Below, in pieces: positions 1 through 64,000 of a DNA stretch of 64,000 nucleotides. The stretch's first letter is position 1, and each line of letters opens with the position of its first letter. This stretch comes from Silvibacterium dinghuense (GTDB lineage Bacteria; Acidobacteriota; Terriglobia; Terriglobales; Acidobacteriaceae), in NCBI RefSeq assembly GCF_004123295.1, contig NZ_SDMK01000002.1, positions 702,784-766,783 on the forward strand. The letters run 5' to 3'. The notes beneath the pieces are model-generated. The model worked only from the letters and a program-made list of their open reading frames with translations, made no database searches and was not told the DNA's origin. The translations under genes and the position numbers were made by a program.

Positions 1-197
1 TACTGCCCCACCAACGAGACCAAGGCAAAGGTTCCGGCATAGACGCCATATTGAGCCGTCCCCAGCAGACGCGCCAACAGGATGAAATAGAGCGCCTGCG
101 AGATCAGTCCCAGTCCCTGCCCTAGAAACATCCAGCCAGCATTGCGTGCCAGTGTGCTCTTCTTGAGCTTTTGCAACTCCGCTTGCAACAACTTCAT
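1..197 (-). CDS. Polysaccharide flippase (Wzx/MATE-like), N-terminal part
   Basis: Only the first 65 codons are inside the window; the gene runs off the left edge. The start reads MKLLQAELQKLKKSTLARNA, followed by a glycine-rich hydrophobic segment (GWMFLGQGLGLISQ), the arginine-containing turn LLARLLGTAQYGVY and a second hydrophobic stretch. This is the usual opening of lipopolysaccharide/O-unit flippases, which move lipid-linked oligosaccharide across the inner membrane. Its ATG overlaps the stop of the upstream polymerase gene by 4 bases (ATGA), so the two are probably translationally coupled. The family call rests on the N-terminus and on the exopolysaccharide context; specificity cannot be told. 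Confidence 0.7.
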   Translation of the reverse strand, partial: MKLLQAELQKLKKSTLARNAGWMFLGQGLGLISQALYFILLARLLGTAQYGVYAGTFALVSLVGQ

Positions 198-1549
198 GCA
201 GTCACCAAAGCTCTCTGCCGCTTTACTTCCATGGCCAGACAAGCATTGGAAAACACAAGGATCGTCCACTCAATCGAATGCGGAATCATGTAGCGCTGAC
301 CATCTACCAGAGCAAGTACTTCGACAAAGATCATGGACATATACCAGAGCGCGTACCCCGGCGTATCGGAGCGATAGCACTGAATCGCACGCCATACTCC
401 CTGTCCTAGAATCGCAAGGATCAGGATCACGCCGACCAGTCCCACTTCAAGACAGAGCTGGAAGAGTGCATTCTCTGCATTCGCCAACCCAGGGGCGCCG
501 GAAGCCAAAGCCAGGTGGATCGCCTCGCCCTTGAATCCGATCCAGAACGCGTCATAGCCAAATCCGAAGAGAGGCCGTTTCATGATGGAGAGAAACACCG
601 CGTGCCAGATGATGGTGCGTCCGCTCAGCGTAGCGCTCTTATCCATCAGTTTCAGCAGCTCTGCGCGGTAAAGATAGATCAGGCATCCGGCTGCAGTTGC
701 CAGGGCGGGAAGCGTCGAAATCACCAGTATCCGCTCAAGCACGCTGAAGCGGCGAAGGTTCTTCGCCAGGTAAACAAACAACAGGCAGCACAACAACACC
801 AGCCAGCCGGTACGCGAAGTGGAGATCGCACTCAACACAACAGCGCAAAACAAATAACTTGCTTTCTTGAATGCTGCCGAATTTCCCTTAAATCGGTAAA
901 AGTACGCCGGCAACATAAAGATGGCAGTCAATACGCCACAGATATTCTTGTGCGGATAGATGCCCTCGCAACCGATGGTGTGATTCTTGTAATCAATCCC
1001 AGCCTTCGGCATGCCTCCGATGATGAGAAAGCTTCCCAGGGTTGCCACTAATCCCACCAACAGGAAAAGCTGCATCTGCTGTTTCGGCTTAAAGCGTACG
1101 GCAAGAAAGATGGCGAATACGGTATTGATCACCACCGTTATGGCAAAGGCAAAACTTCGCTTGGGCTCCTGCGACCAGACGGTAGAAAACACGGCCCAGA
1201 GCGGAAGCGCAAAGGAAAGCTTGTTTTCCAGGATGACAGGCATCAACTGCTTCATATACGGAAATACAGCCAGACAGATGATCCCGTAGTAGAAGCAAAG
1301 CTCCAGGGAGTGCAGAGCCGAGCCACTCCCGTAATTCGCGATCATCAGCGATCCGTAGATGCCGGTCTGCGCATTGTTCTGCGCCGTGTATTCGAAGGAA
1401 AAGTTTCCGCGCACCGCGAAAAAGAGCAGCGGCAGCACAAGTATGTACGTGATCACCATCCGGTAGGCCGAGATTTCGCTCGGCGCACCGGTATGGTTCT
1501 CACTACGCCTGAGCACAGGGAAAGCAAAGGGCGCTGTCATCGTTGCCAT
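194..1549 (-). CDS. O-antigen ligase/polymerase family membrane protein (Wzy/WaaL-like)
   Basis: This 451-residue protein has roughly ten or more hydrophobic segments with short loops. A longer, less hydrophobic stretch lies around residues 310-360 (LSGRTIIWHAVFLSIMKRPL, then FGFGYDAFW), typical of the O-antigen ligase (Wzy_C) domain. Such enzymes join lipid-linked repeat units into polymer, or transfer them, on the periplasmic face of the inner membrane. A GGAAGG Shine-Dalgarno sequence precedes the ATG. It lies downstream of the Wza- and Wzc-like genes and overlaps the flippase gene, which fits a polymerase in a Wzx/Wzy-type exopolysaccharide operon. Polymerase versus ligase cannot be separated from sequence alone; the context favours polymerase. 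Confidence 0.8.
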   Translation of the reverse strand: MATMTAPFAFPVLRRSENHTGAPSEISAYRMVITYILVLPLLFFAVRGNFSFEYTAQNNAQTGIYGSLMIANYGSGSALHSLELCFYYGIICLAVFPYMKQLMPVILENKLSFALPLWAVFSTVWSQEPKRSFAFAITVVINTVFAIFLAVRFKPKQQMQLFLLVGLVATLGSFLIIGGMPKAGIDYKNHTIGCEGIYPHKNICGVLTAIFMLPAYFYRFKGNSAAFKKASYLFCAVVLSAISTSRTGWLVLLCCLLFVYLAKNLRRFSVLERILVISTLPALATAAGCLIYLYRAELLKLMDKSATLSGRTIIWHAVFLSIMKRPLFGFGYDAFWIGFKGEAIHLALASGAPGLANAENALFQLCLEVGLVGVILILAILGQGVWRAIQCYRSDTPGYALWYMSMIFVEVLALVDGQRYMIPHSIEWTILVFSNACLAMEVKRQRALVTA

Positions 1550-1615
1550 GTCATGCCTTCCTCTCCATGCATCAGTTGATTTTTCCGCTTGCGCATCGTA
1601 TCGATCCCTATTTCC

Positions 1616-2557
1616 TTAGAAAACGAACACAGACGCGTTCGTAGCCGCGGCGAGAATCGAGGTCACGCCAAGAGCAGCGTTCTTGGTGAAGCTGAACGGC
1701 ACATAGAGGATGTCATTTGCCTGCAGAACCTCATCCGGATGCTTGCCCTTCTGCATGTCTCCCAGGGGAAGCTTGATGTCTTCGATCTTTCCATCCGGAC
1801 CGCGGCGCACCAGGCGCACATGTCCGAGGGATGCCGTATGATTCGCGCCTCCGGCAAGCGAAACCAACTGCAGAACAGTCAGGTGAGAGTCGTTGTTATA
1901 GATCGGGAATCCGCCCGGACGTCCCAGATCGCCCAACGCAAAGACCAGCTCGGCCTTGGCCACACGCACGGTATCACCCGGATAGACCATCGTCTCCCGT
2001 GTATGCAGAGCTTCCGCGTTTGCCGGCTTCACGCCTGGCGCTGCGGAATCCGGCACGGTCAACGGCCAGTTCGAGGAGTAGTATGTCACCATCTCGCCGG
2101 TGCCATGGCGCTGAATGATGACATTGCGATCAGCATCGGCCTGCAAACCACCTGCCAGGGCAAGCACCTCGGCTACCGTCTTCGCCGCTGTTACTGGATA
2201 CGAGCCGGGCTGCCGCACTTCGCCCAGGACCGAGATATTCTGCGTGGCGAACTGTTCCACCACCACCGAGATCTTCGGGTTGACGAGGAAATGTTCGTTC
2301 ACCAGCTGAGTTCCGATAGCATTCGCCGCCTGCTCGGGAGTCATGCCGGCGATCTTTGCATTCCCGCCCACCATGAGCGGAACCTCGCCGCTCTCTGTCA
2401 CCCGGGCATGCTGCTCGAGCTCGGGAGCATCCAGCACCGTGATGTGCACCATGTCCCCTGGTCCGATCAGCAACGCATCCTGCTGCGCCCAGGAGGCTCG
2501 TGCAAAGCCGAAGGTTACCGCAAGAAGAAGGAGAAGCAAGGACTTAGAGGGTTTCAT
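1616..2557 (-). CDS. Wza-like polysaccharide export protein with SLBB domains
   Basis: The protein is about 313 residues with an N-terminal signal peptide (MKPSKSLLLLLLAVTFGFARASWAQ). The polysaccharide export domain follows (LIGPGDMVHITVLDAPELEQ), then SLBB-type beta-grasp repeats (ISVLGEVRQPGSYPV and ALGDLGRPGGFPIY). Proteins of this family form the outer-membrane or periplasmic exit channel for capsule and exopolysaccharide. I chose the ATG at 2557 because GGAG lies 7 bases upstream; longer readings would place residues before the signal peptide. The start overlaps the end of the Wzc-like kinase gene by 14 bases. No lipobox cysteine is visible at the cleavage region, unlike classical Wza, so it may not be lipidated. 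Confidence 0.88.
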   Translation of the reverse strand: MKPSKSLLLLLLAVTFGFARASWAQQDALLIGPGDMVHITVLDAPELEQHARVTESGEVPLMVGGNAKIAGMTPEQAANAIGTQLVNEHFLVNPKISVVVEQFATQNISVLGEVRQPGSYPVTAAKTVAEVLALAGGLQADADRNVIIQRHGTGEMVTYYSSNWPLTVPDSAAPGVKPANAEALHTRETMVYPGDTVRVAKAELVFALGDLGRPGGFPIYNNDSHLTVLQLVSLAGGANHTASLGHVRLVRRGPDGKIEDIKLPLGDMQKGKHPDEVLQANDILYVPFSFTKNAALGVTSILAAATNASVFVF

Positions 2558-4814
2558 GAACATTCTCCATGTAATAGTGCGAAGTCTTCTCGCCGAAATA
2601 GCTGTGATAAGCATCGGAGTTCATCGTTACGCCGTTGAGTACCACGCCAATGGAAGAGCGCGGTGTGCGCGAAGCCAGCAGATGGAAGGCTCGCTTGAGT
2701 GAATCCTGTGTTGTAGAAGCCTGTCTGGCCACCAGCAGCGTAGAATCAGCCAGCTCAGCAAGAATCAGAGCATCCACCACGGGCAGCAGCGGAGGAGTGT
2801 CGATCAAAATCAGGTCGAAGCGTGTACGAAGATCCGAGATCAGCTTGCCCATATTGGCCGAGCTCAAAAGCTCCGATGGATTCACCGGAACCGGCCCAGA
2901 CGGTAAGAGAGAGAGATTCGGCACGCCATCCACGGTGAGGATGTGCGGAACCTGCTCTTCTTCTGTCAGCAGCAGGCTGAGCCCGTCCTTGCCCGAGAAC
3001 TCAAGCCCCTTCTTATCCGAAGGCTTACGCAGATCTGCATCGATGAGCAGCACCCGCTTGCCCTGCTGGGCTGTGCTCACGGCCAGGTTCTTCGCGGTCA
3101 GGCTCTTGCCTTCCCCAGGGCTGGCGCTTGTCACCACCACGACGCGCGGCGGCTCCATGGTCGTCCGTGTCGGCGTCAGCGATGCCCGCAGTCCGCGCAT
3201 CGCTTCGCTGTACGCCGAACGCGGTGCGTTCAGCGTGCGGACATGTTGAATGCCGTCCAACGCGCGCTTTTCTTTGCTGTACCTGGGCAGGATGGCCACC
3301 AGCGGCACACCCAGACGGTCCAGCTGCTCCACGGTCTGGATGCGACGATCCATCGCCTCGGCAATCAGCGCACCGGCTAAGCCAAGCACCAGGCCGCCAA
3401 AGGCAGCGATCAGCAGATACAGAGGTACATTCGGCTTCTTCGGCTTCGCAGGTACGCGGCCTGGATCGACGACCGTAATATCGGAAGCCTTCAACCCTTC
3501 CAGCACGCCGGCTTCTTTTAACTTGCGCAGCAGATCTTCATAAAGGCCGCGGCTTTGCGTCGCTTCCTCGCGCAGAATCGAATAATCGATCGCTTTATCC
3601 TTGAGCGCATCGGCTGCCTGACGATTTGCCTCGTACTGCGCCCGCGAATCGTTCTCTGTCTTCTGCGCGATCTCGTAGTCGCTCTTGGCACGGGCCTGCA
3701 CGCGGGAAACTTCATCGGAGATGGCCTGGTTCACCTTGTCGAGCGAAGCACGCAGCTCGACCATATGCGGGTAGGCTGAACCATAATGCTTTTCACCGCT
3801 GGCAATTTCCGTCTCAATATTGGCCTGCTGCAGGCGCAGATTCTGGATCAGGCTCAGTGCATTGGTGACAGCCGGAGCAGTATCCGCAGTGGAAGTACCG
3901 CCCAGCTCTGAAATCAGCTCTGCATTGCCGCTTTCAACAGCCTTGTATACCGCTTCCTTGAGAATACGGTTCTGCGAAGCAACCGAAAGCGCGGCCGTCG
4001 ACTGCTGCAGGCGATCGAGAACGTCGGAATAAACCTGTTCCCGCCCCTGGTTGTCGGTGCCGAAGCTGTAGATACCGGTCTGCTTCTCGAGAGCAGCCAG
4101 CTTCTCCTGTTCTTCCTCACTCTGCTTGCGCAGATCGCCCAGCTGTCCGGTAAGCCAGGTTGCCGCCTCAGAGGTCGAGTTCACGCGCGTCTGGAAGGCA
4201 TAATCGGTCAGCGCCTGGATCAGGTGATTCACTACCGCAGCCGCAACCTTCGGATCCGAGTTCGTGAAGTCGATCTCAATCAGGCGAGTGCCGCTCACGG
4301 ACTCTGCCTTCAGGTTTGCAGCAAAGATCTTCAGCAGACGCGTCCGGCGCGCCGGCGAATTTTCGAGCGAGGCTCCCGGAGGATCGGCAATGCCTTTCGG
4401 AGCAAAGAGCCCCATCACCCAGCCGATCGGATTGAAGTGCGGCTGGAAGTCGCGATTCTTCTCCAGGTTCAGATCCTCGATGACGCGCAGCGCCAGCGTG
4501 TCCGACTGCAGAATCTGAGACTGTGTCTCGAGATTGATGTTTGCGGCCAGAGCATCGTCTCCACCACCGGCAGCGGCATTGTTCTGCAGGTCAGACATGC
4601 TGAGACCCGAATCCGTGTCTTTCTGCAGCTGCACAATACCCGTCGCCATATAGCGGCGCGTTGCAAAGATGCAGTACAGAATGGCCAGCAGCAAGATTGC
4701 GCCAAAGATCGAATAGACCGTCCGGCGCCGCCTGCGGATGATCTTGGAAAGATCACCCAGCGTAAGGCCGGGCTCGACGTGAGTTGGCGGTGCTTCAAGC
4801 AGGTAGTTATTCAT
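2544..4814 (-). CDS. Wzz chain-length regulator fused to BY-family tyrosine kinase (Wzc/GumC-like)
   Basis: This 756-residue protein has a short cytosolic N-terminus, a transmembrane helix near residues 35-52, a long periplasmic coiled-coil Wzz region, and a second helix near residue 470 (YLLIAAFGGLVLGLAGALIA). The cytosolic kinase domain carries Walker A (SASPGEGKS, about residue 565), Walker A' (LLIDADLRKPS) and Walker B (LILIDTPPLL). The C-terminal tail has several tyrosines (YHSYFGEKTSHYY), the usual autophosphorylation cluster. It is expected to control polymer length and export together with the Wza-like protein next to it. This one-protein fusion, with co-polymerase and kinase together, is the form usual in Gram-negative bacteria. 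Confidence 0.93.
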   Translation of the reverse strand: MNNYLLEAPPTHVEPGLTLGDLSKIIRRRRRTVYSIFGAILLLAILYCIFATRRYMATGIVQLQKDTDSGLSMSDLQNNAAAGGGDDALAANINLETQSQILQSDTLALRVIEDLNLEKNRDFQPHFNPIGWVMGLFAPKGIADPPGASLENSPARRTRLLKIFAANLKAESVSGTRLIEIDFTNSDPKVAAAVVNHLIQALTDYAFQTRVNSTSEAATWLTGQLGDLRKQSEEEQEKLAALEKQTGIYSFGTDNQGREQVYSDVLDRLQQSTAALSVASQNRILKEAVYKAVESGNAELISELGGTSTADTAPAVTNALSLIQNLRLQQANIETEIASGEKHYGSAYPHMVELRASLDKVNQAISDEVSRVQARAKSDYEIAQKTENDSRAQYEANRQAADALKDKAIDYSILREEATQSRGLYEDLLRKLKEAGVLEGLKASDITVVDPGRVPAKPKKPNVPLYLLIAAFGGLVLGLAGALIAEAMDRRIQTVEQLDRLGVPLVAILPRYSKEKRALDGIQHVRTLNAPRSAYSEAMRGLRASLTPTRTTMEPPRVVVVTSASPGEGKSLTAKNLAVSTAQQGKRVLLIDADLRKPSDKKGLEFSGKDGLSLLLTEEEQVPHILTVDGVPNLSLLPSGPVPVNPSELLSSANMGKLISDLRTRFDLILIDTPPLLPVVDALILAELADSTLLVARQASTTQDSLKRAFHLLASRTPRSSIGVVLNGVTMNSDAYHSYFGEKTSHYYMENVHETL

Positions 4815-4931
4815 GTGCTAATTTCCTATACTGCAAATTTTTTGAAGATAGACCGATCGTCTTCCGCTCGATTTCAACGTTCCGAAGCCGGATGCGCATA
4901 CAACGACGCTCTTCTGCTCCGGCTCAACGTG

Positions 4932-5747
4932 CTACTTCTTACCCTTGGCCCAGCGCACTACGCGATACACCACCGGAGGAATGACTTCGTTTGCAATTCT
5001 TTTCCGGAGTGGATCTCGCCGGTCATAAAAAGTCGGTGCATACACCGAGGCATGTGGAATGAACTTCTCATCCGGCACCGTGTGAAAGTACGCGGCGAAC
5101 GACATGCGCGCGCGATCTTCCACCAATACCGGGCGAACCCCGTGAAAGTTCTGGTCGGCAACCTCGAAGATCACCGTCCGATTGAAGATCGGCTCGACAA
5201 CCCGCTCGCAACGCGAGCCGGTCGTATCCCAGAGCTCCAGCTGGCCGCCATATTCTGGCTTCCAGTTCTTGTTCAGATAGGTCAGCATGGCCAGCCGACG
5301 GCGCAGGCCGGTGTTCTGATCGATATTCCGGTCCGCATGCACGTCGAACTTGCCGCCCTTCGGCACAACGTGAAAGCCCGCGCCTCCCATATAGGGGTCG
5401 GGCAGCAGAGACCATATATCGGTCAGCTCCGTGAGCAGGTAAAGGAACTTCGCGGAGTTCACAAACGCGGAGAATTGGTAGCCCTTCTCTTCAAACTCAA
5501 CGGCCGAACGCAGATTCGACTTCGCCAGCCGCTCCCGCCGCTCATGCACCCACTTATCGTCCGTAAGCGGAGGAATTTCATTCAGGACGCCGTCCAGGAC
5601 CTCATCCGGGAACATGTTATCGATGACCAGGTGGGGAAACGGCTTGGCGTTCTTATACTGCTGCTGCAGCTCCGCGGTGCTGACCGGCAGCTTTATCTTG
5701 CCCGCCATCATCGTCATAATGCCTGTCTCTTGCATCGTCGCCATCAT
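4932..5747 (-). CDS. Fe(II)/2-oxoglutarate-dependent oxygenase (prolyl-4-hydroxylase-like fold)
   Basis: The 271-residue protein has the iron-binding triad of the family: His137-x-Asp139 (FDVHADRN) and His202 (NFHGVRP), followed by a likely 2-oxoglutarate-binding arginine at about residue 214 (RMSFAAYFH). The segment TYLNKNWKPEYGGQLELW is typical of the double-stranded beta-helix in 2OG-Fe(II) oxygenases of the prolyl-4-hydroxylase group. The substrate is unknown. It lies in the same orientation as the exopolysaccharide genes, 117 bases upstream of the Wzc-like kinase gene, and may be the first gene of that transcription unit. An AAAGGA sequence just upstream supports a start at 5747 or at the next ATG, three bases later. 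Confidence 0.82.
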   Translation of the reverse strand: MMATMQETGIMTMMAGKIKLPVSTAELQQQYKNAKPFPHLVIDNMFPDEVLDGVLNEIPPLTDDKWVHERRERLAKSNLRSAVEFEEKGYQFSAFVNSAKFLYLLTELTDIWSLLPDPYMGGAGFHVVPKGGKFDVHADRNIDQNTGLRRRLAMLTYLNKNWKPEYGGQLELWDTTGSRCERVVEPIFNRTVIFEVADQNFHGVRPVLVEDRARMSFAAYFHTVPDEKFIPHASVYAPTFYDRRDPLRKRIANEVIPPVVYRVVRWAKGKK

Positions 5748-6202
5748 CGTTCCTTTATTCGCGGTGTTCTGGGTTGCAGGTCAGGATTGCAAAGTTTAGA
5801 TCGAGAGGAGGGAGTTAGACACAATGGATCATCCAGGTGCACGCTTACCCGCGCCAATCTGAACCCTGCTGCATCATTACTGTTCTGCTTGCTGGACCTG
5901 ACGAATCAAAGATGATCGGAGCTGCCCGTCACTACAGGACCTCGATTGCGGCACGCTGAGGGAGGCGCATCGCATGTCTTTCAGAGGTACGGGCTTCGCC
6001 CCTTTCAGTCACATACCGCCCTTCACTCGGCCGGCAGCGATCTGCGGTGCTGTCGAGAGCGTATCGCGAGTTTATCCCGCCTCACTCTCGTTCTGATACT
6101 GACAAAAGTACTAAACGCGACAATAAATTGTTATCCCCGGATGGTAATAATCACCACGATCTTTGGAATCCGGAAATGGGTCGCACTTATGTAACTGTTA
6201 CC
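5748..6202. other. Intergenic region upstream of the exopolysaccharide/oxygenase genes
   Basis: No credible gene is seen in these 455 bases on either strand; open frames here lack ribosome-binding sites and protein-like composition. Part of the stretch (about 6095-6160) is distinctly more AT-rich than its surroundings and is a plausible place for the promoter of the minus-strand exopolysaccharide genes, but I cannot assign -10 and -35 boxes with confidence. The inverted-repeat element at 6203-6471 follows directly. Confidence 0.5.
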
Positions 6203-6471
6203 AGGGTGTATCGACCTATTCGGGGATGCAGCGTTGCTGGGGCAAATTGGCCCAGACGAGGCGGAGTCCGAAGACTGTGGTGGGCCCACCGTCGAGGGCG
6301 ACAACGAAGTATGGGCCAATTTGCCCCGCAACCCGGAGGGCCGGGGCCGATTTTTTCCGCTCTCCTCGTCACTCGTCGCTCGCAGATGTCCAATCTGCGT
6401 CGCTCCTCGCTCCTCGATAGCGGAAAAAATCGGCTCCCGGCGCTCGCTCCTCGAATAGGTCGATACACCCT
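6203..6471. repeat. Three-branched nested inverted-repeat element
   Basis: The ends are a perfect 20-bp inverted repeat, AGGGTGTATCGACCTATTCG at 6203-6222 and its complement at 6452-6471. Inside are two further hairpin arms. Arm A pairs 6239-6254 (GGGGCAAATTGGCCCA) with 6312-6327, perfect over 16 bp, and extends through GTTGC/GCAAC past one bulged T; near its apex is the perfect palindrome GGTGGGCCCACC (6279-6290). Arm B pairs 6346-6361 (GCCGATTTTTTCCGCT) with 6419-6434, perfect over 16 bp, and extends through GCCGGG/CCCGGC past one bulged T; near its apex is CGCAGAT/ATCTGCG (6381-6399). The whole folds on paper as a three-way junction. The right end includes the marC stop codon. It could be a non-autonomous mobile element, a REP-like repeat or a structured RNA. 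Confidence 0.85.
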
Positions 6472-7156
6472 AACGGTGACTCCCGATGGTCTCCAGATAG
6501 GAACGCACTCCGGTGGCCACAATCTGGATGCCAATGCACACCAGAATGAACGAGGAAAGCCGCATCACCACGATGGTTCCCGTCTTGCCCAGCAGCCGTT
6601 CGGCACGCCGCGCATAGCGGTAACAGATATAGATCACCAGGCATACCAGCAGGGCGCCGGCAATACCCGGAATCAGGACACGAGGGGATAGAAACGCCAG
6701 ACCGCCGCGTTCCGCCATCAGGTGCGCGCCCAGCGTGATGGCCACCGAAATCGAACCCGGCCCTACCGTGATCGGCAGCGTAAAAGGATAGAACGCATGG
6801 TCGATCAGATTCGATCCATCGTCTCCATCCGTTCGCGCCTTCCGCGCATCCTGGTTCAATAATGACCAGCCCGCGACCGTCACAATAAGCCCTCCGCCGA
6901 TCTGCACCGCGTAGATGGAGATGCCGAAGAACGACAGCACCTCGACACCCCACAGCATCGATGCGACCAGCAGCACTACGCTGTAGATAGCAATCTTCCG
7001 CGCCAGGATCGCCTGGATCCGTTCATCGACCTCACCGACAAGGCCGCTGAAGATCGCAGCACTGCCGAGCGGGTTCACGATAGGAAACAGCGCGGCCACA
7101 ACCAGCACCGTTTCTTTCAGCAGGAATGTAATGTCCAAAGAAAGATTGCTCACCAT
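6470..7156 (-). CDS. MarC family integral membrane protein
   Basis: This 228-residue protein has six or so hydrophobic segments and the family signatures FPIVNPLGSAAIF (residues 24-36) and LPITVGPGSISVAITLGA (near 130-147). MarC (UPF0056) proteins sit in the inner membrane. An early link to multiple antibiotic resistance was later disputed, and their true substrate is not established. Length is normal. The stop codon TAG (6470-6472) and final codons lie at the right end of the inverted-repeat element, so any transcript running past marC would carry that structure. It follows lon in the same direction, separated by a terminator-like hairpin. Confidence 0.88.
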   Translation of the reverse strand: MVSNLSLDITFLLKETVLVVAALFPIVNPLGSAAIFSGLVGEVDERIQAILARKIAIYSVVLLVASMLWGVEVLSFFGISIYAVQIGGGLIVTVAGWSLLNQDARKARTDGDDGSNLIDHAFYPFTLPITVGPGSISVAITLGAHLMAERGGLAFLSPRVLIPGIAGALLVCLVIYICYRYARRAERLLGKTGTIVVMRLSSFILVCIGIQIVATGVRSYLETIGSHR

Positions 7157-7231
7157 TTCGAAGTCTAATCGAAGCTGCGGCCGTTTCCCTGCTCTATCTC
7201 TTCCGCTATCTCATCGGCGTATAGGCAAAAA

Positions 7232-7258
7232 AAAGACGCTCCGGTTGGGAGCGTCTTT
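7232..7258 (-). terminator. Rho-independent terminator downstream of lon
   Basis: The arms AAAGACGCTCC (7232-7242) and GGAGCGTCTTT (7248-7258) pair perfectly over 11 bp around a 5-base loop. Read on the minus strand the hairpin is followed by a run of T residues (7227-7234), the classical layout for ending the lon transcript. Confidence 0.85.
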
Positions 7259-7303
7259 CTACCTCTGCAGTCTTCTCCTCAGTTTCGGGGAGATGCCGGC
7301 CCA

Positions 7304-9742
7304 TCAGGCTTCGGCATGCTGCAGAACCTCTTCGCGCACCGCTTCGTCTTTACGCTCTTCAGCCAGGGACTGCGGCAGCGCAATCCGAAGCACATCCTCG
7401 ATCCGGCTTGCATAGTGGATCGAGACACCATCAGTCTGCTCCGGCATCAGGTCTTCTTCCACATTCTGGCGATTGTCCGCCGGAAGAATGACCGTAGTGA
7501 CCCCGGCACGCTTGGCAGCCAGGAACTTCTCCTTGATACCGCCGACCGGCAGCACATTGCCGCTCAGCGTGATCTCTCCGGTCATCGCGGTCAACGGATG
7601 CACGGGGCGATCGGTCATCAGCGAAACCAGCGCTGTCGCCATGGTCACGCCTGCCGAGGGACCGTCCTTGGGAATCGCGCCGGCCGGGACATGGATATGG
7701 ATGTCCACATTGCTTGTGAACTCCTCATCGAGCCCCACCTTGCTCGCATTCGAACGAACCCAGGTCAGAGCGGCCTGCATGGATTCCTGCATCACCTCGC
7801 CGATCTGCCCGGTCATGGTGAAGCCGCCCTTGCCCTTCATCTTGTTGGCCTCGATGAAGAGCACGTCACCCCCAGCTGGAGTCCAGGCCAGGCCCACAGC
7901 GACGCCTGCGCGCTTGGTACGTTCGGCAATCTCTGTATCCACCCGCACCTTGATGCCGCCCAGGAACTCCTGGACGATCTCCTTGGTGATGACCAGCTTT
8001 TCCGTCTTGCCCTCGGCGATGCGCCGCGCCTGCTTGCGGCACACGGTCCCAATCAGCTGCTCGAGTTTACGCACGCCGGCTTCCCGCGTGTAATGCCGCA
8101 CGATGTAAGAGACTGCCTCGCGGGGAAAGTCGATGTTCTCCTCCGTAATGCCGTTCTCCTTGATCTGCCGCGGAATCAGGTAGCGGAATGCAATGTGCGT
8201 CTTCTCCTCTTCCGTATAGCCCGTCAGGTCGATGATCTCCATGCGATCAAGCAGCGGAGCCGGGATCGGATCGAGCTGGTTGGCGGTGCAGATGAAGAGC
8301 ACCTTCGAGAGATCGAACGGCTGGTCGAGATAGTTATCCCGGAATGTGTTGTTCTGCTCCGGATCGAGAATCTCGAGCAGCGCCGACGACGGATCGCCAC
8401 GGAAATCCCGGCCGAGCTTATCGATCTCATCCAGCATGAACACAGGGTCGTTGGTCCCCGCCCGGCGCAGGTTCTGGATGATCTGCCCCGGCAGCGCTCC
8501 GATGTACGTCCGGCGATGTCCGCGCAACTCTGCCTCGTCGTGCATGCCGCCGAGCGAAATGCGCCGGAACTCACGGTCAAGCGCCTTGGCGATCGAGCGG
8601 CCAAGCGAGGTTTTGCCCACACCCGGAGGCCCGACGAAGCACAGGATCGGTCCCTTCATATCCGGCTTCAGGCGACGGACAGCAAGATAGTCGAGAATGC
8701 GGTCCTTTACCTTCTTGAGATCGTAGTGGTCCGCATCCAGCACCTCGCGTGCCTTTGCAATATCGACAGCGGAACCTGAGGATTTGGCCCACGGCAGCAC
8801 AGCCAGCCACTCGATATAGTTCCGCGTCAGGGAGTAGTCCGCCGCCATCGGGGACATGCGCTGAAGGCGGCTCAGCTCCTTCAGAGCCTCTTTCTTTGTC
8901 TCCTCGGGCATACCTGCGGCTTCGATCTTCTGACGCAGCTCCTCGATATCCTTCTGACCCTCGTCCTGTTCGCCGAGTTCCTTCTGGATCGCCTTCATCT
9001 GCTCACGCAGATAGTAGTCGCGCTGCGACTGCTGGACCTGGTCCTGCACCTCGGACTGGATCTTGTTGCGCAGCTGCTGTACCTCGAGCTCCTTTGCCAG
9101 GTGCTTGTTCAGGCGCTCGAGCCGCGCGGTGACATCACCGGTCTCCAGAAGCTCCTGCTTGTCCGCCGTCGAGAGAAACGGTAGCGAAGAGGCAATGAAA
9201 TCCGCCAGACGGCCGGCATCGTCGATGTTCATCGCGATGGTCTGCAGCTCATCGGAAAGTGTTGCCGACGCGGTGACGATCTGCTGGAACTGGGTCAGCA
9301 CATTGCGCTGCAGGGCTTCCAGCGCAGGCCCCTTGGCCGGCATGATCTCCGGCACCGCTTCAACCGAGGCGGTCATGAACGGCTCAGTCTGCGTGAAGTT
9401 GCCTACCTTCACGCGCTCGGTTCCTTCTGTAAACACAAAAAGGCTCTGATTCGGCATTTTGACAACCTTGTGGATCGTCGCCAGAGCGCCATAGGTATAG
9501 AGATCCCCGGGCTGCGGTGTGTCGATGCGTGCGTCGCGCTGCGCGACCACGACAATCGACTTCTCCTCCCCGAGGGAATTGATCAACTGAATCGAGCTCT
9601 CCCGGCCCACTGTGAGCGGAAGAACCGCATGCGGAAACAGGACGGTGTCCCGAACCGGAAGCACGGGAAGAGTCCGCTCCCCGGGGCGATCCTCACGCTT
9701 GACGCCTCCGGGTTGAATCACGCTTACGAAATCGCTGGCCAT
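7304..9742 (-). CDS. lon: ATP-dependent protease Lon
   Basis: Lon degrades misfolded and regulatory proteins in the cytosol. The 812-residue reading has the N-terminal substrate-binding domain (LPVLPVRDTVLFPHAVLPL), a coiled-coil region, the AAA+ module with Walker A GPPGVGKT (about 371-378) and Walker B FMLDEID (about 435-441), and the C-terminal protease domain with catalytic Ser696 (KDGPSAG) and Lys737 (GGIKEK). I chose the ATG at 9742 because AAAGG lies 6 bases upstream; the frame is open 14 codons further but without a ribosome-binding site. Length and domain order are those of bacterial LonA. I saw no clear CIRCE-type repeat in front of it. Confidence 0.97.
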   Translation of the reverse strand: MASDFVSVIQPGGVKREDRPGERTLPVLPVRDTVLFPHAVLPLTVGRESSIQLINSLGEEKSIVVVAQRDARIDTPQPGDLYTYGALATIHKVVKMPNQSLFVFTEGTERVKVGNFTQTEPFMTASVEAVPEIMPAKGPALEALQRNVLTQFQQIVTASATLSDELQTIAMNIDDAGRLADFIASSLPFLSTADKQELLETGDVTARLERLNKHLAKELEVQQLRNKIQSEVQDQVQQSQRDYYLREQMKAIQKELGEQDEGQKDIEELRQKIEAAGMPEETKKEALKELSRLQRMSPMAADYSLTRNYIEWLAVLPWAKSSGSAVDIAKAREVLDADHYDLKKVKDRILDYLAVRRLKPDMKGPILCFVGPPGVGKTSLGRSIAKALDREFRRISLGGMHDEAELRGHRRTYIGALPGQIIQNLRRAGTNDPVFMLDEIDKLGRDFRGDPSSALLEILDPEQNNTFRDNYLDQPFDLSKVLFICTANQLDPIPAPLLDRMEIIDLTGYTEEEKTHIAFRYLIPRQIKENGITEENIDFPREAVSYIVRHYTREAGVRKLEQLIGTVCRKQARRIAEGKTEKLVITKEIVQEFLGGIKVRVDTEIAERTKRAGVAVGLAWTPAGGDVLFIEANKMKGKGGFTMTGQIGEVMQESMQAALTWVRSNASKVGLDEEFTSNVDIHIHVPAGAIPKDGPSAGVTMATALVSLMTDRPVHPLTAMTGEITLSGNVLPVGGIKEKFLAAKRAGVTTVILPADNRQNVEEDLMPEQTDGVSIHYASRIEDVLRIALPQSLAEERKDEAVREEVLQHAEA

Positions 9743-10113
9743 TGAGTGCCTTTCTATCAAATTATTAGCTATTAGACGCAGCAATCATCATTCGGTCGCA
9801 AAACGCCGCCAGAAAGATATAAGTAGATGTCTTTTCTGTAACTTGCGAGGTAGGGCAAACTGTTCCCGCATGCCCGGCGCCGGATTTTCGACATTTCCAT
9901 CGATTCCCATAGGCCCCGCAGCCTCCTCAAAAGAGTGGGATGCCATCGCCGTGCTGGCCGTTCGCCGTCCTATGCCGACGCAAACACCATAGGCCACCTC
10001 TTTCGTCATCGACAATCTCTCAACGGGCAATCAACCATGCGCAGGCACACTCCGGCCCGCACGTCCCAATTAGGAAATTGCGATCATGCTTTCTGACCGG
10101 CGATGCGCCAGCT
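9743..10113. other. Intergenic region between pheA and lon
   Basis: These 371 bases hold no gene I can support. The stretch next to lon (9750-9850) is AT-rich and must contain its promoter. An 80-codon minus-strand frame here has no ribosome-binding site and a composition unlike a protein, so I do not call it. Confidence 0.5.
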
Positions 10114-10941
10114 CTACTCTGCTTCGGGATACGCTGTCACGTACCGTCCCAGTTCCCTCACCATGGAACAATGGCCGGCCAGCAGCGCCAGCGCCTGCTC
10201 TGCCATTTCCGGCGAGCTCAGCTGGTAATCGGTATAGAAGATGTAATGCCAGGGGCTGCCCGGCACAGGCCGCGATTCGATCTTGGTGAGGTTGACACCG
10301 AGACCGGCAAGCGACTGCAGCGCAGCAACCAGGCTTCCCGGCCGGTTCTGCACCTCGAAGGCCACGCTCACCTTATCGGCAGCGGGGGAAAGTACGGCCT
10401 CGGCTTTTCGCTTCACCAGAAAAAATCGCGTGTAGTTCTGCGCCGAGTCTTCCAGATTGCGCTCGAGAATCTCGGCCCCATAATGCGTAGCCGCTCCGGC
10501 TCCGGCAATCGCTGCCCCGGTACGATCCTCCTGCGCCATCAGCTGCTTTACGCTTCCCGCTGTGTCATAGGAGGCACGCGCGGTGATCTGCGGATGCCGA
10601 GCAAAGAAACGCCGGCACTGCGCCAGCGCAATCGGATGCGAGTAGACACTGCGGATGTCCGCAATCGTTGTTCCAGGCACCACGATCAGATTGTGATGGA
10701 TCGGAAGCAGGTACTCCCGCTCGACCAGCACTTCGTGCTGCAACAACAGGTCGTAGTGCTCGAGCACCGAGCCCGCCAGAGCATTCTCGATCGGGATCAC
10801 CGCTGCATCCACTCTGCCGTCTGCCAATGCGCCGAAGACTTCGGCAGAAAACGCGCAATGGACCACGATGCACTCCGGCACCATACGTACGGCTGCTTCG
10901 TGGCTGAATGAGCCCGGTTCTCCCTGAATCGCTACCCGCAT
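10114..10941 (-). CDS. pheA: Prephenate dehydratase with ACT domain
   Basis: It converts prephenate to phenylpyruvate, the branch step to phenylalanine, in the cytosol. The 275-residue protein opens with the family motif GEPGSFSHEAA. It has the NYTRFFLV motif, whose TRF triad is catalytic, near residue 170, and ends with an ACT regulatory domain carrying LTKIESRPVPGSPW, the phenylalanine-binding ESRP motif. There is no chorismate mutase domain, so this is the monofunctional type. Presence of the ESRP motif suggests feedback inhibition by phenylalanine. It stands alone, divergent from the small stress-type genes to its right. Confidence 0.95.
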   Translation of the reverse strand: MRVAIQGEPGSFSHEAAVRMVPECIVVHCAFSAEVFGALADGRVDAAVIPIENALAGSVLEHYDLLLQHEVLVEREYLLPIHHNLIVVPGTTIADIRSVYSHPIALAQCRRFFARHPQITARASYDTAGSVKQLMAQEDRTGAAIAGAGAATHYGAEILERNLEDSAQNYTRFFLVKRKAEAVLSPAADKVSVAFEVQNRPGSLVAALQSLAGLGVNLTKIESRPVPGSPWHYIFYTDYQLSSPEMAEQALALLAGHCSMVRELGRYVTAYPEAE

Positions 10942-11000
10942 TCTGCTTCCTCGAATTTTTCATTGTACGGCAACCCAATTCGAACGCCGCGCACCTTACC

Positions 11001-11041
11001 TCTCCTAGCAGGTCGCTGCTAAAGCGGCCGACTCTAGGAGA
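11001..11041 (+). promoter_or_regulatory. Leader hairpin enclosing the Shine-Dalgarno sequence of the 49-aa protein
   Basis: TCTCCTAG (11001-11008) pairs perfectly with CTAGGAGA (11034-11041). Inside, GGTCGCT (11011-11017) pairs with AGCGGCC (11023-11029) around the loop GCTAA, with one G-T wobble. The Shine-Dalgarno AGGAG (11036-11040), ten bases before the ATG at 11051, is fully inside the 3' arm. In RNA this would hide the ribosome-binding site, as in RNA thermometers. The fold is read by eye; no energy was computed. Confidence 0.6.
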
Positions 11042-11050
11042 AAAAACACG

Positions 11051-11200
11051 ATGCTTTGGACAATCTTTGTCATTCTTCTTGTTTTGTGGCTGGTGGGTCT
11101 GGTGAGTTTCCACGCGATTGGCGCGTACATCCACATCCTGCTGGTGATTGCTCTCGTGGTGCTGCTCATCCAGCTCATCAGCGGACGGCGGACGCTCTAG
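11051..11200 (+). CDS. Small Lmo0937-like membrane protein (49 aa)
   Basis: The 49-residue protein begins MLWTIFVILLVLWLVGL, has a second hydrophobic segment (HILLVIALVVLLIQLI) and ends in a basic tail (SGRRTL). This two-helix hairpin pattern is that of the Lmo0937 family of very small membrane proteins found in many stress-related neighbourhoods; the molecular role is unknown. AGGAG is 10 bases upstream and lies in a hairpin. It precedes a CsbD-type stress gene in the same direction by about 90 bases, so both may answer the same signal. Confidence 0.8.
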   Translation: MLWTIFVILLVLWLVGLVSFHAIGAYIHILLVIALVVLLIQLISGRRTL

Positions 11201-11293
11201 TCAGCTCCTGCCCTTCTACCGCCGCGTTCGACCCCTCCCCCGCGGCGCATCCTTAACCCCAAAGAACGACTGACCGTAAGACTGGAGCGAATG

Positions 11294-11608
11294 ATGAACC
11301 GAGACCAGATAAGCGGAAAGATCGATCAGGCCACTGGAAAAGTAAAAGAAAAAGTTGGAGAAGCGACCGGTAACCAGAATCTTGCCAATCGCGGTGTTGC
11401 TGAACAGATGAAGGGCGCGGCAAAAGAAACCTGGGGCGATCTGAAAGAAGCCGCTCACGAGACCGCGCACGACCATCGTCGCGAAGCAGAAGCTCAGGCA
11501 AACGAGACCCGCAGCAAGGTTTCCGGCGCGGTGCAGGACATCAAGCAGCGCGTCCAGGGAAAGATCGATGAGCATAAAGAGGCGCACCGCGAGCGACGTC
11601 CCGCATAA
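11294..11608 (+). CDS. CsbD family stress-response protein
   Basis: This hydrophilic, 104-residue protein opens MNRDQISGKIDQATGKVKEK and continues VGEATGN, the signature of CsbD-like proteins, which are abundant small proteins induced under general stress in many bacteria and of unknown mechanism. The second half is an alanine- and glutamate-rich, probably helical stretch longer than in the minimal CsbD (about 60 residues), with a second weak copy of the pattern (SGAVQDIKQRVQGKIDEH). I prefer the second of two adjacent ATG codons (11294), which has GGAG 6 bases upstream. A terminator follows. Confidence 0.85.
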   Translation: MNRDQISGKIDQATGKVKEKVGEATGNQNLANRGVAEQMKGAAKETWGDLKEAAHETAHDHRREAEAQANETRSKVSGAVQDIKQRVQGKIDEHKEAHRERRPA

Positions 11609-11633
11609 TGCTCGAGTTCCCTCCCCGAACGCC

Positions 11634-11662
11634 AAAAGGCCCGCGCAATAAGCACGGGCCTT
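11634..11662. terminator. Bidirectional terminator between csbD and the ubiA-like gene
   Basis: AAAGGCCCG (11634-11642) pairs with CGGGCCTTT (11654-11662). It sits between convergent genes and has an A run on its left side (11633-11636), so it may serve both strands. Confidence 0.7.
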
Positions 11663-11685
11663 TCGCTTCCTTTTGCCGACAAGCG

Positions 11686-12549
11686 CTACCGATGCAGCAT
11701 CAGGTCCGCTGCGACAAAAAGGAAATACACCACCGAGATCACGCCGTTCATTGTGAAGAAGGCCGCGTTCATCCTCCGCAGATCGCCCGGCGAAATAATC
11801 AGGTGCTCATAGCACAGAAGCACGGCAACGGCGGCAATTCCCACATACGCCACAGGCCCCAGCGCAAAGGCATGCGCCAACACGATCAGCAGAGCCAGCA
11901 TCGCAACATGCATGAGACGCGCAATCCAGAACGCCGCTGTTACGCCGAAGGTCGAAGGCACACTGAACAGGCCTTCCTTACGATCGTGTTCCACATCCTG
12001 GCAGGAATAGAGGACGTCGAACCCGGCAACCCAGAGCATGACGGCAGCGGTAAGCAGGATGATGCGCGTATCCAGACTGCCGCGCACGGCGATCCACGCG
12101 GCAGAGGGTGCAATCCCCAGCGCGATACCCAGCACCACATGCGACCAGCGCGTCAGCCGCTTCATGTAGGAATAGGAGAGCACGACCAGCAGCACCAGCG
12201 GGCTCAGCAGCAGCGTCAGACGATTCAACTGGCTTGCAGCCAGCACGAAGAGCGCAGCCATCACCAGCGTAAAGCCACCGACAAAACTCCGCGACAGCAA
12301 TCCGGCGGGAATCGCCCGCATGGCCGTCCGTGGATTCGTCGCATCGATGTCGGAATCTGCCCAGCGATTAAACGCCATCGCAGCTGAGCGCGCCGTCACC
12401 ATGCACACGATAATCCACGCGAGCTGCTGCACATGAGGAATACCCCGAGCCGCCAGCATCGCGCCCGTCAGGGCAAAGGGCAGCGCAAAGATCGAGTGCT
12501 CCCACTTGATCATCTCCAGCGTGACACGCACATTGCGAAAAAAAGCCAT
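11686..12549 (-). CDS. UbiA-type polyprenyltransferase (quinone biosynthesis)
   Basis: This 287-residue inner-membrane enzyme of the UbiA superfamily carries the first Asp-rich motif NRWADSDID (N61, D65, D69) and the second YSCQDVEHDRKEGLFS, which bind Mg-prenyl diphosphate. About eight hydrophobic segments follow the usual pattern. It most resembles the 4-hydroxybenzoate octaprenyltransferase-like group; in bacteria that make menaquinone by the futalosine route such an enzyme (MqnP) prenylates the precursor. Which quinone this host makes is not shown by the window. I start at 12549 (MAFFRNV) rather than 15 codons further out, because the extra residues look unlike the family. Confidence 0.85.
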   Translation of the reverse strand: MAFFRNVRVTLEMIKWEHSIFALPFALTGAMLAARGIPHVQQLAWIIVCMVTARSAAMAFNRWADSDIDATNPRTAMRAIPAGLLSRSFVGGFTLVMAALFVLAASQLNRLTLLLSPLVLLVVLSYSYMKRLTRWSHVVLGIALGIAPSAAWIAVRGSLDTRIILLTAAVMLWVAGFDVLYSCQDVEHDRKEGLFSVPSTFGVTAAFWIARLMHVAMLALLIVLAHAFALGPVAYVGIAAVAVLLCYEHLIISPGDLRRMNAAFFTMNGVISVVYFLFVAADLMLHR

Positions 12550-12601
12550 GTCTTCAGTGTAGCGAATGAAGGCGCCATGGCCTGCTGCGCTCAAAAAGCA
12601 A

Positions 12602-12624
12602 AGGCCCTCTGCGAACGAGGGCCT
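12602..12624 (-). terminator. Terminator hairpin downstream of the BON-domain gene
   Basis: AGGCCCTC (12602-12609) pairs with GAGGGCCT (12617-12624) around a 7-base loop. On the minus strand it is followed by an interrupted T run (12594-12601), a fair but not ideal terminator. Confidence 0.6.
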
Positions 12625-12646
12625 CGATCGAAAGAAAAAGCGAACT

Positions 12647-13438
12647 TTACTTTTCGTTCGATCCGTTGGCTACCACCAGGTTATTCGTCACGTGGAAGAC
12701 ACCGGATACGGTATTCGCCCGAATCCCCGCGGCATCCTTATCCGCCTGCGAGTCCACCACGCCGTACAGCGTCACATTGCCGTTCTGTACGGAGATGCGG
12801 ATCGGCTTGCCCGGATCAATCGCATACTTGTTCAGCGAGGGGAAGCCGTAGATGGCGCGGAAGGCCGCAATGCGGATGCGATTATCCATCGGAGATAGCG
12901 GATCCACCTGGATATCGTTGACCACATCCTTCACGCCCTTGGTATTTGCCGCAACAGCCACAGCCGAGTCGGCGTCCACCGGACCGAAGGCATGTCCGGA
13001 GAGCGTGACCACTCCGCCCTGCACCTGCACAGCAATGGCATTGAAGGCCGTTGTGCCATAGCCTACACGGTCGTACTGAATCGCTTTCACCAGCTTCGAC
13101 TGCAGCTCAGCATCCGGGACATCGGGGCCGGCTATCTGAATTTCATTGTCCACGCCCGTCACACCCTTGACCCGGTGCACGCGCTTGTCCGCGTCTTCCT
13201 TGGTGTCAAAGACATCCACCGTGCCTGTCAGCTTCACCACACCATTTGCAACTGTTACCTGCACATTCTTGAACTTAGACTTATTCAAGGCCTTATTGAT
13301 GACTTCTGCCCGCAGATTGTTATCTGCAGCCATGGTCTGCGCCACCGCTACGCCGGTGCCGGAGGCTGGTATGAGGTTCGGTCCAAGGAACAGCAGAAAT
13401 CCAACAACCGCCGTCGTTCCGCGCATTGCTACTCGCAT
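12647..13438 (-). CDS. Exported protein with three BON domains
   Basis: The 263-residue protein has a signal peptide (MRVAMRGTTAVVGFLLFLG and onward, cleavage probably after AVAQ) and then three BON-type alpha/beta repeats at about residues 40-104, 108-178 and 183-258. Each contains the pattern VxxGxVxLxGxV (VANGVVKLTGTV, VQGGVVTLSGHA, VQNGNVTLYGVV). BON domains are found in OsmY and other envelope proteins and are thought to bind phospholipid surfaces; a periplasmic protective role is inferred. The start has an excellent AGGAGG 8 bases upstream, which decides it against a longer frame. It is probably transcribed alone. Confidence 0.85.
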   Translation of the reverse strand: MRVAMRGTTAVVGFLLFLGPNLIPASGTGVAVAQTMAADNNLRAEVINKALNKSKFKNVQVTVANGVVKLTGTVDVFDTKEDADKRVHRVKGVTGVDNEIQIAGPDVPDAELQSKLVKAIQYDRVGYGTTAFNAIAVQVQGGVVTLSGHAFGPVDADSAVAVAANTKGVKDVVNDIQVDPLSPMDNRIRIAAFRAIYGFPSLNKYAIDPGKPIRISVQNGNVTLYGVVDSQADKDAAGIRANTVSGVFHVTNNLVVANGSNEK

Positions 13439-13584
13439 TTCCTCTTCCTCCTTGCTGGTTTTTAAAGCTATCTGACTGCTACCGCATGCGAAGAAATCCG
13501 CAGGACCAGCGTATTGCCCGTGCCCGTTACCATACGGTAAAACGGTCATGTTACGCCAGCATCATGAAATATTCAGCTTATAAC

Positions 13585-16500
13585 TCAGCGATAGCGTCGC
13601 CGCACCTTGAACAGCAGGCTGAACACGCCCGACTCATCGCGGACTGCCAGAACCGAGAAGTTCTCGGTGAGATTCCACTGTGCCTGGATGAGCTGCTGCG
13701 CCGTCGAGTTGACGTTGGTCGCATAGGTCAGCGTGGCATTCTTTGAAACCTGTTGCTGCACCGTAATACGTGCCGTCGAATCGCCTGTACCACTCACAAA
13801 GGTCGGATCAATCTTCACGCTGCCGCCGCCAAAGAGCTTCTGGATGCGGCTGCTGACCGTAGCATTCAGCGCTCCGCCAAGCAGTGTGTCGGCAGTCGAA
13901 TTCACGCCCGCAGAGGCCTGCATGTTCGAATAGATTTGCTGCTCTTCCTGCGTGCGCCCCAGCGCCAGCAGCGAGAAGATATCTTGCTCGGAAAGTGGAG
14001 GCTCCGACCGGAAGGTCGGCGTCCATTTCGAGGATGTGCCGGTAAGTCCGACGGTAATGTCGTAGTCTTCCACTCGCGCAGTGGCGCTCAGGTCAATCGT
14101 CGGCTCAATGCGCAGCGGGTTATTGAAGTAGATATCTCCGTGCTGTAACTCATACTTCGTTCCCGCAAAGGTTGCACTGCCCTCTGTGACCGTGATGTGT
14201 CCCAGCACGGAAGGCTGCGCCAGGGTTCCTCGCACCCGAAGATCCACATCGCCGGCCAGCTTTGCCAGGGAGTTCTGGAAGTCCAGCTGAGGCGCGGAGA
14301 CAATGTGCACATCAAGGCGTAATTTGTTCGACGGTGCGTCAGGATCGGGAGGCAGCGAGACCGAACTGTTCGACGAACTCAACGACGTGAGATCGAGATC
14401 CGATCCGATGACAAAGCGTGTGATGGTTACCGTGCCGCTCAGCAGCAGAGAGGCCTGCGTGCCCTGCAGCCGCATCTTCGCATCCGCCATCGAGCTCACG
14501 CCCTGGGGATAACGGATACGCACGTCTTTCGCGGTAGCGCTCAAATCCGCGTAGAGCCCCTGCTGGTAGGTCATGAAGCCCCCCAGCGTGATCTTGCCGC
14601 CGCCGCTCACCGCAGTCAGATTTTTTACATCCAGGCGATCCTGGTCGAAGGCCAGCGTGCCGTTCATCTGGCTTAGACCATTCGGGAAATCCTCAAGCGC
14701 AACGGCCACGTTGGTGAACTTCACCTGCCCTGTCAGCCCTGGGCGCTTGAGTGTCCCTCCCGCATCCACGTTAAAGTCCACGTGCCCGGAAGAGGTCAGG
14801 TCCTTATCCAGCACCTGCGCCAGTTTCATATTCACGGAGCCTGAGGCATGCAGATCCAGCTCACGATCTTTGTCGAATACCCCCATCGAACCGGATGCGC
14901 GGGTGTTCGTATCTTCTCCCGTGATGTGCAGCGGATCGAGATGCAAGACACCAGCCGATAAGGTTGCATGCAAATCGCCATCGCTCTTGAGCGGAATGCC
15001 TCCGAGTGCGACCTGGAACTGCGAAAAGCGCGCATCGCCGGAGAGCTGCTTCGGCTGCTTCAACGGGCCGCTCACCGTCACGGCTCCGGCAATCGTGCTG
15101 TGCACCTCCACACCGCGCACGGCCAGCGATGTCAGGATCGGCTCCACATCCAGCCCGGTCAGGTTCAGCTGCATTTTGCTCTGATAATCCCCCGCAAGCT
15201 GGACCTGACCGTTCACCTGCAGCGCCGCATCATTTAAATGCGCATTGCCTGTCAGCAGCAGCTGCTGTCCCTGAGTGTGCGCAGTCAAATCCATAGAACC
15301 GGTGGTGGCCTGCGCGAAGTTCAGCTTCGCCAGATGCAATGCCGCCTGCAGGTTCGGGTGCTCGACCGTGCCGCTGCCCTGCGCCTGGAAGCTCACCAGG
15401 CCGGAGATGGGGTATTTCCCGTTTTTCAGCCGCTCGATGTGCGCAAGATCGAATCCCTCTCCCTGCGCCTGCACATGAAAGCTCTTCGCGTGATAGTTAT
15501 AGCCGCCGTCGCCGGTCAGCTTTCCGCCATCGAGCAGAAAAACGAGATGCTCCGCGTCGATCTCCTGCCCGGAGAAACGCAGGTCTGTATTGAGTGTGCG
15601 ATACGGCTCTCCATATACGGAACCACCGGCAACAGACAGGTGACCACCACCATTCAGGTTGCCGAGCGTTCCGCTTACACGGGCCTGCAGATTCACGGTG
15701 CCAGTCACCGGCAGATCCTGTCCGGCGAGTCTCAGTAACTCCGGCACGGCAGCATTCTGCATCGCTACATCCGCGCTCACCACCGAGTCGTCATCGAATT
15801 CGCGTCGGTTGCGTGAAAGTTCGTGTGCGTGCAATGCCCCGCTCAGATGTACCGTGGTCTTGCCCTGCTGCACCGAGCCATTCTCGAGCGCAATCAGGTC
15901 AGAGGAATAGGTAGCGTGCCCGGAAGCCGCATCCACATGGATCGTCTGTCCGGGCGCAGGCGTCCCATTCCCTGCTGCCGGCGTATTCTCTGCCGGCAAC
16001 ATCAGATCGAAATTCGACGCTTCCAGCTGGCCATCCACTTTGGGGTCGAGAATCCCCTGCGAGATTGTGCCGTCAAAGGACGCCTGCCCATGCAATGCCA
16101 CCGGAAGCGCCTTGACTCCATGCTCGCCGCGCGCTGCCACTCCCAATACGGTGAGTGTCCGGTCGAACTCCGCCAGATCGTTCGTCGTGAGCTGCACGTG
16201 CAGACTCGAATCCTGGGTAATCGGATAGACGCCCAGATTTCCTGACACCGTAAAGTGCGAGCCCGGGGTCTGCCCTTCCAGACTCCGGATGCTCACCACT
16301 CCGGTCACATTCGAGTAGCCCGCATCGATAGTGCCAGTCAATGGCACCTCGCCAGCCATAGGGCGGCCAGAGGGCGCGAAGGACATCTTCACATTGCCGG
16401 TAAAGGCCTGCGGCGAGCCCGTCCAGTCCACGCCTGCATCGCCATTGACCAGCGTATCGAAGCCCAGATCCTCAAAGTGCCGCGGGGCCACCATCCCCAT

Positions 16501-17799
16501 CACCGCGCGCAGCGAGACCCCGCGTATCTTCGCGCGAATAGTCGTCTGCTGCTTGCTGCGATCCGCATCCAGTTTCTCTGCCTTGCGAATGGCACGCGTC
16601 GTCGCCGGAGGCAGATTCGGCACCAGGTTCGACGGCACCGGATTCAGCCAGTTGTGAATATGCATCTCGGCATCGACCAGTCCTCCCACAGCCAGACGCG
16701 CATGCACGTCCGTCAGATCGATGGAGTCGCTATCCAGATGCACCTTCGTATCCGCACTCACACCGGCCAGGTGGATCGTCGCAATGTGATAGCCGCCATC
16801 CTTCACCCCGGCGCGGCCATTGACTTCAAACTTCGACCGTGTCCCCTGGCCGCCGATATCCAGGCTCACCTGCCCTTGATCGAGCCCCGGGATATCTGCA
16901 ATCGCATTCACCTGCCGGATATCGAGATTGCCCTGCAGCTTCGCCTTCCACTGCGGGTTTGCGAAGTCATCGAGGGAGGCTGTCCCGGTCAGCACCGATT
17001 TTCCTGTCTCGAGCCGCAGGGAGGTCACGTCCACAGCATTGCGTTTCAGGCTGGCATGTACTTCCACCTTCGAATGCACCGGGGCAGCTTTCCCACGCAC
17101 AGCCACCACATCTTCGGCCGCAATCTCGCCGTCATATCGTTCCTCCGCGGCAGCGTTCTTCGCATCCAGAGGAGCCGGGACAAATGTCACCTTCACCTGC
17201 AAATGATCCGCTGTGACATCGAACGGCACAGCACGCTGCTCGACCGCCTGCTCATCCAGCAGAAAGAGGCCGTCTGTCACCTCCGCCCGCTTCACTGCCA
17301 GGTCGAAGATCGTATCCATCACCGGCTTGTCGCTCTTCGTCGCCACCTTTGGATGCGGCTGATTCGTCGTTCCGTCGGCGTACACAATCAGGTGCACCAC
17401 AGGGTGGGTCACGGTCAGCGCGTCGAGCGAGATCTTCGGCCGCAAGAAAGAGACGATACTGACATCCACCCAGATGCGATCCGCATGCGCATAAGGTATT
17501 TCTCCCGGTCCTTCCAGTCCGTGAATCGTCAGGTTATCTGCCTCGAACTGCAGATCCCAGAACTTCCAGTGGAAGGCTCCAAGCTCCACGCGGCCGCCTG
17601 TCGCTTTTTCGAGGACCGAGATGAGTTCCTGCCGCACGCGATTGGCAAACTCCGGCGTGCTTGCATACCAGGCCACGCCGCCGATCACCACCATCAGCAG
17701 TACCAGCAGGCCAGACACAACCCGTCTTATATGCCGCCAGGAAGACTTCTGCGGCGGTGTCGGGTCCTGCTGTTCAGCAGTCTCTTCCTGCTCGCTCAC
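13585..17799 (-). CDS. tamB: TamB-like translocation and assembly module protein
   Basis: This 1404-residue protein has a cytosolic N-terminus, one membrane anchor (about residues 28-47) and a very long periplasmic part of beta-rich repeats. It ends in the conserved TamB/DUF490 domain, closing with QWNLTENFSVLAVRDESG followed by VFSLLFKVRRRYR. TamB-like proteins bridge inner and outer membrane as a groove and are implicated in outer-membrane protein assembly and phospholipid transport. The start is GTG, directly abutting the TAA of the SurA-like gene, so translation is coupled. Together with the Omp85 gene two positions upstream this forms an envelope-biogenesis operon. Confidence 0.93.
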   Translation of the reverse strand: MSEQEETAEQQDPTPPQKSSWRHIRRVVSGLLVLLMVVIGGVAWYASTPEFANRVRQELISVLEKATGGRVELGAFHWKFWDLQFEADNLTIHGLEGPGEIPYAHADRIWVDVSIVSFLRPKISLDALTVTHPVVHLIVYADGTTNQPHPKVATKSDKPVMDTIFDLAVKRAEVTDGLFLLDEQAVEQRAVPFDVTADHLQVKVTFVPAPLDAKNAAAEERYDGEIAAEDVVAVRGKAAPVHSKVEVHASLKRNAVDVTSLRLETGKSVLTGTASLDDFANPQWKAKLQGNLDIRQVNAIADIPGLDQGQVSLDIGGQGTRSKFEVNGRAGVKDGGYHIATIHLAGVSADTKVHLDSDSIDLTDVHARLAVGGLVDAEMHIHNWLNPVPSNLVPNLPPATTRAIRKAEKLDADRSKQQTTIRAKIRGVSLRAVMGMVAPRHFEDLGFDTLVNGDAGVDWTGSPQAFTGNVKMSFAPSGRPMAGEVPLTGTIDAGYSNVTGVVSIRSLEGQTPGSHFTVSGNLGVYPITQDSSLHVQLTTNDLAEFDRTLTVLGVAARGEHGVKALPVALHGQASFDGTISQGILDPKVDGQLEASNFDLMLPAENTPAAGNGTPAPGQTIHVDAASGHATYSSDLIALENGSVQQGKTTVHLSGALHAHELSRNRREFDDDSVVSADVAMQNAAVPELLRLAGQDLPVTGTVNLQARVSGTLGNLNGGGHLSVAGGSVYGEPYRTLNTDLRFSGQEIDAEHLVFLLDGGKLTGDGGYNYHAKSFHVQAQGEGFDLAHIERLKNGKYPISGLVSFQAQGSGTVEHPNLQAALHLAKLNFAQATTGSMDLTAHTQGQQLLLTGNAHLNDAALQVNGQVQLAGDYQSKMQLNLTGLDVEPILTSLAVRGVEVHSTIAGAVTVSGPLKQPKQLSGDARFSQFQVALGGIPLKSDGDLHATLSAGVLHLDPLHITGEDTNTRASGSMGVFDKDRELDLHASGSVNMKLAQVLDKDLTSSGHVDFNVDAGGTLKRPGLTGQVKFTNVAVALEDFPNGLSQMNGTLAFDQDRLDVKNLTAVSGGGKITLGGFMTYQQGLYADLSATAKDVRIRYPQGVSSMADAKMRLQGTQASLLLSGTVTITRFVIGSDLDLTSLSSSNSSVSLPPDPDAPSNKLRLDVHIVSAPQLDFQNSLAKLAGDVDLRVRGTLAQPSVLGHITVTEGSATFAGTKYELQHGDIYFNNPLRIEPTIDLSATARVEDYDITVGLTGTSSKWTPTFRSEPPLSEQDIFSLLALGRTQEEQQIYSNMQASAGVNSTADTLLGGALNATVSSRIQKLFGGGSVKIDPTFVSGTGDSTARITVQQQVSKNATLTYATNVNSTAQQLIQAQWNLTENFSVLAVRDESGVFSLLFKVRRRYR

Positions 17800-18543
17800 T
17801 TAGTCGTCCTCCTCGGTATCCGTGCCCGAACCGCTGCTCTGTCCGTATGCCGGATCGAGCACCTGCACACTGCCCTCATCCCGCAATGCCTTCAGCCAGT
17901 CATGCAGCGTCTCGTTCACATGCTCCTGTAGGAGCACCTCCTGAATACGCGACGAGAGCTTGTCCAAAGGAGGCGGCTGTGTCCCGGATTTGGTGAAGCT
18001 GGGCACGATGGTCTTCTCGTAGTAGTCCGAAATCTCCTTGCTTGAAATGCGAATACCGGTGCGAAAACGAACATCGATGAACTTCAGAATCTGCATTCTC
18101 TGCCGCCAGTGCGTCAGCACATCGGCTTCCGTCAGATCGTTGGTCGCCAAAAACTTCTTCCACCCATCTTCGGTCGTGCAGTCGTATTCCTTGCAGGCCG
18201 GCAGGCTCTTACGCATCTCCTCGATCTGCTTTGTTACCTCTGCATCGGTAATGCCAAAGCTCTGCTGCTGTTCCTTCATCTGCTGCAGGATAAGGGTGCG
18301 GCTCACCAGCCTGCGCATTGCCCTCTGCAGCGAATCGCTGCCCGTCGGCACTCCAATCGGCTCAAGATGCGCGAAGTGCATCTCCTCCTGCACATCGCTC
18401 TCGAGGATCACATCGCCATTGACGATGCCCACCACCTTGTCGAGGACCACCGCTCCGGCCATGCCCCCTGTCGCCTGCGCATGCAGAGAATGCCCGCCGG
18501 CAGCAATCGCCAGCAACAGCGCAATATGCAGTCCGCGTCTCAT
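17800..18543 (-). CDS. SurA N-terminal-domain periplasmic chaperone, no PPIase domain
   Basis: The 247-residue protein has a signal peptide (MRRGLHIALLLAIAAGGHS) followed by the SurA_N opening LDKVVGIVNGDVILESDVQE and the helical chaperone core. In SurA and PpiD relatives one or two parvulin peptidyl-prolyl isomerase domains follow; here none is present and the protein ends in an acidic tail (GTDTEEDD). It is therefore probably a pure chaperone that holds outer-membrane protein clients. It lies between, and overlaps or abuts, the Omp85 gene (TGATG, one shared base) and tamB (TAAGTG), which argues that the three products act together. Confidence 0.82.
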   Translation of the reverse strand: MRRGLHIALLLAIAAGGHSLHAQATGGMAGAVVLDKVVGIVNGDVILESDVQEEMHFAHLEPIGVPTGSDSLQRAMRRLVSRTLILQQMKEQQQSFGITDAEVTKQIEEMRKSLPACKEYDCTTEDGWKKFLATNDLTEADVLTHWRQRMQILKFIDVRFRTGIRISSKEISDYYEKTIVPSFTKSGTQPPPLDKLSSRIQEVLLQEHVNETLHDWLKALRDEGSVQVLDPAYGQSSGSGTDTEEDD

Positions 18544-21500
18544 CAGAACGCCTGCCCGATGCTGAAGAAAAAGTTGAAGTGCCCGGCATTACCCACGTAG
18601 GGAGGAATCGACGCCCCGCTCGACGTCGTTCCATACGTAACAATCACCGGATAAATAGGCGGATTCAGGTTATAGCTGAAGTCCAAGCGAATCGGCCCGA
18701 TCGGCGTGTGATAGCGCAGGCCAAGGCCAAGAGCATGAGAAAAATAGTTGAAGTTGCACGTGCCGGCAGCGCCTGTATCCGCATTCGTGACCGTCTCCTG
18801 GTCGGCCGCGTCCAGGTCTTTGCACGTGCTGCTATGCGGCTGGCGCGTGCGCAGAAAGCTGGGCCAGATATCGGACGACTTCGAGAACACGTTACCCATG
18901 TCATGGAAGAGCACAAAACCCAGCGCATTTCCGAAATATGGCAACGTGGGATTCGGGAAGCGTATCTCCGTGCTGTTTACGAAAACGCCTGCGCCCCCAA
19001 TAGGAAAGCCCGTCAGCGAATCACGCGGTCCCGCAGCATTGATGGAAAAGCCGCGCAGCGATTGCGCGCCGCCCGCATACAGGCGCTCCGGCAGGGGAAT
19101 CACCTCATATTTCGGATCGCCGAAGGCGCGCTCAAACCCAAAGCGGGTGCTGCGCGCAAGCACATACTTCTTCTTTCCCAGTACGTAATAGCTCGAGTTC
19201 GTTGCGTCGAAGCGGTTGTAGTTGGCTTCTGACGAGAACTTGCTATCGGTAAAGAACTCTTCCACGCTCGTGTAGGTTCCGCTCTCGGCATCGAGTGGCG
19301 AAGGACGCCGTGTATCGCGGATCCACGTGATACCTGGTCCAGCCACGCGCACCGGCTCCGATACCAGCGGAATCTCATCCGGAGCCACCTGCACGCTGTC
19401 AGGATTCACCTTCACACGGCGGTAGGTGAACTGATAGATCAATGTCTCCGGCTTCGATGGCCTCTGCGTCAGGCGTACCGTACCTTCGAGGCGGGACGCT
19501 GCGTAGGTCGTCACATCCTGCGCGTTGGTATAGCCGCCGCTCAGCGAAAAATCGAACTTGCGCGAGTTGAAAATATGCGGGAAGGAATAGACCAATGTAG
19601 CCATCTGCTCCAGCGAGCCGTATTCGGTGCGCAGCGTCAGCGACTGGTTCCTGCCCCACAGATTGATGCGCGACACATCGAAGAGCACCAGCGCGCTCGC
19701 ACCGGTGTTGCCGTTGGAGCTGCAGCTCGATTCATACGTAGCTGGATTGATTCCCAACTGCACCAGGCTCGCCGGATTCGGGCAGTTGGTCGAAGGATTG
19801 CCTGTCTGCGCCTGAAAGCCGAATCCATAGCTGATATCCCAGCGCCGCGCTTCGGTGAACTGCAACAGCACATTCTTGCGCAGCTCATCGCCGTTTGGAT
19901 TCTGCACCACGGCATTCACTTCATTGAACAGCGTCAGGTCATACAGCTGCCGTTGCGTCTCGAGCAGCGCGGACTGATCCAGCGGATCGCCGGGATGCAC
20001 GAGCACATGCGGCTGGATCGTCGACGTCCGGGTGTAATCAAGACCGGAGATCAATACCCGGTTCACATACACACGCTCACCCTCGCTGATATTCATCGAT
20101 ACGTCGATCAACTCGGGGTGATCCGTCTCGGGCTTTTGCACGATGTTCAGCTGCGCCGCATCGAATCCATGGCTGAAGTAATAGGTGAGAACGGCATCGC
20201 GATCGCCGGAAATTCCCGCGGAAGAGTACGGCTGTCCCGACTGGACACTCATCAGTCCCTTCAGCGTCTCCAGCGGCACCTGCTGATTGCCCACAATCTG
20301 GTATTTGCCGATCTTCTGCTGTGCGCCTTCGTCGATGATGTACGTGACATCGAGACCTTCCGGCTTGCCTTTTGCCTTCGGTGGAACAGTCTTGATCTCC
20401 GGCGTCACCTTCACGCCGCTGAAACCATTGCTCTGGTAGAGCGCCGTGATCGTGTTCACATCCGCCTGCACCAGGGCCTGGCTATAGCTGCCGTGTTTCT
20501 GCAACAGGCTCGCCTTGTATACCCCCAGCCGCGGTTCGAGGATATCGCTGGTGAAATACCGGTTCCCCCGCATACGCACCACGGTTACCGTATGCCGATC
20601 TCCCAGCTTTACATCGAATGCGATCTGCGTATGCGCCGGGTTCGACATATCGCGTGTATGCGACACCTGCGTCTCGAAATATCCCTGCCGCTGGTAGTAA
20701 TCCCGGATGCGGCGATTCCCCTCGTTCAGCAGATCCTCATCGACCGAGCCTTCTTCATACACAGGAACCAGGGTCTTTATCTTGCCCGGGCTCAGTTTCA
20801 CGCCGTTCACAGTGATCGAGACCAACGGTCCCTGGCTCACCAGAAACTTGTAATTGAGCCGGTTGGTCGGTGGTGTGAACTGCTTGGACTCGAGGCCCAG
20901 GCTCGCCTCCAGCCGCTGATCCTTCTCATAGTTCTTGCGCAGATTGCTCAGTGCGCGGCTTACCGTATCGCGCGTGACCTTCGAGCCTTCCTTCAGCTTG
21001 CCCTTCTTGCGGAAGCGCTCCATGGTCATGCCCGAGTCACCATCCACGGATACCGCTCCCACACGCGTCTGCTTGCCCGACTCTACATTGAAGGCGATAT
21101 CGGTCTGCGCATCCGCCGTATCTGTGCTCATCGTCCGCGTGATCTTCCCCAGGTAGTAGCCGTTCTCCTCCAGCGTCTCCTGAATCAGACCATCGGCCCG
21201 CGTCAGCTTGTTATCCGTAAACACCGTTCCGGGGCTCAGCCGCGTCGAACGCTGTAGCTGATTCGAGAGCCGGTCGCTTTTCACGCCACTGATCGTCACG
21301 CGCCCGATAAAGAACGTCGGCGTCCCGCGGAAGATGAGCTTCACGTGATCGCCGGTGCGCACGCCGGCCACCTCGATGGTCTTATACAGTCCCGTCTGAT
21401 AGAGACGCCGCAGGCTCTGCCGCACATCGGCGGCGGAAAGCGCATGCCCGGGCTGCAGCGGCAGCATCTCCGGCAACGGCTCCAGCCGAGACTGCTCGAT

Positions 21501-21854
21501 GCCCTCGAAGTTCACCGAATCCACCTGCAGACCGACCCACGCCTCGATGCTCTCGGTGGCCGCTGTGGAGGGCTGAGCAATCTTCGCCGGACGCGTATCC
21601 CCGTCCACCACTGCGGCAACGCCATTGGCAGACGCCCCCGCCGTTGACGACGGCACGCCGATGGTCCCGGGGGCACCCTTGGTCTGAGGCTCCGATGCGT
21701 TCAGAGAAGCAGGTGTTCCGGGCGCGCCCTGCGTCTGCGCCTCCGCAGCCCCGGTCTGCCACAGAACCGACGCCATCAGAAAGCAGAACGAACGCCTCCA
21801 TGCCTGCCTCGAAGCCCGTCCCCAGGTTTGGCCCGCTGTCCGCAGGAAGAACAA
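18543..21854 (-). CDS. Omp85 family outer-membrane assembly protein with seven POTRA domains
   Basis: The 1103-residue protein has an N-terminal export signal, a low-complexity linker (about 40-105), seven POTRA-like repeats by my reading (about 110-176, 181-257, 263-341, 343-415, 420-509, 512-592, 595-668), and a C-terminal beta-barrel of the bacterial surface antigen family ending FNFFFSIGQAF, with terminal Phe as usual. Conserved barrel motifs include YAGGAQSLRGFS (the [VI]RGF-type motif). BamA has five POTRAs and TamA three, so this is neither by count. The start is TTG with AGGA 6 bases upstream. Because TamB and a SurA-like gene follow directly, a TamA-like role is inferred; it could also be a second BamA. 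Confidence 0.9.
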   Translation of the reverse strand: MFFLRTAGQTWGRASRQAWRRSFCFLMASVLWQTGAAEAQTQGAPGTPASLNASEPQTKGAPGTIGVPSSTAGASANGVAAVVDGDTRPAKIAQPSTAATESIEAWVGLQVDSVNFEGIEQSRLEPLPEMLPLQPGHALSAADVRQSLRRLYQTGLYKTIEVAGVRTGDHVKLIFRGTPTFFIGRVTISGVKSDRLSNQLQRSTRLSPGTVFTDNKLTRADGLIQETLEENGYYLGKITRTMSTDTADAQTDIAFNVESGKQTRVGAVSVDGDSGMTMERFRKKGKLKEGSKVTRDTVSRALSNLRKNYEKDQRLEASLGLESKQFTPPTNRLNYKFLVSQGPLVSITVNGVKLSPGKIKTLVPVYEEGSVDEDLLNEGNRRIRDYYQRQGYFETQVSHTRDMSNPAHTQIAFDVKLGDRHTVTVVRMRGNRYFTSDILEPRLGVYKASLLQKHGSYSQALVQADVNTITALYQSNGFSGVKVTPEIKTVPPKAKGKPEGLDVTYIIDEGAQQKIGKYQIVGNQQVPLETLKGLMSVQSGQPYSSAGISGDRDAVLTYYFSHGFDAAQLNIVQKPETDHPELIDVSMNISEGERVYVNRVLISGLDYTRTSTIQPHVLVHPGDPLDQSALLETQRQLYDLTLFNEVNAVVQNPNGDELRKNVLLQFTEARRWDISYGFGFQAQTGNPSTNCPNPASLVQLGINPATYESSCSSNGNTGASALVLFDVSRINLWGRNQSLTLRTEYGSLEQMATLVYSFPHIFNSRKFDFSLSGGYTNAQDVTTYAASRLEGTVRLTQRPSKPETLIYQFTYRRVKVNPDSVQVAPDEIPLVSEPVRVAGPGITWIRDTRRPSPLDAESGTYTSVEEFFTDSKFSSEANYNRFDATNSSYYVLGKKKYVLARSTRFGFERAFGDPKYEVIPLPERLYAGGAQSLRGFSINAAGPRDSLTGFPIGGAGVFVNSTEIRFPNPTLPYFGNALGFVLFHDMGNVFSKSSDIWPSFLRTRQPHSSTCKDLDAADQETVTNADTGAAGTCNFNYFSHALGLGLRYHTPIGPIRLDFSYNLNPPIYPVIVTYGTTSSGASIPPYVGNAGHFNFFFSIGQAF

Positions 21855-22055
21855 TCAGATCCTTTCGCGCATGGATAGAAGTTCAGCCGGCTATGACAGC
21901 GCCTCAGGTTCCGCCGGCCAGGATGCAAGTCATTAAGATGCACGGTTTGCTACCCGCGACCGGGCAAGCAGCAAAGCATGCTCACACGGCTCTTCTTGAT
22001 TGCGACTTCTATACTAATGAAAGAACGAATGTTGCTAAAGAAAGCAGGAAAACCG

Positions 22056-23105
22056 GTGAACGCAGTCCCCGAACACACGGCCCAGGCACGCGATACCAGA
22101 GAGCGCTACTCCCGGCAGATTCTCTTTCGCGGGATCGGTGCCACGGGCCAGGAGCGGCTCACAGCCGGCCACGTCGCTGTCGTTGGCTGCGGAGCCACCG
22201 GGGCCGCGGCGGCCGGCCTGCTTGCCCGCGCCGGGGTCGGCACCCTTACCCTGATCGACCGGGATTACGTCGAGGAGAGCAACCTCCAGCGCCAGGTTCT
22301 CTTCGACGAGCAGGACGTCGCTGAAGCCCTGCCCAAAGCCGAAGCCGCACGCCGCAAGATCGCCCGCTTCAATAGTGAGGCCGTCGTCCATGCCCATGTC
22401 GCCGATCTCGCGCCGGCAAACATCCATGAGCTGCTCGGCAGCGCAGAGCTCGTCCTCGACGCCACCGACAACTTTGAAACCCGCTACCTGCTCAATGACT
22501 ATGCGGTCGAACAGCAAAAGCCGTGGATTTACTCTGCCGCCGTCGGCGCCTACGCCGCGACCATGAATATCCTGCCCGGCGAAACGGCCTGCCTGGCCTG
22601 TATCTTCCCTGAGCCGCCAGGCGGCGTGGTCGAAACCTGCGACACCGCCGGCATCCTCAATGCGGCGGTGAACTTCGCCGCCTCCATCGCGGTCACCGAG
22701 GCGATGAAGCTGCTCACCGGCGCCCGGGATCAGCTTCGCCGCACCCTGCTCTCTTACGATCTCTGGACCCATGAATTTTCCGAGATAAAGACCACACGCC
22801 CATGGCCCGGCTGCCGCGCCTGCTCCGAGCGTGATTTTCCCCACCTCCGCGGCGAGGGACGGCCGCACATCACTCTTTGCGGCCGCAACTCCGTCCAGAT
22901 CCACGAACACCATCGCCCTGTCGATCTCACCGCGATGGCCGAGCGCCTGCGTGCCCATGGCAACGTTCGCTCCAACAGTATGCTGCTGCGCTTCGAGCGC
23001 GGGGAGCACGTTCTTACCGTCTTCACTGATGGGCGCGCCATTATCCAGGGCACGACGGACGTCGCCCAGGCGCGCAGCCTCTATGCCCGCTTCATCGGCT
23101 CCTGA
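22056..23105 (+). CDS. ThiF/MoeB/HesA family E1-like adenylyltransferase
   Basis: This cytosolic protein opens ERYSRQILF and has the nucleotide-binding glycine motif [13 protein letters not shown], the arginine finger region NLQRQVLF, the DATDN motif and the downstream ETCDTAGIL segment carrying the likely catalytic cysteine. A CxxC pair ([10 protein letters not shown]) and an earlier CLACIF suggest the structural zinc site. Such enzymes adenylate the C-terminal glycine of a small sulfur-carrier protein (ThiS, MoaD and relatives). No carrier or rhodanese gene is next to it, so the pathway is open. I prefer the GTG at 22056, with AGGA 6 bases upstream; ATG codons at 22017 and 22029 are alternatives. 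Confidence 0.85.
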
Positions 23106-23121
23106 TCGCGATGCTCTACGG

Positions 23122-23147
23122 CCCGGGTCTGGCAGACAGCCCGGGCA
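23122..23147 (+). terminator. Hairpin downstream of the E1-like gene
   Basis: GCCCGGG (23122-23128) pairs with CCCGGGC (23141-23147), and the interior TCTG/CAGA pairs as well. It is followed by CTTTCTT rather than a clean T run, so this is a probable rather than certain terminator. Confidence 0.55.
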
Positions 23148-23298
23148 ACCTTTCTTCCGCGGCTCGCTTCGTAACAGAAAATACCCAACGGCCTACCGAC
23201 ATTCGGCAGATCGGATGAACTATTCTGTTTCAACATCGACAGGCAACCCTCAGGGAGCGAGCCTTCATGGAATTCCTGCAAGACAAATGGAGCCGGGC

Positions 23299-23931
23299 AT
23301 GAGCGCGGGCCCGGCGACACAAAAGCCGGCAGTTCAGCACATGCGCCGCAATCCACCTATCGCCGGCGAGGCCGAGGCCATTCAGGCCGCCCAGAACGGC
23401 GATGCAACTGCCTTTGAAACCCTCTATTCGCTGCACAAGCGCCGCGTCTACAGCCTCTGCCTGCGCATGCTGGGCAACGTGGCCGAAGCCGAAGACCTGA
23501 CCCAGGAGGCCTTCCTCCAGCTCTACCGCAAAATCGGCACCTTCCGCGGCGATTCCGCCTTTTCCACCTGGCTGCATCGCCTTTCCGTCAATGTCGTCCT
23601 TATGCATCTGCGCAAGAAAGGCCTTCCCCAGGTCTCTCTGGAAGAAACACTCGAGCCTTCGCAGGAAGATGGACCGCGCAAAGACCTCGGTGCGCGTGAT
23701 CTCATGCTCTCCGGTTCCATCGACCGCGTGACCCTGGAGCGCGCCGTCGAGAACCTGCCTCCCGGCTACCGGCTCGTTTTCGTCCTGCACGATGTCGAGG
23801 GATATGAGCATAATGAGATTGCCACCATGCTCGATTGCTCCATTGGAAACAGTAAGTCCCAACTTCATAAAGCGCGCATGAAGCTGCGCGAGCTCCTCCG
23901 TACGGGTGAGCGGAAGGAGGCTGCCGTATGA
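23299..23931 (+). CDS. ECF-type RNA polymerase sigma factor
   Basis: The protein has sigma region 2 ([20 protein letters not shown] and the [17 protein letters not shown] core-binding and -10 helix) and region 4 ([20 protein letters not shown], then a helix-turn-helix through [17 protein letters not shown]). There is no region 1 or 3, which defines the ECF group. The start at 23299 has GGAG 6 bases upstream; ATG codons at 23287 and 23215 are alternatives. Its stop overlaps the ATG of the anti-sigma gene by 4 bases, the classic coupled arrangement. The target regulon is unknown; no promoter motif repeated in the window pointed to it. Confidence 0.92.
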
Positions 23932-24203
23932 CCGACACGCGCCCGGGAATCGATAATCAGGAGTGCGCTGCGTTTCAGGAAAAACTGCCTGATCTCTTCG
24001 AGTCGCAAACCGATCTTTCTTCGCTGGAACACCTGAAAACCTGCGAAAACTGCGCCGCGCTCGTTCGTGATCTGGAATACATCGCGCAACAGGCCAAACT
24101 CCTGCTGCCGATCCACGATCCCAGCCCCGCGGTCTGGAGCCGGATCGAGAACGCGATCCAACAGGATCCGCCCAGCGGCAGCAACGCGCCGGCCACCACA
24201 TAG
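23928..24203 (+). CDS. Soluble zinc-type anti-sigma factor (zf-HC2/ZAS)
   Basis: The 91-residue protein carries the ZAS signature His35-x3-Cys39-x2-Cys42 (EHLKTCENC), plus Cys13, which could complete a zinc site. There is no transmembrane helix: the C-terminal half is a soluble helix and a short Ser/Pro-rich tail. Membrane-bound anti-sigma factors sense the envelope, while soluble zinc ones such as RsrA and ChrR often respond to redox or metal stress in the cytosol. A cytosolic redox signal is therefore a reasonable but untested inference. It overlaps the sigma gene (ATGA) and is followed by a terminator. Confidence 0.82.
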
Positions 24204-24216
24204 GATGTGAACCCTC

Positions 24217-24264
24217 TCTTGCCCGGGAAGCGCACCCACCGTTTCACGGGCGAGACAGCTTTTT
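24217..24264 (+). terminator. Terminator after the sigma/anti-sigma pair
   Basis: TCTTGCCCG (24217-24225) pairs with CGGGCGAGA (24247-24255) with one G-T wobble, followed shortly by five T residues (24260-24264). The loop is long (21 bases), so strength is uncertain. Confidence 0.55.
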
Positions 24265-24379
24265 CATCTCAGTGATATTCTGAGCGCGTTTCGTCACCTC
24301 GCGCACACTGAGAGCCGCTTTGCCGTTCCTTTCTTTCTCTTCCGACCTTTATTTTCTCCAGCGGAGCGCCTGCTAGCGT

Positions 24380-25717
24380 ATGTCGCACGCCGCCCCTCTT
24401 CCCCGCTCCTCGCAGGATGCCGCCTCCCCGGACACGCCACTGCTGCCTCAAGGCGTAATGCGCACCTACCTGCTGGTCAATGTCCTCTTCCTGCTTTGGG
24501 GCATTCCCAACAACCTGAATGACGTCCTCATCCGCCAGTTCATGAAGTCTTTCGAGCTCAATCGGCTCGAGGCTGGCCTGGTCCAGTTCGCCTTCTATCT
24601 CGGATATTTCCTGCTCGCACTTCCCGCCGGCATTCTCATGCGCCGCAAAGGATACAAGGCCGGCTTCCTTACCGGTCTCATCCTTTTCGCCAGCGGATGC
24701 TTCCTCTTCCTGCCGGCTGCGGAAATGGGCCGATACAGCTTCTTTCTCGGCGCGCTCTTTGTCGTAGCCAGCGGTCTTGCTTTCCTGGAAACAGCGGGCA
24801 GTCCCTTTGTCGCCCAGCTTGGCCCCAGCGCGACTGCCGAGCGCCGCCTGAATATCTCTGCCGCCTTCAATCCCACCGGTTCGATCCTCGGCGTGGTCGT
24901 CGGGAATCTCTTCATCTTTTCGGGCGTCGAACTCTCCCATACGCAGGTCGCCACCATGCAGGCCGCCGGCACCTACGCCGCTTATCTCCATAAAGAGACG
25001 CTGCGCGTCGTCGCTCCCTATCTCGTCCTTGGCGTCATCGCCCTGGTCTGGGCCGGTCTGATCGCCGCCACGCGCTTCCCTGCCTTTATCACGGCGCGGG
25101 AACACAAGGCCGAGGTCGCCGGCAACTGGCGCGACCTGCTGCGCGAAAAGCATTTCCTCCATTCACTCCTCGCCCAGTTCGCCTATGTCGGCGCACAGGT
25201 CGGCACCTGGAGCTACCTGATCCAGTACGCCCACGACTATGCGCATACCCCCGACCGCACCTCGGGATGGCTGCTTACCGGCACCCTGATCGCCTTCGCC
25301 ATCGGCCGCATCGTCTCGTCGTGGCTCATGCGTTTCTTCAATCCCACGCGTCTCATGGCCATCTACGCCATCGCCAATGCGATTCTCCTGGTCCTGGCAC
25401 TGGCTCGCCCTGGCTGGATCGGATTGGGCGCGATCCTGCTCACCAGCTTCTTCATGTCGGTGATGTTCCCCACCATCTTCGGTCTCGGCCTCAAGGATCT
25501 CGGCCCCAACACGAACATCGCAGGCTCGCTGCTGGTCATGACCATCATCGGCGGAGCGCTTCTCACGCTGCTCATGGGCTGGCTGGCCGATCACTTCCAC
25601 AGCACGGCGATCGCCTATGCCGTGCCACTGGTCTGCTATCTGATCGTGCTCCAGTTCTGCACCGCCATGACGCGTTATACCCGCCAGCGGCTTACCGTCT
25701 CTACGTTCGAGATATAG
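24380..25717 (+). CDS. fucP: FucP-type sugar:proton symporter (probable L-fucose permease)
   Basis: The 445-residue major facilitator has about twelve hydrophobic segments and the FucP-family signatures NNLNDVLIRQFMKSFELN (helix 1 to 2), RRKGYKAG (loop 2-3) and FLETAGSPFVAQLG (helix 5), which correspond to the sugar-binding and coupling parts of the Escherichia coli L-fucose permease. It imports a hexose with protons across the inner membrane. The specificity for fucose is inferred from a mutarotase, a dehydrogenase and an alpha-L-fucosidase just downstream; FucP relatives also carry glucose, galactose and N-acetylglucosamine. It lies in line with the IclR regulator gene. Confidence 0.88.
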   Translation: MSHAAPLPRSSQDAASPDTPLLPQGVMRTYLLVNVLFLLWGIPNNLNDVLIRQFMKSFELNRLEAGLVQFAFYLGYFLLALPAGILMRRKGYKAGFLTGLILFASGCFLFLPAAEMGRYSFFLGALFVVASGLAFLETAGSPFVAQLGPSATAERRLNISAAFNPTGSILGVVVGNLFIFSGVELSHTQVATMQAAGTYAAYLHKETLRVVAPYLVLGVIALVWAGLIAATRFPAFITAREHKAEVAGNWRDLLREKHFLHSLLAQFAYVGAQVGTWSYLIQYAHDYAHTPDRTSGWLLTGTLIAFAIGRIVSSWLMRFFNPTRLMAIYAIANAILLVLALARPGWIGLGAILLTSFFMSVMFPTIFGLGLKDLGPNTNIAGSLLVMTIIGGALLTLLMGWLADHFHSTAIAYAVPLVCYLIVLQFCTAMTRYTRQRLTVSTFEI

Positions 25718-25803
25718 CCCGCATATCCGTCCCGGTGGCATAGTATGGCTAACAAGCTCAGCATCATCTGAAGCCGTTTTTGTATCCGAGGAGAACCATT
25801 AAG

Positions 25804-26580
25804 GTGGCCACAAAAAGCAAAGCCCAGGCGGCTGCCCGCTACACGACACCGGCTCTGGAAAAGGGCCTCGATATCCTCGAGCTCTTCGCATCGACTTCCG
25901 AGGAGCTTACCAAGCGCGAGGTCGCACGCCGACTCGGCCGCAGCGTCTCCGAGATCTTCCGCATGCTCGTCTGCCTGGAGCAGCGCGGCTATCTTGCCCA
26001 GACGCCCGATGAAGATCGCCTCCGCCTCACGCTGAAGCTCTTCCGTCTCGCGCAGGAACATCCACCGGTCCGCCGCCTCACCGAAAAAGCGCTGCCTGTC
26101 ATGCACGAGCTCGCGCACCATACGAACCAGTCCTGCCATCTCGGTGTGCTCGACAGCTACGAGGTCATCATCGTCGCGCAGGTCGATGCTCCGACCAGCA
26201 CTGGTTTCTATGTCAAAGCGGGCTCACACGTCGACCTGATGGAGGCCGCCACCGGCCACGTCATCCTCTCGCACCAGCGGCCGGAGATGCGCCGCCGAGC
26301 GATCGACGCATGGAAGCATGCGAGCAACAGCCCCCTCCCCGACGACCTCGACGCGCACCTGCAGCGCATCCGGCGCCGCGGCTATGAAGAACGTCCCAGC
26401 TACCAGGTCGCGGGTGTCACCAACGTCAGCTACCCCATCCTCGATGCGCAGGGCTATGCCATCGCCGCGCTCACCGTGCCCTTCCTCAAGCGCGTGCACG
26501 ATGCCACCACTGTCCGCGACGTCCGCACCCACCTCGAAGAAGCCGCACGGCAACTATCCAAAGAAATCGGCGGCCTATAG
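25804..26580 (+). CDS. IclR family transcriptional regulator
   Basis: The N-terminal winged helix-turn-helix (LEKGLDILELF, TKREVARRLGRSVSEIFRML) is followed by the IclR effector domain (HELAHHTNQSCHLGVLDSYE, SYPILDAQGYAIAALTVPF). It probably controls the flanking sugar genes in response to a fucose-derived ligand. I chose the GTG at 25804: GAGGAG lies 10 bases upstream, and an upstream TTG (25780) has none. It is convergent with the mutarotase-dehydrogenase-fucosidase operon and lies 86 bases behind fucP. The stop codon lies inside a perfect 18-bp palindrome (26569-26586). Confidence 0.9.
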   Translation: MATKSKAQAAARYTTPALEKGLDILELFASTSEELTKREVARRLGRSVSEIFRMLVCLEQRGYLAQTPDEDRLRLTLKLFRLAQEHPPVRRLTEKALPVMHELAHHTNQSCHLGVLDSYEVIIVAQVDAPTSTGFYVKAGSHVDLMEAATGHVILSHQRPEMRRRAIDAWKHASNSPLPDDLDAHLQRIRRRGYEERPSYQVAGVTNVSYPILDAQGYAIAALTVPFLKRVHDATTVRDVRTHLEEAARQLSKEIGGL

Positions 26581-26586
26581 GCCGCC
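26569..26586. repeat. Perfect 18-bp palindrome across the iclR stop codon
   Basis: GGCGGCCTATAGGCCGCC is its own complement over 18 bases and contains the TAG stop. As RNA it would form a 7-bp GC hairpin with a 4-base loop. No T run follows, so it is at best a weak terminator or a transcript-end stabiliser. Confidence 0.6.
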
Positions 26587-26624
26587 GCGCATTTGTAACC
26601 ATTTCACTTCTAAATCCGGCTCTT

Positions 26625-26644
26625 CCACACCCTAATCGGTGTGG
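26625..26644. terminator. Short hairpin between convergent iclR and mutarotase genes
   Basis: CCACACC (26625-26631) pairs with GGTGTGG (26638-26644) around a 6-base loop. It overlaps the stop codon of the mutarotase gene. No clean T run follows on either strand. Confidence 0.45.
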
Positions 26645-26955
26645 AATACCTCTTCGAGCCCTGCCCACCATGCGCCCGACTCACGGTCTTCAAAGGGTTC
26701 CTGCATGGGATCCATCCACTTCCACCACTCCTGCGTCTTCGGACACTCTGCCATCTTCGCCATATCGGCAGCGTGATCCTCGCCGATGTACTCGTAGTAG
26801 GCAAACAGCACGCCGTTCCGCAGAAAGATGGTGTAATTCCGGATATTGCAATCGTGGATGGTCTTCAATACCTCCGGCCATACCGCGGCGTGAGCCTTCC
26901 GATACTCCGCTTCATGCTCCGGCCGCAGCCGGATGATCTGCCCGTAACGCTTCAT
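26632..26955 (-). CDS. L-rhamnose/L-fucose mutarotase family protein
   Basis: The 107-residue protein belongs to the rhamnose mutarotase family (ferredoxin-like fold): GQIIRLRPEHEAEYRKAHAA at the start, IFLRNGVLFAYYEYIGEDH in the middle and EWWKWMDPMQEP near the end, with His and Tyr residues in the family's usual positions. It interconverts the alpha and beta forms of a 6-deoxy-hexose. Members of this family occur in L-fucose pathways as well as rhamnose ones, and the linkage to a fucosidase and FucP here favours fucose. Its ATG overlaps the stop of the dehydrogenase gene by 4 bases. Confidence 0.85.
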   Translation of the reverse strand: MKRYGQIIRLRPEHEAEYRKAHAAVWPEVLKTIHDCNIRNYTIFLRNGVLFAYYEYIGEDHAADMAKMAECPKTQEWWKWMDPMQEPFEDRESGAWWAGLEEVFHTD

Positions 26956-28073
26956 TCCTTCTCCTCCGGCTGTACGGTGGCAATCTCCAGGCCGCCCCGA
27001 GCACTCGACTCGTAGAGCGCCTCAACCAGCCGCATGGTTTCATAACCGTCATCGTAATGGGTCGGCAGCGTCGCCACCGAGCCCTCTACGTACGCCTGCA
27101 GATGCCCCATGGTACCCATGAAGGCATCTGGGAAATTGTTGCCGCTTACCGGCAAATGCTGCCACTCAGCAGCCTCGTTGCCCCGCGGCGCATACTCCGC
27201 GGTATCGGGACGCCCCTTCGGATAATCGAGATTCAACCCCATCGAAATGCGCGCCGCACCCGCCGTCCCCTCCCACTGCACAAAGCTGTGCTGGTGCTCG
27301 GGACCGAACTGATGGCTGTGATTCGTCGCTACGAAAACACGCATCGATTCGCCGTAGTCGAGAATGGCCACGGTCTTTGTCGCCGCCAACTGCGCCGTCT
27401 GCGGACTCTTCACGGTCTTCGCCATCACCCGCAGCGGATTGCCCAGCCAGGAGCGAATCAGATCGAAGTAGTGAATGCTGTGATAAAGAATCTCGAGCCG
27501 CGGGGCAGTTGCGAGAAAGCTCCATAACTGCCACGGCGTGTACGTCCGCGTCTGCACTTCGAGGTCATGAATCTCGCCCAGCAGCCCGGCATCGTCCAGT
27601 TTGCGCACCGCAAGATTGTTCGGCGAATAGCGCAGAGAGAAGTTCACCGAAGCCGTCAGCCCCTTGTCCCGGCAGATCTGCCGGATCGCCGCTGCTTCGG
27701 CCAGCGTCTCTCCCATCGGCTTCTGCATCAGCACTGCAGAGCCATCCGGCAACTGCGGCAGAATCGCCGTCAGCTGCGAGGCAGGCACCGCTACGTCGAA
27801 GACCGCATCCGACGGCGCAAATTTGACCGCCTCGGCTACGGAACCGAATGAAGCTCCGATGCCGTGCTCTTTTGCGACAGAGGCTGCGCGCTCCGCAACC
27901 GTATCCATCATGCCAATCACCGGGAACCCGGCTTTTGTGTATGCAGGCAGGTGCGCCGCCTGCACAATCCCGCCTGCGCCAATCACCACAATTGGGTGCG
28001 GCTTGCGCGGCCGTGGCATCTCAATCGCCAAAGTATCCGGCAGTTTCTGTTTCTGATCCAACGTCATCTCCAC
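26952..28073 (-). CDS. Gfo/Idh/MocA family oxidoreductase
   Basis: The 373-residue protein has an N-terminal Rossmann fold (VVIGAGGIVQAAHLPAY), a variant of the family EKP motif (QKPMGETLAEA) and a C-terminal alpha/beta domain with HSIHYFDLIRSWLG, which carries the conserved histidine near the active site. These enzymes oxidise or reduce sugars with NAD(P). The position between an exported alpha-L-fucosidase and a mutarotase, with 4-base overlap to the latter, suggests L-fucose or a derivative as substrate; this is inference. The glutamate of EKP is Gln here, though the catalytic lysine is retained. Confidence 0.85.
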   Translation of the reverse strand: MEMTLDQKQKLPDTLAIEMPRPRKPHPIVVIGAGGIVQAAHLPAYTKAGFPVIGMMDTVAERAASVAKEHGIGASFGSVAEAVKFAPSDAVFDVAVPASQLTAILPQLPDGSAVLMQKPMGETLAEAAAIRQICRDKGLTASVNFSLRYSPNNLAVRKLDDAGLLGEIHDLEVQTRTYTPWQLWSFLATAPRLEILYHSIHYFDLIRSWLGNPLRVMAKTVKSPQTAQLAATKTVAILDYGESMRVFVATNHSHQFGPEHQHSFVQWEGTAGAARISMGLNLDYPKGRPDTAEYAPRGNEAAEWQHLPVSGNNFPDAFMGTMGHLQAYVEGSVATLPTHYDDGYETMRLVEALYESSARGGLEIATVQPEEKE

Positions 28074-28081
28074 ATTCCAGC

Positions 28082-29533
28082 CTACGCCGTCTCCAGCACC
28101 AGCACTGTTGCCACCGGATCAAGCGCCTTTCCCGGCAGCGTCACTTCGATGGCGCTGCCATCGTGCGTCACCTTCAGCGGCTTACGATCCGCCAGCAGAT
28201 AAGCGTCCGTCACTGAGCGGGGCACAGAGGCAAGCTGGAAGCTTTCGCCCGGCCATTCCAGCAGATGGATGTAGATCCGGTCCACCTTGGTCGTTGAGCG
28301 CCACTTCCACTCCGGAATAAACTTCGCGCTGCCGTCCTTCTCTTTCTCTGTCGTGGAAAAAGAGCCGGCCTCCGCACCGAAGAGCGTCGGCGTCGTGCCA
28401 TAAATCGACTCGCCGTTGACCTTCAGCCAGCGGCCCATCGCTTCCAGCCGTTCGAGTTCCGCCTCAGGGACTTCCCCCGTCGACTTCGGACCGATATTCA
28501 GCAGGTAATTGCCGCCCTTGCTGGCAATGTCGATCAGGTTGTGCAGCAGGGTCTCGGTACTCTTGAAGTTCGTATCGTCCGTCTTGTAGCCCCAGGTGCC
28601 GTTCATCGTCATGCACGACTCCCAGTCCTTGCCCGGATATCCATTCGCTGGAATGTACTGCTCCGGCGTCTCCGTATCGCCGCTGTAGCCGCCGCCCAGG
28701 CGGTTGTTCCAGATCAGTTTCGGATGCTGGTTCAGCACCTTCACCACTTCCCCTGCCAGCTCCGGTGTCATATCCGAGCTAGGAGTATCGAACCAGAGGA
28801 TCGCCGGAGCTTCGCCATAATTCGTCAGCAACTCCTGAATCTGCGGAATCGACTTGCGGTGCAGATAATCGGCAAAGCTGCCGTCCTGTGCCGGATCCCA
28901 GTGGTATGTCGGCGGCTTGTGATCGCCAGTCTGATACGCCGCTCCGCCGGGAGCGGTCCAGTCCTGATCCTGCGAGTAGTAAAAGCCCAGCTTCATGCCC
29001 TGCTTCCGGCACTCCGCCGCAAGCGCCTTGAGAGGGTCCTTCTTATACGGGGTCGCGTCGACGATGTTGAAAGGATCGGCCTTCGACGCAAACATGGCGA
29101 AGCCCTCATGGTGCTTCGCCGTGATCACGATGTACTTCATGCCCGCCGTCTTCGCCAGCGTCACCACGCGCTCCGCGCTGAACTCTGTCGGGTTGAACTG
29201 CGGGGCCAGCGCTTTGTAGTCCGCAACCGGAACGGAAGCATCGATCATGAGCCACTCTCCCGCGCCGGGCACTTCCTTTCCATTCCAGCGTCCTGCAGGA
29301 ATCGAATACAGTCCCCAGTGGATAAACATGCCGAAGCGCGCCTCGCGGAACCAGTGCATGCGTGCATCGCGCTCCGCTTTCGTCTCCGTATCCTGGATCG
29401 ACGGCACCGGATGCTTCTTCGTCGTGTCGATGTGGTCACCTTTCAACTGCGACCAGGCCTGCTTTCCACCGACCGCGACACCTGTCGCCGCCAGCACCAT
29501 GCCCTTTGAAAACCTTCGCCTCGACACTTTCAT
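28082..29533 (-). CDS. GH29 alpha-L-fucosidase with twin-arginine signal
   Basis: The 483-residue protein starts with a Tat-type signal (SRRRFSKGMVLAATGVAVGG), so it is probably exported folded. The GH29 catalytic barrel is recognised by RFGMFIHWGLYSIPAGRW, YIVITAKHHEGFAMF, LGFYYSQDQDW and APAILWFDTPSSD, where Asp249 is the likely nucleophile. It releases terminal L-fucose from glycans in the periplasm or outside. The start at 29533 has AGGAG 6 bases upstream; the frame stays open far beyond but into the divergent aroK gene. It heads a three-gene minus-strand operon with dehydrogenase and mutarotase, 8 bases apart from the former. Confidence 0.92.
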   Translation of the reverse strand: MKVSRRRFSKGMVLAATGVAVGGKQAWSQLKGDHIDTTKKHPVPSIQDTETKAERDARMHWFREARFGMFIHWGLYSIPAGRWNGKEVPGAGEWLMIDASVPVADYKALAPQFNPTEFSAERVVTLAKTAGMKYIVITAKHHEGFAMFASKADPFNIVDATPYKKDPLKALAAECRKQGMKLGFYYSQDQDWTAPGGAAYQTGDHKPPTYHWDPAQDGSFADYLHRKSIPQIQELLTNYGEAPAILWFDTPSSDMTPELAGEVVKVLNQHPKLIWNNRLGGGYSGDTETPEQYIPANGYPGKDWESCMTMNGTWGYKTDDTNFKSTETLLHNLIDIASKGGNYLLNIGPKSTGEVPEAELERLEAMGRWLKVNGESIYGTTPTLFGAEAGSFSTTEKEKDGSAKFIPEWKWRSTTKVDRIYIHLLEWPGESFQLASVPRSVTDAYLLADRKPLKVTHDGSAIEVTLPGKALDPVATVLVLETA

Positions 29534-29674
29534 GCGCTTCTCCTCTGCGTCGTCTACGCCACCGGTCCTGCCTGCGGCAACTCGGAACCACTGTATCATG
29601 AGCAAGATAGACGCTTCACAGGCGGAACGCGCCCATTCTCTCCGGCAACCGCTTCCCGCCCATCCCAACCTATA

Positions 29675-30268
29675 ATGACCAGCAGCAATATGTCCGCTAC
29701 TCCAGCTCCGCAACGCATCGTCCTCATCGGCTTCATGGGAGCCGGCAAGTCCACCACCGGCCGCCTGCTGGCCAGTGCCCTCGGCTGGCGTTTCGTCGAC
29801 TCTGACGATCTCATCGAGGCCCGCGTCGGACATACCATTGCCGAAATCTTCACGACGCAGGGAGAAGACGCATTCCGCGCCCTCGAGTCCGAAGTCATTC
29901 GCCAACAGTGCTGCGAGCAGCACCTCGTCCTTGCCCTGGGCGGAGGCGCAATCGAACACCCCTCTACGCGCGAACACCTGCACACATTGCCTGACACGCA
30001 CATCGTTTATCTCGAAGCTCCGCTCGACGTCATGGTGGCCCGCTGCCTGGAGCAGCCGGGAGCTGCCATCCGCCCGGTCCTCGCCGACCGAGTTCGCCTG
30101 GCCCATCGCTTCACCTCGCGTATCCCGCATTACCGCACCGCACATCTCACCGTCGCAACCGCTCATCTCACTCCGGAACAGGTTGTAGAACGCATCTTAG
30201 CGGCGCTGGGCGGAACACCGTTCGAACCGGCCCCCTCCGCCGCCGGGGAGAATCTACCCACACGATGA
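29675..30268 (+). CDS. aroK: Shikimate kinase
   Basis: It phosphorylates shikimate at the 3-hydroxyl with ATP, in the aromatic amino acid pathway. The 197-residue protein has Walker A GFMGAGKST (residues 19-27), the shikimate-binding DSDDLIE, the conserved arginine in FRALESEVI and the ALGGGAI motif, followed by a lid region with RPVLADR. A short extra N-terminus (MTSSNMSATPAP) precedes the fold; the internal ATG at 29690 is an alternative start. The end overlaps the AI-2E transporter gene by 4 bases (ATGA). Confidence 0.94.
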   Translation: MTSSNMSATPAPQRIVLIGFMGAGKSTTGRLLASALGWRFVDSDDLIEARVGHTIAEIFTTQGEDAFRALESEVIRQQCCEQHLVLALGGGAIEHPSTREHLHTLPDTHIVYLEAPLDVMVARCLEQPGAAIRPVLADRVRLAHRFTSRIPHYRTAHLTVATAHLTPEQVVERILAALGGTPFEPAPSAAGENLPTR

Positions 30269-31362
30269 ACATCCAGCGAGAAGCCGCTCTTGCGGCCCAG
30301 CGCGCGAATGAAACCAGCGCCCCCAGAATCCCTTCTCCCCGCGCGCATATCCTCTTTGCCTTCGGTGTCGCTCTCGCGCTTTACACTGCCTGGCATGTCC
30401 GCGAAGAACTTGTTCTGCTCTACGTCAGCGCGCTCTTCGCTGTGGTCCTCATGCCTGTCGTCCGCTTGATCACCGGTCTGCACATCGGACGCTGGTCACC
30501 GGGCCGCGGTTTGGCCATTCTGCTGCTGCTCATTGTCGTCGCCGGGGCGGCCACGCTCTTTTTCGCCTTCGCCCTGCCGCCGGTCATCCGCGACCTGCAT
30601 GAGTTCCTCCGCGAACTGCCCACGCGCGGACCGCAGCTGCTCGCACGGATTCGCAAGCTGCCTTTTGCCCAGCGCGTCGATGTGAATTCGCTCAACGCCA
30701 AGCTGCAGGATTTTGCCTCGAATTTTGCCACTTACCTCTTCTATTCCATCAAAAACTGGGCTGGAGCCCTCGCTCAGATCGTCACCGGCGTTATCCTGAC
30801 CATCTACTTCATGCTCGAAGGCGAGACCGCCTATCGCTGGCTGCTCTCGTTCTTCCCCGTCGAGCAGAGACAGCGCCTCGATACCACGCTGGCGCGGGCC
30901 GAGGTCAGGATGGGCAAGTGGCTCCTCGGCCAGGGACTCCTGATGCTCATCCTTGGAGTCTGCAGCACAGTCACCTACAGCCTGCTGCACATCCGCTACG
31001 CTTATGCGCTCGGAGTCCTCACCGGCCTGCTCAACATCATCCCGTTTGTCGGTGCGCTGATCTCCATCTGCCTGGCGATCCTGGTCGCAGCCATCGACTC
31101 CTGGGGGCATGTGATCGGAGTAGCCATCTTCTACGCCATTTACTCCCAGGTGGAAACTTCCGTTCTCACCCCGCGTATCATGCGCACCAGTGTCGATCTC
31201 GCCGGCCTCGCAGTCATTGTCGCCCTGCTCCTCGGCTCTGCTCTGGCTGGAGTCATTGGTGCCATGGTCGCCGTACCGACCGCCGTTCTTGTTGCCGTAC
31301 TGCTGAATGAATATGCCGTCAAGCCAGACGCCATCATCGAGACACCACAAACGCTGAAATAA
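30265..31362 (+). CDS. AI-2E family transporter (PerM-like permease)
   Basis: This 365-residue membrane protein has about eight hydrophobic segments and a charged soluble loop in the middle, and shows the C-terminal family patterns GLLNIIPFVGALISI and YSQVETSVLTPRIM. Members include TqsA, linked to autoinducer-2 export, and sodium/proton antiporters; most have no proven substrate. It overlaps aroK by 4 bases, which couples their translation but does not by itself imply a common pathway. Confidence 0.88.
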   Translation: MNIQREAALAAQRANETSAPRIPSPRAHILFAFGVALALYTAWHVREELVLLYVSALFAVVLMPVVRLITGLHIGRWSPGRGLAILLLLIVVAGAATLFFAFALPPVIRDLHEFLRELPTRGPQLLARIRKLPFAQRVDVNSLNAKLQDFASNFATYLFYSIKNWAGALAQIVTGVILTIYFMLEGETAYRWLLSFFPVEQRQRLDTTLARAEVRMGKWLLGQGLLMLILGVCSTVTYSLLHIRYAYALGVLTGLLNIIPFVGALISICLAILVAAIDSWGHVIGVAIFYAIYSQVETSVLTPRIMRTSVDLAGLAVIVALLLGSALAGVIGAMVAVPTAVLVAVLLNEYAVKPDAIIETPQTLK

Positions 31363-31420
31363 GAGCCGGACTGAACCTCCCACACCTCACCTCCACAGGC
31401 TCCGGAGCGGCTACGTTAAA

Positions 31421-32440
31421 ATGAGGAGTTGCCACCTCATGCCTCCTGCCTCCACCAGTCCCGTGATTGCTTCGCCTGACGTGAAGGCAGACGAGCCGGA
31501 GCCAGCTCCGGTCATGCGGCAGACGCGTGCTACCGCAGCCGGAGCCGCTGCCGCCCGTATCGCCGACTACCGCGAGCTGTTCAAGGATCGCGTCACCCTC
31601 ATGGTGATGCTCACCGCCTGGGCCGGCTTCTATCTCGCTTCCATGCGCTCGGGGATCAGCAGCGTGCAGCCTGGCCTCGTCGAAGCGCTGGTGGGCATCG
31701 GTCTCGTCTCTGCCGGGTCGGCAGCGCTGAATGAATGCATGGAGCGCCGTCACGACGCGAAGATGATCCGCACAGCGAATCGTCCTCTGCCTTCGGGACG
31801 CATCAGCCTTGCGCATGGCCTGCTGCTTGGCTTCGGAGCGGTCATCGCAGGCTCCGTCTGGCTCATCCATGCGACCAATTTCATCACCACCGTGCTCACG
31901 CTGAGCACCGCATTCAGCTATGTCGCCATCTATACGCCGCTCAAACGCTACACCAGCCTCGCCACCTTCATCGGAGCCTTCCCCGGCGCCATGGGCCCGC
32001 TGCTGGGCTGGACCGCGGTCCGCGGGGCCATCGAGTGGCCTGCGGTTTCGCTCTTTGCCATTCTCTTTGTCTGGCAGTTCCCTCACTTCATGGCGATTTC
32101 ATGGCTCTATCGCGAGGACTACGGCCGCGCCGGTATCCGCATGCTGCCCGTCGTCCAGCCCGACGGCTGGTCCACCGTACTGGAAGCCGTGACCTACGCC
32201 ATCCTGATGATCCCCGTCAGCCTCGCGCCGGTGTATCTGCATGTCGCAGGCCCGATCTATGGCGTCATCGCTACCATCCTCGGCATCGTTTACCTGGCCT
32301 ACACCATCCGCTTCGGACGCATCACCCGCGCCCGCTCACATACGGAATCGAAGATGTACGCCCGCGATCTGCTCAAGGTCAGCGTGATCTATCTTCCCCT
32401 GCTGCTCACCGCCCTCATGCTCAATGCGCGGGCCAAATAA
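31421..32440 (+). CDS. ctaB: Protoheme IX farnesyltransferase (heme O synthase)
   Basis: It attaches farnesyl to heme B, giving heme O for terminal oxidases, in the inner membrane. The UbiA-superfamily motifs are NECMERRHDAKMIRTANRPLP (first site) and FVWQFPHFMAISWLYREDYGRAGIRMLP (second site), the latter specific to CtaB/CyoE. About eight to nine membrane segments are present. The N-terminal 45 residues before DYRELFKDRVTLMV are Pro/Ala-rich and may be partly untranslated: ATG codons at 31421 and 31439 are both possible, with AGGAG 10 bases before the second. A DUF420 gene follows 17 bases downstream. Confidence 0.93.
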   Translation: MRSCHLMPPASTSPVIASPDVKADEPEPAPVMRQTRATAAGAAAARIADYRELFKDRVTLMVMLTAWAGFYLASMRSGISSVQPGLVEALVGIGLVSAGSAALNECMERRHDAKMIRTANRPLPSGRISLAHGLLLGFGAVIAGSVWLIHATNFITTVLTLSTAFSYVAIYTPLKRYTSLATFIGAFPGAMGPLLGWTAVRGAIEWPAVSLFAILFVWQFPHFMAISWLYREDYGRAGIRMLPVVQPDGWSTVLEAVTYAILMIPVSLAPVYLHVAGPIYGVIATILGIVYLAYTIRFGRITRARSHTESKMYARDLLKVSVIYLPLLLTALMLNARAK

Positions 32441-32457
32441 TTTCATGACGTCGGAGA

Positions 32458-33018
32458 ATGCCAGCCATGTCCACGGCCGTTGATCCTCGCCAGCCCGGAA
32501 CACCCGGCAGGACCATTGCCACCATCATCGCCGTCAGCGCCGCCGCCAGCGCATTCATCTGCTGGCTGGTTTATTTCCACGTGCCCGCGGATGCGGGGGG
32601 CGAACACTTCCGTTTCCTGCCTGCGGTCAATGCTGTACTGAATGCCCTCAGCACCGTGGCCCTGCTCTTTGGCTTCTATTACATCAAGCAGCACAAGATC
32701 CTCCAGCATCGCCGCTCCATGCTGACGGCGTTCTTTTTCTCCTCGATCTTTCTGGTCTCCTACCTGACCAATTTCGCTCTGCACGGCGAAACGAAGTTCA
32801 ACCGTCATAATCCGCTCTGGGGCTTCTACTGGAAGCTGCTGCTCTCGCATATCCTGCTCTCGGTCGTAGCGCTGCCCATCATTCTCATCACCTTCTTTTT
32901 CTCGCTCAGCGGACGCATTCCGGCTCATCGCCGCATTGCGCGCTGGACCTTCCCCATCTGGCTCTACGTCTCGATCACCGGCGTGCTCGTGTACGCCATG
33001 CAGGCTGCCTGCCGCTAA
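32458..33018 (+). CDS. DUF420 membrane protein, probable cytochrome oxidase assembly factor
   Basis: The 186-residue protein has five hydrophobic segments and the DUF420 pattern with conserved histidines (YYIKQHKILQHRRSML, NFALHGETKF, LLLSHILLSVVALP). DUF420 proteins (CtaM in Firmicutes) are needed for assembly of some heme-copper oxidases. Here it follows ctaB by 17 bases in the same direction, which supports that role. ATG codons at 32458 and 32467 are both possible starts. Confidence 0.82.
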   Translation: MPAMSTAVDPRQPGTPGRTIATIIAVSAAASAFICWLVYFHVPADAGGEHFRFLPAVNAVLNALSTVALLFGFYYIKQHKILQHRRSMLTAFFFSSIFLVSYLTNFALHGETKFNRHNPLWGFYWKLLLSHILLSVVALPIILITFFFSLSGRIPAHRRIARWTFPIWLYVSITGVLVYAMQAACR

Positions 33019-33038
33019 CGCGATTACCGAGGAGTCTT

Positions 33039-33401
33039 ATGTCGCACGCCGTCATGGAACAGGAACCCGAACGCCAGCCTGAGAGCCAGGCACAGGATGC
33101 TGTGCCGGCGCATATCTCGCTTGAGCGTCCGGGCGACCTCAATGACGACGGCACGCGTCAGCTCCTCCGCGCCGGAGCCGGTATTCTCGCCGTGGGAACC
33201 CTCGCCGCGCTGCTGACCGTCAGCATCCTGGGCGGCATCGGCCCGCAGGGACCGCACACCAACGCCGGGTGGCTTGCCCTGATGGTCGCGCTCATGTGCT
33301 GGCCCTTCGGCTCGCTCTGTTTCCTGCTCGGAGCCGCCAAGTGGCTCCGCAACCGCCACATTTCCAGCCAGGGCACTGGGCACGGCCGTAACCGGCGATA
33401 G
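33039..33401 (+). CDS. Small two-helix membrane protein of unknown function
   Basis: I do not recognise a family for this 120-residue protein. It has a hydrophilic, Gln/Glu-rich N-terminus of about 45 residues, two hydrophobic segments (LLRAGAGILAVGTLAALLTV and GWLALMVALMCWPFGSLCFL) and a basic tail. It follows the DUF420 gene by 20 bases with GAGGAG upstream of the ATG, so it is probably the last gene of the ctaB operon and may act in respiratory-chain assembly; that is inferred from position only. Confidence 0.6.
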   Translation: MSHAVMEQEPERQPESQAQDAVPAHISLERPGDLNDDGTRQLLRAGAGILAVGTLAALLTVSILGGIGPQGPHTNAGWLALMVALMCWPFGSLCFLLGAAKWLRNRHISSQGTGHGRNRR

Positions 33402-33504
33402 CGTTTCGGCTATCCCAATTCCCTCTCCCCTACGCCCTATTTGTTATCCTTCTCAAGATAGAAAGCGTCCTTCAGCGGCGCAGTGATTGGAGCTCATCGA
33501 CCCC

Positions 33505-34002
33505 ATGGCCAAGACAGTCAACAAAGTCATTCTCCTCGGCAACGTCGGCAAGGACCCGGAAATCCGCGCAACCGCGGGGGGATCCTTCGTCGCCAGCTTT
33601 TCGCTGGCCACCACCGACCGCAGCAAGGATCAGTCCGGCAACTGGACAGACCGCACCGAGTGGCACAACCTCGTCGCCTTCCAGCGCACCGCCGAGATCA
33701 TCCGCGACTACGTCAAGAAGGGCTCCAAGCTCTACGTCGAAGGCAAGATCCAGACCCGCTCCTGGGACGACAAGACCACCGGCGAGAAGAAGTACCGCAC
33801 CGAGATCATCGTGAACGACATCGCCCTGCTTTCCGGCCGCGGCGAAGGCGGCGAGGGCGGCGGCTACTCCAGCGGGAGCAGCTACGGCGGAAGCAGCAAC
33901 TACAACCGCGGCGGCGCTTCGAGCTACGACCAGCGCGGTCCCGGCGGCGCAGACGACCTCGTCAGCTCGACGGAAATCACCGACGACGATATCCCATTCT
34001 AG
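33505..34002 (+). CDS. ssb: Single-stranded DNA-binding protein
   Basis: It binds single-stranded DNA in replication and repair. The OB fold (NKVILLGNVGKDPEIRAT, SFSLATTDR, TEWHNLVAF, SKLYVEGKIQTRSW) occupies the first 110 residues. A Gly/Ser/Tyr-rich linker follows, and the protein ends in the acidic tip TDDDIPF, which recruits partner proteins. I start at 33505 (MAKTVNK); GGAG lies 12 bases upstream, somewhat far, and an earlier TTG at 33487 has no ribosome-binding site. A strong terminator follows. Confidence 0.95.
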   Translation: MAKTVNKVILLGNVGKDPEIRATAGGSFVASFSLATTDRSKDQSGNWTDRTEWHNLVAFQRTAEIIRDYVKKGSKLYVEGKIQTRSWDDKTTGEKKYRTEIIVNDIALLSGRGEGGEGGGYSSGSSYGGSSNYNRGGASSYDQRGPGGADDLVSSTEITDDDIPF

Positions 34003-34026
34003 TTTGAGCTTTCACGCAGGAACGAC

Positions 34027-34057
34027 AAACGGCGCAGCCTGAAGGCTGCGCCGTTTT
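34027..34057 (+). terminator. Rho-independent terminator after ssb
   Basis: AAACGGCGCAGCC (34027-34039) pairs with GGCTGCGCCGTTT (34044-34056), 13 bp with a 4-base loop, followed by TTTTCCT on the plus strand. It separates ssb from the convergent TIGR03435 gene. Confidence 0.85.
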
Positions 34058-34083
34058 CCTGCTCGAAACCCGGGCCGGCAGGG

Positions 34084-34956
34084 CTACTCGTCGTTATCGG
34101 TCGGCTTGTCCATGTGGTCGATCACCAGCTTGAAGCCCTCGTACTTCCCTGTCTTCAGCTCGAGCCCCAGCGGCTTCACCGGCCAGAGGAGAATTTCAAG
34201 ATCGCGGTCATGCGTGGGGTTGTTGCCCGCCGAGGTCATGGTGAAATCATAGCGCCCGGTCAGGCCAGTACGGTCGTGGACCTGCCGGCTGGGCGACATC
34301 TGCTGCAGGAATTCGGCCAGCCCGGCCACCTGGACGCCGTAGAAGTGTACGACCGTCCGCCCGTTCGACCACTCGAGCTTCTTCTCGCCACCCGAGGCGA
34401 AGGGTATGCCTCCAGCCGGCAGTGGCGCTTTCGGATCGGAGGGCTTCATGCCGGTGAGGCCCTTGGGACCGACCACCAGCGTGTAGTCGGTAAACTCGGC
34501 GGGCACGGTGTGGGCTTCGAGGTGGCAGCGGGTCTTTAGCAGGTCCCGCATGGCCGCCCTCAGCAGTTCATGGCGAGGGCCCTGGTCGCGCCACGCCGCC
34601 TCGTCGGCCTCGGAAACACGCGCGCGAATCGTGTACCAGTCCGGGGTGTACATCCACTTCGGCATGTGCAGGATGGGGAAGGTTTCCCACGAGTTGTCGT
34701 CGGGCGCGTAGGCGATCGCCACCATCATCCACACCGTCAGGTTCGCAGTGAAGCCGGTCGGTGAAGGATTGAAGTTGACGCCCTCGCCGATGACGCCCGG
34801 CCGGACCGGACGAATGGAGGTGACCTCGAACCGCATGCTCTTTGACGGTTCACCACTACCTTCGGCGATCATGGCAGTGCTGCCGAAGAGGAGGACTCCG
34901 GCGAAAAGACACAAAGAGGCGGGCACAGCTCGGCACAGCCTGATCAACAGGAACAT
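34084..34956 (-). CDS. TIGR03435 family protein (acidobacterial soil-associated family)
   Basis: The 290-residue protein has a signal peptide or anchor at the N-terminus and then the family opening MRFEVTSIRPVRPG (commonly FEVASVKP), a middle segment with HELLRAAMRDLLKTRCHLEAH, and near the end VHDRTGLTGRYDFTM, all hallmarks of TIGR03435. The family is expanded almost exclusively in Acidobacteria and a few relatives, and its function is unknown; some members are fused to sensor-like M56 domains, but this one stands alone. It is the best single lineage marker in the window. Confidence 0.85.
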   Translation of the reverse strand: MFLLIRLCRAVPASLCLFAGVLLFGSTAMIAEGSGEPSKSMRFEVTSIRPVRPGVIGEGVNFNPSPTGFTANLTVWMMVAIAYAPDDNSWETFPILHMPKWMYTPDWYTIRARVSEADEAAWRDQGPRHELLRAAMRDLLKTRCHLEAHTVPAEFTDYTLVVGPKGLTGMKPSDPKAPLPAGGIPFASGGEKKLEWSNGRTVVHFYGVQVAGLAEFLQQMSPSRQVHDRTGLTGRYDFTMTSAGNNPTHDRDLEILLWPVKPLGLELKTGKYEGFKLVIDHMDKPTDNDE

Positions 34957-35026
34957 TCAGCCCTCACGCAGCGCACGGAAAGGATGGCGTACCCAGTCTA
35001 TTGCAGCGCGAGGGCTATCGGGAGCG

Positions 35027-35893
35027 CTATCTTTGCACGGATGCCAGCTCGCGGCCGCTGCCACCAGCCGCTTTGTCGAGCAGTTGCTTGGCTTCGGTCA
35101 GCGTAATTTCGTGGCTCACCGGATGGAACTCCGACCGCGTCTCCCGCTGATTCTTGGTCACATCTTTGAAGAGCAGGATCTTGCCCTCCACATGGACTTC
35201 CACCAGGGATGTTTTCCAGTGCTCCGCGCTCACCTGCATGCGCCCGATTTCAAATGTCCCACCCTGATCGACGTGTCCCAGCAGGCCATAGCCGAAGTCG
35301 ACACGCTGCTCCAGCACTCCGTGCATCGCGATCATCCGCTTGAGCCGCGGATTCACCGTGATGGTCCCGGCCATCGCGTGCATGATCCGCTCTTCGTAGC
35401 CCGAGGGTGTAAACGCTGGATCAGGCCGGAAGCCGATACGCACAGCATCGCTGCTCTCGACGCGGTCGTAGGTGAAAAGAAACGCCTTTGGCAGCATTTC
35501 CATCACCCGGCGCAGCCGTTCTTCGTCCGCCTCATGCGCCTTGCGGACCTTATCCATCGCACCCGGGTGCTCGACCAGTGTCTTGAGTCGCTGTTCTTCT
35601 TCAGCCCGCGCCGTGTTGTCCAGAGGAGCGCCCTGTTGCTCGATCACACGGAAAATCGGCCCCTCGGAGGTCTCCACCTGCTCGCGCACCAGCGCACGGC
35701 CGGCCTCCAGCCGCTCGCTGCGATACTCCCAGAAGCTGTCGCGCTCCCGGTCCTGCATCTCGTTGTAAATCACGTCGGCCACCAGCTTCTGCGCCGGCTC
35801 GGCTGGGACAGAGATCTGCGGTTGGGCTACGGCTGCCGGAACCATCGCGAACAGAATCGGCAAGGTGACTGCGAAAGACAAGCGGGATGGCAT
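35027..35893 (-). CDS. Exported protein of unknown function
   Basis: The 288-residue protein starts with a signal peptide (MPSRLSFAVTLPILFAMVPAAVAQ). The body has a charged helical region with many Glu and Arg residues (about 40-130), then a beta-rich half with phrases such as GTITVNPRLKRMIAMHGVLE and VEVHVEGKILLFKDVTKNQR. The second half recalls lipid- or lipoprotein-binding LolA-like folds, but I cannot support that from sequence alone. It is transcribed alone, towards the TIGR03435 gene, and diverges from the frataxin gene. Confidence 0.65.
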   Translation of the reverse strand: MPSRLSFAVTLPILFAMVPAAVAQPQISVPAEPAQKLVADVIYNEMQDRERDSFWEYRSERLEAGRALVREQVETSEGPIFRVIEQQGAPLDNTARAEEEQRLKTLVEHPGAMDKVRKAHEADEERLRRVMEMLPKAFLFTYDRVESSDAVRIGFRPDPAFTPSGYEERIMHAMAGTITVNPRLKRMIAMHGVLEQRVDFGYGLLGHVDQGGTFEIGRMQVSAEHWKTSLVEVHVEGKILLFKDVTKNQRETRSEFHPVSHEITLTEAKQLLDKAAGGSGRELASVQR

Positions 35894-36070
35894 GGCTCGT
35901 ATTCACCTCTCGGAGGAAATGAACTCCGCCTCCAGAGTGGCAAATACTTGCCCCCGCGCATGCTAAAAGTCTGAGAATTGCTGCAGAAATTGTGCGAACT
36001 GCATCTCCCTCGGAACAGGGTCCGAAGTGGTTCCTCGGCTCCGTCAGCCACGCTGCACTACACTAGCCTC

Positions 36071-36406
36071 ATGCTCGACGAAACCACCTTCCGCCGCCAC
36101 GCCGACCAGGCCATCGAATCCCTCAAGCGCTCTCTCATCGACGCCGAAGAAGACGGCGGCTTCGAGGTCGAGGAGCAGGGCGGCGTCCTCAATATCGTCT
36201 TCGAGGAACCGCCGGCCAAGTTTGTCCTCACGCCGAATGCGCCCGTCCGCCAGATCTGGATTTCCGCTCTCTCCACCAGCTTCAAGCTTGAATGGTCGGA
36301 GGAAGCTTCCGCCTTCGTTCTGCCAAAGGATTCCACTCCGCTCAAGCCATTGATGGCTCGCCTCATCAACGAGCAACTCGGTGGCGGCAGCGTCACACTT
36401 AACTAG
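36071..36406 (+). CDS. cyaY: Frataxin/CyaY family iron-sulfur assembly protein
   Basis: The 111-residue protein matches the frataxin fold throughout: DETTFRRHADQAIESLKRSL as the acidic first helix (an iron-binding ridge), GGVLNIVFEEPPAKFVLTPN and RQIWISALSTSFKLEW as the central beta-sheet, and a final helix. CyaY regulates iron delivery and desulfurase activity in Fe-S cluster building. The start at 36071 begins exactly at the family N-terminus; a longer frame adds 31 unrelated residues. Frataxin is well known in Proteobacteria; finding it here, with no isc or suf genes in view, is somewhat unusual. Confidence 0.82.
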   Translation: MLDETTFRRHADQAIESLKRSLIDAEEDGGFEVEEQGGVLNIVFEEPPAKFVLTPNAPVRQIWISALSTSFKLEWSEEASAFVLPKDSTPLKPLMARLINEQLGGGSVTLN

Positions 36407-36444
36407 CGTCTTCAGCGGCACTCTCGATTAAAATCCGGTCAACG

Positions 36445-36494
36445 CCTTACAGCACCTAAATCAGACCCGGGTAGCCTCAGGGCTGCCTGTAAGG
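36445..36494 (+). promoter_or_regulatory. Folded leader enclosing the Shine-Dalgarno of the metalloprotease
   Basis: CCTTACAG (36445-36452) pairs perfectly with CTGTAAGG (36487-36494). Directly stacked inside the 3' arm is a second hairpin, GTAGCC (36471-36476) with GGCTGC (36481-36486), loop TCAG, one wobble. The unpaired 18 bases 36453-36470 could hold a ligand or form a pseudoknot. The Shine-Dalgarno region TAAGGA (36490-36495) before the ATG at 36502 lies largely in the outer stem, so folding would limit translation. It matches no riboswitch class I can name. Confidence 0.5.
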
Positions 36495-36501
36495 ATGGCC
36501 G

Positions 36502-39018
36502 ATGCCCCGTTCCTCTTTGTTAGCCGCGGCGCCCATGCTCGCCGCGGCACTTCTGCCCGCTGCCGTCGCCTTGTCTTCGTTTACTGTCTCAGCCCCTGCC
36601 TACGCACAGTCACCCGACTCCTCTATCGGCAAGAAGACCGCTGGCATGCGTCACTGGGATGGCTTCCTGCCCCTCGACTGGGACGCAAAGAACGGCAAGC
36701 TTTATCTCGAAGTCAGCGATTTCGATAAGGAATTCCTCCTCCTCGACCAGCTCCCCTACGGCATCGGTTCGAACGATCTTGGCCTCGATCGCGGACAGCT
36801 TGGCCGCGGAAAGGTGGTGCATTTCTACCGCAGCGGGAACAAGATCCTGCTCATCGAACGCAACCTGATGTACCGCTCCAGCTCTCAGGACCCGGCCGAG
36901 CGCCTCGATGTCGAACAGTCCTTCGCCCGCTCCGTCGTCTGGGGCTTCCCAGTGGAGGCGGAAGAGAACGGCAAGGTTCTCGTCGATGCCACCGGCTTCT
37001 TCCTCCGCGATCCGCACGGTGTCGGGGAGCGCCTGCAGCAGGCCAAGCAGGGCGATTACGCCATCGACCCCAGCCGCTCCGTTATCGTTCCTGAAGATAC
37101 GAAGAACTTTCCGGAAAACACCGAAGTCCAGGCGATGATTACCTTCGCCGCGCACGGCCACACCGGCAAGCTCATCGACTCGGTCACGCCCGATGCCCAC
37201 GCCGTCACCGTCGAAGAGCACACCTCGCTCATCCAGCTGCCGGACGATCATTACAAGCCGCGCGCCTTCGATATCCGCGCCGGCTACTTCCCTGCCAGCT
37301 GGCGAGACTACTCATCCCCTCTTGGCGAACCCATCGATCTGAATTTCATCATCCGTCATCGCCTGGAGAAGAAAGATCCGAATGCGGCGATCAGCGATCC
37401 GGTGAAGCCGATCGTCTACTATGTCGACCGCGGTGCCCCCGAGCCGATCCGTTCAGCGCTGGTGGAAGGCGCAAGCTGGTGGAACCAGGCCTTCGAGGCC
37501 GCCGGCTTTAGGAATGCGTTTCAAGTAAAAGTCCTGCCCGAAGGCGCCGATCCCATGGACATCCGCTACAACATGATCCAGTGGGTACACCGTTCCACGC
37601 GCGGCTGGTCTTATGGCGAAGCGGTCACCGATCCGCGCACCGGCGAGATCATCAAGGGCCAGGTCACGCTCGGCTCGCTGCGCGCCCGTCAGGACTACAT
37701 GATCGCCGAGGCGCTGCTCTCACCCTATGTGCAGGGCAAACCGGTCACGCCCGAGATGAAGGAGATGGTGCTGCAGCGCATCCGCCAACTGGCCGCACAC
37801 GAGGTGGGCCACACCCTCGGCCTCGCGCATAACTTCGCCGCCAGCTCCATCGCCCCCGGCACCTCGGTGATGGACTACCCGCACCCGTGGGTCACGCTCG
37901 ATGCCAACGGCCGTCCCGACCTCTCGCACGCCTACCCAGTTGGCATCGGCGCATGGGACAAGGTCGCCATCGCCTACGGCTACTCGGAGTTCAAACCCGG
38001 CTCAGACGAGAAGGCACAGCTCGATCACATCCTGCGCAACGCTACCGACCATGGCCTGCTCTTCATCACCGATGAAGACTCGCGCCCGCTCGGCAGCGCT
38101 CATCCGCACGCACATCTCTGGGATAACGGTGCCGATCCGGCCGATGAGCTGAACCGCATCCTCGACGTCCGCGCCGCCGCCCTCAAGCGCTTCGGCGAAG
38201 AGGCCATCCCGGTCGGTGAGCCGATGAGCGAGCTCGAAAACACACTCGTTCCGCTCTACCTGCTGCACCGCTACCAGACCCAGGCCGCAGCCAAGGAGAT
38301 TGGCGGTCTCGACTACCGCTACGCGCTGCGCGGTGACGGCCAGCTCATCACCCAGATCGTCTCGCCTGAAGACCAGCGCAAGGCGCTTGATGCCGTACTC
38401 AAGACGCTCGATCCCGCGACGCTCACACTGCCCGAGTCGCTGCTGAAGATTCTGCCGCCCACACCTCCGGGCTATGACCTCAGCCGCTCCGGCAATCCCG
38501 AGCCATTCCCCGGACGCACCGGCCTCACCTTCGACCCCGAAGGCGCGGTCGAGTCGGCTGCCGACCTCACGCTCGACCTGCTCTTCGAGCCTAGCCGGGC
38601 CTCGCGCCTGGTGCAGTACCATGACCGTGAGCCTGCAGAACCGAGCCTCGACGACGTGATCGAATCGACGCTGAAGGCCACCTGGTATGCGCCGCATCAG
38701 TCCGGACTTGCAGGCCTTACGCAGTTCACCGTCGAAGATGCCGTTCTCAATCATCTGCTGGCCCTCGCTGCCAGCAGCGAAACGGAGCCGCAGGCTGCAG
38801 CGCAGGCCGGCTACGAGGCATCAAAGCTCAGCGTCTGGCTCAAGTCGCAGACAGAAAACCTGAACCTCGATCCTGATCTCAAGGCCGCATACAGCGCGGC
38901 TGAGCAAAAGATCGCAGCCTTCGACAAAAACCCGTCTGCATTCAAAGCCTCTGAAGCACTGGAAGCGCCGCCAGGCCAGCCCATCGGAGACGACGATGAG
39001 GATGTCGCAATCTTCTGA
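36502..39018 (+). CDS. Exported zinc-dependent metalloprotease (DUF4953/DUF5117 type)
   Basis: This 838-residue protein has a signal peptide ([20 protein letters not shown] and onward, cleavage likely after AYAQ). The N-terminal half is the DUF5117-type beta-rich domain ([20 protein letters not shown]). The catalytic part has the metzincin-like zinc motif His433-Glu434-x2-His437-x2-Gly-x2-His443 ([12 protein letters not shown]), followed by the Met-turn SVMDYPHP. The C-terminal domain is helical and ends acidic ([10 protein letters not shown]). It probably acts in the periplasm or outside on unknown peptides. AAGGA lies about 7 bases before the ATG, within a folded leader. A terminator follows. 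Confidence 0.88.
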
Positions 39019-39048
39019 GCTGTATTGCTGCTGAAAACCTTCCAACTT

Positions 39049-39081
39049 AAAGGGCCGCCAGTGAGACTGGCAGCCCTTTTT
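39049..39081 (+). terminator. Terminator after the metalloprotease gene
   Basis: The arms AAAGGGC and GCCAGT (from 39049) pair with ACTGGC and GCCCTTT (to 39079) with one opposed C/A mismatch and a 3-base loop, followed by a T run on the plus strand. Confidence 0.75.
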
Positions 39082-39333
39082 CTTTTCGTTCCCCCATGCA
39101 AGAGATCAACGGTAATCGTTTTATATTTCTGCCTGCACTATCGCCAGATTGGGCTTCCTATGCATACTTTCCTCATAGAAATAGATTGGCTTGTACAGTA
39201 AACGTCTTCCCGATATCGGCAACTGTGACCAAGCATAAACCGGAAAGCACCCTGAAAAAATCGTTTTAGTTTGCCTGCGCCCGAAGAGCGATTCCCTCGC
39301 ATATCACCCCCTCCGCGTGCTACAACATCCGCT
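39082..39333. other. Upstream region of the LacI-type regulator, with a 10-bp direct repeat
   Basis: No gene is seen. The stretch is AT-richer than its surroundings. AATCGTTTTA occurs twice, at 39114-39123 and 39259-39268; the second is embedded in AAAAATCGTTTTAG, which has the A-tract/CG/T-tract look of LacI-family operators. These could be autoregulatory sites; confidence is low. Confidence 0.35.
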
Positions 39334-40425
39334 ATGGTTAAGAAGAAGCCGGAGTCAGACCTTGAACAAGGTCCGATCAATCTCCGCCAGCTCTCCGAAC
39401 TCCTTCATCTCTCGCAGACCACCATTTCGCTGGTTCTGAACGACTCACCCGCTGCCAAATCCATTCCCGAGCACACCCGCGCACGCGTCTTCGAGGCTGC
39501 CCGCAAATTTCAGTATCGCCCCAACTACTTCGCGCGCTCTCTGCGCCGCAGCAAGAGCATGTCTGTCGGCGTGCTTGCGCCCGATCTCAGCGAAGGCTAT
39601 TTCACCCTCGTCATGCAGGGCGTCGAGGAGACGCTGCTCCGCTCGCACTACTTCTACTTCACCGCCAGCCACTACTGGCAGACCGAACTCATGCGGGAAT
39701 ACCCGCGCATGCTCGCCGAGCGCGCGGTCGACGGCTACCTGCTGCTTAACACGCCCGCAGCCTTCTCAAGTCCGCTGCCCACCGTCGCGATCTCCGCACA
39801 CCATGACGCAGCCGGAGTCACCAATGTCGTGCTCGATCATCACCGCGCCGCCGAGCTGGCCCTCCGCCATCTCTACGAACTCGGGCACCGCCACATTGCC
39901 TTCGTGAAGGGCCCGGAGATCATCCCCGACACCGAGTACCGCTGGAAGTCGATCCTGCAGGTTGCGAAAAGCCTTGATATCAAGGTTCTCCCCGAGCTCT
40001 CCATTCAGCTCCCTGCCGACAGCTGGTCGCCGGAGATCGGCTATCAGCCCATGAAGGCACTGCTCGAGCGCACCCGCGCCTTCACCGCCATTTTCTGCTT
40101 CAATGACATCTCTGCGATCGGCGCCATCCGCGCTATTCACGATGCCGGGCTCTCCGTCCCCGGCGATGTGTCGGTCGTCGGCTTCGACGACATCATCAGC
40201 GCCGCCTACCAGAAGCCAAGCCTCACCACCGTGCGCCAGCCGCTGCGCGAGATGGGCAGCGAAGGCGCGCAGCTCCTGCTCGCTCTCATTGCCGATCCGA
40301 AGAAGCCGCAGCCCGCAGAGGTTCTCATGCAACCTGAGCTGATCGTTCGCGAGTCCACAGGCCCGGCTCCCGCACGTTCCGGCGCGGGCAGCAAGCGAAC
40401 CCCTGCGAAACGGCGCACGCGATAG
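39334..40425 (+). CDS. LacI family transcriptional regulator
   Basis: The N-terminal helix-turn-helix is at about residues 16-36 (LRQLSELLHLSQTTISLVLN), followed by the hinge (RPNYFARSLRRSKSMSVGVL) and a periplasmic-binding-protein-like effector domain with GHRHIAFVKG, FTAIFCFNDISAIGAI and VPGDVSVVGFDDI. It senses a small ligand, probably a sugar. The start at 39334 begins just before the DNA-binding domain; a longer frame from 39271 adds 21 unlikely residues. The nearest carbohydrate enzyme, a GH42 beta-galactosidase, is 5 kb away, so the target is unclear. A basic tail (GSKRTPAKRRTR) is unusual for the family. Confidence 0.9.
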   Translation: MVKKKPESDLEQGPINLRQLSELLHLSQTTISLVLNDSPAAKSIPEHTRARVFEAARKFQYRPNYFARSLRRSKSMSVGVLAPDLSEGYFTLVMQGVEETLLRSHYFYFTASHYWQTELMREYPRMLAERAVDGYLLLNTPAAFSSPLPTVAISAHHDAAGVTNVVLDHHRAAELALRHLYELGHRHIAFVKGPEIIPDTEYRWKSILQVAKSLDIKVLPELSIQLPADSWSPEIGYQPMKALLERTRAFTAIFCFNDISAIGAIRAIHDAGLSVPGDVSVVGFDDIISAAYQKPSLTTVRQPLREMGSEGAQLLLALIADPKKPQPAEVLMQPELIVRESTGPAPARSGAGSKRTPAKRRTR

Positions 40426-40430
40426 CTCTC

Positions 40431-40473
40431 GCATGCAAAAGAGGCAGGCCGATGGCCTGCCTCTTTTGCATGC
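40431..40473. terminator. Perfect 20-bp bidirectional terminator hairpin
   Basis: GCATGCAAAAGAGGCAGGCC (40431-40450) pairs perfectly over 20 bp with 40454-40473 around the loop GAT. It lies between the convergent LacI and DUF1641 genes and carries A/T tracts inside both arms. The length and perfection of the stem are unusual for a simple terminator. Confidence 0.75.
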
Positions 40474-40484
40474 GGTACCGCAGC

Positions 40485-40955
40485 CTACTCGTGGCGTTTG
40501 CTGCCCAGGCCCTTGCCCACCGCTTCAAGCACATTTGCGCCAAGGGCCATCGCCCTTCGGCTTTCCTTTGACATCATCTTCCGCAGCAATGCAAAAAAGG
40601 ACGGCGGCTCAGCCTCCGGTTTGACCGCCATCGCCTGCGGCAGATCGGCAACCAGGCTGTGCAGTGTATCCGGCGGAATGCTGCCCATCACCTTGCTGAG
40701 GATGAGCAGGTTGCGCAGCGCAGTCACCGCTTCGGGCTGAGTCGTCAGGCCAACAACATGCTCGATCACGCGGTCTCCCGCGCCCAGTACCCCGCGCACC
40801 GTGTCGAGCACCCCGCTCTCGTGCATCTGCTCGAGCAGCGCATAGGCGGAGAGCACGGCCTCGGCATGCTCCACCGGGGCCTCTTCCACCTTCTTGCGCA
40901 GCTCGGCTCGCGGATCGCGCCCCACGTGCGGCAGCAGCTCAATCGGCTTTGCCAT
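40485..40955 (-). CDS. DUF1641 protein, formate-dehydrogenase partner
   Basis: The 156-residue, mostly helical soluble protein contains the DUF1641 pattern (VLSAYALLEQMHESGVLDTV, LLILSKVMGSIPPDTL). DUF1641 genes sit beside FdhA-type molybdoenzymes in many bacteria (YrhD next to YrhE in Bacillus subtilis); the product is thought to be a small accessory subunit but its role is not settled. Here it follows the molybdoenzyme gene by 3 bases in the same direction, so the pair is an operon. Confidence 0.85.
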   Translation of the reverse strand: MAKPIELLPHVGRDPRAELRKKVEEAPVEHAEAVLSAYALLEQMHESGVLDTVRGVLGAGDRVIEHVVGLTTQPEAVTALRNLLILSKVMGSIPPDTLHSLVADLPQAMAVKPEAEPPSFFALLRKMMSKESRRAMALGANVLEAVGKGLGSKRHE

Positions 40956-40958
40956 GGC

Positions 40959-43900
40959 CTACTCCTTCTTCCCCGTCTGGATCTGCACCAGTCCGTTATT
41001 CTGCCCGCTGTTCTTTGGCTCCGTGCCTGGCATCCAGTAGTCGGCGCGCTTCCACTTGCGCTCCACCTCCACGCCGCGCTGCGGCGTCGGATGCCCGTGG
41101 CGGAAGTTGATGCGCGGCAGCGGGTCTTCGCCCACGCTGGGCAGCGTCTTCATTCGCACCGCGGTCTCCTTGTAGGCCGGCGTATGCGTCACCTTGTCGG
41201 TATGTGTGCCAGTCAGCAGGTTCACCGCCTGCTCGCGCAGGTTTAGCGGCACAAAGACCTGGTCGCCGAAGACCCGGTCGGTTACGTAGACCTGGGTCTT
41301 CACCTCGCCGTGCCGGGAGTGCAGATGCACCCACTGCCCGGTCTGGAGCCCGCGCGCCTCAGCCAGCTCCGGAGACACCTCCACAAAACCCTCCGGCGTC
41401 TCCTCGTCGATGCCCGGTACGCGGTAAGTCATGTTCCCTTCGTGGAAGTGCTCGAGCATGCGCCCGTTGTTCAGGAAGAGATCGAACTCCGCGTCGAGGG
41501 CTTCGGAGGGCGGCGTCCAATCCACCGGATAGAAGCGCGCCTTGCCATCCGGGAAGGCGAAGCCCTCGGTATAGAGCAGCGGCGTGTCGGTGCCGTCGGC
41601 GGCCACCGGCCACTGCAGTGTCTTGTAGCCTTCGAGCCGCTCGTAGGTCACGCCGGTGAACAACGGCGTCAGCAGCGCGGCCTCGGCCATGATCTCGGAA
41701 GGATGCGTGTACTTCCAGTTCGCTCCCAGGCGGTTCGCTACATCCTGGATGATCCGCCAGTCGGGCCGGCTGTCGCCGAGCGGCTCCATCACCTGGTAGA
41801 GCCGCTGGAAGCGACGTTCCGTGCTGGTGAAGGTGCCGTCCTTCTCCAGCGCCGGGCTGGCCGGCAGCACCACGTCGGCATACTGGCAGGTTGCGGAGAA
41901 GAAGATGTCCTCGACGACGAAGAACTCCAGCTTTTCAAAGCCCCCACCGACAAAGTTCGCATTCGCATCGGCCTTGTACATGTCCTCGCCGACGAGATAC
42001 ATCGCCTTCAGGTGACCCTCGTAAATCGCCTCCACCATCTCGTGGTTATCCAGGCCCTTGCTCGACGAGAGCTTCACGCCCCAGGCCTGCTCGTAGCGGG
42101 CCTTCGCCGCCGGATCGTCCACCTTCTCATAGCTGGGGAAGTAGGCCGGCATCGCGCCCCAGTCGCTGGCGCCCTGCACATTGTTGTGCCCGCGCAGCGG
42201 ATAGGCACCGGTGCCCGGCCGCATGTAATTGCCGGTGACCAGCAGCAGGTTCGAGATCGCCGTCGAAGTATCCGAGCCGCCGCAGTGCTGCGTCACACCC
42301 ATCGCCCACAGAATGCAGGCCGAGGGCGCGTCGATGAACTCCTGCGCCACCTGCTTCAGCAGGTCGATCGAGAGGCCGCAGATATGCGAGGCGTGCTCAA
42401 GCGTGTACGGCTCCAGGCTCTTGCGATATGCCTCGAGACCATTTACCCAGCGCTCGATGAAATCCATCTTCGCGTTGCCGGTATCGAGGATGTACTTCGT
42501 TACTGCCGACATCCACACCAGGTCGGTGCCCGGATTCGGCCGGAAGAAGATATCCGCGCGCCGCGCCATCTCGTGCTTGCGAAGGTCGGCCACAATCAGA
42601 CGCTGCCCGTTAAGCTTGTGCGCGCGCTTAACGCGCGTGGCCAGCACCGGATGCGCCTCGGCTGGATTCGCTCCCACAATCATCACCAGCGCAGACTGCG
42701 CAATGTCGGTAATCGATCCTGAGTCGCCGCCATAGCCTACGGTGCGGAAGAGCCCCTGCGTTGCCGGACTCTGGCAATAGCGCGAGCAGTTGTCGACGTT
42801 GTTGGTGCCTACCACGGCGCGGGCCAGCTTCTGCAGCAGGTAGCTTTCTTCGTTGGTGCACTTCGAGGAAGAGATGAAGGAGAGCGCATCCGGCCCATGC
42901 TCGGCCTTGATCTCGCTAAAGCGCCGCCCGACCAGTTCCAATGCCTCCTCCCAGCTCGCCTCGCGGAAGACCCCGTTCTCGCGGATCAGCGGCGTCGTCA
43001 GCCGGTCCGGGCTGTTCACAAAATCCCAGCCGAACTTGCCCTTCACGCAGGTGGAGATGTTGTTCGCCGCACCCTCGCCGGGCTCGATCTTGAGGATGTG
43101 CCGGTCACCGCCCGCACCGCCCGTCCAGACGTCGTAGCTGCAGCCCACGCCGCAATAGGTGCAGACCGTCTTCGTCCGCTTGTTGCGCACGTTGCGCATC
43201 GCCGCCTCGGTCTCGGAGACCTGCAGGATCGGCCCGTAGCCCATCTCCGGCTCGATATCCTTCACCAGGTCGATCATCTTGGTCAGCGCGGCGCCCGGCA
43301 GCTTGGTCATGTAGCCGGCCTCCCCCAGCATTGACTTCTCCATCAGCGCGTTGCAGGGGCACACCGTCACGCAGTGGCCGCAGGAGACACAGCTCGAACC
43401 GGCGATTGTCGTCCCGCCGTCCCACAGCACCCGCGGGTGCTCGTCCTCCCAGCGGATCGAGAGCGTCTCGTTCACCTGCACGTTCTGGCAGGCCTCCACG
43501 CACCGCCCGCACAGGATGCACTGCTGCGGGTCGTAGCGATAGAAGGGGTTCGACATGTCCTTCTCGTACGGCTTTTCGCGATAGGGATACTTCTGGTGCT
43601 GAATATCCATCAGCGCCGTCGTGTTGTGCACCGTGCAGTTCTGGTTGTTGTTGTCGCAGACGGTGCAGTAGAGCATGTGATTCTTCAGGATGCGGTCGAA
43701 GGCCTCGTGCTGCGCGGCCTCGGCCGCGGGTGACGCGGTCACGATCGTCATGCCCGCCTCGACCTTCGCCGCGCAGGCGCGCCCCAGCGTGCCGTCAATC
43801 TCCACCATGCAGGTGTCGCAGCTCTGGATCGGCCCCATGCGGGGGTGATAGCAGACCTGAGGGACGCGCTTGCGACCATCTTCCCCGGCATGATGATCGT

Positions 43901-44069
43901 GCTCAGCGGCGCCGTCGTCGGCGTACCGGTTCAGCGCATCGATCAGCCGCTCACCGGCCTGCGCTTCCACTTCTGTCCCGTTGACCGTGATCCGGCAGTG
44001 CCCGGATGTGGCTTCCGGCGGAAGAACCTTCGTAAGCGAAGTAGCAAGTGCATCTGTTTGCAGGCCCAT
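40959..44069 (-). CDS. Formate dehydrogenase-like molybdopterin oxidoreductase, large subunit
   Basis: The 1036-residue protein has in order: a 2Fe-2S ferredoxin domain (Cys73, 84, 87, 99), a His131/Cys135/138/145 cluster, two 4Fe-4S sites (from Cys184 and Cys227), a molybdopterin-proximal 4Fe-4S site (Cys303, 306, 310, 341) and the molybdopterin domains. The expected metal ligand is Cys432, not selenocysteine. In formate dehydrogenases the next residue is the catalytic histidine; here it is Gln433 (SRYCQSPAT). The conserved RGHNNVQGASD motif is kept. The N-terminus resembles NuoG and NAD-linked enzymes. It is translated just ahead of a DUF1641 gene. Formate is the default guess, but the His-to-Gln change makes the substrate uncertain. 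Confidence 0.9.
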   Translation of the reverse strand: MGLQTDALATSLTKVLPPEATSGHCRITVNGTEVEAQAGERLIDALNRYADDGAAEHDHHAGEDGRKRVPQVCYHPRMGPIQSCDTCMVEIDGTLGRACAAKVEAGMTIVTASPAAEAAQHEAFDRILKNHMLYCTVCDNNNQNCTVHNTTALMDIQHQKYPYREKPYEKDMSNPFYRYDPQQCILCGRCVEACQNVQVNETLSIRWEDEHPRVLWDGGTTIAGSSCVSCGHCVTVCPCNALMEKSMLGEAGYMTKLPGAALTKMIDLVKDIEPEMGYGPILQVSETEAAMRNVRNKRTKTVCTYCGVGCSYDVWTGGAGGDRHILKIEPGEGAANNISTCVKGKFGWDFVNSPDRLTTPLIRENGVFREASWEEALELVGRRFSEIKAEHGPDALSFISSSKCTNEESYLLQKLARAVVGTNNVDNCSRYCQSPATQGLFRTVGYGGDSGSITDIAQSALVMIVGANPAEAHPVLATRVKRAHKLNGQRLIVADLRKHEMARRADIFFRPNPGTDLVWMSAVTKYILDTGNAKMDFIERWVNGLEAYRKSLEPYTLEHASHICGLSIDLLKQVAQEFIDAPSACILWAMGVTQHCGGSDTSTAISNLLLVTGNYMRPGTGAYPLRGHNNVQGASDWGAMPAYFPSYEKVDDPAAKARYEQAWGVKLSSSKGLDNHEMVEAIYEGHLKAMYLVGEDMYKADANANFVGGGFEKLEFFVVEDIFFSATCQYADVVLPASPALEKDGTFTSTERRFQRLYQVMEPLGDSRPDWRIIQDVANRLGANWKYTHPSEIMAEAALLTPLFTGVTYERLEGYKTLQWPVAADGTDTPLLYTEGFAFPDGKARFYPVDWTPPSEALDAEFDLFLNNGRMLEHFHEGNMTYRVPGIDEETPEGFVEVSPELAEARGLQTGQWVHLHSRHGEVKTQVYVTDRVFGDQVFVPLNLREQAVNLLTGTHTDKVTHTPAYKETAVRMKTLPSVGEDPLPRINFRHGHPTPQRGVEVERKWKRADYWMPGTEPKNSGQNNGLVQIQTGKKE

Positions 44070-44338
44070 AATCCTCCTACACCTTTGTGAATAACGCTGT
44101 CCTGCTCCCCGAGAAGCGCGGAAACCTGTAACCGTTCACTTTACACCGCATTCCCGCACGAAGGACATGCAGCGGCAGCCCTCCTCGGCAGTCAGCGCAC
44201 TCTTTCGTTTCAAATCGCCACAAACCGTCTGTCCAGATGCCATTCCAGCCTTTGCCGCCCGGAACTACGCGTCGAGTCCCATTCCCTGCCGCCGCATCCA
44301 ATGCCTGTATCCCACTTCTCCCACTCAGAGGATCCTCG

Positions 44339-45325
44339 ATGGACTACGTGAATCTCGGCCGCACCGGCCTTAAAGTCTCCCGCATCTGCCTCGGCACCAT
44401 GACCTACGGCGCAAAGGCATGGCGCGAATGGGTACTCGAAGAGCAGGAGAGCCGCCCCTTCCTCCAGCGCGCCCTCGAAGCCGGCATCAATTTCTTCGAC
44501 ACTGCGGACATGTACTCGGTTGGCGTCAGCGAGGAGATCCTCGGCCGCGCCCTCCGCGACTTCGGCCCCTCACGGGATAAGGTCGTCATCGCCACGAAAG
44601 TCTTTAATGCCATGGGCAGCGACCCCAATCAGCGCGGTCTCTCGCGGAAACATATCCATCACGCCATTGACGACAGCCTGCGCCGTCTCGGCACCGACTA
44701 CATCGACCTCTACCAGATCCACCGCTTCGATCCGCATACCCCGGTCGAAGAGACCATGGAAGCTCTCCACGATCTGGTGCGTGCCGGCAAGGTGCTCTAC
44801 CTCGGCGCCTCGTCCATGTATGCCTGGCAGTTCCAGAAGATGCAGTACACCGCAGAGCGCAACGGCTGGACGAAGTTCGTCACCATGCAGAACCACTACA
44901 ACCTCGTCTACCGCGAGGAAGAACGCGAGATGATCCCGCTCTGCCTCTCCGAAGGCGTCGGCCTCATCCCCTGGAGCCCGCTCGCCCGCGGCTTCCTCAC
45001 CGGCAGCCGCAAGCGCGGCGACAAGGGCGAGACCATCCGCGCCAAAACGGACGACTTCGCGCACGGCCTCTACTACCGCGACTCGGACTATGTCGTCGTC
45101 GACCGCATCACCGAGATCGCCACAGCGCGCGGCGTCAACAACGCGCAGGTCGCGCTCGCCTGGATGCTCTCCAAACCGGGCATCACCGCGCCGATCATCG
45201 GCGCCAGCAAGATGCACCACCTCGAAGACGCCCTCAAATCGCTCGAAATCCAGCTCACCACCGAAGAGATCAAGGCGCTTGAGGAGCCATACGAGCCCCA
45301 CCCCATCCTCGGCCACAGCTACTGA
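44339..45325 (+). CDS. Aldo/keto reductase
   Basis: The 328-residue protein folds as the AKR TIM barrel: start MDYVNLGRTGLKVSRICLGT, catalytic FDTADMYSVGVSEE (Asp and Tyr), KVVIATKVF (Lys) and QIHRFDPHTP (His), with the NADP-binding GASKMHHLEDALKSL near the end. It reduces aldehydes or ketones with NADPH; the substrate is unknown. The start at 44339 matches the family; a longer frame has no support. It diverges from the formate-dehydrogenase-like gene, and a hairpin separates it from the GH42 gene downstream. Confidence 0.9.
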   Translation: MDYVNLGRTGLKVSRICLGTMTYGAKAWREWVLEEQESRPFLQRALEAGINFFDTADMYSVGVSEEILGRALRDFGPSRDKVVIATKVFNAMGSDPNQRGLSRKHIHHAIDDSLRRLGTDYIDLYQIHRFDPHTPVEETMEALHDLVRAGKVLYLGASSMYAWQFQKMQYTAERNGWTKFVTMQNHYNLVYREEEREMIPLCLSEGVGLIPWSPLARGFLTGSRKRGDKGETIRAKTDDFAHGLYYRDSDYVVVDRITEIATARGVNNAQVALAWMLSKPGITAPIIGASKMHHLEDALKSLEIQLTTEEIKALEEPYEPHPILGHSY

Positions 45326-45335
45326 CAGGAAACAA

Positions 45336-45369
45336 AGGCCGCCAGCGTCTTCCCCGGCGTTGGCGGCCT
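45336..45369 (+). terminator. Hairpin between the aldo/keto reductase and beta-galactosidase genes
   Basis: AGGCCGCCA (45336-45344) pairs with TGGCGGCCT (45361-45369), with inner GCG/CGT partly pairing. There is no T run after it, so termination may be partial. Confidence 0.5.
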
Positions 45370-45402
45370 CCTGTATAACGTCCGGCGAGGACTCACACCC
45401 GC

Positions 45403-47553
45403 ATGAATCGTCGCGAATTCCTTGCTGCCGGCAGCGCCGGAGCCGTCACCTTTTTTTCCGCACACCATCTTGCTGCCCTTTCTGCCGCCGCGCCCGCCAC
45501 GTCGCCCATAGTTCCGCCGATGCTCTTCGGCGTCGACTACTATCCCGACCAGACACCCGAACACCTCTGGGAAGAGGATGCCGCCGCCATGGCCGCAGCC
45601 GGTGTCACCAACGTCCGCATCGCCGAGTTCGCCTGGGGATTGATGGAGCCGAGCGAAGGCACTTACGACTTCCGCTGGCTCGACCGCGCCGTTTCCATCC
45701 TGCATGCGCACAACATAGGCTGCATCCTCGGCACACCATCCGCCGCACCTCCACCATGGCTCACGCAGAAGTACCCCGAAGTTCTGATGGTGAACGACAA
45801 GGGCGTCACCCTTGCGCCCGGCACGCGCCGCTTCACCTGCCCCACCAATGCCACCTATCGCCGCCTGTCCGTGAATATCGCCACCGAGATGGCAAAGCAC
45901 TTCGCTTCGACACCCGGCGTCATCGGCTGGCAGATCGACAACGAGCTGACCCTCGGCGACAGTGCCCGCTGCTACTGCCGCTGGTGCCGCGAGGGTTTTC
46001 AGCAGTGGCTGAGAAAGCGTTATCCGTCGCTTGAAGCCATCAACCAGGCCTGGGGTACCGTCTTCTGGAGCAACACCTACACCGACTTCTCGCAGATCCC
46101 CGTCCCACTGCCCTCCGGAGCGCCGCCCAATCCCGGCTTCGCTCTCGACTACTATCGCTACCAGAGCGACGCCAACGCCTCATTCCTCGACGAACAGCTC
46201 ACCGTGCTGCGCCGGCTCTGCCCGCAGCACTTCATGACCACCAACAACGCCGGCCTGGTCGACAACCTGAACCTGCGCGACCTCTATCGCAACCTCGACT
46301 TCGCCTCGGCCGACAACTATCCCAGCTTCTTCGCCATCATCCTCGCCGACTCCGGCACCTCGCTCCCGCCCGAGGCCATCGCCGCGCTCGCCGCACTGGG
46401 CCATGACTCCGCACGCGGCCTCAAGGACGGCAAGCCCTTCTTCATCATGGAAGAACAGAGCGGCAAGGCTGGCCAGCCCTTCTTCACGCCGCAACCCGAA
46501 CCCGGCCAGCTTCGCCTCTGGAGCTATCAGGCCGTCGCTCACGGCGCCTTCGGCATCAACTATTTCCGCTGGGATACCGCCGTCTTCGGCGCCGAAGAGT
46601 ATTGGCATGGCCTGCTCCGCCATGATCGCTCGCACAGCCCAGGCTTCGATGAAATTGTGCAGACCATCCGCGAACTGAAGACCCTCGGGCCGGAAGCGCT
46701 GCATGCCTCCTGTGATGCCGGCCTCGGTCTTCTCTACGACCTCAGCTCCGACTGGGCTCTCGGCTTCCAGCCCGGCCAGCCAAAGCTCAAGTACCTGGGC
46801 GAGCTCACCAGCTGGTACGGCTCGCTCGCTGCCGCCGGACGCGGCGTCGATATCCTCGATGGCACCGAAGACCTTTCCCGCTACAAGGCCGTCTTCGCTC
46901 CGCTCTCCTATATCGTCAGCGCGCAGCAGGCCGAACGCATCCGGGCCTACGTCCAGGGCGGAGGGCTGTTCTTTTCCGGTGTCCGCCTCGGCGTCAAGGA
47001 CGAGCACTCCCGCATGGTCGAGACCCCGCTGCCCGGCCTACTCCGCGACGTCATGGGCGTCGAGCTCGAGGACTACCAGCCCATCTACACCGAGACACAA
47101 AATGTGAAGTTCTCGGGACCGCTCACCGCTCCCGATGCGCCGGTCCATCTCTGGGCCGACATCCTCGAGCCGAAGACTGCCGAGGTCCTAGCTACCTACA
47201 CGGGAGGCGCTTATGCGGGCCGCGCCGCCATCACCGCTAACCGCTTCGGCCAGGGCCACGCCGTCTACCTCGGAGCTCATCTCGAAGCCCCCGAGCTGGC
47301 CCGCGTGCTGATGACTCTTCTGACCGCACACGGGATACCCCGCGCCTTCGATGCCCCGCGCGGCGTCGAGATCACCAGCCGCTCCGTCGGCCAGAACAGC
47401 TGGACCTATTTCCTCAACCATGCGCCGCAGCCACAGCAGGTTCCGCTCGCAATGTCCTACCAGGACGCCTTCGACAGCACGTCCGTCTCAGGCTCATTCT
47501 CCTTGCCTGGCTATGGCGTACGCGTGCTCAGGAGCACCCCCCGGAACGGATAA
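45403..47553 (+). CDS. GH42 beta-galactosidase with Tat-type signal
   Basis: The 716-residue protein begins MNRREFLAAGSAGAVTF, a twin-arginine-like signal, so export is likely. The GH42 fold follows: FGVDYYPDQTPEHLWEEDA, acid/base Glu181 (QIDNE), nucleophile Glu350 (FFIMEEQSG) and the zinc-type cysteines Cys146, Cys190, Cys192 and Cys195. The trimerisation and C-terminal beta-domains complete the usual length. It releases beta-linked galactose from plant or microbial glycans, and with the fucosidase points to a polysaccharide-degrading lifestyle. Most GH42 enzymes are cytosolic, so an exported form is a notable variant. Confidence 0.93.
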   Translation: MNRREFLAAGSAGAVTFFSAHHLAALSAAAPATSPIVPPMLFGVDYYPDQTPEHLWEEDAAAMAAAGVTNVRIAEFAWGLMEPSEGTYDFRWLDRAVSILHAHNIGCILGTPSAAPPPWLTQKYPEVLMVNDKGVTLAPGTRRFTCPTNATYRRLSVNIATEMAKHFASTPGVIGWQIDNELTLGDSARCYCRWCREGFQQWLRKRYPSLEAINQAWGTVFWSNTYTDFSQIPVPLPSGAPPNPGFALDYYRYQSDANASFLDEQLTVLRRLCPQHFMTTNNAGLVDNLNLRDLYRNLDFASADNYPSFFAIILADSGTSLPPEAIAALAALGHDSARGLKDGKPFFIMEEQSGKAGQPFFTPQPEPGQLRLWSYQAVAHGAFGINYFRWDTAVFGAEEYWHGLLRHDRSHSPGFDEIVQTIRELKTLGPEALHASCDAGLGLLYDLSSDWALGFQPGQPKLKYLGELTSWYGSLAAAGRGVDILDGTEDLSRYKAVFAPLSYIVSAQQAERIRAYVQGGGLFFSGVRLGVKDEHSRMVETPLPGLLRDVMGVELEDYQPIYTETQNVKFSGPLTAPDAPVHLWADILEPKTAEVLATYTGGAYAGRAAITANRFGQGHAVYLGAHLEAPELARVLMTLLTAHGIPRAFDAPRGVEITSRSVGQNSWTYFLNHAPQPQQVPLAMSYQDAFDSTSVSGSFSLPGYGVRVLRSTPRNG

Positions 47554-47560
47554 AAACAAA

Positions 47561-47584
47561 ACGCGGAGGCCAAAGCCTCCGCGT
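47561..47584. terminator. Terminator between convergent genes
   Basis: ACGCGGAGGC (47561-47570) pairs perfectly with GCCTCCGCGT (47575-47584), loop CAAA, followed by CCCTTTT on the plus strand and preceded by an A-rich run that serves the minus strand. Confidence 0.8.
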
Positions 47585-47609
47585 CCCTTTTCCATGGTGA
47601 AGTATCCGG

Positions 47610-48056
47610 CTAATCCAGCTTCTCTGCCTCGATGCCGATATTCTTCTCGCCAGCTGCCTTCTTTTCGAAATACTTCTTCACCCACGCCTCGAAGGTCTTG
47701 CCGGCTGCCGTATCACGGCCGGTAAAAGCCAATGCGGCGATATCGGCATAGGGGATGCTCAGCTTCGTCCGCTCGGTCGACGGGATGACCCGCACAGCCG
47801 AATTCTGCAAATTGGTTCCTGTGCGGCGGTCAAAAATATAGCCGTTGACCTGCTGGCCGCTCTTCAGCGTCAGCGTCACGTCGCCGCGATAATCGAAGGC
47901 CTTCTCCAGCGCATCGAAGATCTCCGGTTCGGTCGCCAGCGACGGAATCCAGCCTTCGAGGTTCTCGCGATCGCGTCCGGCAATGTGCTCGATCTCGTCC
48001 GCGCTCTGGTGCTTGAGTTGCTCGATGCGCAAGTGCTCCTGCTGTTCGGTCGCCAT
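47610..48056 (-). CDS. Unknown protein at the end of the hopanoid operon
   Basis: The 148-residue soluble protein has no family I can name. It has a charged N-terminus (MATEQQEHLRIEQLKHQSAD), a beta-rich middle (YRGDVTLTLKSGQQVNGYIF, then LSIPYADIAALAF) that recalls small SH3- or Sm-like barrels, and a lysine-rich helical end. Its ATG comes 2 bases after the hpnH stop, which suggests it is translated with it. A role in hopanoid modification or transport, or as a partner of HpnH, is possible but inferred only from position. Confidence 0.7.
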   Translation of the reverse strand: MATEQQEHLRIEQLKHQSADEIEHIAGRDRENLEGWIPSLATEPEIFDALEKAFDYRGDVTLTLKSGQQVNGYIFDRRTGTNLQNSAVRVIPSTERTKLSIPYADIAALAFTGRDTAAGKTFEAWVKKYFEKKAAGEKNIGIEAEKLD

Positions 48057-48058
48057 GG

Positions 48059-49198
48059 TTAGTCTCCTGCCACCGAGGTTTCAAGCGAGCGTTTTTCCGA
48101 CGCTGCGGACTGGATCTGCACCAGCGGATGGGAATTAGCCGGCTTCCAGTCATTCAGCAGCTTCTGCGCTTCGGGGTCCGGATAGAGCGAGGGGAACATG
48201 TACTTCTTCGCCGTCTCCCAGAAGCCCTTGAGCGAGCCGAAGTTGTAATCGACCGCCGAGGCTTCATGACCGGAGTGCACCATGCAGTTGGCGCACTGCG
48301 GATTGCCGCTCTTCGCGCCGTAATTCTCCCACTTTGTGGTTTCCATCAACTCTTTGAAGGTGTCGGCGTAGCCGTCCTGCAGCAGATAGCACGGCTTCTG
48401 CCATCCGAAGATGGAGAAGGTCGGCATGCCCCACGGGGTGCATTCAAAATCCTGCTTGCCCATCAAGAACTCGGAGAAGAGCGGATGCGTGTTGAACTGC
48501 CAGCTCTTGTTCCGGTTGGAAAGGATCATGCGGAAGAGCTTGCGCGACTTTGCCTTGCCCAGGAAGTGGTTCTGGTCAGGCGCCTTCTCATAGGTATAGC
48601 CAGGCGAGACCATCATGCTCTCAACACCAGCGGCCATCAGCTCGTCGAAGTGGGCGCGCACCGAGTTCGGATCGGCACCGTCGAAGAGCGTGGTGTTGGT
48701 CGTTACCCGGAAACCGGCAGCAACCGCCGCATGAATGCCTTCCATCGCCATGTCATGGCCGCCTTCGCGGCAGACGGAGAAGTCGTGATGCTCCTTCTGG
48801 CCGTCGACGTGGACGGAGAAGGACAGATACTTGCTCGGCTTAAAGAGGTGAAGTTTTTCTTTAAGAAGCAGCGCGTTCGTGCACATATATACGTACTTTT
48901 TGCGCGCCACCAGTCCGGCCACAATCTCCGGCATCTTGGGATGCAGCAGCGGCTCGCCGCCGGGAATCGACACCATCGGCGCGCCACACTCTTCCACCGC
49001 CTTGAAGCATTCCTCAGGCGTCAGCTCTGCCTTCAGAATATGCGCCGGGTACTGGATCTTTCCGCAGCCCGCGCAGGCCAGGTTACAGCGGAACAGAGGC
49101 TCAAGCATCAGCACCAGCGGATACCGCCTGCGCCCCTTCAGCTTCTGCTTCAATACGTAGCTGGCAACCGTCCATGCCTGTGAAATCGGTACGCCCAT
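48059..49198 (-). CDS. hpnH: Adenosyl-hopene transferase HpnH (radical SAM)
   Basis: HpnH joins a 5'-deoxyadenosyl group to the hopane skeleton, the first step to extended (C35) hopanoids. The 379-residue protein opens GVPISQAWTVASYVLKQKL and has the radical-SAM motif Cys38-x3-Cys42-x2-Cys45 (FRCNLACAGCGK), then SIPGGEPLLHP and further family motifs (CTPWGMPTFSIFGWQKPCY, NPQCANCMVHSGHEA) with the C-terminal cysteines. Size and motifs match HpnH closely. It lies downstream of shc, after a 134-base gap with a hairpin that ends at its GGGGAG ribosome-binding site. Confidence 0.95.
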   Translation of the reverse strand: MGVPISQAWTVASYVLKQKLKGRRRYPLVLMLEPLFRCNLACAGCGKIQYPAHILKAELTPEECFKAVEECGAPMVSIPGGEPLLHPKMPEIVAGLVARKKYVYMCTNALLLKEKLHLFKPSKYLSFSVHVDGQKEHHDFSVCREGGHDMAMEGIHAAVAAGFRVTTNTTLFDGADPNSVRAHFDELMAAGVESMMVSPGYTYEKAPDQNHFLGKAKSRKLFRMILSNRNKSWQFNTHPLFSEFLMGKQDFECTPWGMPTFSIFGWQKPCYLLQDGYADTFKELMETTKWENYGAKSGNPQCANCMVHSGHEASAVDYNFGSLKGFWETAKKYMFPSLYPDPEAQKLLNDWKPANSHPLVQIQSAASEKRSLETSVAGD

Positions 49199-49208
49199 CG
49201 TTCTCCCC

Positions 49209-49228
49209 TGATCTGAAAAATCAGATCA
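49209..49228 (-). promoter_or_regulatory. 20-base palindromic hairpin in front of hpnH
   Basis: TGATCTGA (49209-49216) pairs perfectly with TCAGATCA (49221-49228) around four A residues. On the minus strand the hairpin ends directly at GGGGAG, the ribosome-binding site of hpnH. It could be an operator, an mRNA stabiliser or a translational control element. A second inverted pair (GATCGA/TCGATC) lies just upstream at about 49239-49256. Confidence 0.5.
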
Positions 49229-49332
49229 AAAAACTGTCGATCGAAATGCATCGATCCAAAATTCAAACCCGGGCCTGCAACAAAAACCTGCCGCCCGCTC
49301 TTCCCTGAGTGCAACGACTCCGTCCGGAACTG

Positions 49333-51438
49333 CTAAGCCTTCTGGAGCGCCTTCTTATAGGTCGTCAGCGCAAGCAGCGGGAAGTAGTTCCGGTACAGGT
49401 GATACGCCAGATAAAACACCCGCGGGAAACCCGTGCCGGTGTAAATCGCCTGCCGATGTACGTCTTCTCCGGTGCTTTCGTCCCAGGAGCCATCTTCCTC
49501 CTGATGCGCCAGCAACCACTTGATGCCCTTGGCTACGGAATCGCTCCGGTCATCACCGGCCGCCAGCAGTCCAAGGATCGCCCATGCCGTCTGCGAAGGT
49601 GTGCTCGTTCCCACTCCGCGCGTTGCGGGATCATCGTAGCTTCCGCAGCTCTCACCCCAGCCACCGTCCGCGTTCTGCACCGAGCGAACCCACTCTGCAG
49701 CCTGCTGCACCTGCGGTTCGTGGTTCCAGACACCGATCGCCTCGAGGCCACGCAGTACCAGGAAGGTTCCGTAGAGGTAGTTCACCCCCCAGCGGCCAAA
49801 CCAGCTTCCGTCCGGCTCCTGCTCACTGTAGATGAACTTGATCGCCTTCTCGATGCGCTTGTCTTTGCGTGTATATCCGTAGGCGGCCAGCATCTCGAGC
49901 ATGCGGCCGGTGATATCTACCGTCGGCGGGTCCAGCATCGCGTTGTGGTCAGCAAACGGGATGTACTGGAAGATCATCTTCGTGTTGTCTTTATCGAAGC
50001 TTGCCCAGCCGCCGTTCTTGCACTGCATGGCGAAGAGCCACTCAATCGCCCGCTGCGCCACATCGTACTGATACCGCTCCCGGGGATTATCCACCTTGTT
50101 CAACGCAAGCAGAACCTGCGCAGAATCATCAGTATCCGGGTAAAACTCATTGTTGAACTCGAAATACCATCCACCCGGCTCTACACCACGGACCTTGACG
50201 GCCCAATCACCCTTATGGCGGACTTCCTTCGAGAGCATCCAGTCCACGGCCTTCAACAGGCGCGGATCGTTGCGTGAAACTCCAGCCTCACCCAGCGCAT
50301 AGACCGCCTGCGCCGTGTCCCATACCGGAGAAACACAGGGCTGCATGCGGAAGGTCGGCTCGGCATAATCCGGCGTACCGTTCGGCGCATCAATCCCCAG
50401 CTTCTCAAACTCATCGATCGCCCGGATCACCTGCGGGTCATCGAGCGAGTAGCCGAGGCAGCGCATGGCGATGATCGAATTCAGAATGCCCGGGTAGATC
50501 GCACCGAGACCGTCCGACATCTCCAGACGCTCCAGCATCCACTTCTCGGCTTTCTTGAGCGCAACCTTGCGCAAGGGCCGAATGTGAATCCGTTCCATCC
50601 AGTGCGTCATGCGGTCACAGACCAGGAAGAAGTTCCGCCAGCTGATCAGTTTCTTGCGATCGAACTTCAGACGGAGATCGGCATTCTCGCGACCACCGAC
50701 GAAGAGCTCATCGATGCCCTGCTCGGCAGGAATCTTCTTGAACGGCTTCTTCGCGTACGCGATCGAAAGCGGCACCAGGATGGCGCGCGACCACGACGAA
50801 ATCTCGTACAGGTTGAAGTAAAACCAGTTCGGAAAAAGTACGATCTCCGGCGGAATAGCCGGTACGGCGTCATAGTCGTACTGGCCGAGAGCGCAGAGAT
50901 AGATCTTGGTAAAGGTATTACACTCGGTGACGCCGCCATGAGCGAGGACCCACTCCCGGGCCTTCGCCATGGCTGGATGATCGGGGCTCATCCCCATCAG
51001 CTTGCCGGCGAAATAGCCCTTCACCGACAGACTGATATTCGAGGGTCCGCCCGGATAATTCGACCATCCGCCATCCGCGTTCTGAAAACGGAGAATCTCC
51101 GTCATGGCGCGTTCCATCTTGCCCGCATCGCCACTGCCCAGCAGTACGTGCGCGAAGATGTAGTCCGCCTCGAGCATGGAGTCCGCTTCCAGCTCGCCGC
51201 ACCAGAACCCGGCCGGGTCCTGCTGCGAAAAGAGATAGTCACGCGACCTTCCGATGGACGACTCTACATCCGCCAGGTCCGCATCAATGCGTCCAAAACG
51301 AACCCTGCCCGCTGCGGCAGGGTTCGTGGCCGATGCTGTACCTTTCGTCTGTGTCTCCGCCCCTCGCGTCTGGTGCCCCTTTGCGGGATCGGGGTGCTCG
51401 GGTGCGCCGGATTGGGGAAATTCGAATCGTGTACTCAT
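49333..51438 (-). CDS. shc: Squalene-hopene cyclase
   Basis: It cyclises squalene to hopene at the cytosolic face of the inner membrane. The 701-residue protein has the catalytic DxDD motif at residues 435-438 (FYPDTDDSA), several QW repeats (QNADGGWSNY, CKNGGWASFD, QNADGGWGESC) and the aromatic-rich alpha/alpha barrel core. The first 45 residues are a Thr/Ala-rich extension not needed for the fold. It lies between ispH and hpnH in one direction; ispH ends 48 bases upstream. Length and motifs agree with the family (about 630-700 residues). Confidence 0.96.
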   Translation of the reverse strand: MSTRFEFPQSGAPEHPDPAKGHQTRGAETQTKGTASATNPAAAGRVRFGRIDADLADVESSIGRSRDYLFSQQDPAGFWCGELEADSMLEADYIFAHVLLGSGDAGKMERAMTEILRFQNADGGWSNYPGGPSNISLSVKGYFAGKLMGMSPDHPAMAKAREWVLAHGGVTECNTFTKIYLCALGQYDYDAVPAIPPEIVLFPNWFYFNLYEISSWSRAILVPLSIAYAKKPFKKIPAEQGIDELFVGGRENADLRLKFDRKKLISWRNFFLVCDRMTHWMERIHIRPLRKVALKKAEKWMLERLEMSDGLGAIYPGILNSIIAMRCLGYSLDDPQVIRAIDEFEKLGIDAPNGTPDYAEPTFRMQPCVSPVWDTAQAVYALGEAGVSRNDPRLLKAVDWMLSKEVRHKGDWAVKVRGVEPGGWYFEFNNEFYPDTDDSAQVLLALNKVDNPRERYQYDVAQRAIEWLFAMQCKNGGWASFDKDNTKMIFQYIPFADHNAMLDPPTVDITGRMLEMLAAYGYTRKDKRIEKAIKFIYSEQEPDGSWFGRWGVNYLYGTFLVLRGLEAIGVWNHEPQVQQAAEWVRSVQNADGGWGESCGSYDDPATRGVGTSTPSQTAWAILGLLAAGDDRSDSVAKGIKWLLAHQEEDGSWDESTGEDVHRQAIYTGTGFPRVFYLAYHLYRNYFPLLALTTYKKALQKA

Positions 51439-51486
51439 TCTGTCCGAAGCGCCGGCCTGACCTGCGCCAGCTTATGCTGCTTACGG

Positions 51487-52515
51487 TTAGACCGTCGCCG
51501 AGGTTCCACCGGGAGCTGCCTGGATCGCCTGAACGATCTCCGGCGGCAGACCGAAACGTACATTTTCCGGCATGACCTCAACTTCTTCGACCGAACCGTA
51601 GCCGCGTTCTTTCAGATAGGCGACCACGTCCTCCACCAGAACCTCGGGAGCCGAAGCACCCGCCGTCACAGCTACCGTCGAGATACCTTCCAGCCATGCA
51701 GGATCGATGGCCGTCGAGTTTTCGATGAGATAGCCGTTGGTGCCCAGGTTTTTCGAAACTTCTACCAGACGATTCGAGTTCGAGCTGTTCTGCGAACCCA
51801 CCACCAGTACCAGGTCGGCGTTGTGAGCCACGTTCTTCACCGCCGTCTGGCGATTTTCGGTCGCGTAGCAGATGTCCTGCGAATGCGGACCGGCAATGTT
51901 GGGGAATTTTTCCTTGAGCGCCTGGATGATATCCCGCGCCTCGTCGAGCGAGAGCGTCGTCTGGGTCAGGTAGGCTACGCGGTTCGGATCGGGAACCTGG
52001 AGAGCCTGCACTTCTTCGACATTGGAGACCACCTGGGTCACGTCGGGCGCCTCGCCCATCGTGCCTTCAATCTCATCGTGGTCGCGATGGCCGACCAAAA
52101 CCAGCGAATAGCCCTGCTTGGCAAACTTGATCGCCTCGACGTGGACCTTGGTCACCAGCGGACAGGTCGCGTCGATCACCTTGAGCTTGCGCTCCTTCGA
52201 GTGTTCACGCACCGCCGGTGAAACGCCGTGGGCCGAGTAGATGACACGCATGCCCTCGGGCACCTGGTCGATATCATCGACAAAAATCGCGCCCTTTTCC
52301 GCTAGTTCATTCACAACAAAGCGGTTATGGACGATTTCCTTGCGGACGTAGATCGGCGCGCCGAAGGTCTCCAGCGCAATCTTCACGATATCGATCGCAC
52401 GCACCACACCGGCGCAGAATCCGCGCGGCTTGAGCAGGAGAACACGCTTGTCGTTCGAAGAATCGTTGGTCGCGAGACCGGTAGGCGTAAGGGTATCAAT
52501 GCTAGTGGCTGTCAC
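51487..52515 (-). CDS. ispH: 4-hydroxy-3-methylbut-2-enyl diphosphate reductase (IspH/LytB)
   Basis: It performs the last step of the MEP pathway, giving IPP and DMAPP, with an Fe-S cluster. The 342-residue protein carries the three cluster cysteines: Cys34 (RGFCAGVVRAI), Cys118 (DATCPLVTKVH) and Cys216 (SQDICYATENRQ), and the conserved TQTTLS and NSSNSNRL motifs. The start is GTG at 52515, with a purine-rich AAGAGA just upstream. It heads the operon that goes on to shc and hpnH, linking precursor supply directly to hopanoid output. Confidence 0.96.
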   Translation of the reverse strand: MTATSIDTLTPTGLATNDSSNDKRVLLLKPRGFCAGVVRAIDIVKIALETFGAPIYVRKEIVHNRFVVNELAEKGAIFVDDIDQVPEGMRVIYSAHGVSPAVREHSKERKLKVIDATCPLVTKVHVEAIKFAKQGYSLVLVGHRDHDEIEGTMGEAPDVTQVVSNVEEVQALQVPDPNRVAYLTQTTLSLDEARDIIQALKEKFPNIAGPHSQDICYATENRQTAVKNVAHNADLVLVVGSQNSSNSNRLVEVSKNLGTNGYLIENSTAIDPAWLEGISTVAVTAGASAPEVLVEDVVAYLKERGYGSVEEVEVMPENVRFGLPPEIVQAIQAAPGGTSATV

Positions 52516-52658
52516 ATCTCTTAGTATACCGTTCTACGCGGGAACGGGACAGTGGCAAACCGCCTACACCCTGAAAAGGTCCTCTGGGCTAAGCTATAGT
52601 TCCAGGCCCTGATTTTCCTTGTATTTACGAGAAGACCGGATCTAGCCTTGGTGGCATC

Positions 52659-52898
52659 ATGATCCGCGACCGGTTCACTCCTCTCGCAATCCTTCGGGCA
52701 TTTGTCGGCGCTTCGGTTGTGCTGCTCCTCTGCGGGCTCTTTGTACCTGCACTTTCGAAAGTCCACGACTTCCTCATTGGCGCGGCCACCGGCGTCCTGA
52801 TCGGCGCATTCGTTCAGCTGATGGCGCTCGACTCTGTCACCACGAAAGACGATGTCCATAGGCGCGAATCCGAACTCCAGTCCCTGCGCCTGAGTTAA
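52659..52898 (+). CDS. Small membrane protein of unknown function
   Basis: The 79-residue protein has two hydrophobic segments (ILRAFVGASVVLLLCGLFVPAL and FLIGAATGVLIGAFVQLMAL) joined by a short charged loop, and a hydrophilic C-terminus. I do not recognise a family. It diverges from ispH and its last 4 bases overlap the end of the convergent esterase gene. No strong ribosome-binding site is seen, so the call is moderate. Confidence 0.5.
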   Translation: MIRDRFTPLAILRAFVGASVVLLLCGLFVPALSKVHDFLIGAATGVLIGAFVQLMALDSVTTKDDVHRRESELQSLRLS

Positions 52899-54463
52899 GG
52901 TTTGTCTCCGGACCACTTCTGTCCGCCATGACCGGCTGCCCACATGGCCGCCCCGATCTCGTCAAAGAGCCCCATCCGGTCCTTGTCGACACGATAGAGA
53001 TCGAAATGCGTCCGTCCATCGACAAACCGGAACTCGGCATCCCCACCCAGCTTCGTCAGCACCGCATCCAGCCGGTGCGCTGCCCCATCGAGGTAAAAGG
53101 TATCCGCTGTCCCGACGTAGAGGTGAATCTTGCCCTTGAGCGCCGGTCCCCGGTCTGCCCAATCGGTTTCAAGCTCGTGCGCGAGGTCGTAATGGTCGCG
53201 CCAGTAGGCAACCACCTCCGGATTGACTGCCCCGGTCTCCCGGTCAAACATCGGAAGCGGTCTCCCATTCGCGCCTCGCGGTGAAAAGACCCACTCGAAA
53301 GAGCCGATTTGGCCGCCGTAGTCGCCCAGCACGCGCTCGAGTCGGGCAAAGCTCTCAAAGGTACCGACAACCTTGCCGTCCATGCGGACGAGAGGGTATG
53401 GCGTGCCATCCGGGCGATGGTAGACATTCGCGCCCGGTGCATAGAGATCGACACCGGTGAAGTCGTGGAAATCGCTCGGGTCCGGCGAGGTGGACCATGT
53501 CCCGCCGAAGACTGTCGGGTAATTCACCTGTAGCTGGAGAGTCGCCCAGCCGCCCGAGGAATGGCCGTTGAGAAAGCGGCCCTCGGGGGTGCCGTTCATG
53601 CGGTACTTCGCCTCGAGATACGGAATAAACTCCGAGATCAGCGCTGTTCCCCATGGGCCGTTGTTCGCCGAGTTGGCGAACTCATGGGTCCCCGTGGCCC
53701 AGGACTCATCGAGCATGACCCAGATCATCGGCGGCATTTTGTCCTGGGCCATCCGCCCGCGAATCATCTCACCCGTTGCTTTCGCATAGTCCAGACCGCC
53801 ACCGAAGCCGTGTGTCCAATAGGCGGTCAGATAGCGGTCCCCGGGATGCTCCTCGTATCCCGGCGGCAGGATCACCCAGGCCCGCATGTGCACTGGCCAG
53901 CCGAAGAAAGTGCTCAATGCCGGGCTGACAAAATCCTCGAGCCGGGCCGAATCTTCGGTCGTCTGCTTTTCTTTTTCTGCCTGAATTCGCTCATGCGCGG
54001 CCACACGCAGTTCCAGCTGAGGCTCGGAACTCACGCCCGGTGTCCAGTTACGCAGCTGGGTCACTGCGCTGATCAGATCTCCCTCGCCACGCCCGGAGTA
54101 GGCATACGTGTGCCGTGTATCGAGCACCGCCTGCACTTCGTAATTTCCCGGTTTCAGCGTCGAGAAGCCTGCCGGATAGGCGAGGTCATCGGCATCCACC
54201 TCCATGCGATCGCCCGGCTTCAGTCCCACGACCTCTTTTGCGGCCACATATACCGGCTTCGGAGCGAAAGGGTTGTCGTCTATCTCTTTTGCACCTTCTC
54301 CCTCGGAAATAAAGATCAGAACACGCCCGGAGAGCGGAGCAGCCGCAGCCTCGCGGCTGAGCGAAACAGAAATAAACACATGCGGCGTAGAGCCGGCCCA
54401 CACCGGGCAGGCTGCAACGATCAGGATCAGGGCAGGAAGCACACGCAAAATGCGGCAACGCAT
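52895..54463 (-). CDS. Exported alpha/beta-hydrolase (enterochelin esterase-like)
   Basis: The protein is about 522 residues with a signal peptide (MRCRILRVLPALILIVAACP). An N-terminal beta-rich domain (about 30-200) is followed by an alpha/beta-hydrolase of the esterase D/enterochelin esterase group: VILPPGYEEHPGDRYLTAYW, nucleophile elbow GHSSGG (Ser), and a late GRTHFDLY with the catalytic His. The substrate is unknown; the organisation resembles putative feruloyl or siderophore esterases. The start at 54463 is preferred because the signal peptide begins there; the frame extends 27 codons upstream without a signal-like sequence. Confidence 0.82.
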   Translation of the reverse strand: MRCRILRVLPALILIVAACPVWAGSTPHVFISVSLSREAAAAPLSGRVLIFISEGEGAKEIDDNPFAPKPVYVAAKEVVGLKPGDRMEVDADDLAYPAGFSTLKPGNYEVQAVLDTRHTYAYSGRGEGDLISAVTQLRNWTPGVSSEPQLELRVAAHERIQAEKEKQTTEDSARLEDFVSPALSTFFGWPVHMRAWVILPPGYEEHPGDRYLTAYWTHGFGGGLDYAKATGEMIRGRMAQDKMPPMIWVMLDESWATGTHEFANSANNGPWGTALISEFIPYLEAKYRMNGTPEGRFLNGHSSGGWATLQLQVNYPTVFGGTWSTSPDPSDFHDFTGVDLYAPGANVYHRPDGTPYPLVRMDGKVVGTFESFARLERVLGDYGGQIGSFEWVFSPRGANGRPLPMFDRETGAVNPEVVAYWRDHYDLAHELETDWADRGPALKGKIHLYVGTADTFYLDGAAHRLDAVLTKLGGDAEFRFVDGRTHFDLYRVDKDRMGLFDEIGAAMWAAGHGGQKWSGDKP

Positions 54464-54550
54464 GACGAGTGATTGTATGTCAGCCGCTGTACCGCTGCAG
54501 AAAAACAGCACGACTTTCCGCATCAGGAAATCACAACGGCACAAAAGAAA

Positions 54551-54581
54551 ACGGTCCCGGCCTGATGCAAGCCGGGACCGT
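54551..54581 (-). terminator. Rho-independent terminator after the second aldo/keto reductase
   Basis: ACGGTCCCGGC (54551-54561) pairs perfectly with GCCGGGACCGT (54571-54581), followed on the minus strand by TTTTCTTTTGT. The next gene on that strand is the esterase. Confidence 0.85.
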
Positions 54582-54598
54582 CCAATCGAACACTGGAT

Positions 54599-55624
54599 CT
54601 ACACAGCAGGGGTATTCCGTTCCGTAAACTGCCGCTGGTGCCAGTAGGGATAAATCGGCGTCACCGCGCTTGCCGCATCGAGGCGAGCTATCTGCTCCTC
54701 GGTGAGGCGGAATTCCGCCGCAACCAGATTCTGCTTCAGCTGCTCCTCGTTCCGCGCACCGATGATCACGCTTGAAACCGTCGGGCGATGCAGCACCCAG
54801 TTCAGCGCGATCTGCGGCACGGTGCGGCCTGTCTCAGCGGCGATCTCGTCGAGCACGTCCACGATCTTGTAGAGGTGTTCATCGGATACCGGCGGCCCGT
54901 TCTGCGCGGTCTGCGGCAGACGGCTGTTCTCAGGAATAGGCTGCCCACGGCGGATCTTGCCGGTGAGCCGTCCCCACCCGAGAGGACTCCACACCAGCGT
55001 CCCTACCTTCTGGTCGAGGCCCAGGGGCATCAGCTCCCACTCGAATTCGCGGCCTACCAGCGAGTAGTAAGACTGCTGCGCGACGTAACGCGCCCAGCCG
55101 TAGCGCTCCGAGATGGCCAGCGACTTCATCAGGTGCCAGCCGGAAAAGTTCGAGCAGGCGATGTAGCGGATCTTGCCCGCCTGCACCAGTCCGTTCAGCG
55201 TATCCAGCGTCTCCTCGATCGGCGTCAGCGAATCCACTTCGTGCATGTGGTAGATGTCGATGTGATCCACCTTCAGCCGCTTCAGGCTTGCCTCTACGGC
55301 GTTCAGAATATGAAAACGCGATGAACCGACGTCATTGATCCCGTCGCCGAGCCGGTAGGTTGCCTTGGTTGAAATCAGCAGGCGGTCGCGCTTGCCCTTG
55401 ATCGCCTCTCCGAGCACTTCTTCGGCGTGACCATCTGAATACACATCGGCCACATCGAATAAATTGATCCCCGCATCGAGGCAGATATCGATCAGCCGCG
55501 ACGCCTCACTTACGCCTGTTTGTCCCCACGCGCGAAAAAACTCAGTTGAACCACCAAAGGTACCGGTGCCGAAACTCAGCGCCGAAACCTTCAGACCGGA
55601 ATGGCCAAGCAGTCTGTATTCCAT
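54599..55624 (-). CDS. Aldo/keto reductase
   Basis: The 341-residue AKR-fold protein opens MEYRLLGHSGLKVSALSFGT. The catalytic residues are in FDVADVYSDGHAEE (Asp, Tyr), LLISTKATYRL (Lys) and IYHMHEVDSLTP (His), and the cofactor site near the end is SVIIGARNEEQLKQN. It is distinct from the aldo/keto reductase at 44339. The substrate is unknown; the type with the long insertion FRAWGQTG is common in soil bacteria. It is divergent from the bactofilin gene. Confidence 0.9.
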   Translation of the reverse strand: MEYRLLGHSGLKVSALSFGTGTFGGSTEFFRAWGQTGVSEASRLIDICLDAGINLFDVADVYSDGHAEEVLGEAIKGKRDRLLISTKATYRLGDGINDVGSSRFHILNAVEASLKRLKVDHIDIYHMHEVDSLTPIEETLDTLNGLVQAGKIRYIACSNFSGWHLMKSLAISERYGWARYVAQQSYYSLVGREFEWELMPLGLDQKVGTLVWSPLGWGRLTGKIRRGQPIPENSRLPQTAQNGPPVSDEHLYKIVDVLDEIAAETGRTVPQIALNWVLHRPTVSSVIIGARNEEQLKQNLVAAEFRLTEEQIARLDAASAVTPIYPYWHQRQFTERNTPAV

Positions 55625-55766
55625 GTCTCAATGGATGCGGAACATGGCGTCACGACTCCCATATCCTGCAGATTCCCTGCACTCTGCGCCGCCGCACCTT
55701 GCAGCCGCGACGGGACCTTGCGTATAGTTCGACCAAGATCAGTCCTTCTCTTTAAGGAGTGTCAAG

Positions 55767-56159
55767 ATGCCCCCGTCCGACGCAACCGGCGCCGCCTCTA
55801 TCGGTAAATCTGTGCAGATTCGTGGTGAAGTGAAAGGCAGCGAAGACCTCCTCGTCGACGGCCTGGTTGAAGGCACCATCACCCTTACGGAGAGCCGGCT
55901 CACGATCGGCCCCAACGCCCGCGTCAAGGCCAACGTCTCGGCCCGCGATGTGGTGATCCTCGGCGCCCTCGTCGGTGACATTACCGCCACAGGCCGCGTT
56001 GAGCTCCGCTCGGGAGCGAACATTCTCGGCGACGTGAAGGCCGCGCGCCTTTCCATCGAAGAGAACGCCATCTTTTCGGGCAAAGTCGATCTCGTCCAGA
56101 ACGGGGCGGCACCAGCCGCAGCCACCACCCAGCCCGGCGCGCTTCAGGGCGCATCCTGA
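55767..56159 (+). CDS. Bactofilin (polymer-forming cytoskeletal protein)
   Basis: The 130-residue protein has the bactofilin beta-helix core: IGKSVQIRGEVKGSEDLLVD, then repeats such as VEGTITLTESRLTIGPNARV, VVILGALVGDITATGRVEL and ANILGDVKAARLSIEENAIF, with short disordered ends. Bactofilins polymerise without nucleotide into filaments that help cell shape, stalk or envelope enzymes. The ATG has an excellent AAGGAG 7 bases upstream. It stands about 100 bases before the methyltransferase-like gene in the same direction. Confidence 0.93.
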   Translation: MPPSDATGAASIGKSVQIRGEVKGSEDLLVDGLVEGTITLTESRLTIGPNARVKANVSARDVVILGALVGDITATGRVELRSGANILGDVKAARLSIEENAIFSGKVDLVQNGAAPAAATTQPGALQGAS

Positions 56160-56261
56160 TCTGGAACAGCGTGAAGGCGAGAGTCCATAACGGCCACTCG
56201 CCTTCACGCTCATACAACCTGAGCGCTGCAAAGCCCAGGTAACGAGGTAAGATCAGCACGC

Positions 56262-56924
56262 GTGCTCCGCAGCCTCTTCAAGCGAAATCAGGAACCCGAG
56301 CGCAATAGCCCGACCATGCTCTCAGGTCCGCGTATCCCCCGCCACTCGAGCGGCTGGGCTGCCATGCTCAAACACATGAAGGAAGAGGAAGGCCTTCGCG
56401 TGCTCGACATCGGACCAACCTCGCCGCAAAATATCAACTTCATCACCGGACTGGGCCATAGCGTCTACATGGGTGATGTTGTCCATGAGGCACTGACTGG
56501 TCCCGCCGACGGCTCCTGGATTCTCCCTGTCGACGAGGCCACCGGAAAGCCTGGCTTCGATGTCACCGGCTTTTTTGAGCAGAATCTGAACTTCGGCGGC
56601 CGCGAGTTCGACGTCGTCCTGCTCTGGACTACGCTCGACTACCTACCCGAAGGGCTCATCGAGCCGCTCGTCGCACATCTCCATCACTCCGTCTCCAAGG
56701 GAGGGCGTATTCTTGCGCTCTTTCACAGCAAGCTCGCAGGCGCCACAGCCTACTGCCGCTATCACCTCACCGAAGGCGATACCATCGAGATGCAGGAGAC
56801 AGAGCCGCACCCCATTCAGCGCGTCTATACCAACCGCAACATCGAGAAGCTCTTCTCGAAGTACAGCAACTATCGCTTCTTCCTCGCCAAGGACAACCTC
56901 TACGAGGTCATCATCACGCGCTGA
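56262..56924 (+). CDS. Methyltransferase-like protein of unknown function
   Basis: The 220-residue protein starts with GTG. It has a Rossmann-like opening (LRVLDIGPTSPQNINFITGL) resembling SAM-binding motif I, an acidic second strand (YMGDVV), a motif IV-like VVLLWTTLDYLPEGLIEPLV and a late KGGRILALFH, so the class I methyltransferase fold is likely. Motif I lacks the usual GxGxG (it reads DIGPTSP), so catalysis is not assured. The last 11 bases overlap the convergent radical SAM gene. It follows bactofilin and may be linked to it. Confidence 0.7.
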   Translation: MLRSLFKRNQEPERNSPTMLSGPRIPRHSSGWAAMLKHMKEEEGLRVLDIGPTSPQNINFITGLGHSVYMGDVVHEALTGPADGSWILPVDEATGKPGFDVTGFFEQNLNFGGREFDVVLLWTTLDYLPEGLIEPLVAHLHHSVSKGGRILALFHSKLAGATAYCRYHLTEGDTIEMQETEPHPIQRVYTNRNIEKLFSKYSNYRFFLAKDNLYEVIITR

Positions 56925-58077
56925 AGCGCTTCCCTGCGCTGCGGGCCGGTACTTCTTCAGGTCCGGCTGACTTTCCGCCTTCGATCTTCACCGGGCCGCG
57001 GCGCTCCTGTTCAACGGTGAACAGCTCTCCCTGCCACGAAACCTCCGCTCCCTGCGGATCATCTCGTGGCCGCAGTCCTTCGGTCGTTCTCCGTCCCAGC
57101 CCGTATTTCTGCCTCACCACCCGCACCAGTTCCCTAAGCCGCTCCTGATATGCCTCGGAGGTGAACGCATCCGTCGCATAGCGCCGCTCATAACTGGCCA
57201 GCAGCTGCGGAAAGTGATCCTTCACAAATTCGAGAAAGGTTCCCTTCGAGCATGGCTTGAGGAATAACGGATTCGCAGAAAAGAAGCTCGCGTCCGCCTC
57301 TTTCGCCCGCCGCGCCACTCCCTCAATGGCTGTCAGGTGATCGGTAATCCCGGGCAGCAGGGGTGAGCACAGGACTCCGGTTCGCAACCGTGCTTCGCGC
57401 AGCCGCTTCACCGTCTGGAAGCGAAGATCAGGCCGTGGCGCGCGTGGCTCGAGAATACGCGCCAGCTTCGCATCGGCAGTGGTGATCGTCATGTGGATGA
57501 CCAGATCATGCCGGCAGGCGATCTCCGTCAGCACATCGATATCCCGCTCAATCAGCGTCGACTTGGTGACGATCCCCAACCGCAATCCGCGCCGCTTCGC
57601 AAAGACCTCGAGAATCCCACGCGTCACCCGCGCTCTCCGCTCAATCGGCTGGTAGGGGTCTGTCGCAGTACCCAGCGCAACCTCTTCGCCTGGCTTCAAC
57701 TTCGCCAGCTCCTGCTCAAGCAGCCAGCGCGCATTCTCCTTGATGAAGATCTTGCGCTCGAAATCCGCCGGGTCGCGTAACTCCAGAAACTCGTGCGTGT
57801 AGCGCGCATAGCAATAACGGCAGGCGAACTCACAGCCCCGATAGGGATTGATGCTCTTCGCGAACCAGATCCCTCGTTTTGACACGGAGTGGTTCAAGAG
57901 TGAGCGCACCGGCAGCGTCCGGAATTCGATCTGGTATCCCTCCCCAGCCTCGCTCCCCTGAGCAGCAAGACGCGCAATGCCGCTAAGCCTGGATGTCTTC
58001 TCCTCGGAAAAGCCCTGCAAATTTCCCTGTCCAAGGATTGGAAACAGCGTCTCGATTTTCGCTTTTTCTTCGCTCAT
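56914..58077 (-). CDS. PA0069-type radical SAM protein (SplB-like)
   Basis: The radical-SAM motif is Cys-x3-Cys-x2-Cys in YRGCEFACRYCYARYTHEF, preceded by the group's SVSKRGIWFAKSINPYRGC. Downstream are the conserved ATDPYQPIERR and TITTADAKLARILEPRAP. The group is related to spore photoproduct lyase but its function is not known. The frame is open to 58170. I place the start at 58077 (MSEEKAK) because the upstream residues look non-conserved and this leaves room for a divergent promoter; 58143 and 58170 are alternatives. The 3' end overlaps the convergent methyltransferase-like gene by 11 bases. Confidence 0.85.
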   Translation of the reverse strand: MSEEKAKIETLFPILGQGNLQGFSEEKTSRLSGIARLAAQGSEAGEGYQIEFRTLPVRSLLNHSVSKRGIWFAKSINPYRGCEFACRYCYARYTHEFLELRDPADFERKIFIKENARWLLEQELAKLKPGEEVALGTATDPYQPIERRARVTRGILEVFAKRRGLRLGIVTKSTLIERDIDVLTEIACRHDLVIHMTITTADAKLARILEPRAPRPDLRFQTVKRLREARLRTGVLCSPLLPGITDHLTAIEGVARRAKEADASFFSANPLFLKPCSKGTFLEFVKDHFPQLLASYERRYATDAFTSEAYQERLRELVRVVRQKYGLGRRTTEGLRPRDDPQGAEVSWQGELFTVEQERRGPVKIEGGKSAGPEEVPARSAGKRFSA

Positions 58078-58231
58078 GACGACAACAGTACTCCGGGGCG
58101 CGCCCACCGTCAACGGTGAATATTCTGAGGCTTTTGACTCCATCAGAATCCGGCCACGCTCCTTCCGCATCCCATGAAAGGGTAGGATTTCTTCCTATTC
58201 CTCAATGGTTTACATAAGGAGCACGCACGCG

Positions 58232-58939
58232 ATGACCGACTTCAAGGGAACCTCTATCACCTGGCTGGGCCACGCCTCCGCCCTCATCACAACCGCTCAA
58301 GGGACCCAGATCCTCATCGATCCGTTCTTCGCTCAGAGCCCGACCTTCCCCAAGGATTACGTGCTCCCTGAGAAGCTCGATCTGGTGCTCCTCACCCATG
58401 GCCATTTCGACCATATCGCCGATGCAGAACCGCTTGCGAAGCAGTACAAGTCGCAGGTGGTGGGCATGGTCGAACTCGCAGGCTGGCTGGCCTCGAAAGG
58501 TGTGGAGAACACCGTGGGGATGAATCTTGGCGGAACATACAGGTTCAAGGATGTTGCCATCACCATGGTCGAAGCCAAGCACAGCGCCTCGATCCAGGAC
58601 GGCGACAAGACTCTGTATGCCGGAGTCGCAGCCGGCTTTATTCTCACCATCGACAATGGCCCGGTGATCTATCACGCCGGCGATACTTCGCTCTTCTCCG
58701 ACATGAAGCTGATCGGTGAGCTCTACCAGCCGGAGATCGGTCTGCTCCCCATCGGCGATCACTACACTATGGGACCGAAGGCTGGCGCCATCGCGGCACA
58801 ATATCTCGGGCTCAAAACAGTGATTCCCATTCACTGGGGAACTTTCCCTGGACTCACCGGCACACCTGCAGAGCTTCGGAAGCATCTTGCCACCGGCATT
58901 GAGATAACCGAACTGGCTCCAGGTGAAACCGCAAAGTAA
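58232..58939 (+). CDS. UPF0173 metallo-beta-lactamase-fold hydrolase
   Basis: The 235-residue protein has the metal-binding motif His56-x-His58-x-Asp60-His61 (LTHGHFDHIAD), a later histidine in EAKHSA, the bridging Asp in HAGDTSLFSD and a final histidine in PIHWGTFPGL. This pattern is that of UPF0173 proteins, widespread cytosolic hydrolases without an agreed substrate. The start at 58232 (MTDFKG) has AGGAG 10 bases upstream and begins at the family N-terminus; 58205 is an alternative. A long perfect hairpin follows. Confidence 0.88.
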   Translation: MTDFKGTSITWLGHASALITTAQGTQILIDPFFAQSPTFPKDYVLPEKLDLVLLTHGHFDHIADAEPLAKQYKSQVVGMVELAGWLASKGVENTVGMNLGGTYRFKDVAITMVEAKHSASIQDGDKTLYAGVAAGFILTIDNGPVIYHAGDTSLFSDMKLIGELYQPEIGLLPIGDHYTMGPKAGAIAAQYLGLKTVIPIHWGTFPGLTGTPAELRKHLATGIEITELAPGETAK

Positions 58940-58954
58940 ACGCTGCCCTGCAGA

Positions 58955-58994
58955 CACCCAAAGGCCCGGCCATGACTGGCCGGGCCTTTGGGTG
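58955..58994 (+). terminator. Perfect 18-bp terminator hairpin
   Basis: CACCCAAAGGCCCGGCCA (58955-58972) pairs perfectly with 58977-58994 around the loop TGAC. It lies between the convergent hydrolase and small basic-protein genes and may act on both strands, although no long T run follows. Confidence 0.7.
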
Positions 58995-59008
58995 AAAATA
59001 CCTTTATG

Positions 59009-59272
59009 TTACTTTCTGCCGGTCTGCTTCTTTGCTGAAGTTCGTTTCACCGCGCGTGTCCGAGGCTTAGCAGCTATAACAAGTTTCTTACGGCCGGTAG
59101 CTGACCTTTTTACCGCTGGTTTCTTCTTAGGTATAACTGGAGTGACCACGGACTTATGACGCCCGCGCGATTTCTTGGCCCATGTACCTAAGAGAGTCCT
59201 GGCCTCTTGTAAGGCGACTATCTGCTGGTCAATTTCCCGGAGAATCAACTCGATCTGCACCTGTCCTCCCAT
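59009..59272 (-). CDS. Small protein with coiled-coil head and histone-like basic tail
   Basis: The 87-residue protein has a short helical head (MGGQVQIELILREIDQQIVA, then LQEARTLLGTW) and a long tail rich in Lys, Arg, Ala, Pro and Thr (KKKPAVKRSATGRKK, KPRTRAVKRTSAKKQTGRK). The tail resembles histone H1-like nucleoid proteins. DNA binding is therefore a reasonable inference. I start at 59272, with AGGAG upstream; the frame is open 15 codons further. It is a separate transcription unit between two other minus- and plus-strand genes. Confidence 0.72.
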   Translation of the reverse strand: MGGQVQIELILREIDQQIVALQEARTLLGTWAKKSRGRHKSVVTPVIPKKKPAVKRSATGRKKLVIAAKPRTRAVKRTSAKKQTGRK

Positions 59273-59509
59273 ACGACTCCTGAATGAAAACGGCTTGCCG
59301 GCAACACAGATAACCATGCTGCCCGTTCAATGCTTTGGAGATACTGCGCAAGCATAACCGCGACTGAGTGTGTTGCCAAGTCCGGATGGTGTAATTTCTA
59401 CGCTTGGACTTAGGTCAGCATTACGAAGGACTGCTGTTGACATTACGAACGATCTACCCGCTCTCCCCTTCTATCGTGCAAACGGATGTATTCCACCAGG
59501 AGAGCGTCG

Positions 59510-61897
59510 TTATTCTTCCTGTCCCGATGCCGAACGTGAAGAGCGTGGTGCCGGAATCGAATATCCGTCGCCACCATGTGCGTAATCTCGCCCTTCCCGC
59601 TCCCGCATGGCATAAACCGATGCACCAGTCGGAGCATTTCCGTCCTGCGTATAACGGCGCAGTTCTTTGACCGTTTCCACCTTGTCACGCGCATATTCGC
59701 TGGCTAACCGCGTCAACGCGTAGGTCACGATATCGCTGTGATGGAGCCCTTCCATCTCCGGATCGCGGCGGAAGTTCAGCCACAGGCGATGCACCAGCTG
59801 TACATCCTCGGCCTGCAGCTGCGGCGCATGCGGGCCGATATGGAAGGCCTGCGCCTCGCCATCCGGCATCACGACGTAGAAGGTGAACTGCCGCTTCGGT
59901 TCGGGCAGGCTCTCCCACGCCTGCCCGACATGATAGGCCTGCTCCTGTGCTGACATCTTCGTCGAGAGGCCGGAGACCAGCGCAGACGCCTCGAGCTTGC
60001 TTGCTGTTTGCACCAGAGCTGCGAAAATATCGCCCGCCGGAACCACCAACAGTGAAATATGCTTGCCGAAGCTCTCCGCAACCGACACAGCCTTGGTGAA
60101 GAGCATCTGCTCGTGCTCGCTGAAGGGTTGCTCGTCGATGATCTCCGGACCACCGGCTCCCATCATGCGCACCGTCATCACCACCACGTCCTGCTCGTCG
60201 GTGTTGGTGCGGGAGAGTGCCCACTTGAGCGCGAAGGGATTTCCCGAATCGCGCATGGTGACGAGCATGGCTCCCGGATTGATCTCCAGCGCCTCCCGGT
60301 TGATTGCCTCCGGGTGCTCGAGCTGGAAGTGCTCCTTCATCTGCGCCGCGGTCGCAGCCTGTTTCTTCAGGTTCTTCTGCTCGGAAATCGAAAAGATCAC
60401 AAAGAACGTCGCCGCAAAGGCAATGCCGCTCTCTGTAGCCACACTCTTGGTGAACAGGTTCACGATCGCCGTCGTGAATAGAACAAGAAAGACGGAAAAC
60501 AGTCCGACCGGAAACTCTGTCTTGCCAATCTTGAGATTGATCGGCACCTTCCAGCCGCGCTCGCCCTTGAACTTCCAACGCAGCACCAGCATGGCCAGGC
60601 TGTTGAAAGTGAAACTCCAGATCACACCGAAGGCATAGGCCTCGCCGAGCGTGATCACGTTGCCCCGGCTCACGATGATGGTGAACAGCTGCAGCGCCGT
60701 CACCAGGTTCACAATGCGGTAGCTCGTGCCGTACTTGTGATGCGGCTTGCGGAACCAGTCTGTAAGCACGCCGTCTTCGGCCACGCGCATCAGAACGCCG
60801 GTCGAGCCGATGATCGAGGTATTGATGGCGCCCGAGAGGATCAGGAAGCCGACGAGCACCACGAAGACGCGGAAGATAATCTTCAGCGTCAGCGGCCCGA
60901 CCATATACATGGCCAGACCGGCGATCAGGTTGTCGCGATAGAGCGGAATGCGCACCGAATCGGGAATGATCATGACCGCCAACAGCGAGACGATGCCGGT
61001 AAAAACAAAGCTGTAGATGGCAATAACGATCGCCGCGCGCTTCAGGTTCCTGAGCTTGGGGTGTTCGATCTCGCGGTTGACCTGCGCAAGCGTCTCTTCA
61101 CCGCTCATCGCCAGCACCGAGTGACCAAATGCCATCAGGATGCCGAAGAGCCCCAGGGAGCCGGCCAGTTTCGTGCCGGAGAGGAAGCCCAGGGCATCTT
61201 TCGAGAAGTGCAGATTCGACGGCACAGGCAGCGGCGGCAGGGATACGTGCCGGAGAATCGCGGTCACAATGCCCCAGCCCAGCAGCAGCACGACCATAAT
61301 GGTCGTGATCTTCATCACCTCGAGAGCCTTATCGCTCGACTCCTCGATGCCCTTGATGTTCTGCCACCAGTAATAAATAGTTACGGCGATGCAAAAGACA
61401 GCAGAGGTCTCGTCCACCGGGAACTGCCAGGCCGTTTGTCCGTGCACCAGAGCCGCGGGCAGCCAGCCATGCAAGGCTCCCTGCTGCATCAGCTCATTCA
61501 TCAGCCCGGTGATGTACTGGCCGGCTGAGACGCCGGAAATAGGACCGGTGAGGATGTAGTCGAACATCAGCGCCGAGACGCTGAGCTTGGCAAATGTGCC
61601 GCCGAGCGCTTCCTTGACCACGCGGTAGACTCCGCCGCGGGTAAACATGGAACAGCTCTCAACGTAGACCGCACGTACGGCGAAAGAAAAGAGCATGACG
61701 CCGAGGATGAACCACGGCGCGGCTTTACCTACCGCCTCTTCCGCGATGCCTCCGGCATAGAAAGCCGAAGAGCCCAGGTCGTTCAAAACGACCGCTGCTG
61801 CCCTCCAGAACGAAATGAAGGTCAACATGACCGAGGAGGCTACAACAAGCCTGACTCGATTCGATTGCGGAGCGGAAAAAGTTTGTCCGGATGACAT
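59510..61897 (-). CDS. APC superfamily amino-acid/cation permease with long cytosolic C-terminal domain
   Basis: The 795-residue protein has about twelve membrane segments (residues 15-515) of the APC fold. Segment 1 is unusual (FISFWRAAAVVLNDLGSSAF), and others include the conserved-type ESCSMFTRGGVYRVVKEALG and AMSGEETLAQVNREIEHP. The remaining 280 residues are soluble: part (MLVTMRDSGNPFALKWALSR to LLVVPAGDIFAALVQTASKL) looks like a universal-stress-protein fold, and the tail is Ser/Arg-rich. Such C-terminal domains in permeases often regulate transport in answer to nucleotides. The substrate is unknown. Confidence 0.87.
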   Translation of the reverse strand: MSSGQTFSAPQSNRVRLVVASSVMLTFISFWRAAAVVLNDLGSSAFYAGGIAEEAVGKAAPWFILGVMLFSFAVRAVYVESCSMFTRGGVYRVVKEALGGTFAKLSVSALMFDYILTGPISGVSAGQYITGLMNELMQQGALHGWLPAALVHGQTAWQFPVDETSAVFCIAVTIYYWWQNIKGIEESSDKALEVMKITTIMVVLLLGWGIVTAILRHVSLPPLPVPSNLHFSKDALGFLSGTKLAGSLGLFGILMAFGHSVLAMSGEETLAQVNREIEHPKLRNLKRAAIVIAIYSFVFTGIVSLLAVMIIPDSVRIPLYRDNLIAGLAMYMVGPLTLKIIFRVFVVLVGFLILSGAINTSIIGSTGVLMRVAEDGVLTDWFRKPHHKYGTSYRIVNLVTALQLFTIIVSRGNVITLGEAYAFGVIWSFTFNSLAMLVLRWKFKGERGWKVPINLKIGKTEFPVGLFSVFLVLFTTAIVNLFTKSVATESGIAFAATFFVIFSISEQKNLKKQAATAAQMKEHFQLEHPEAINREALEINPGAMLVTMRDSGNPFALKWALSRTNTDEQDVVVMTVRMMGAGGPEIIDEQPFSEHEQMLFTKAVSVAESFGKHISLLVVPAGDIFAALVQTASKLEASALVSGLSTKMSAQEQAYHVGQAWESLPEPKRQFTFYVVMPDGEAQAFHIGPHAPQLQAEDVQLVHRLWLNFRRDPEMEGLHHSDIVTYALTRLASEYARDKVETVKELRRYTQDGNAPTGASVYAMREREGRDYAHGGDGYSIPAPRSSRSASGQEE

Positions 61898-62034
61898 GGA
61901 ATGTGGGCGAAGACTGTGGGTCAGAATCGGATGCCGGTACTATCTTTCATCTACCGGCCGGCGATCTTTCGTCCTGACGCTCTCGCTGAGTGTATGACCC
62001 ACCGGCGAGCACGTCAATCGAATCGTCCCCTCCG

Positions 62035-62160
62035 TTACTTCTCTAGCAGCTCGGCAAAATCCTCAATAAAGCTGATGACTACCACCACGGCCGCACCTGC
62101 CAGTCCCAGAAAAAATAAACCGGTCAGCAGATGCATCCCGAATTGAGCTACTGCAATCAT
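62035..62160 (-). CDS. 41-aa membrane protein
   Basis: The short protein (MIAVAQFGMHLLTGLFFLGL, then AGAAVVVVISFIEDFAELLEK) is a single membrane helix with an acidic C-terminus. It diverges from lnt by 77 bases. A weak AGAGGT lies about 12 bases upstream. The tidy hydrophobic pattern and the clean stop support a real small gene, but length alone makes this uncertain. Confidence 0.5.
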   Translation of the reverse strand: MIAVAQFGMHLLTGLFFLGLAGAAVVVVISFIEDFAELLEK

Positions 62161-62237
62161 CTGTCTGATTGTACCTCTGCTTTCTGTCTTCGGCGTCCCA
62201 TCTCCGGATACCCTCGGAGATGTTACACTCGCGCTGA

Positions 62238-63932
62238 ATGGCCGTGGCAACCGACACCAGCAAATCCAGCGTGCCGCAAGCCCTTCGCCGTAGCGGGAGA
62301 TGGCCCTCCGTTACCGCTGTGGTGCTCGCCCTGCTCGCAGCCTGCCTGCTCGATCTCCCCTTCCCGATTGCCGGACCGCTGCCTCCATGGCGCGCCTCGT
62401 TTGCGTGGATCGCGCTCATTCCGCTGATCGTTGCGATTCTCCGCCCCGCAGCTTCGGGAGCCGCGCACTTTCTGCGCCGCAGCGCTCTCACCGGGTACGT
62501 CTGCGGCATTGCGTGGTATGCGCTCAATTCCTACTGGATCGAGCGCACCATGCATCTCTACGGCAATGTGCCGGTCCCTGGCGCCATCGGCATTCTCCTG
62601 CTCTATGCGTTGATTCTCGGCCTGTACTTCGCGCTCTTTGGATTCCTGCTGGCGCTGGTGCGCTCCGTTACCCGCAGCATCGTCCCGGCACTGGGGCTCG
62701 CGCCGTTTGCCTGGGCTGCAGTGGAACTGGCCGCTTCCCGCGTTACCTGTGTGCCATGGGATCAGTTCGGCTACTCGCAGGTGGACAACCTGCTCCTGAC
62801 TCGACTGGCTCCCTTCACCGGCGTCTACGGCATCTCGTTTGTGCTGGTGGCCGTCAACGCAGTGCTCGCAGCCGGGTTTCTGGTGAAGCCGGTGCGCCTG
62901 CGTCTTGCGCTGGCCGCGGCTGGCATCGCAGCGGCTGCATTATTGCAGGCCGGCACATGGATGCCTGTTGCCCCCGCGAAGACAGAAGCAACGGCCGTGC
63001 TGCTGCAGCCGGACTTCAGCGTGGATGAAGACCACGACTGGCCCGGCACCGAGTGGGACCAGAACATCGGCCGATTCCTGGCACAGAGCTCCAACACGCT
63101 GACCCCGTACTACACCGGCATGCCGAGTCCGGCGAAAACATTGCATGCGGCTCCCGCCGCGCCCGCTCCACCGATCTCGCTCATTGCCTGGCCGGAGGCG
63201 CCATCCCCCTTCGAAGAAACCGATCCGCGCTTCCTCACGGCCATGCACCAGCTCGCGGCGAATACCCACGCCGGCATCATTGTCGGCCTGCCCGCCGCCG
63301 ACTGGGCGACGGACAGCCGAGGACGGCAGTATGTCCAATATTTCAATTCGGCAACGATTTTCAACACAAGTGGCGACCGCATCGGGCGCTATGACAAGAT
63401 TCATCTCGTGCCCTGGGGTGAATACATCCCGTTCAAAGATCTCTTCTTCTTCGCGCACAAGCTCACACGCCAGGCCGGCAACTTTACGCACGGAAATCAT
63501 CGCAGCGTCTACTCACTGAATGGTCATCGCTACGGAGTTTTCATCTGCTATGAGTCGATCTTCGCGGATGAAGTCCGGCACTTTGCAGATAACGGCGCCG
63601 AAGTCTTCGTCAATATTTCCGATGACGGCTGGTACGGCGACACCAGCGCCCCGTGGCAGCACCTGAACATGGCCCGCATGCGCGCCATCGAGAACCACCG
63701 CTGGCTGGTGCGCGACACCAACACCGGCGTCACCAGCGTCATCGATCCCGAAGGCCGCCTGCTGACCAGCGCGCCGCGCGGCATCTTCACCTCGCTTGCC
63801 GTGCAGTACGGTTTCCGGAACGACGTGACCTTCTATACCCGCCACGGCGACCTCTTCGGTTACACGTGTGTGATAATCACACTGGGCGTGGTGCTGCTGC
63901 TGGGTAAGCGGCGCATCCGATTCCAGCCCTGA
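62238..63932 (+). CDS. lnt: Apolipoprotein N-acyltransferase
   Basis: It adds the third acyl chain to lipoproteins at the periplasmic face of the inner membrane. The 564-residue protein has an N-terminal region of about six to eight membrane helices and a C-terminal nitrilase-like domain with the catalytic triad Glu320 (AWPEAPSPFEE), Lys387 (YDKIHLVPWGEYIPF) and Cys437 (VFICYESIFADE). The size and motif order match Lnt. Its presence is consistent with a diderm envelope. What is probably prfB follows 18 bases downstream. Confidence 0.95.
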   Translation: MAVATDTSKSSVPQALRRSGRWPSVTAVVLALLAACLLDLPFPIAGPLPPWRASFAWIALIPLIVAILRPAASGAAHFLRRSALTGYVCGIAWYALNSYWIERTMHLYGNVPVPGAIGILLLYALILGLYFALFGFLLALVRSVTRSIVPALGLAPFAWAAVELAASRVTCVPWDQFGYSQVDNLLLTRLAPFTGVYGISFVLVAVNAVLAAGFLVKPVRLRLALAAAGIAAAALLQAGTWMPVAPAKTEATAVLLQPDFSVDEDHDWPGTEWDQNIGRFLAQSSNTLTPYYTGMPSPAKTLHAAPAAPAPPISLIAWPEAPSPFEETDPRFLTAMHQLAANTHAGIIVGLPAADWATDSRGRQYVQYFNSATIFNTSGDRIGRYDKIHLVPWGEYIPFKDLFFFAHKLTRQAGNFTHGNHRSVYSLNGHRYGVFICYESIFADEVRHFADNGAEVFVNISDDGWYGDTSAPWQHLNMARMRAIENHRWLVRDTNTGVTSVIDPEGRLLTSAPRGIFTSLAVQYGFRNDVTFYTRHGDLFGYTCVIITLGVVLLLGKRRIRFQP

Positions 63933-63949
63933 AGACAGGTCCCGATCTC

Positions 63950-64000
63950 GTGTTGAACGATCTCGAATTCGCCTACGCTCCGGTACGCGAAAAAGTCCGT
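63950..64000 (+). CDS. prfB: Probable peptide chain release factor 2, first codons
   Basis: Only 17 codons are inside the window. They read VLNDLEFAYAPVREKVR from a GTG start, and this resembles the first residues of release factor 2 (an initial helix of the ...LEF...REKVR type). A TTG follows one codon later. The programmed +1 frameshift site that often follows around codon 25 lies outside the window. The call is tentative because of the short length. Confidence 0.4.
   Translation, partial: MLNDLEFAYAPVREKVR

Follow-up and report, generated by a model that had tools for sequence, protein, structure and literature searches.

A probable IS5-mobilised, MITE-like element with a conserved double-hairpin core at the 3' end of marC in Silvibacterium dinghuense

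The window analysed here is a stretch of 64,000 nucleotides from Silvibacterium dinghuense (contig NZ_SDMK01000002.1, positions 702,784 to 766,783 of the forward strand), and all coordinates refer to it unless another contig is named. A marC-type transporter gene and an oxygenase-like gene downstream of it, both on the minus strand, enclose a strongly folded repeat with the following features:

4932–5747, minus strand: 2OG-Fe(II) oxygenase-like gene downstream of marC, family match below the cut-off
6202–6203, no strand assigned: left flanking dinucleotide CA, presumably an altered copy of a TA target duplication
6204–6470 (267 bp), plus strand: whole element, probably a MITE-like copy with IS5-type ends; limits taken from the inverted repeat and the TA context; 32 BLAST matches at about 31 places in its own genome
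6204–6222, plus strand: left terminal inverted repeat GGGTGTATCGACCTATTCG, defined by repeat pairing; the same ends occur in one other element, and 14/17 nt agree with IS ends of the same genome
6232–6442, plus strand: conserved core of 211 nt, matched over its full length by covariance model R1
6233–6332, plus strand: arm 1 (P2), with a stem, a purine-rich inner part pairing at about every third base, and an apical palindrome
6332–6340, plus strand: central hairpin CCC-GGA-GGG (P3), with near-invariant pairs 135–142 and 136–141 in alignment A1
6341–6441, plus strand: arm 2 (P4), inversely related to arm 1 and rich in purines when the minus strand is read
6452–6470, minus strand: right terminal inverted repeat; the minus strand reads the same 19 nt as the left one
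6470–7156, minus strand: marC-type transporter gene (TIGR00427, 101.3 bits at a cut-off of 99.2), its stop codon overlapping the element
6471–6472, no strand assigned: right flanking TA, which together with C6470 forms TAG, the marC stop, on the minus strand

The left copy of the outer repeat, AGGGTGTATCGACCTATTCG at 6203–6222, pairs perfectly over 20 bp with 6452–6471. It encloses arm 1, built from the stem halves GGGGCAAATTGGCCCA/TGGGCCAATTTGCCCC, and arm 2, built from GCCGATTTTTTCCGCT/AGCGGAAAAAATCGGC with a bulged T within GGCTCCC; apical palindromes lie at 6279–6290 (GGTGGGCCCACC) and at 6381–6387/6393–6399 (CGCAGAT/ATCTGCG). The original prediction, made from the letters of the window, had pointed out the outer repeat, both arms, the bulged T and the palindromes, and all of them are present where it placed them. 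In arm 1, pairs at about every third base stand amid purine-rich mismatches, which may form sheared G-A pairs. The proposal that the fold exceeds chance also held up: folding of 6203–6471 with RNA parameters gave −169 kcal/mol (z −11.0) for the plus strand and −166 kcal/mol (z −13.2) for the minus strand, folding of the plus strand of 6204–6470 with DNA parameters gave a z of −13.45, and in each of these three cases 0 of 200 shuffles were as stable. Both strands fold alike because the two arms are inverted relatives of one another. As to the predicted three-way junction, the branching is confirmed, but the small hairpin at 6332–6340 adds a further branch between the arms; similarly, the outer repeat does span the proposed limits 6203–6471, but the mobile unit is best taken as 6204–6470.

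BLAST searches of the own genome with the folded stretch as query (40 of the 54 candidates scored) and of genomes of the family returned homologues, contradicting the absence of any homologue that had been named as an argument against the element. Most own-genome copies have the core in common (query positions of about 26–240) and differ from the window copy in their ends. The commonest end in this genome, AGAGCCTGTTATGAACTTTC, occurs 54 times at up to 3 mismatches, its reversed pattern not once; by our own count these 54 ends resolve into 23 pairs, 268–312 bp apart, and 8 single ends, and all 23 pairs coincide with a core copy found by BLAST. The window-type end AGGGTGTATCGACCTATTCG was encountered without mismatch in one other element of this genome only (C1:204737–204929), which is devoid of query positions 52–109, corresponding to the distal part of arm 1. 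On a tree of cores, end classes change at least 12 times (102 copies) or 9 times (99 copies), which suggests a repeated exchange of ends. Window-type ends fall in three places of a quick tree; the case for independent acquisitions of these ends was nevertheless dropped, as the AU test does not reject one origin (p 0.376, 0.246, and 0.159 without L138), and the same test did not reject all own-genome copies as one clade (p 0.166).

Full copies measure about 267 bp, of which about 209 nt form the core, made up of the two arms and a very small hairpin between them. The core is 208–210 nt long in 69 of 102 copies, and the outer helix P1 comprises 28–30 nt on both sides in 101 of 102. The paired ends match at 18–20 of 20 nt in 95 of 101 copies, a count that has to be read in light of the selection of copy ends by inverted-repeat search before matches were counted. 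TA flanks 57 of 101 copies on both sides and 93 of 101 on at least one side, with the fuller context CTA...TAG in 29 of 101; identical flanking 3-mers are seen in 4 of 101 copies. Target duplications are frequently imperfect, as in the window copy with its CA/TA. The distal arm halves are inverted relatives, most clearly in L188 when read by eye, and for this reason 43 of 50 loci are hit by the core model on both strands, with a lower score on one of them. A coding function of the core was rejected for want of a conserved open frame: no frame is open in all copies (the best, on the minus strand of the core, is open in 61 of 102), and all three remainders modulo 3 occur among the core lengths.

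Some variants of the element deserve description in their own right. In four own-genome copies (L027, L028, L029 and L077), the mini-hairpin CCC-GAA-GGG is replaced by a longer, CCCCAATATTCGTTTTCAGGGG-like one that adds about 14 nt. A second hairpin of about 42 nt, CCGGGGTCCCCA...TGGGGTGG, is located within loops of L023, L146, L166, L175, L150 and L113, once or twice per copy and at varying positions (arm 1, the central hairpin, or arm 2, there inverted); it gives the impression of a smaller mobile hairpin lodged inside the larger unit and is absent from the window. End-pair sizes of about 267, 309 and 351 recur in genome G129. The own genome further harbours another dispersed family (L072–L076), about 220 bp long, that lacks the double-hairpin core; its ends resemble AGGGTGTATCGACCTA and its inner repeat resembles TTTCGACCGGAGC...GCTCCGGTCGGGATGACA. 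In L072, one copy of this family seems to have entered a double-hairpin element at a CTAG in its arm 1 apex. The window has no match to an 18-nt piece of this family.

The stop codon TAG of marC is composed of the adjoining TA at 6471–6472 and the last base of the element, C6470. The earlier suggestion that the insertion supplied the end of marC is thus correct in a narrow sense, in that the element provides the G of the stop codon, the rest being the adjoining TA. As for the insertion polymorphism looked for at this site, marC and the homologue of the downstream oxygenase gene are adjacent in a congener (G117), with the element absent between them, at a divergence that leaves the junction unreadable to the base; in G066, a different gene follows marC. 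One G117 locus (L044) shows 100% identity over 3268 nt with a Silvibacterium bohemicum S15 record, in keeping with the genus of the window. Across 87 copies and with genes called by our own gene caller, 37 of 88 gene 3' ends facing a copy end lie within 3 bp of it, versus 0 of 86 5' ends. The abutment of gene 3' ends is explained by the TA contained in stop codons, a scarce dinucleotide that makes up 2.3% of steps in the window; survival of the host gene would presumably add to this abutment.

Matches to PF13340 were found in 6 of 19 carrier genomes. Two ISs of 898 bp each, in G149 (L096) and G129 (L097), have ends identical to those of the local elements at 17 of 17 and 16 of 17 nt, respectively, and each encodes a transposase of 275 aa scoring above the cut-offs of NF033580, DDE_Tnp_1 and DUF4096. 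The own-genome IS (L094; about 810 bp) contains an N and split frames; its ends agree with those of the window copy at 14/17 nt, and its larger fragment scores above the DUF4096 cut-off and below the NCBIfam cut-off (74 vs 110 bits). A cross-genome match of 14/17 was obtained between an IS of G117 and the ends of the own-genome copy L021, while element ends tested against local ISs reached 9/17 in G117 and 6/17 in G031. The commonest own-genome ends (GAGCCTGTTATGAACTTTC) agree with the own-genome ISs at only 8–9 of 17 nt, and most own-genome copies may be stranded, since no IS with these ends was found in the own genome. Judged by sequence, three types of element ends have counterparts among IS ends, not always in the same genome. 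An IS630/Tc1-mariner origin, which the CTAG targets had suggested, was discarded, as the own genome gave no PF13358 (DDE_3) match.

Coreless hairpins that consist of two ends only (50–63 bp) occur in G167 (L211–L214) and G129 (L215–L217), accounting for 7 of 34 end pairs in these two genomes and for 7 of 42 across four genomes. The four coreless 51-bp forms of G167 are nearly one sequence, lie at different sites, and one of them is inverted. The ends alone are thus apparently able to spread, which makes a strict requirement of the core for transposition improbable.

The element reaches well beyond its own genome. BLAST matches were obtained in 26 of 200 genomes of a sample of the family Acidobacteriaceae, and covariance model matches in 75 of 396 genomes (37 of 210 genera) of a sample of the phylum, the own genome being included in both cases. 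Across GTDB species genomes, an exact conserved pattern was found in 67 stretches, from records titled Acidobacteria, Acidobacteriaceae, Acidobacterium, Terriglobus albidus and Silvibacterium bohemicum and from one Chromatiaceae MAG. Pseudomonas aeruginosa PA83, Azotobacter chroococcum (on two plasmids) and Halomonas sp. PA16-9 have plasmid-borne whole cores, with E values between 7e-33 and 4e-38, and a plasmid of Methylophaga frappieri gave a weak match (E 2e-7). An outer inverted repeat pairing at 18–22 of 22 positions was recovered from all 22 copies of other families and from 4 of the 5 gammaproteobacterial copies, where the score is the best across a small offset range and the set of five excludes L207; the fifth of these copies (L209) gave no outer repeat, and an IS630-type transposase gene is annotated nearby. 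A far diverged full element with an outer repeat of 21/22 was noticed at L161:4427–4691, on a contig whose origin is given as labelled (Chromatiaceae MAG). With the PA83 copy as query, phages and E. coli genomes gave no match, and viral contigs had none to one strict pattern.

The fold itself varies by compensation. The core of the window copy scores 226 bits against covariance model R1 (L001:1530–1740), being itself among the sequences of the model. In alignment A1 (40 copies), which also served to predict the structure, 97.1% of cells pair, and both-sided change is seen in 58 of 82 pairs; none of 500 shuffles attains this count, and slid structures give 20–25. The 22 copies from other families of the phylum, folded independently, yielded the same outer helix, arms and central hairpin, and their alignment shows both-sided change in 65 of 76 pairs, compared with a mean of 44.7 and a maximum of 53 in 200 shuffles. 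Among 58 cores from three groups, this applies to 37 of 43 pairs. The idea that unpaired core positions are more conserved than paired ones was dismissed, as the mean consensus frequency in A1 is 0.872 for paired and 0.821 for unpaired positions, and as conservation across all three groups is found at 21 of 123 unpaired positions and at 16 of 86 paired ones (p 0.85). The alignments thus revealed the compensatory changes whose absence would have spoken against the element, and their excess over shuffles and slid controls supports the proposed selection for a multi-branched fold. The original prediction had set many dispersed copies, as the mark of a mobile element, against a single copy with compensatory changes, as the mark of a functional RNA; copies are many and compensatory changes are present, so that this either/or did not hold.

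Searches against Rfam release 15 speak against a known RNA family: none reached its gathering score, and two matches at E 2.7 and 5 stayed far below it. A stand-alone structured ncRNA gene, one of the classes initially considered, is disfavoured by the multi-copy, dispersed occurrence, the lack of strand preference in the wide set and the lack of an Rfam match. Nor did the assignment to REP-type repeats withstand comparison, the unit being far longer, with two matched ends and TA flanks. REP/BIME sequences are associated with a RAYT transposase. They are described in PMC3733652 as a palindrome of 20–40 bp tagged at one end, and the double-hairpin unit of about 267 bp with two matched ends falls outside that description.

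The element fits the MITE kind in its layout, with target duplication and a same-genome partner partly borne out on present sequence evidence. In PMC10969869 and PMC2229807, bacterial MITEs are presented as non-coding, dispersed, with paired terminal inverted repeats and TA at their ends, typically A+T-rich and shorter than 200 bp (the length from PMC2229807), thought to be moved in trans by an IS transposase and predicted to give a stable folded transcript. Compared with this portrayal, the double-hairpin element is alike in its non-coding nature, paired ends, TA, dispersal, presumed trans mobilisation and folding, but it is G+C-rich, measures about 267 bp and carries several end types on one core conserved in two phyla. 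The Caulobacter CIR repeats, as characterised in PMC2229807, consist of two long inverted repeats forming two arms and a linker with a conserved predicted structure; they are contrasted there with repeats closed by pairing of the 5' and 3' ends, and their way of moving is called unclear. At the level of description, the two arms are alike, whereas here they lie within paired IS5-type ends. The bcr1–bcr18 repeats of Bacillus cereus, according to PMC3446304, are dispersed and intergenic; they include MITE-like members and members whose RNA structure is conserved, and transcription was detected for about half of the copies. By description, they resemble our element in dispersal and in MITE-like or structured traits. 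In some genomes, IS5-family ISs (NF033580, transpos_IS5_3) share their terminal repeats and the TA context with the element, but they are about 810–900 bp long and carry a transposase gene, and the core was not recognised as a remnant of them. Within openly licensed PMC papers, nothing on the double-hairpin element was found.

Membership in the MITE class, the remaining one of the initially named possibilities, agrees with the dispersed copies, the paired ends, the TA-type flanks, the IS5-family ISs with shared ends in some carriers and the empty site in one congener, and covariation of the fold is observed in addition. We consider it very probable that the window element is an IS5-mobilised, MITE-like non-autonomous mobile element with a conserved structured core, a judgement tempered by the genomes whose ISs do not share the element ends. 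Mobilisation in trans by an IS, current mobility and maintenance of the core by selection are what we infer beyond these observations. In the mechanism we propose, an IS5-family DDE transposase (NF033580; DUF4096 plus DDE_Tnp_1) made elsewhere would recognise the paired ends, which would double as the outer helix P1. Insertion would occur at TA, mostly in a YTAR context and often inside a stop codon, whose TA would again be completed to TAG by the first base of the element, allowing the host gene to survive. Between the ends would sit the core of about 209 nt with its two mutually inverted hairpin arms and the central mini-hairpin, and because the arms are mutually inverted, with the mini-hairpin between them, either strand and either orientation of insertion would present much the same shape.

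Why the core persists may be explained in several ways. If it were needed in cis, its hairpins in single-stranded or supercoiled DNA would juxtapose the two ends so that the transposase can act on them, and copies would leave progeny only if their core is intact. This would account for the core enclosed by every one of the 23 main-pattern end pairs in the own genome, the P1 length kept at 28–30 nt on both sides in 101/102 copies, the recurrence of the layout in other families and the similar folding of both strands; we nevertheless regard it as unlikely, given that 7 of the 34 end pairs in G129 and G167 enclose merely 50–63 bp and that the four near-identical 51-bp forms at different sites of G167 indicate that a coreless form seems to have spread, weakening any strict requirement of the core for mobility. 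An RNA functional on one strand, expressed from its own promoter or by read-through, with the element as an RNA gene that happens to be mobile, appears similarly improbable. The strong covariation, the conservation of 21 of 123 unpaired core positions throughout the three groups and the surplus of G-T over A-C mismatches in A1 (80 vs 32 cells, favouring the plus strand) can be cited for it, but this conservation does not exceed that of paired positions (16/86), and the wobble signal for one functional strand is lost in the wide set (50 rows), where 16 pairs have more G-T than A-C mismatches and 17 have more A-C than G-T (p 1.0), the two arms leaning opposite ways. Orientation to neighbouring genes is even as well (45 sense vs 43 antisense 3' ends), and an Rfam match is lacking; the promoter scan found none, yet with 0.5 expected by chance this says little.

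Compensatory changes alone need not imply function, and long palindromes are known substrates of quasi-palindrome correction. At replication forks, the sequence of one arm could be copied into the other, which would keep the stems of any long palindrome matched without selection. We deem this explanation quite unlikely, because the core stays at 208–210 nt in 69 of 102 copies, unpaired motifs are common to Acidobacteriota families and Gammaproteobacteria, and isolated pairs three bases apart covary too, which correction alone does not predict. Least credible of all is the idea that the element is kept at gene ends to terminate transcription in both directions or to act as an insulator: the abutment of gene 3' ends (37/88) and one terminator-like match inside the element would be in its favour, yet the former is accounted for by the TA in stop codons and the latter stands against 0.4 expected. 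Intrinsic terminators are hairpins with a T-run, favoured between convergent genes. Convergent, codirectional and divergent gene pairs around the copies (22/44/21 of 87) further approximate the 1:2:1 of a random choice, and a two-arm core would be unnecessary for such a role; on the strength of the orientation ratio and the site count, we set the terminator role aside.

The likeliest reading, put forward tentatively, is that the core is an orientation-indifferent folded module that may act as a transcript or as an extruded DNA hairpin. With comparable reserve, we envisage that one gene-less lineage may have outlasted the splitting of families and reached two phyla by repeatedly re-matching its ends to available IS5-family transposases, while the core would stay because, folded as RNA or DNA and in whichever orientation, it serves some purpose of its own. 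MITE interiors are usually regarded as free to drift. In the element described here, the interior retains its layout, shows covariation between families and turns up again in Gammaproteobacteria, while the end type changes. With it comes a large, covarying folded nucleic acid that gave no match among Rfam families and whose role is accessible to study in non-pathogenic soil bacteria, and a long-lived element that hops between transposases becomes testable in sequence data.
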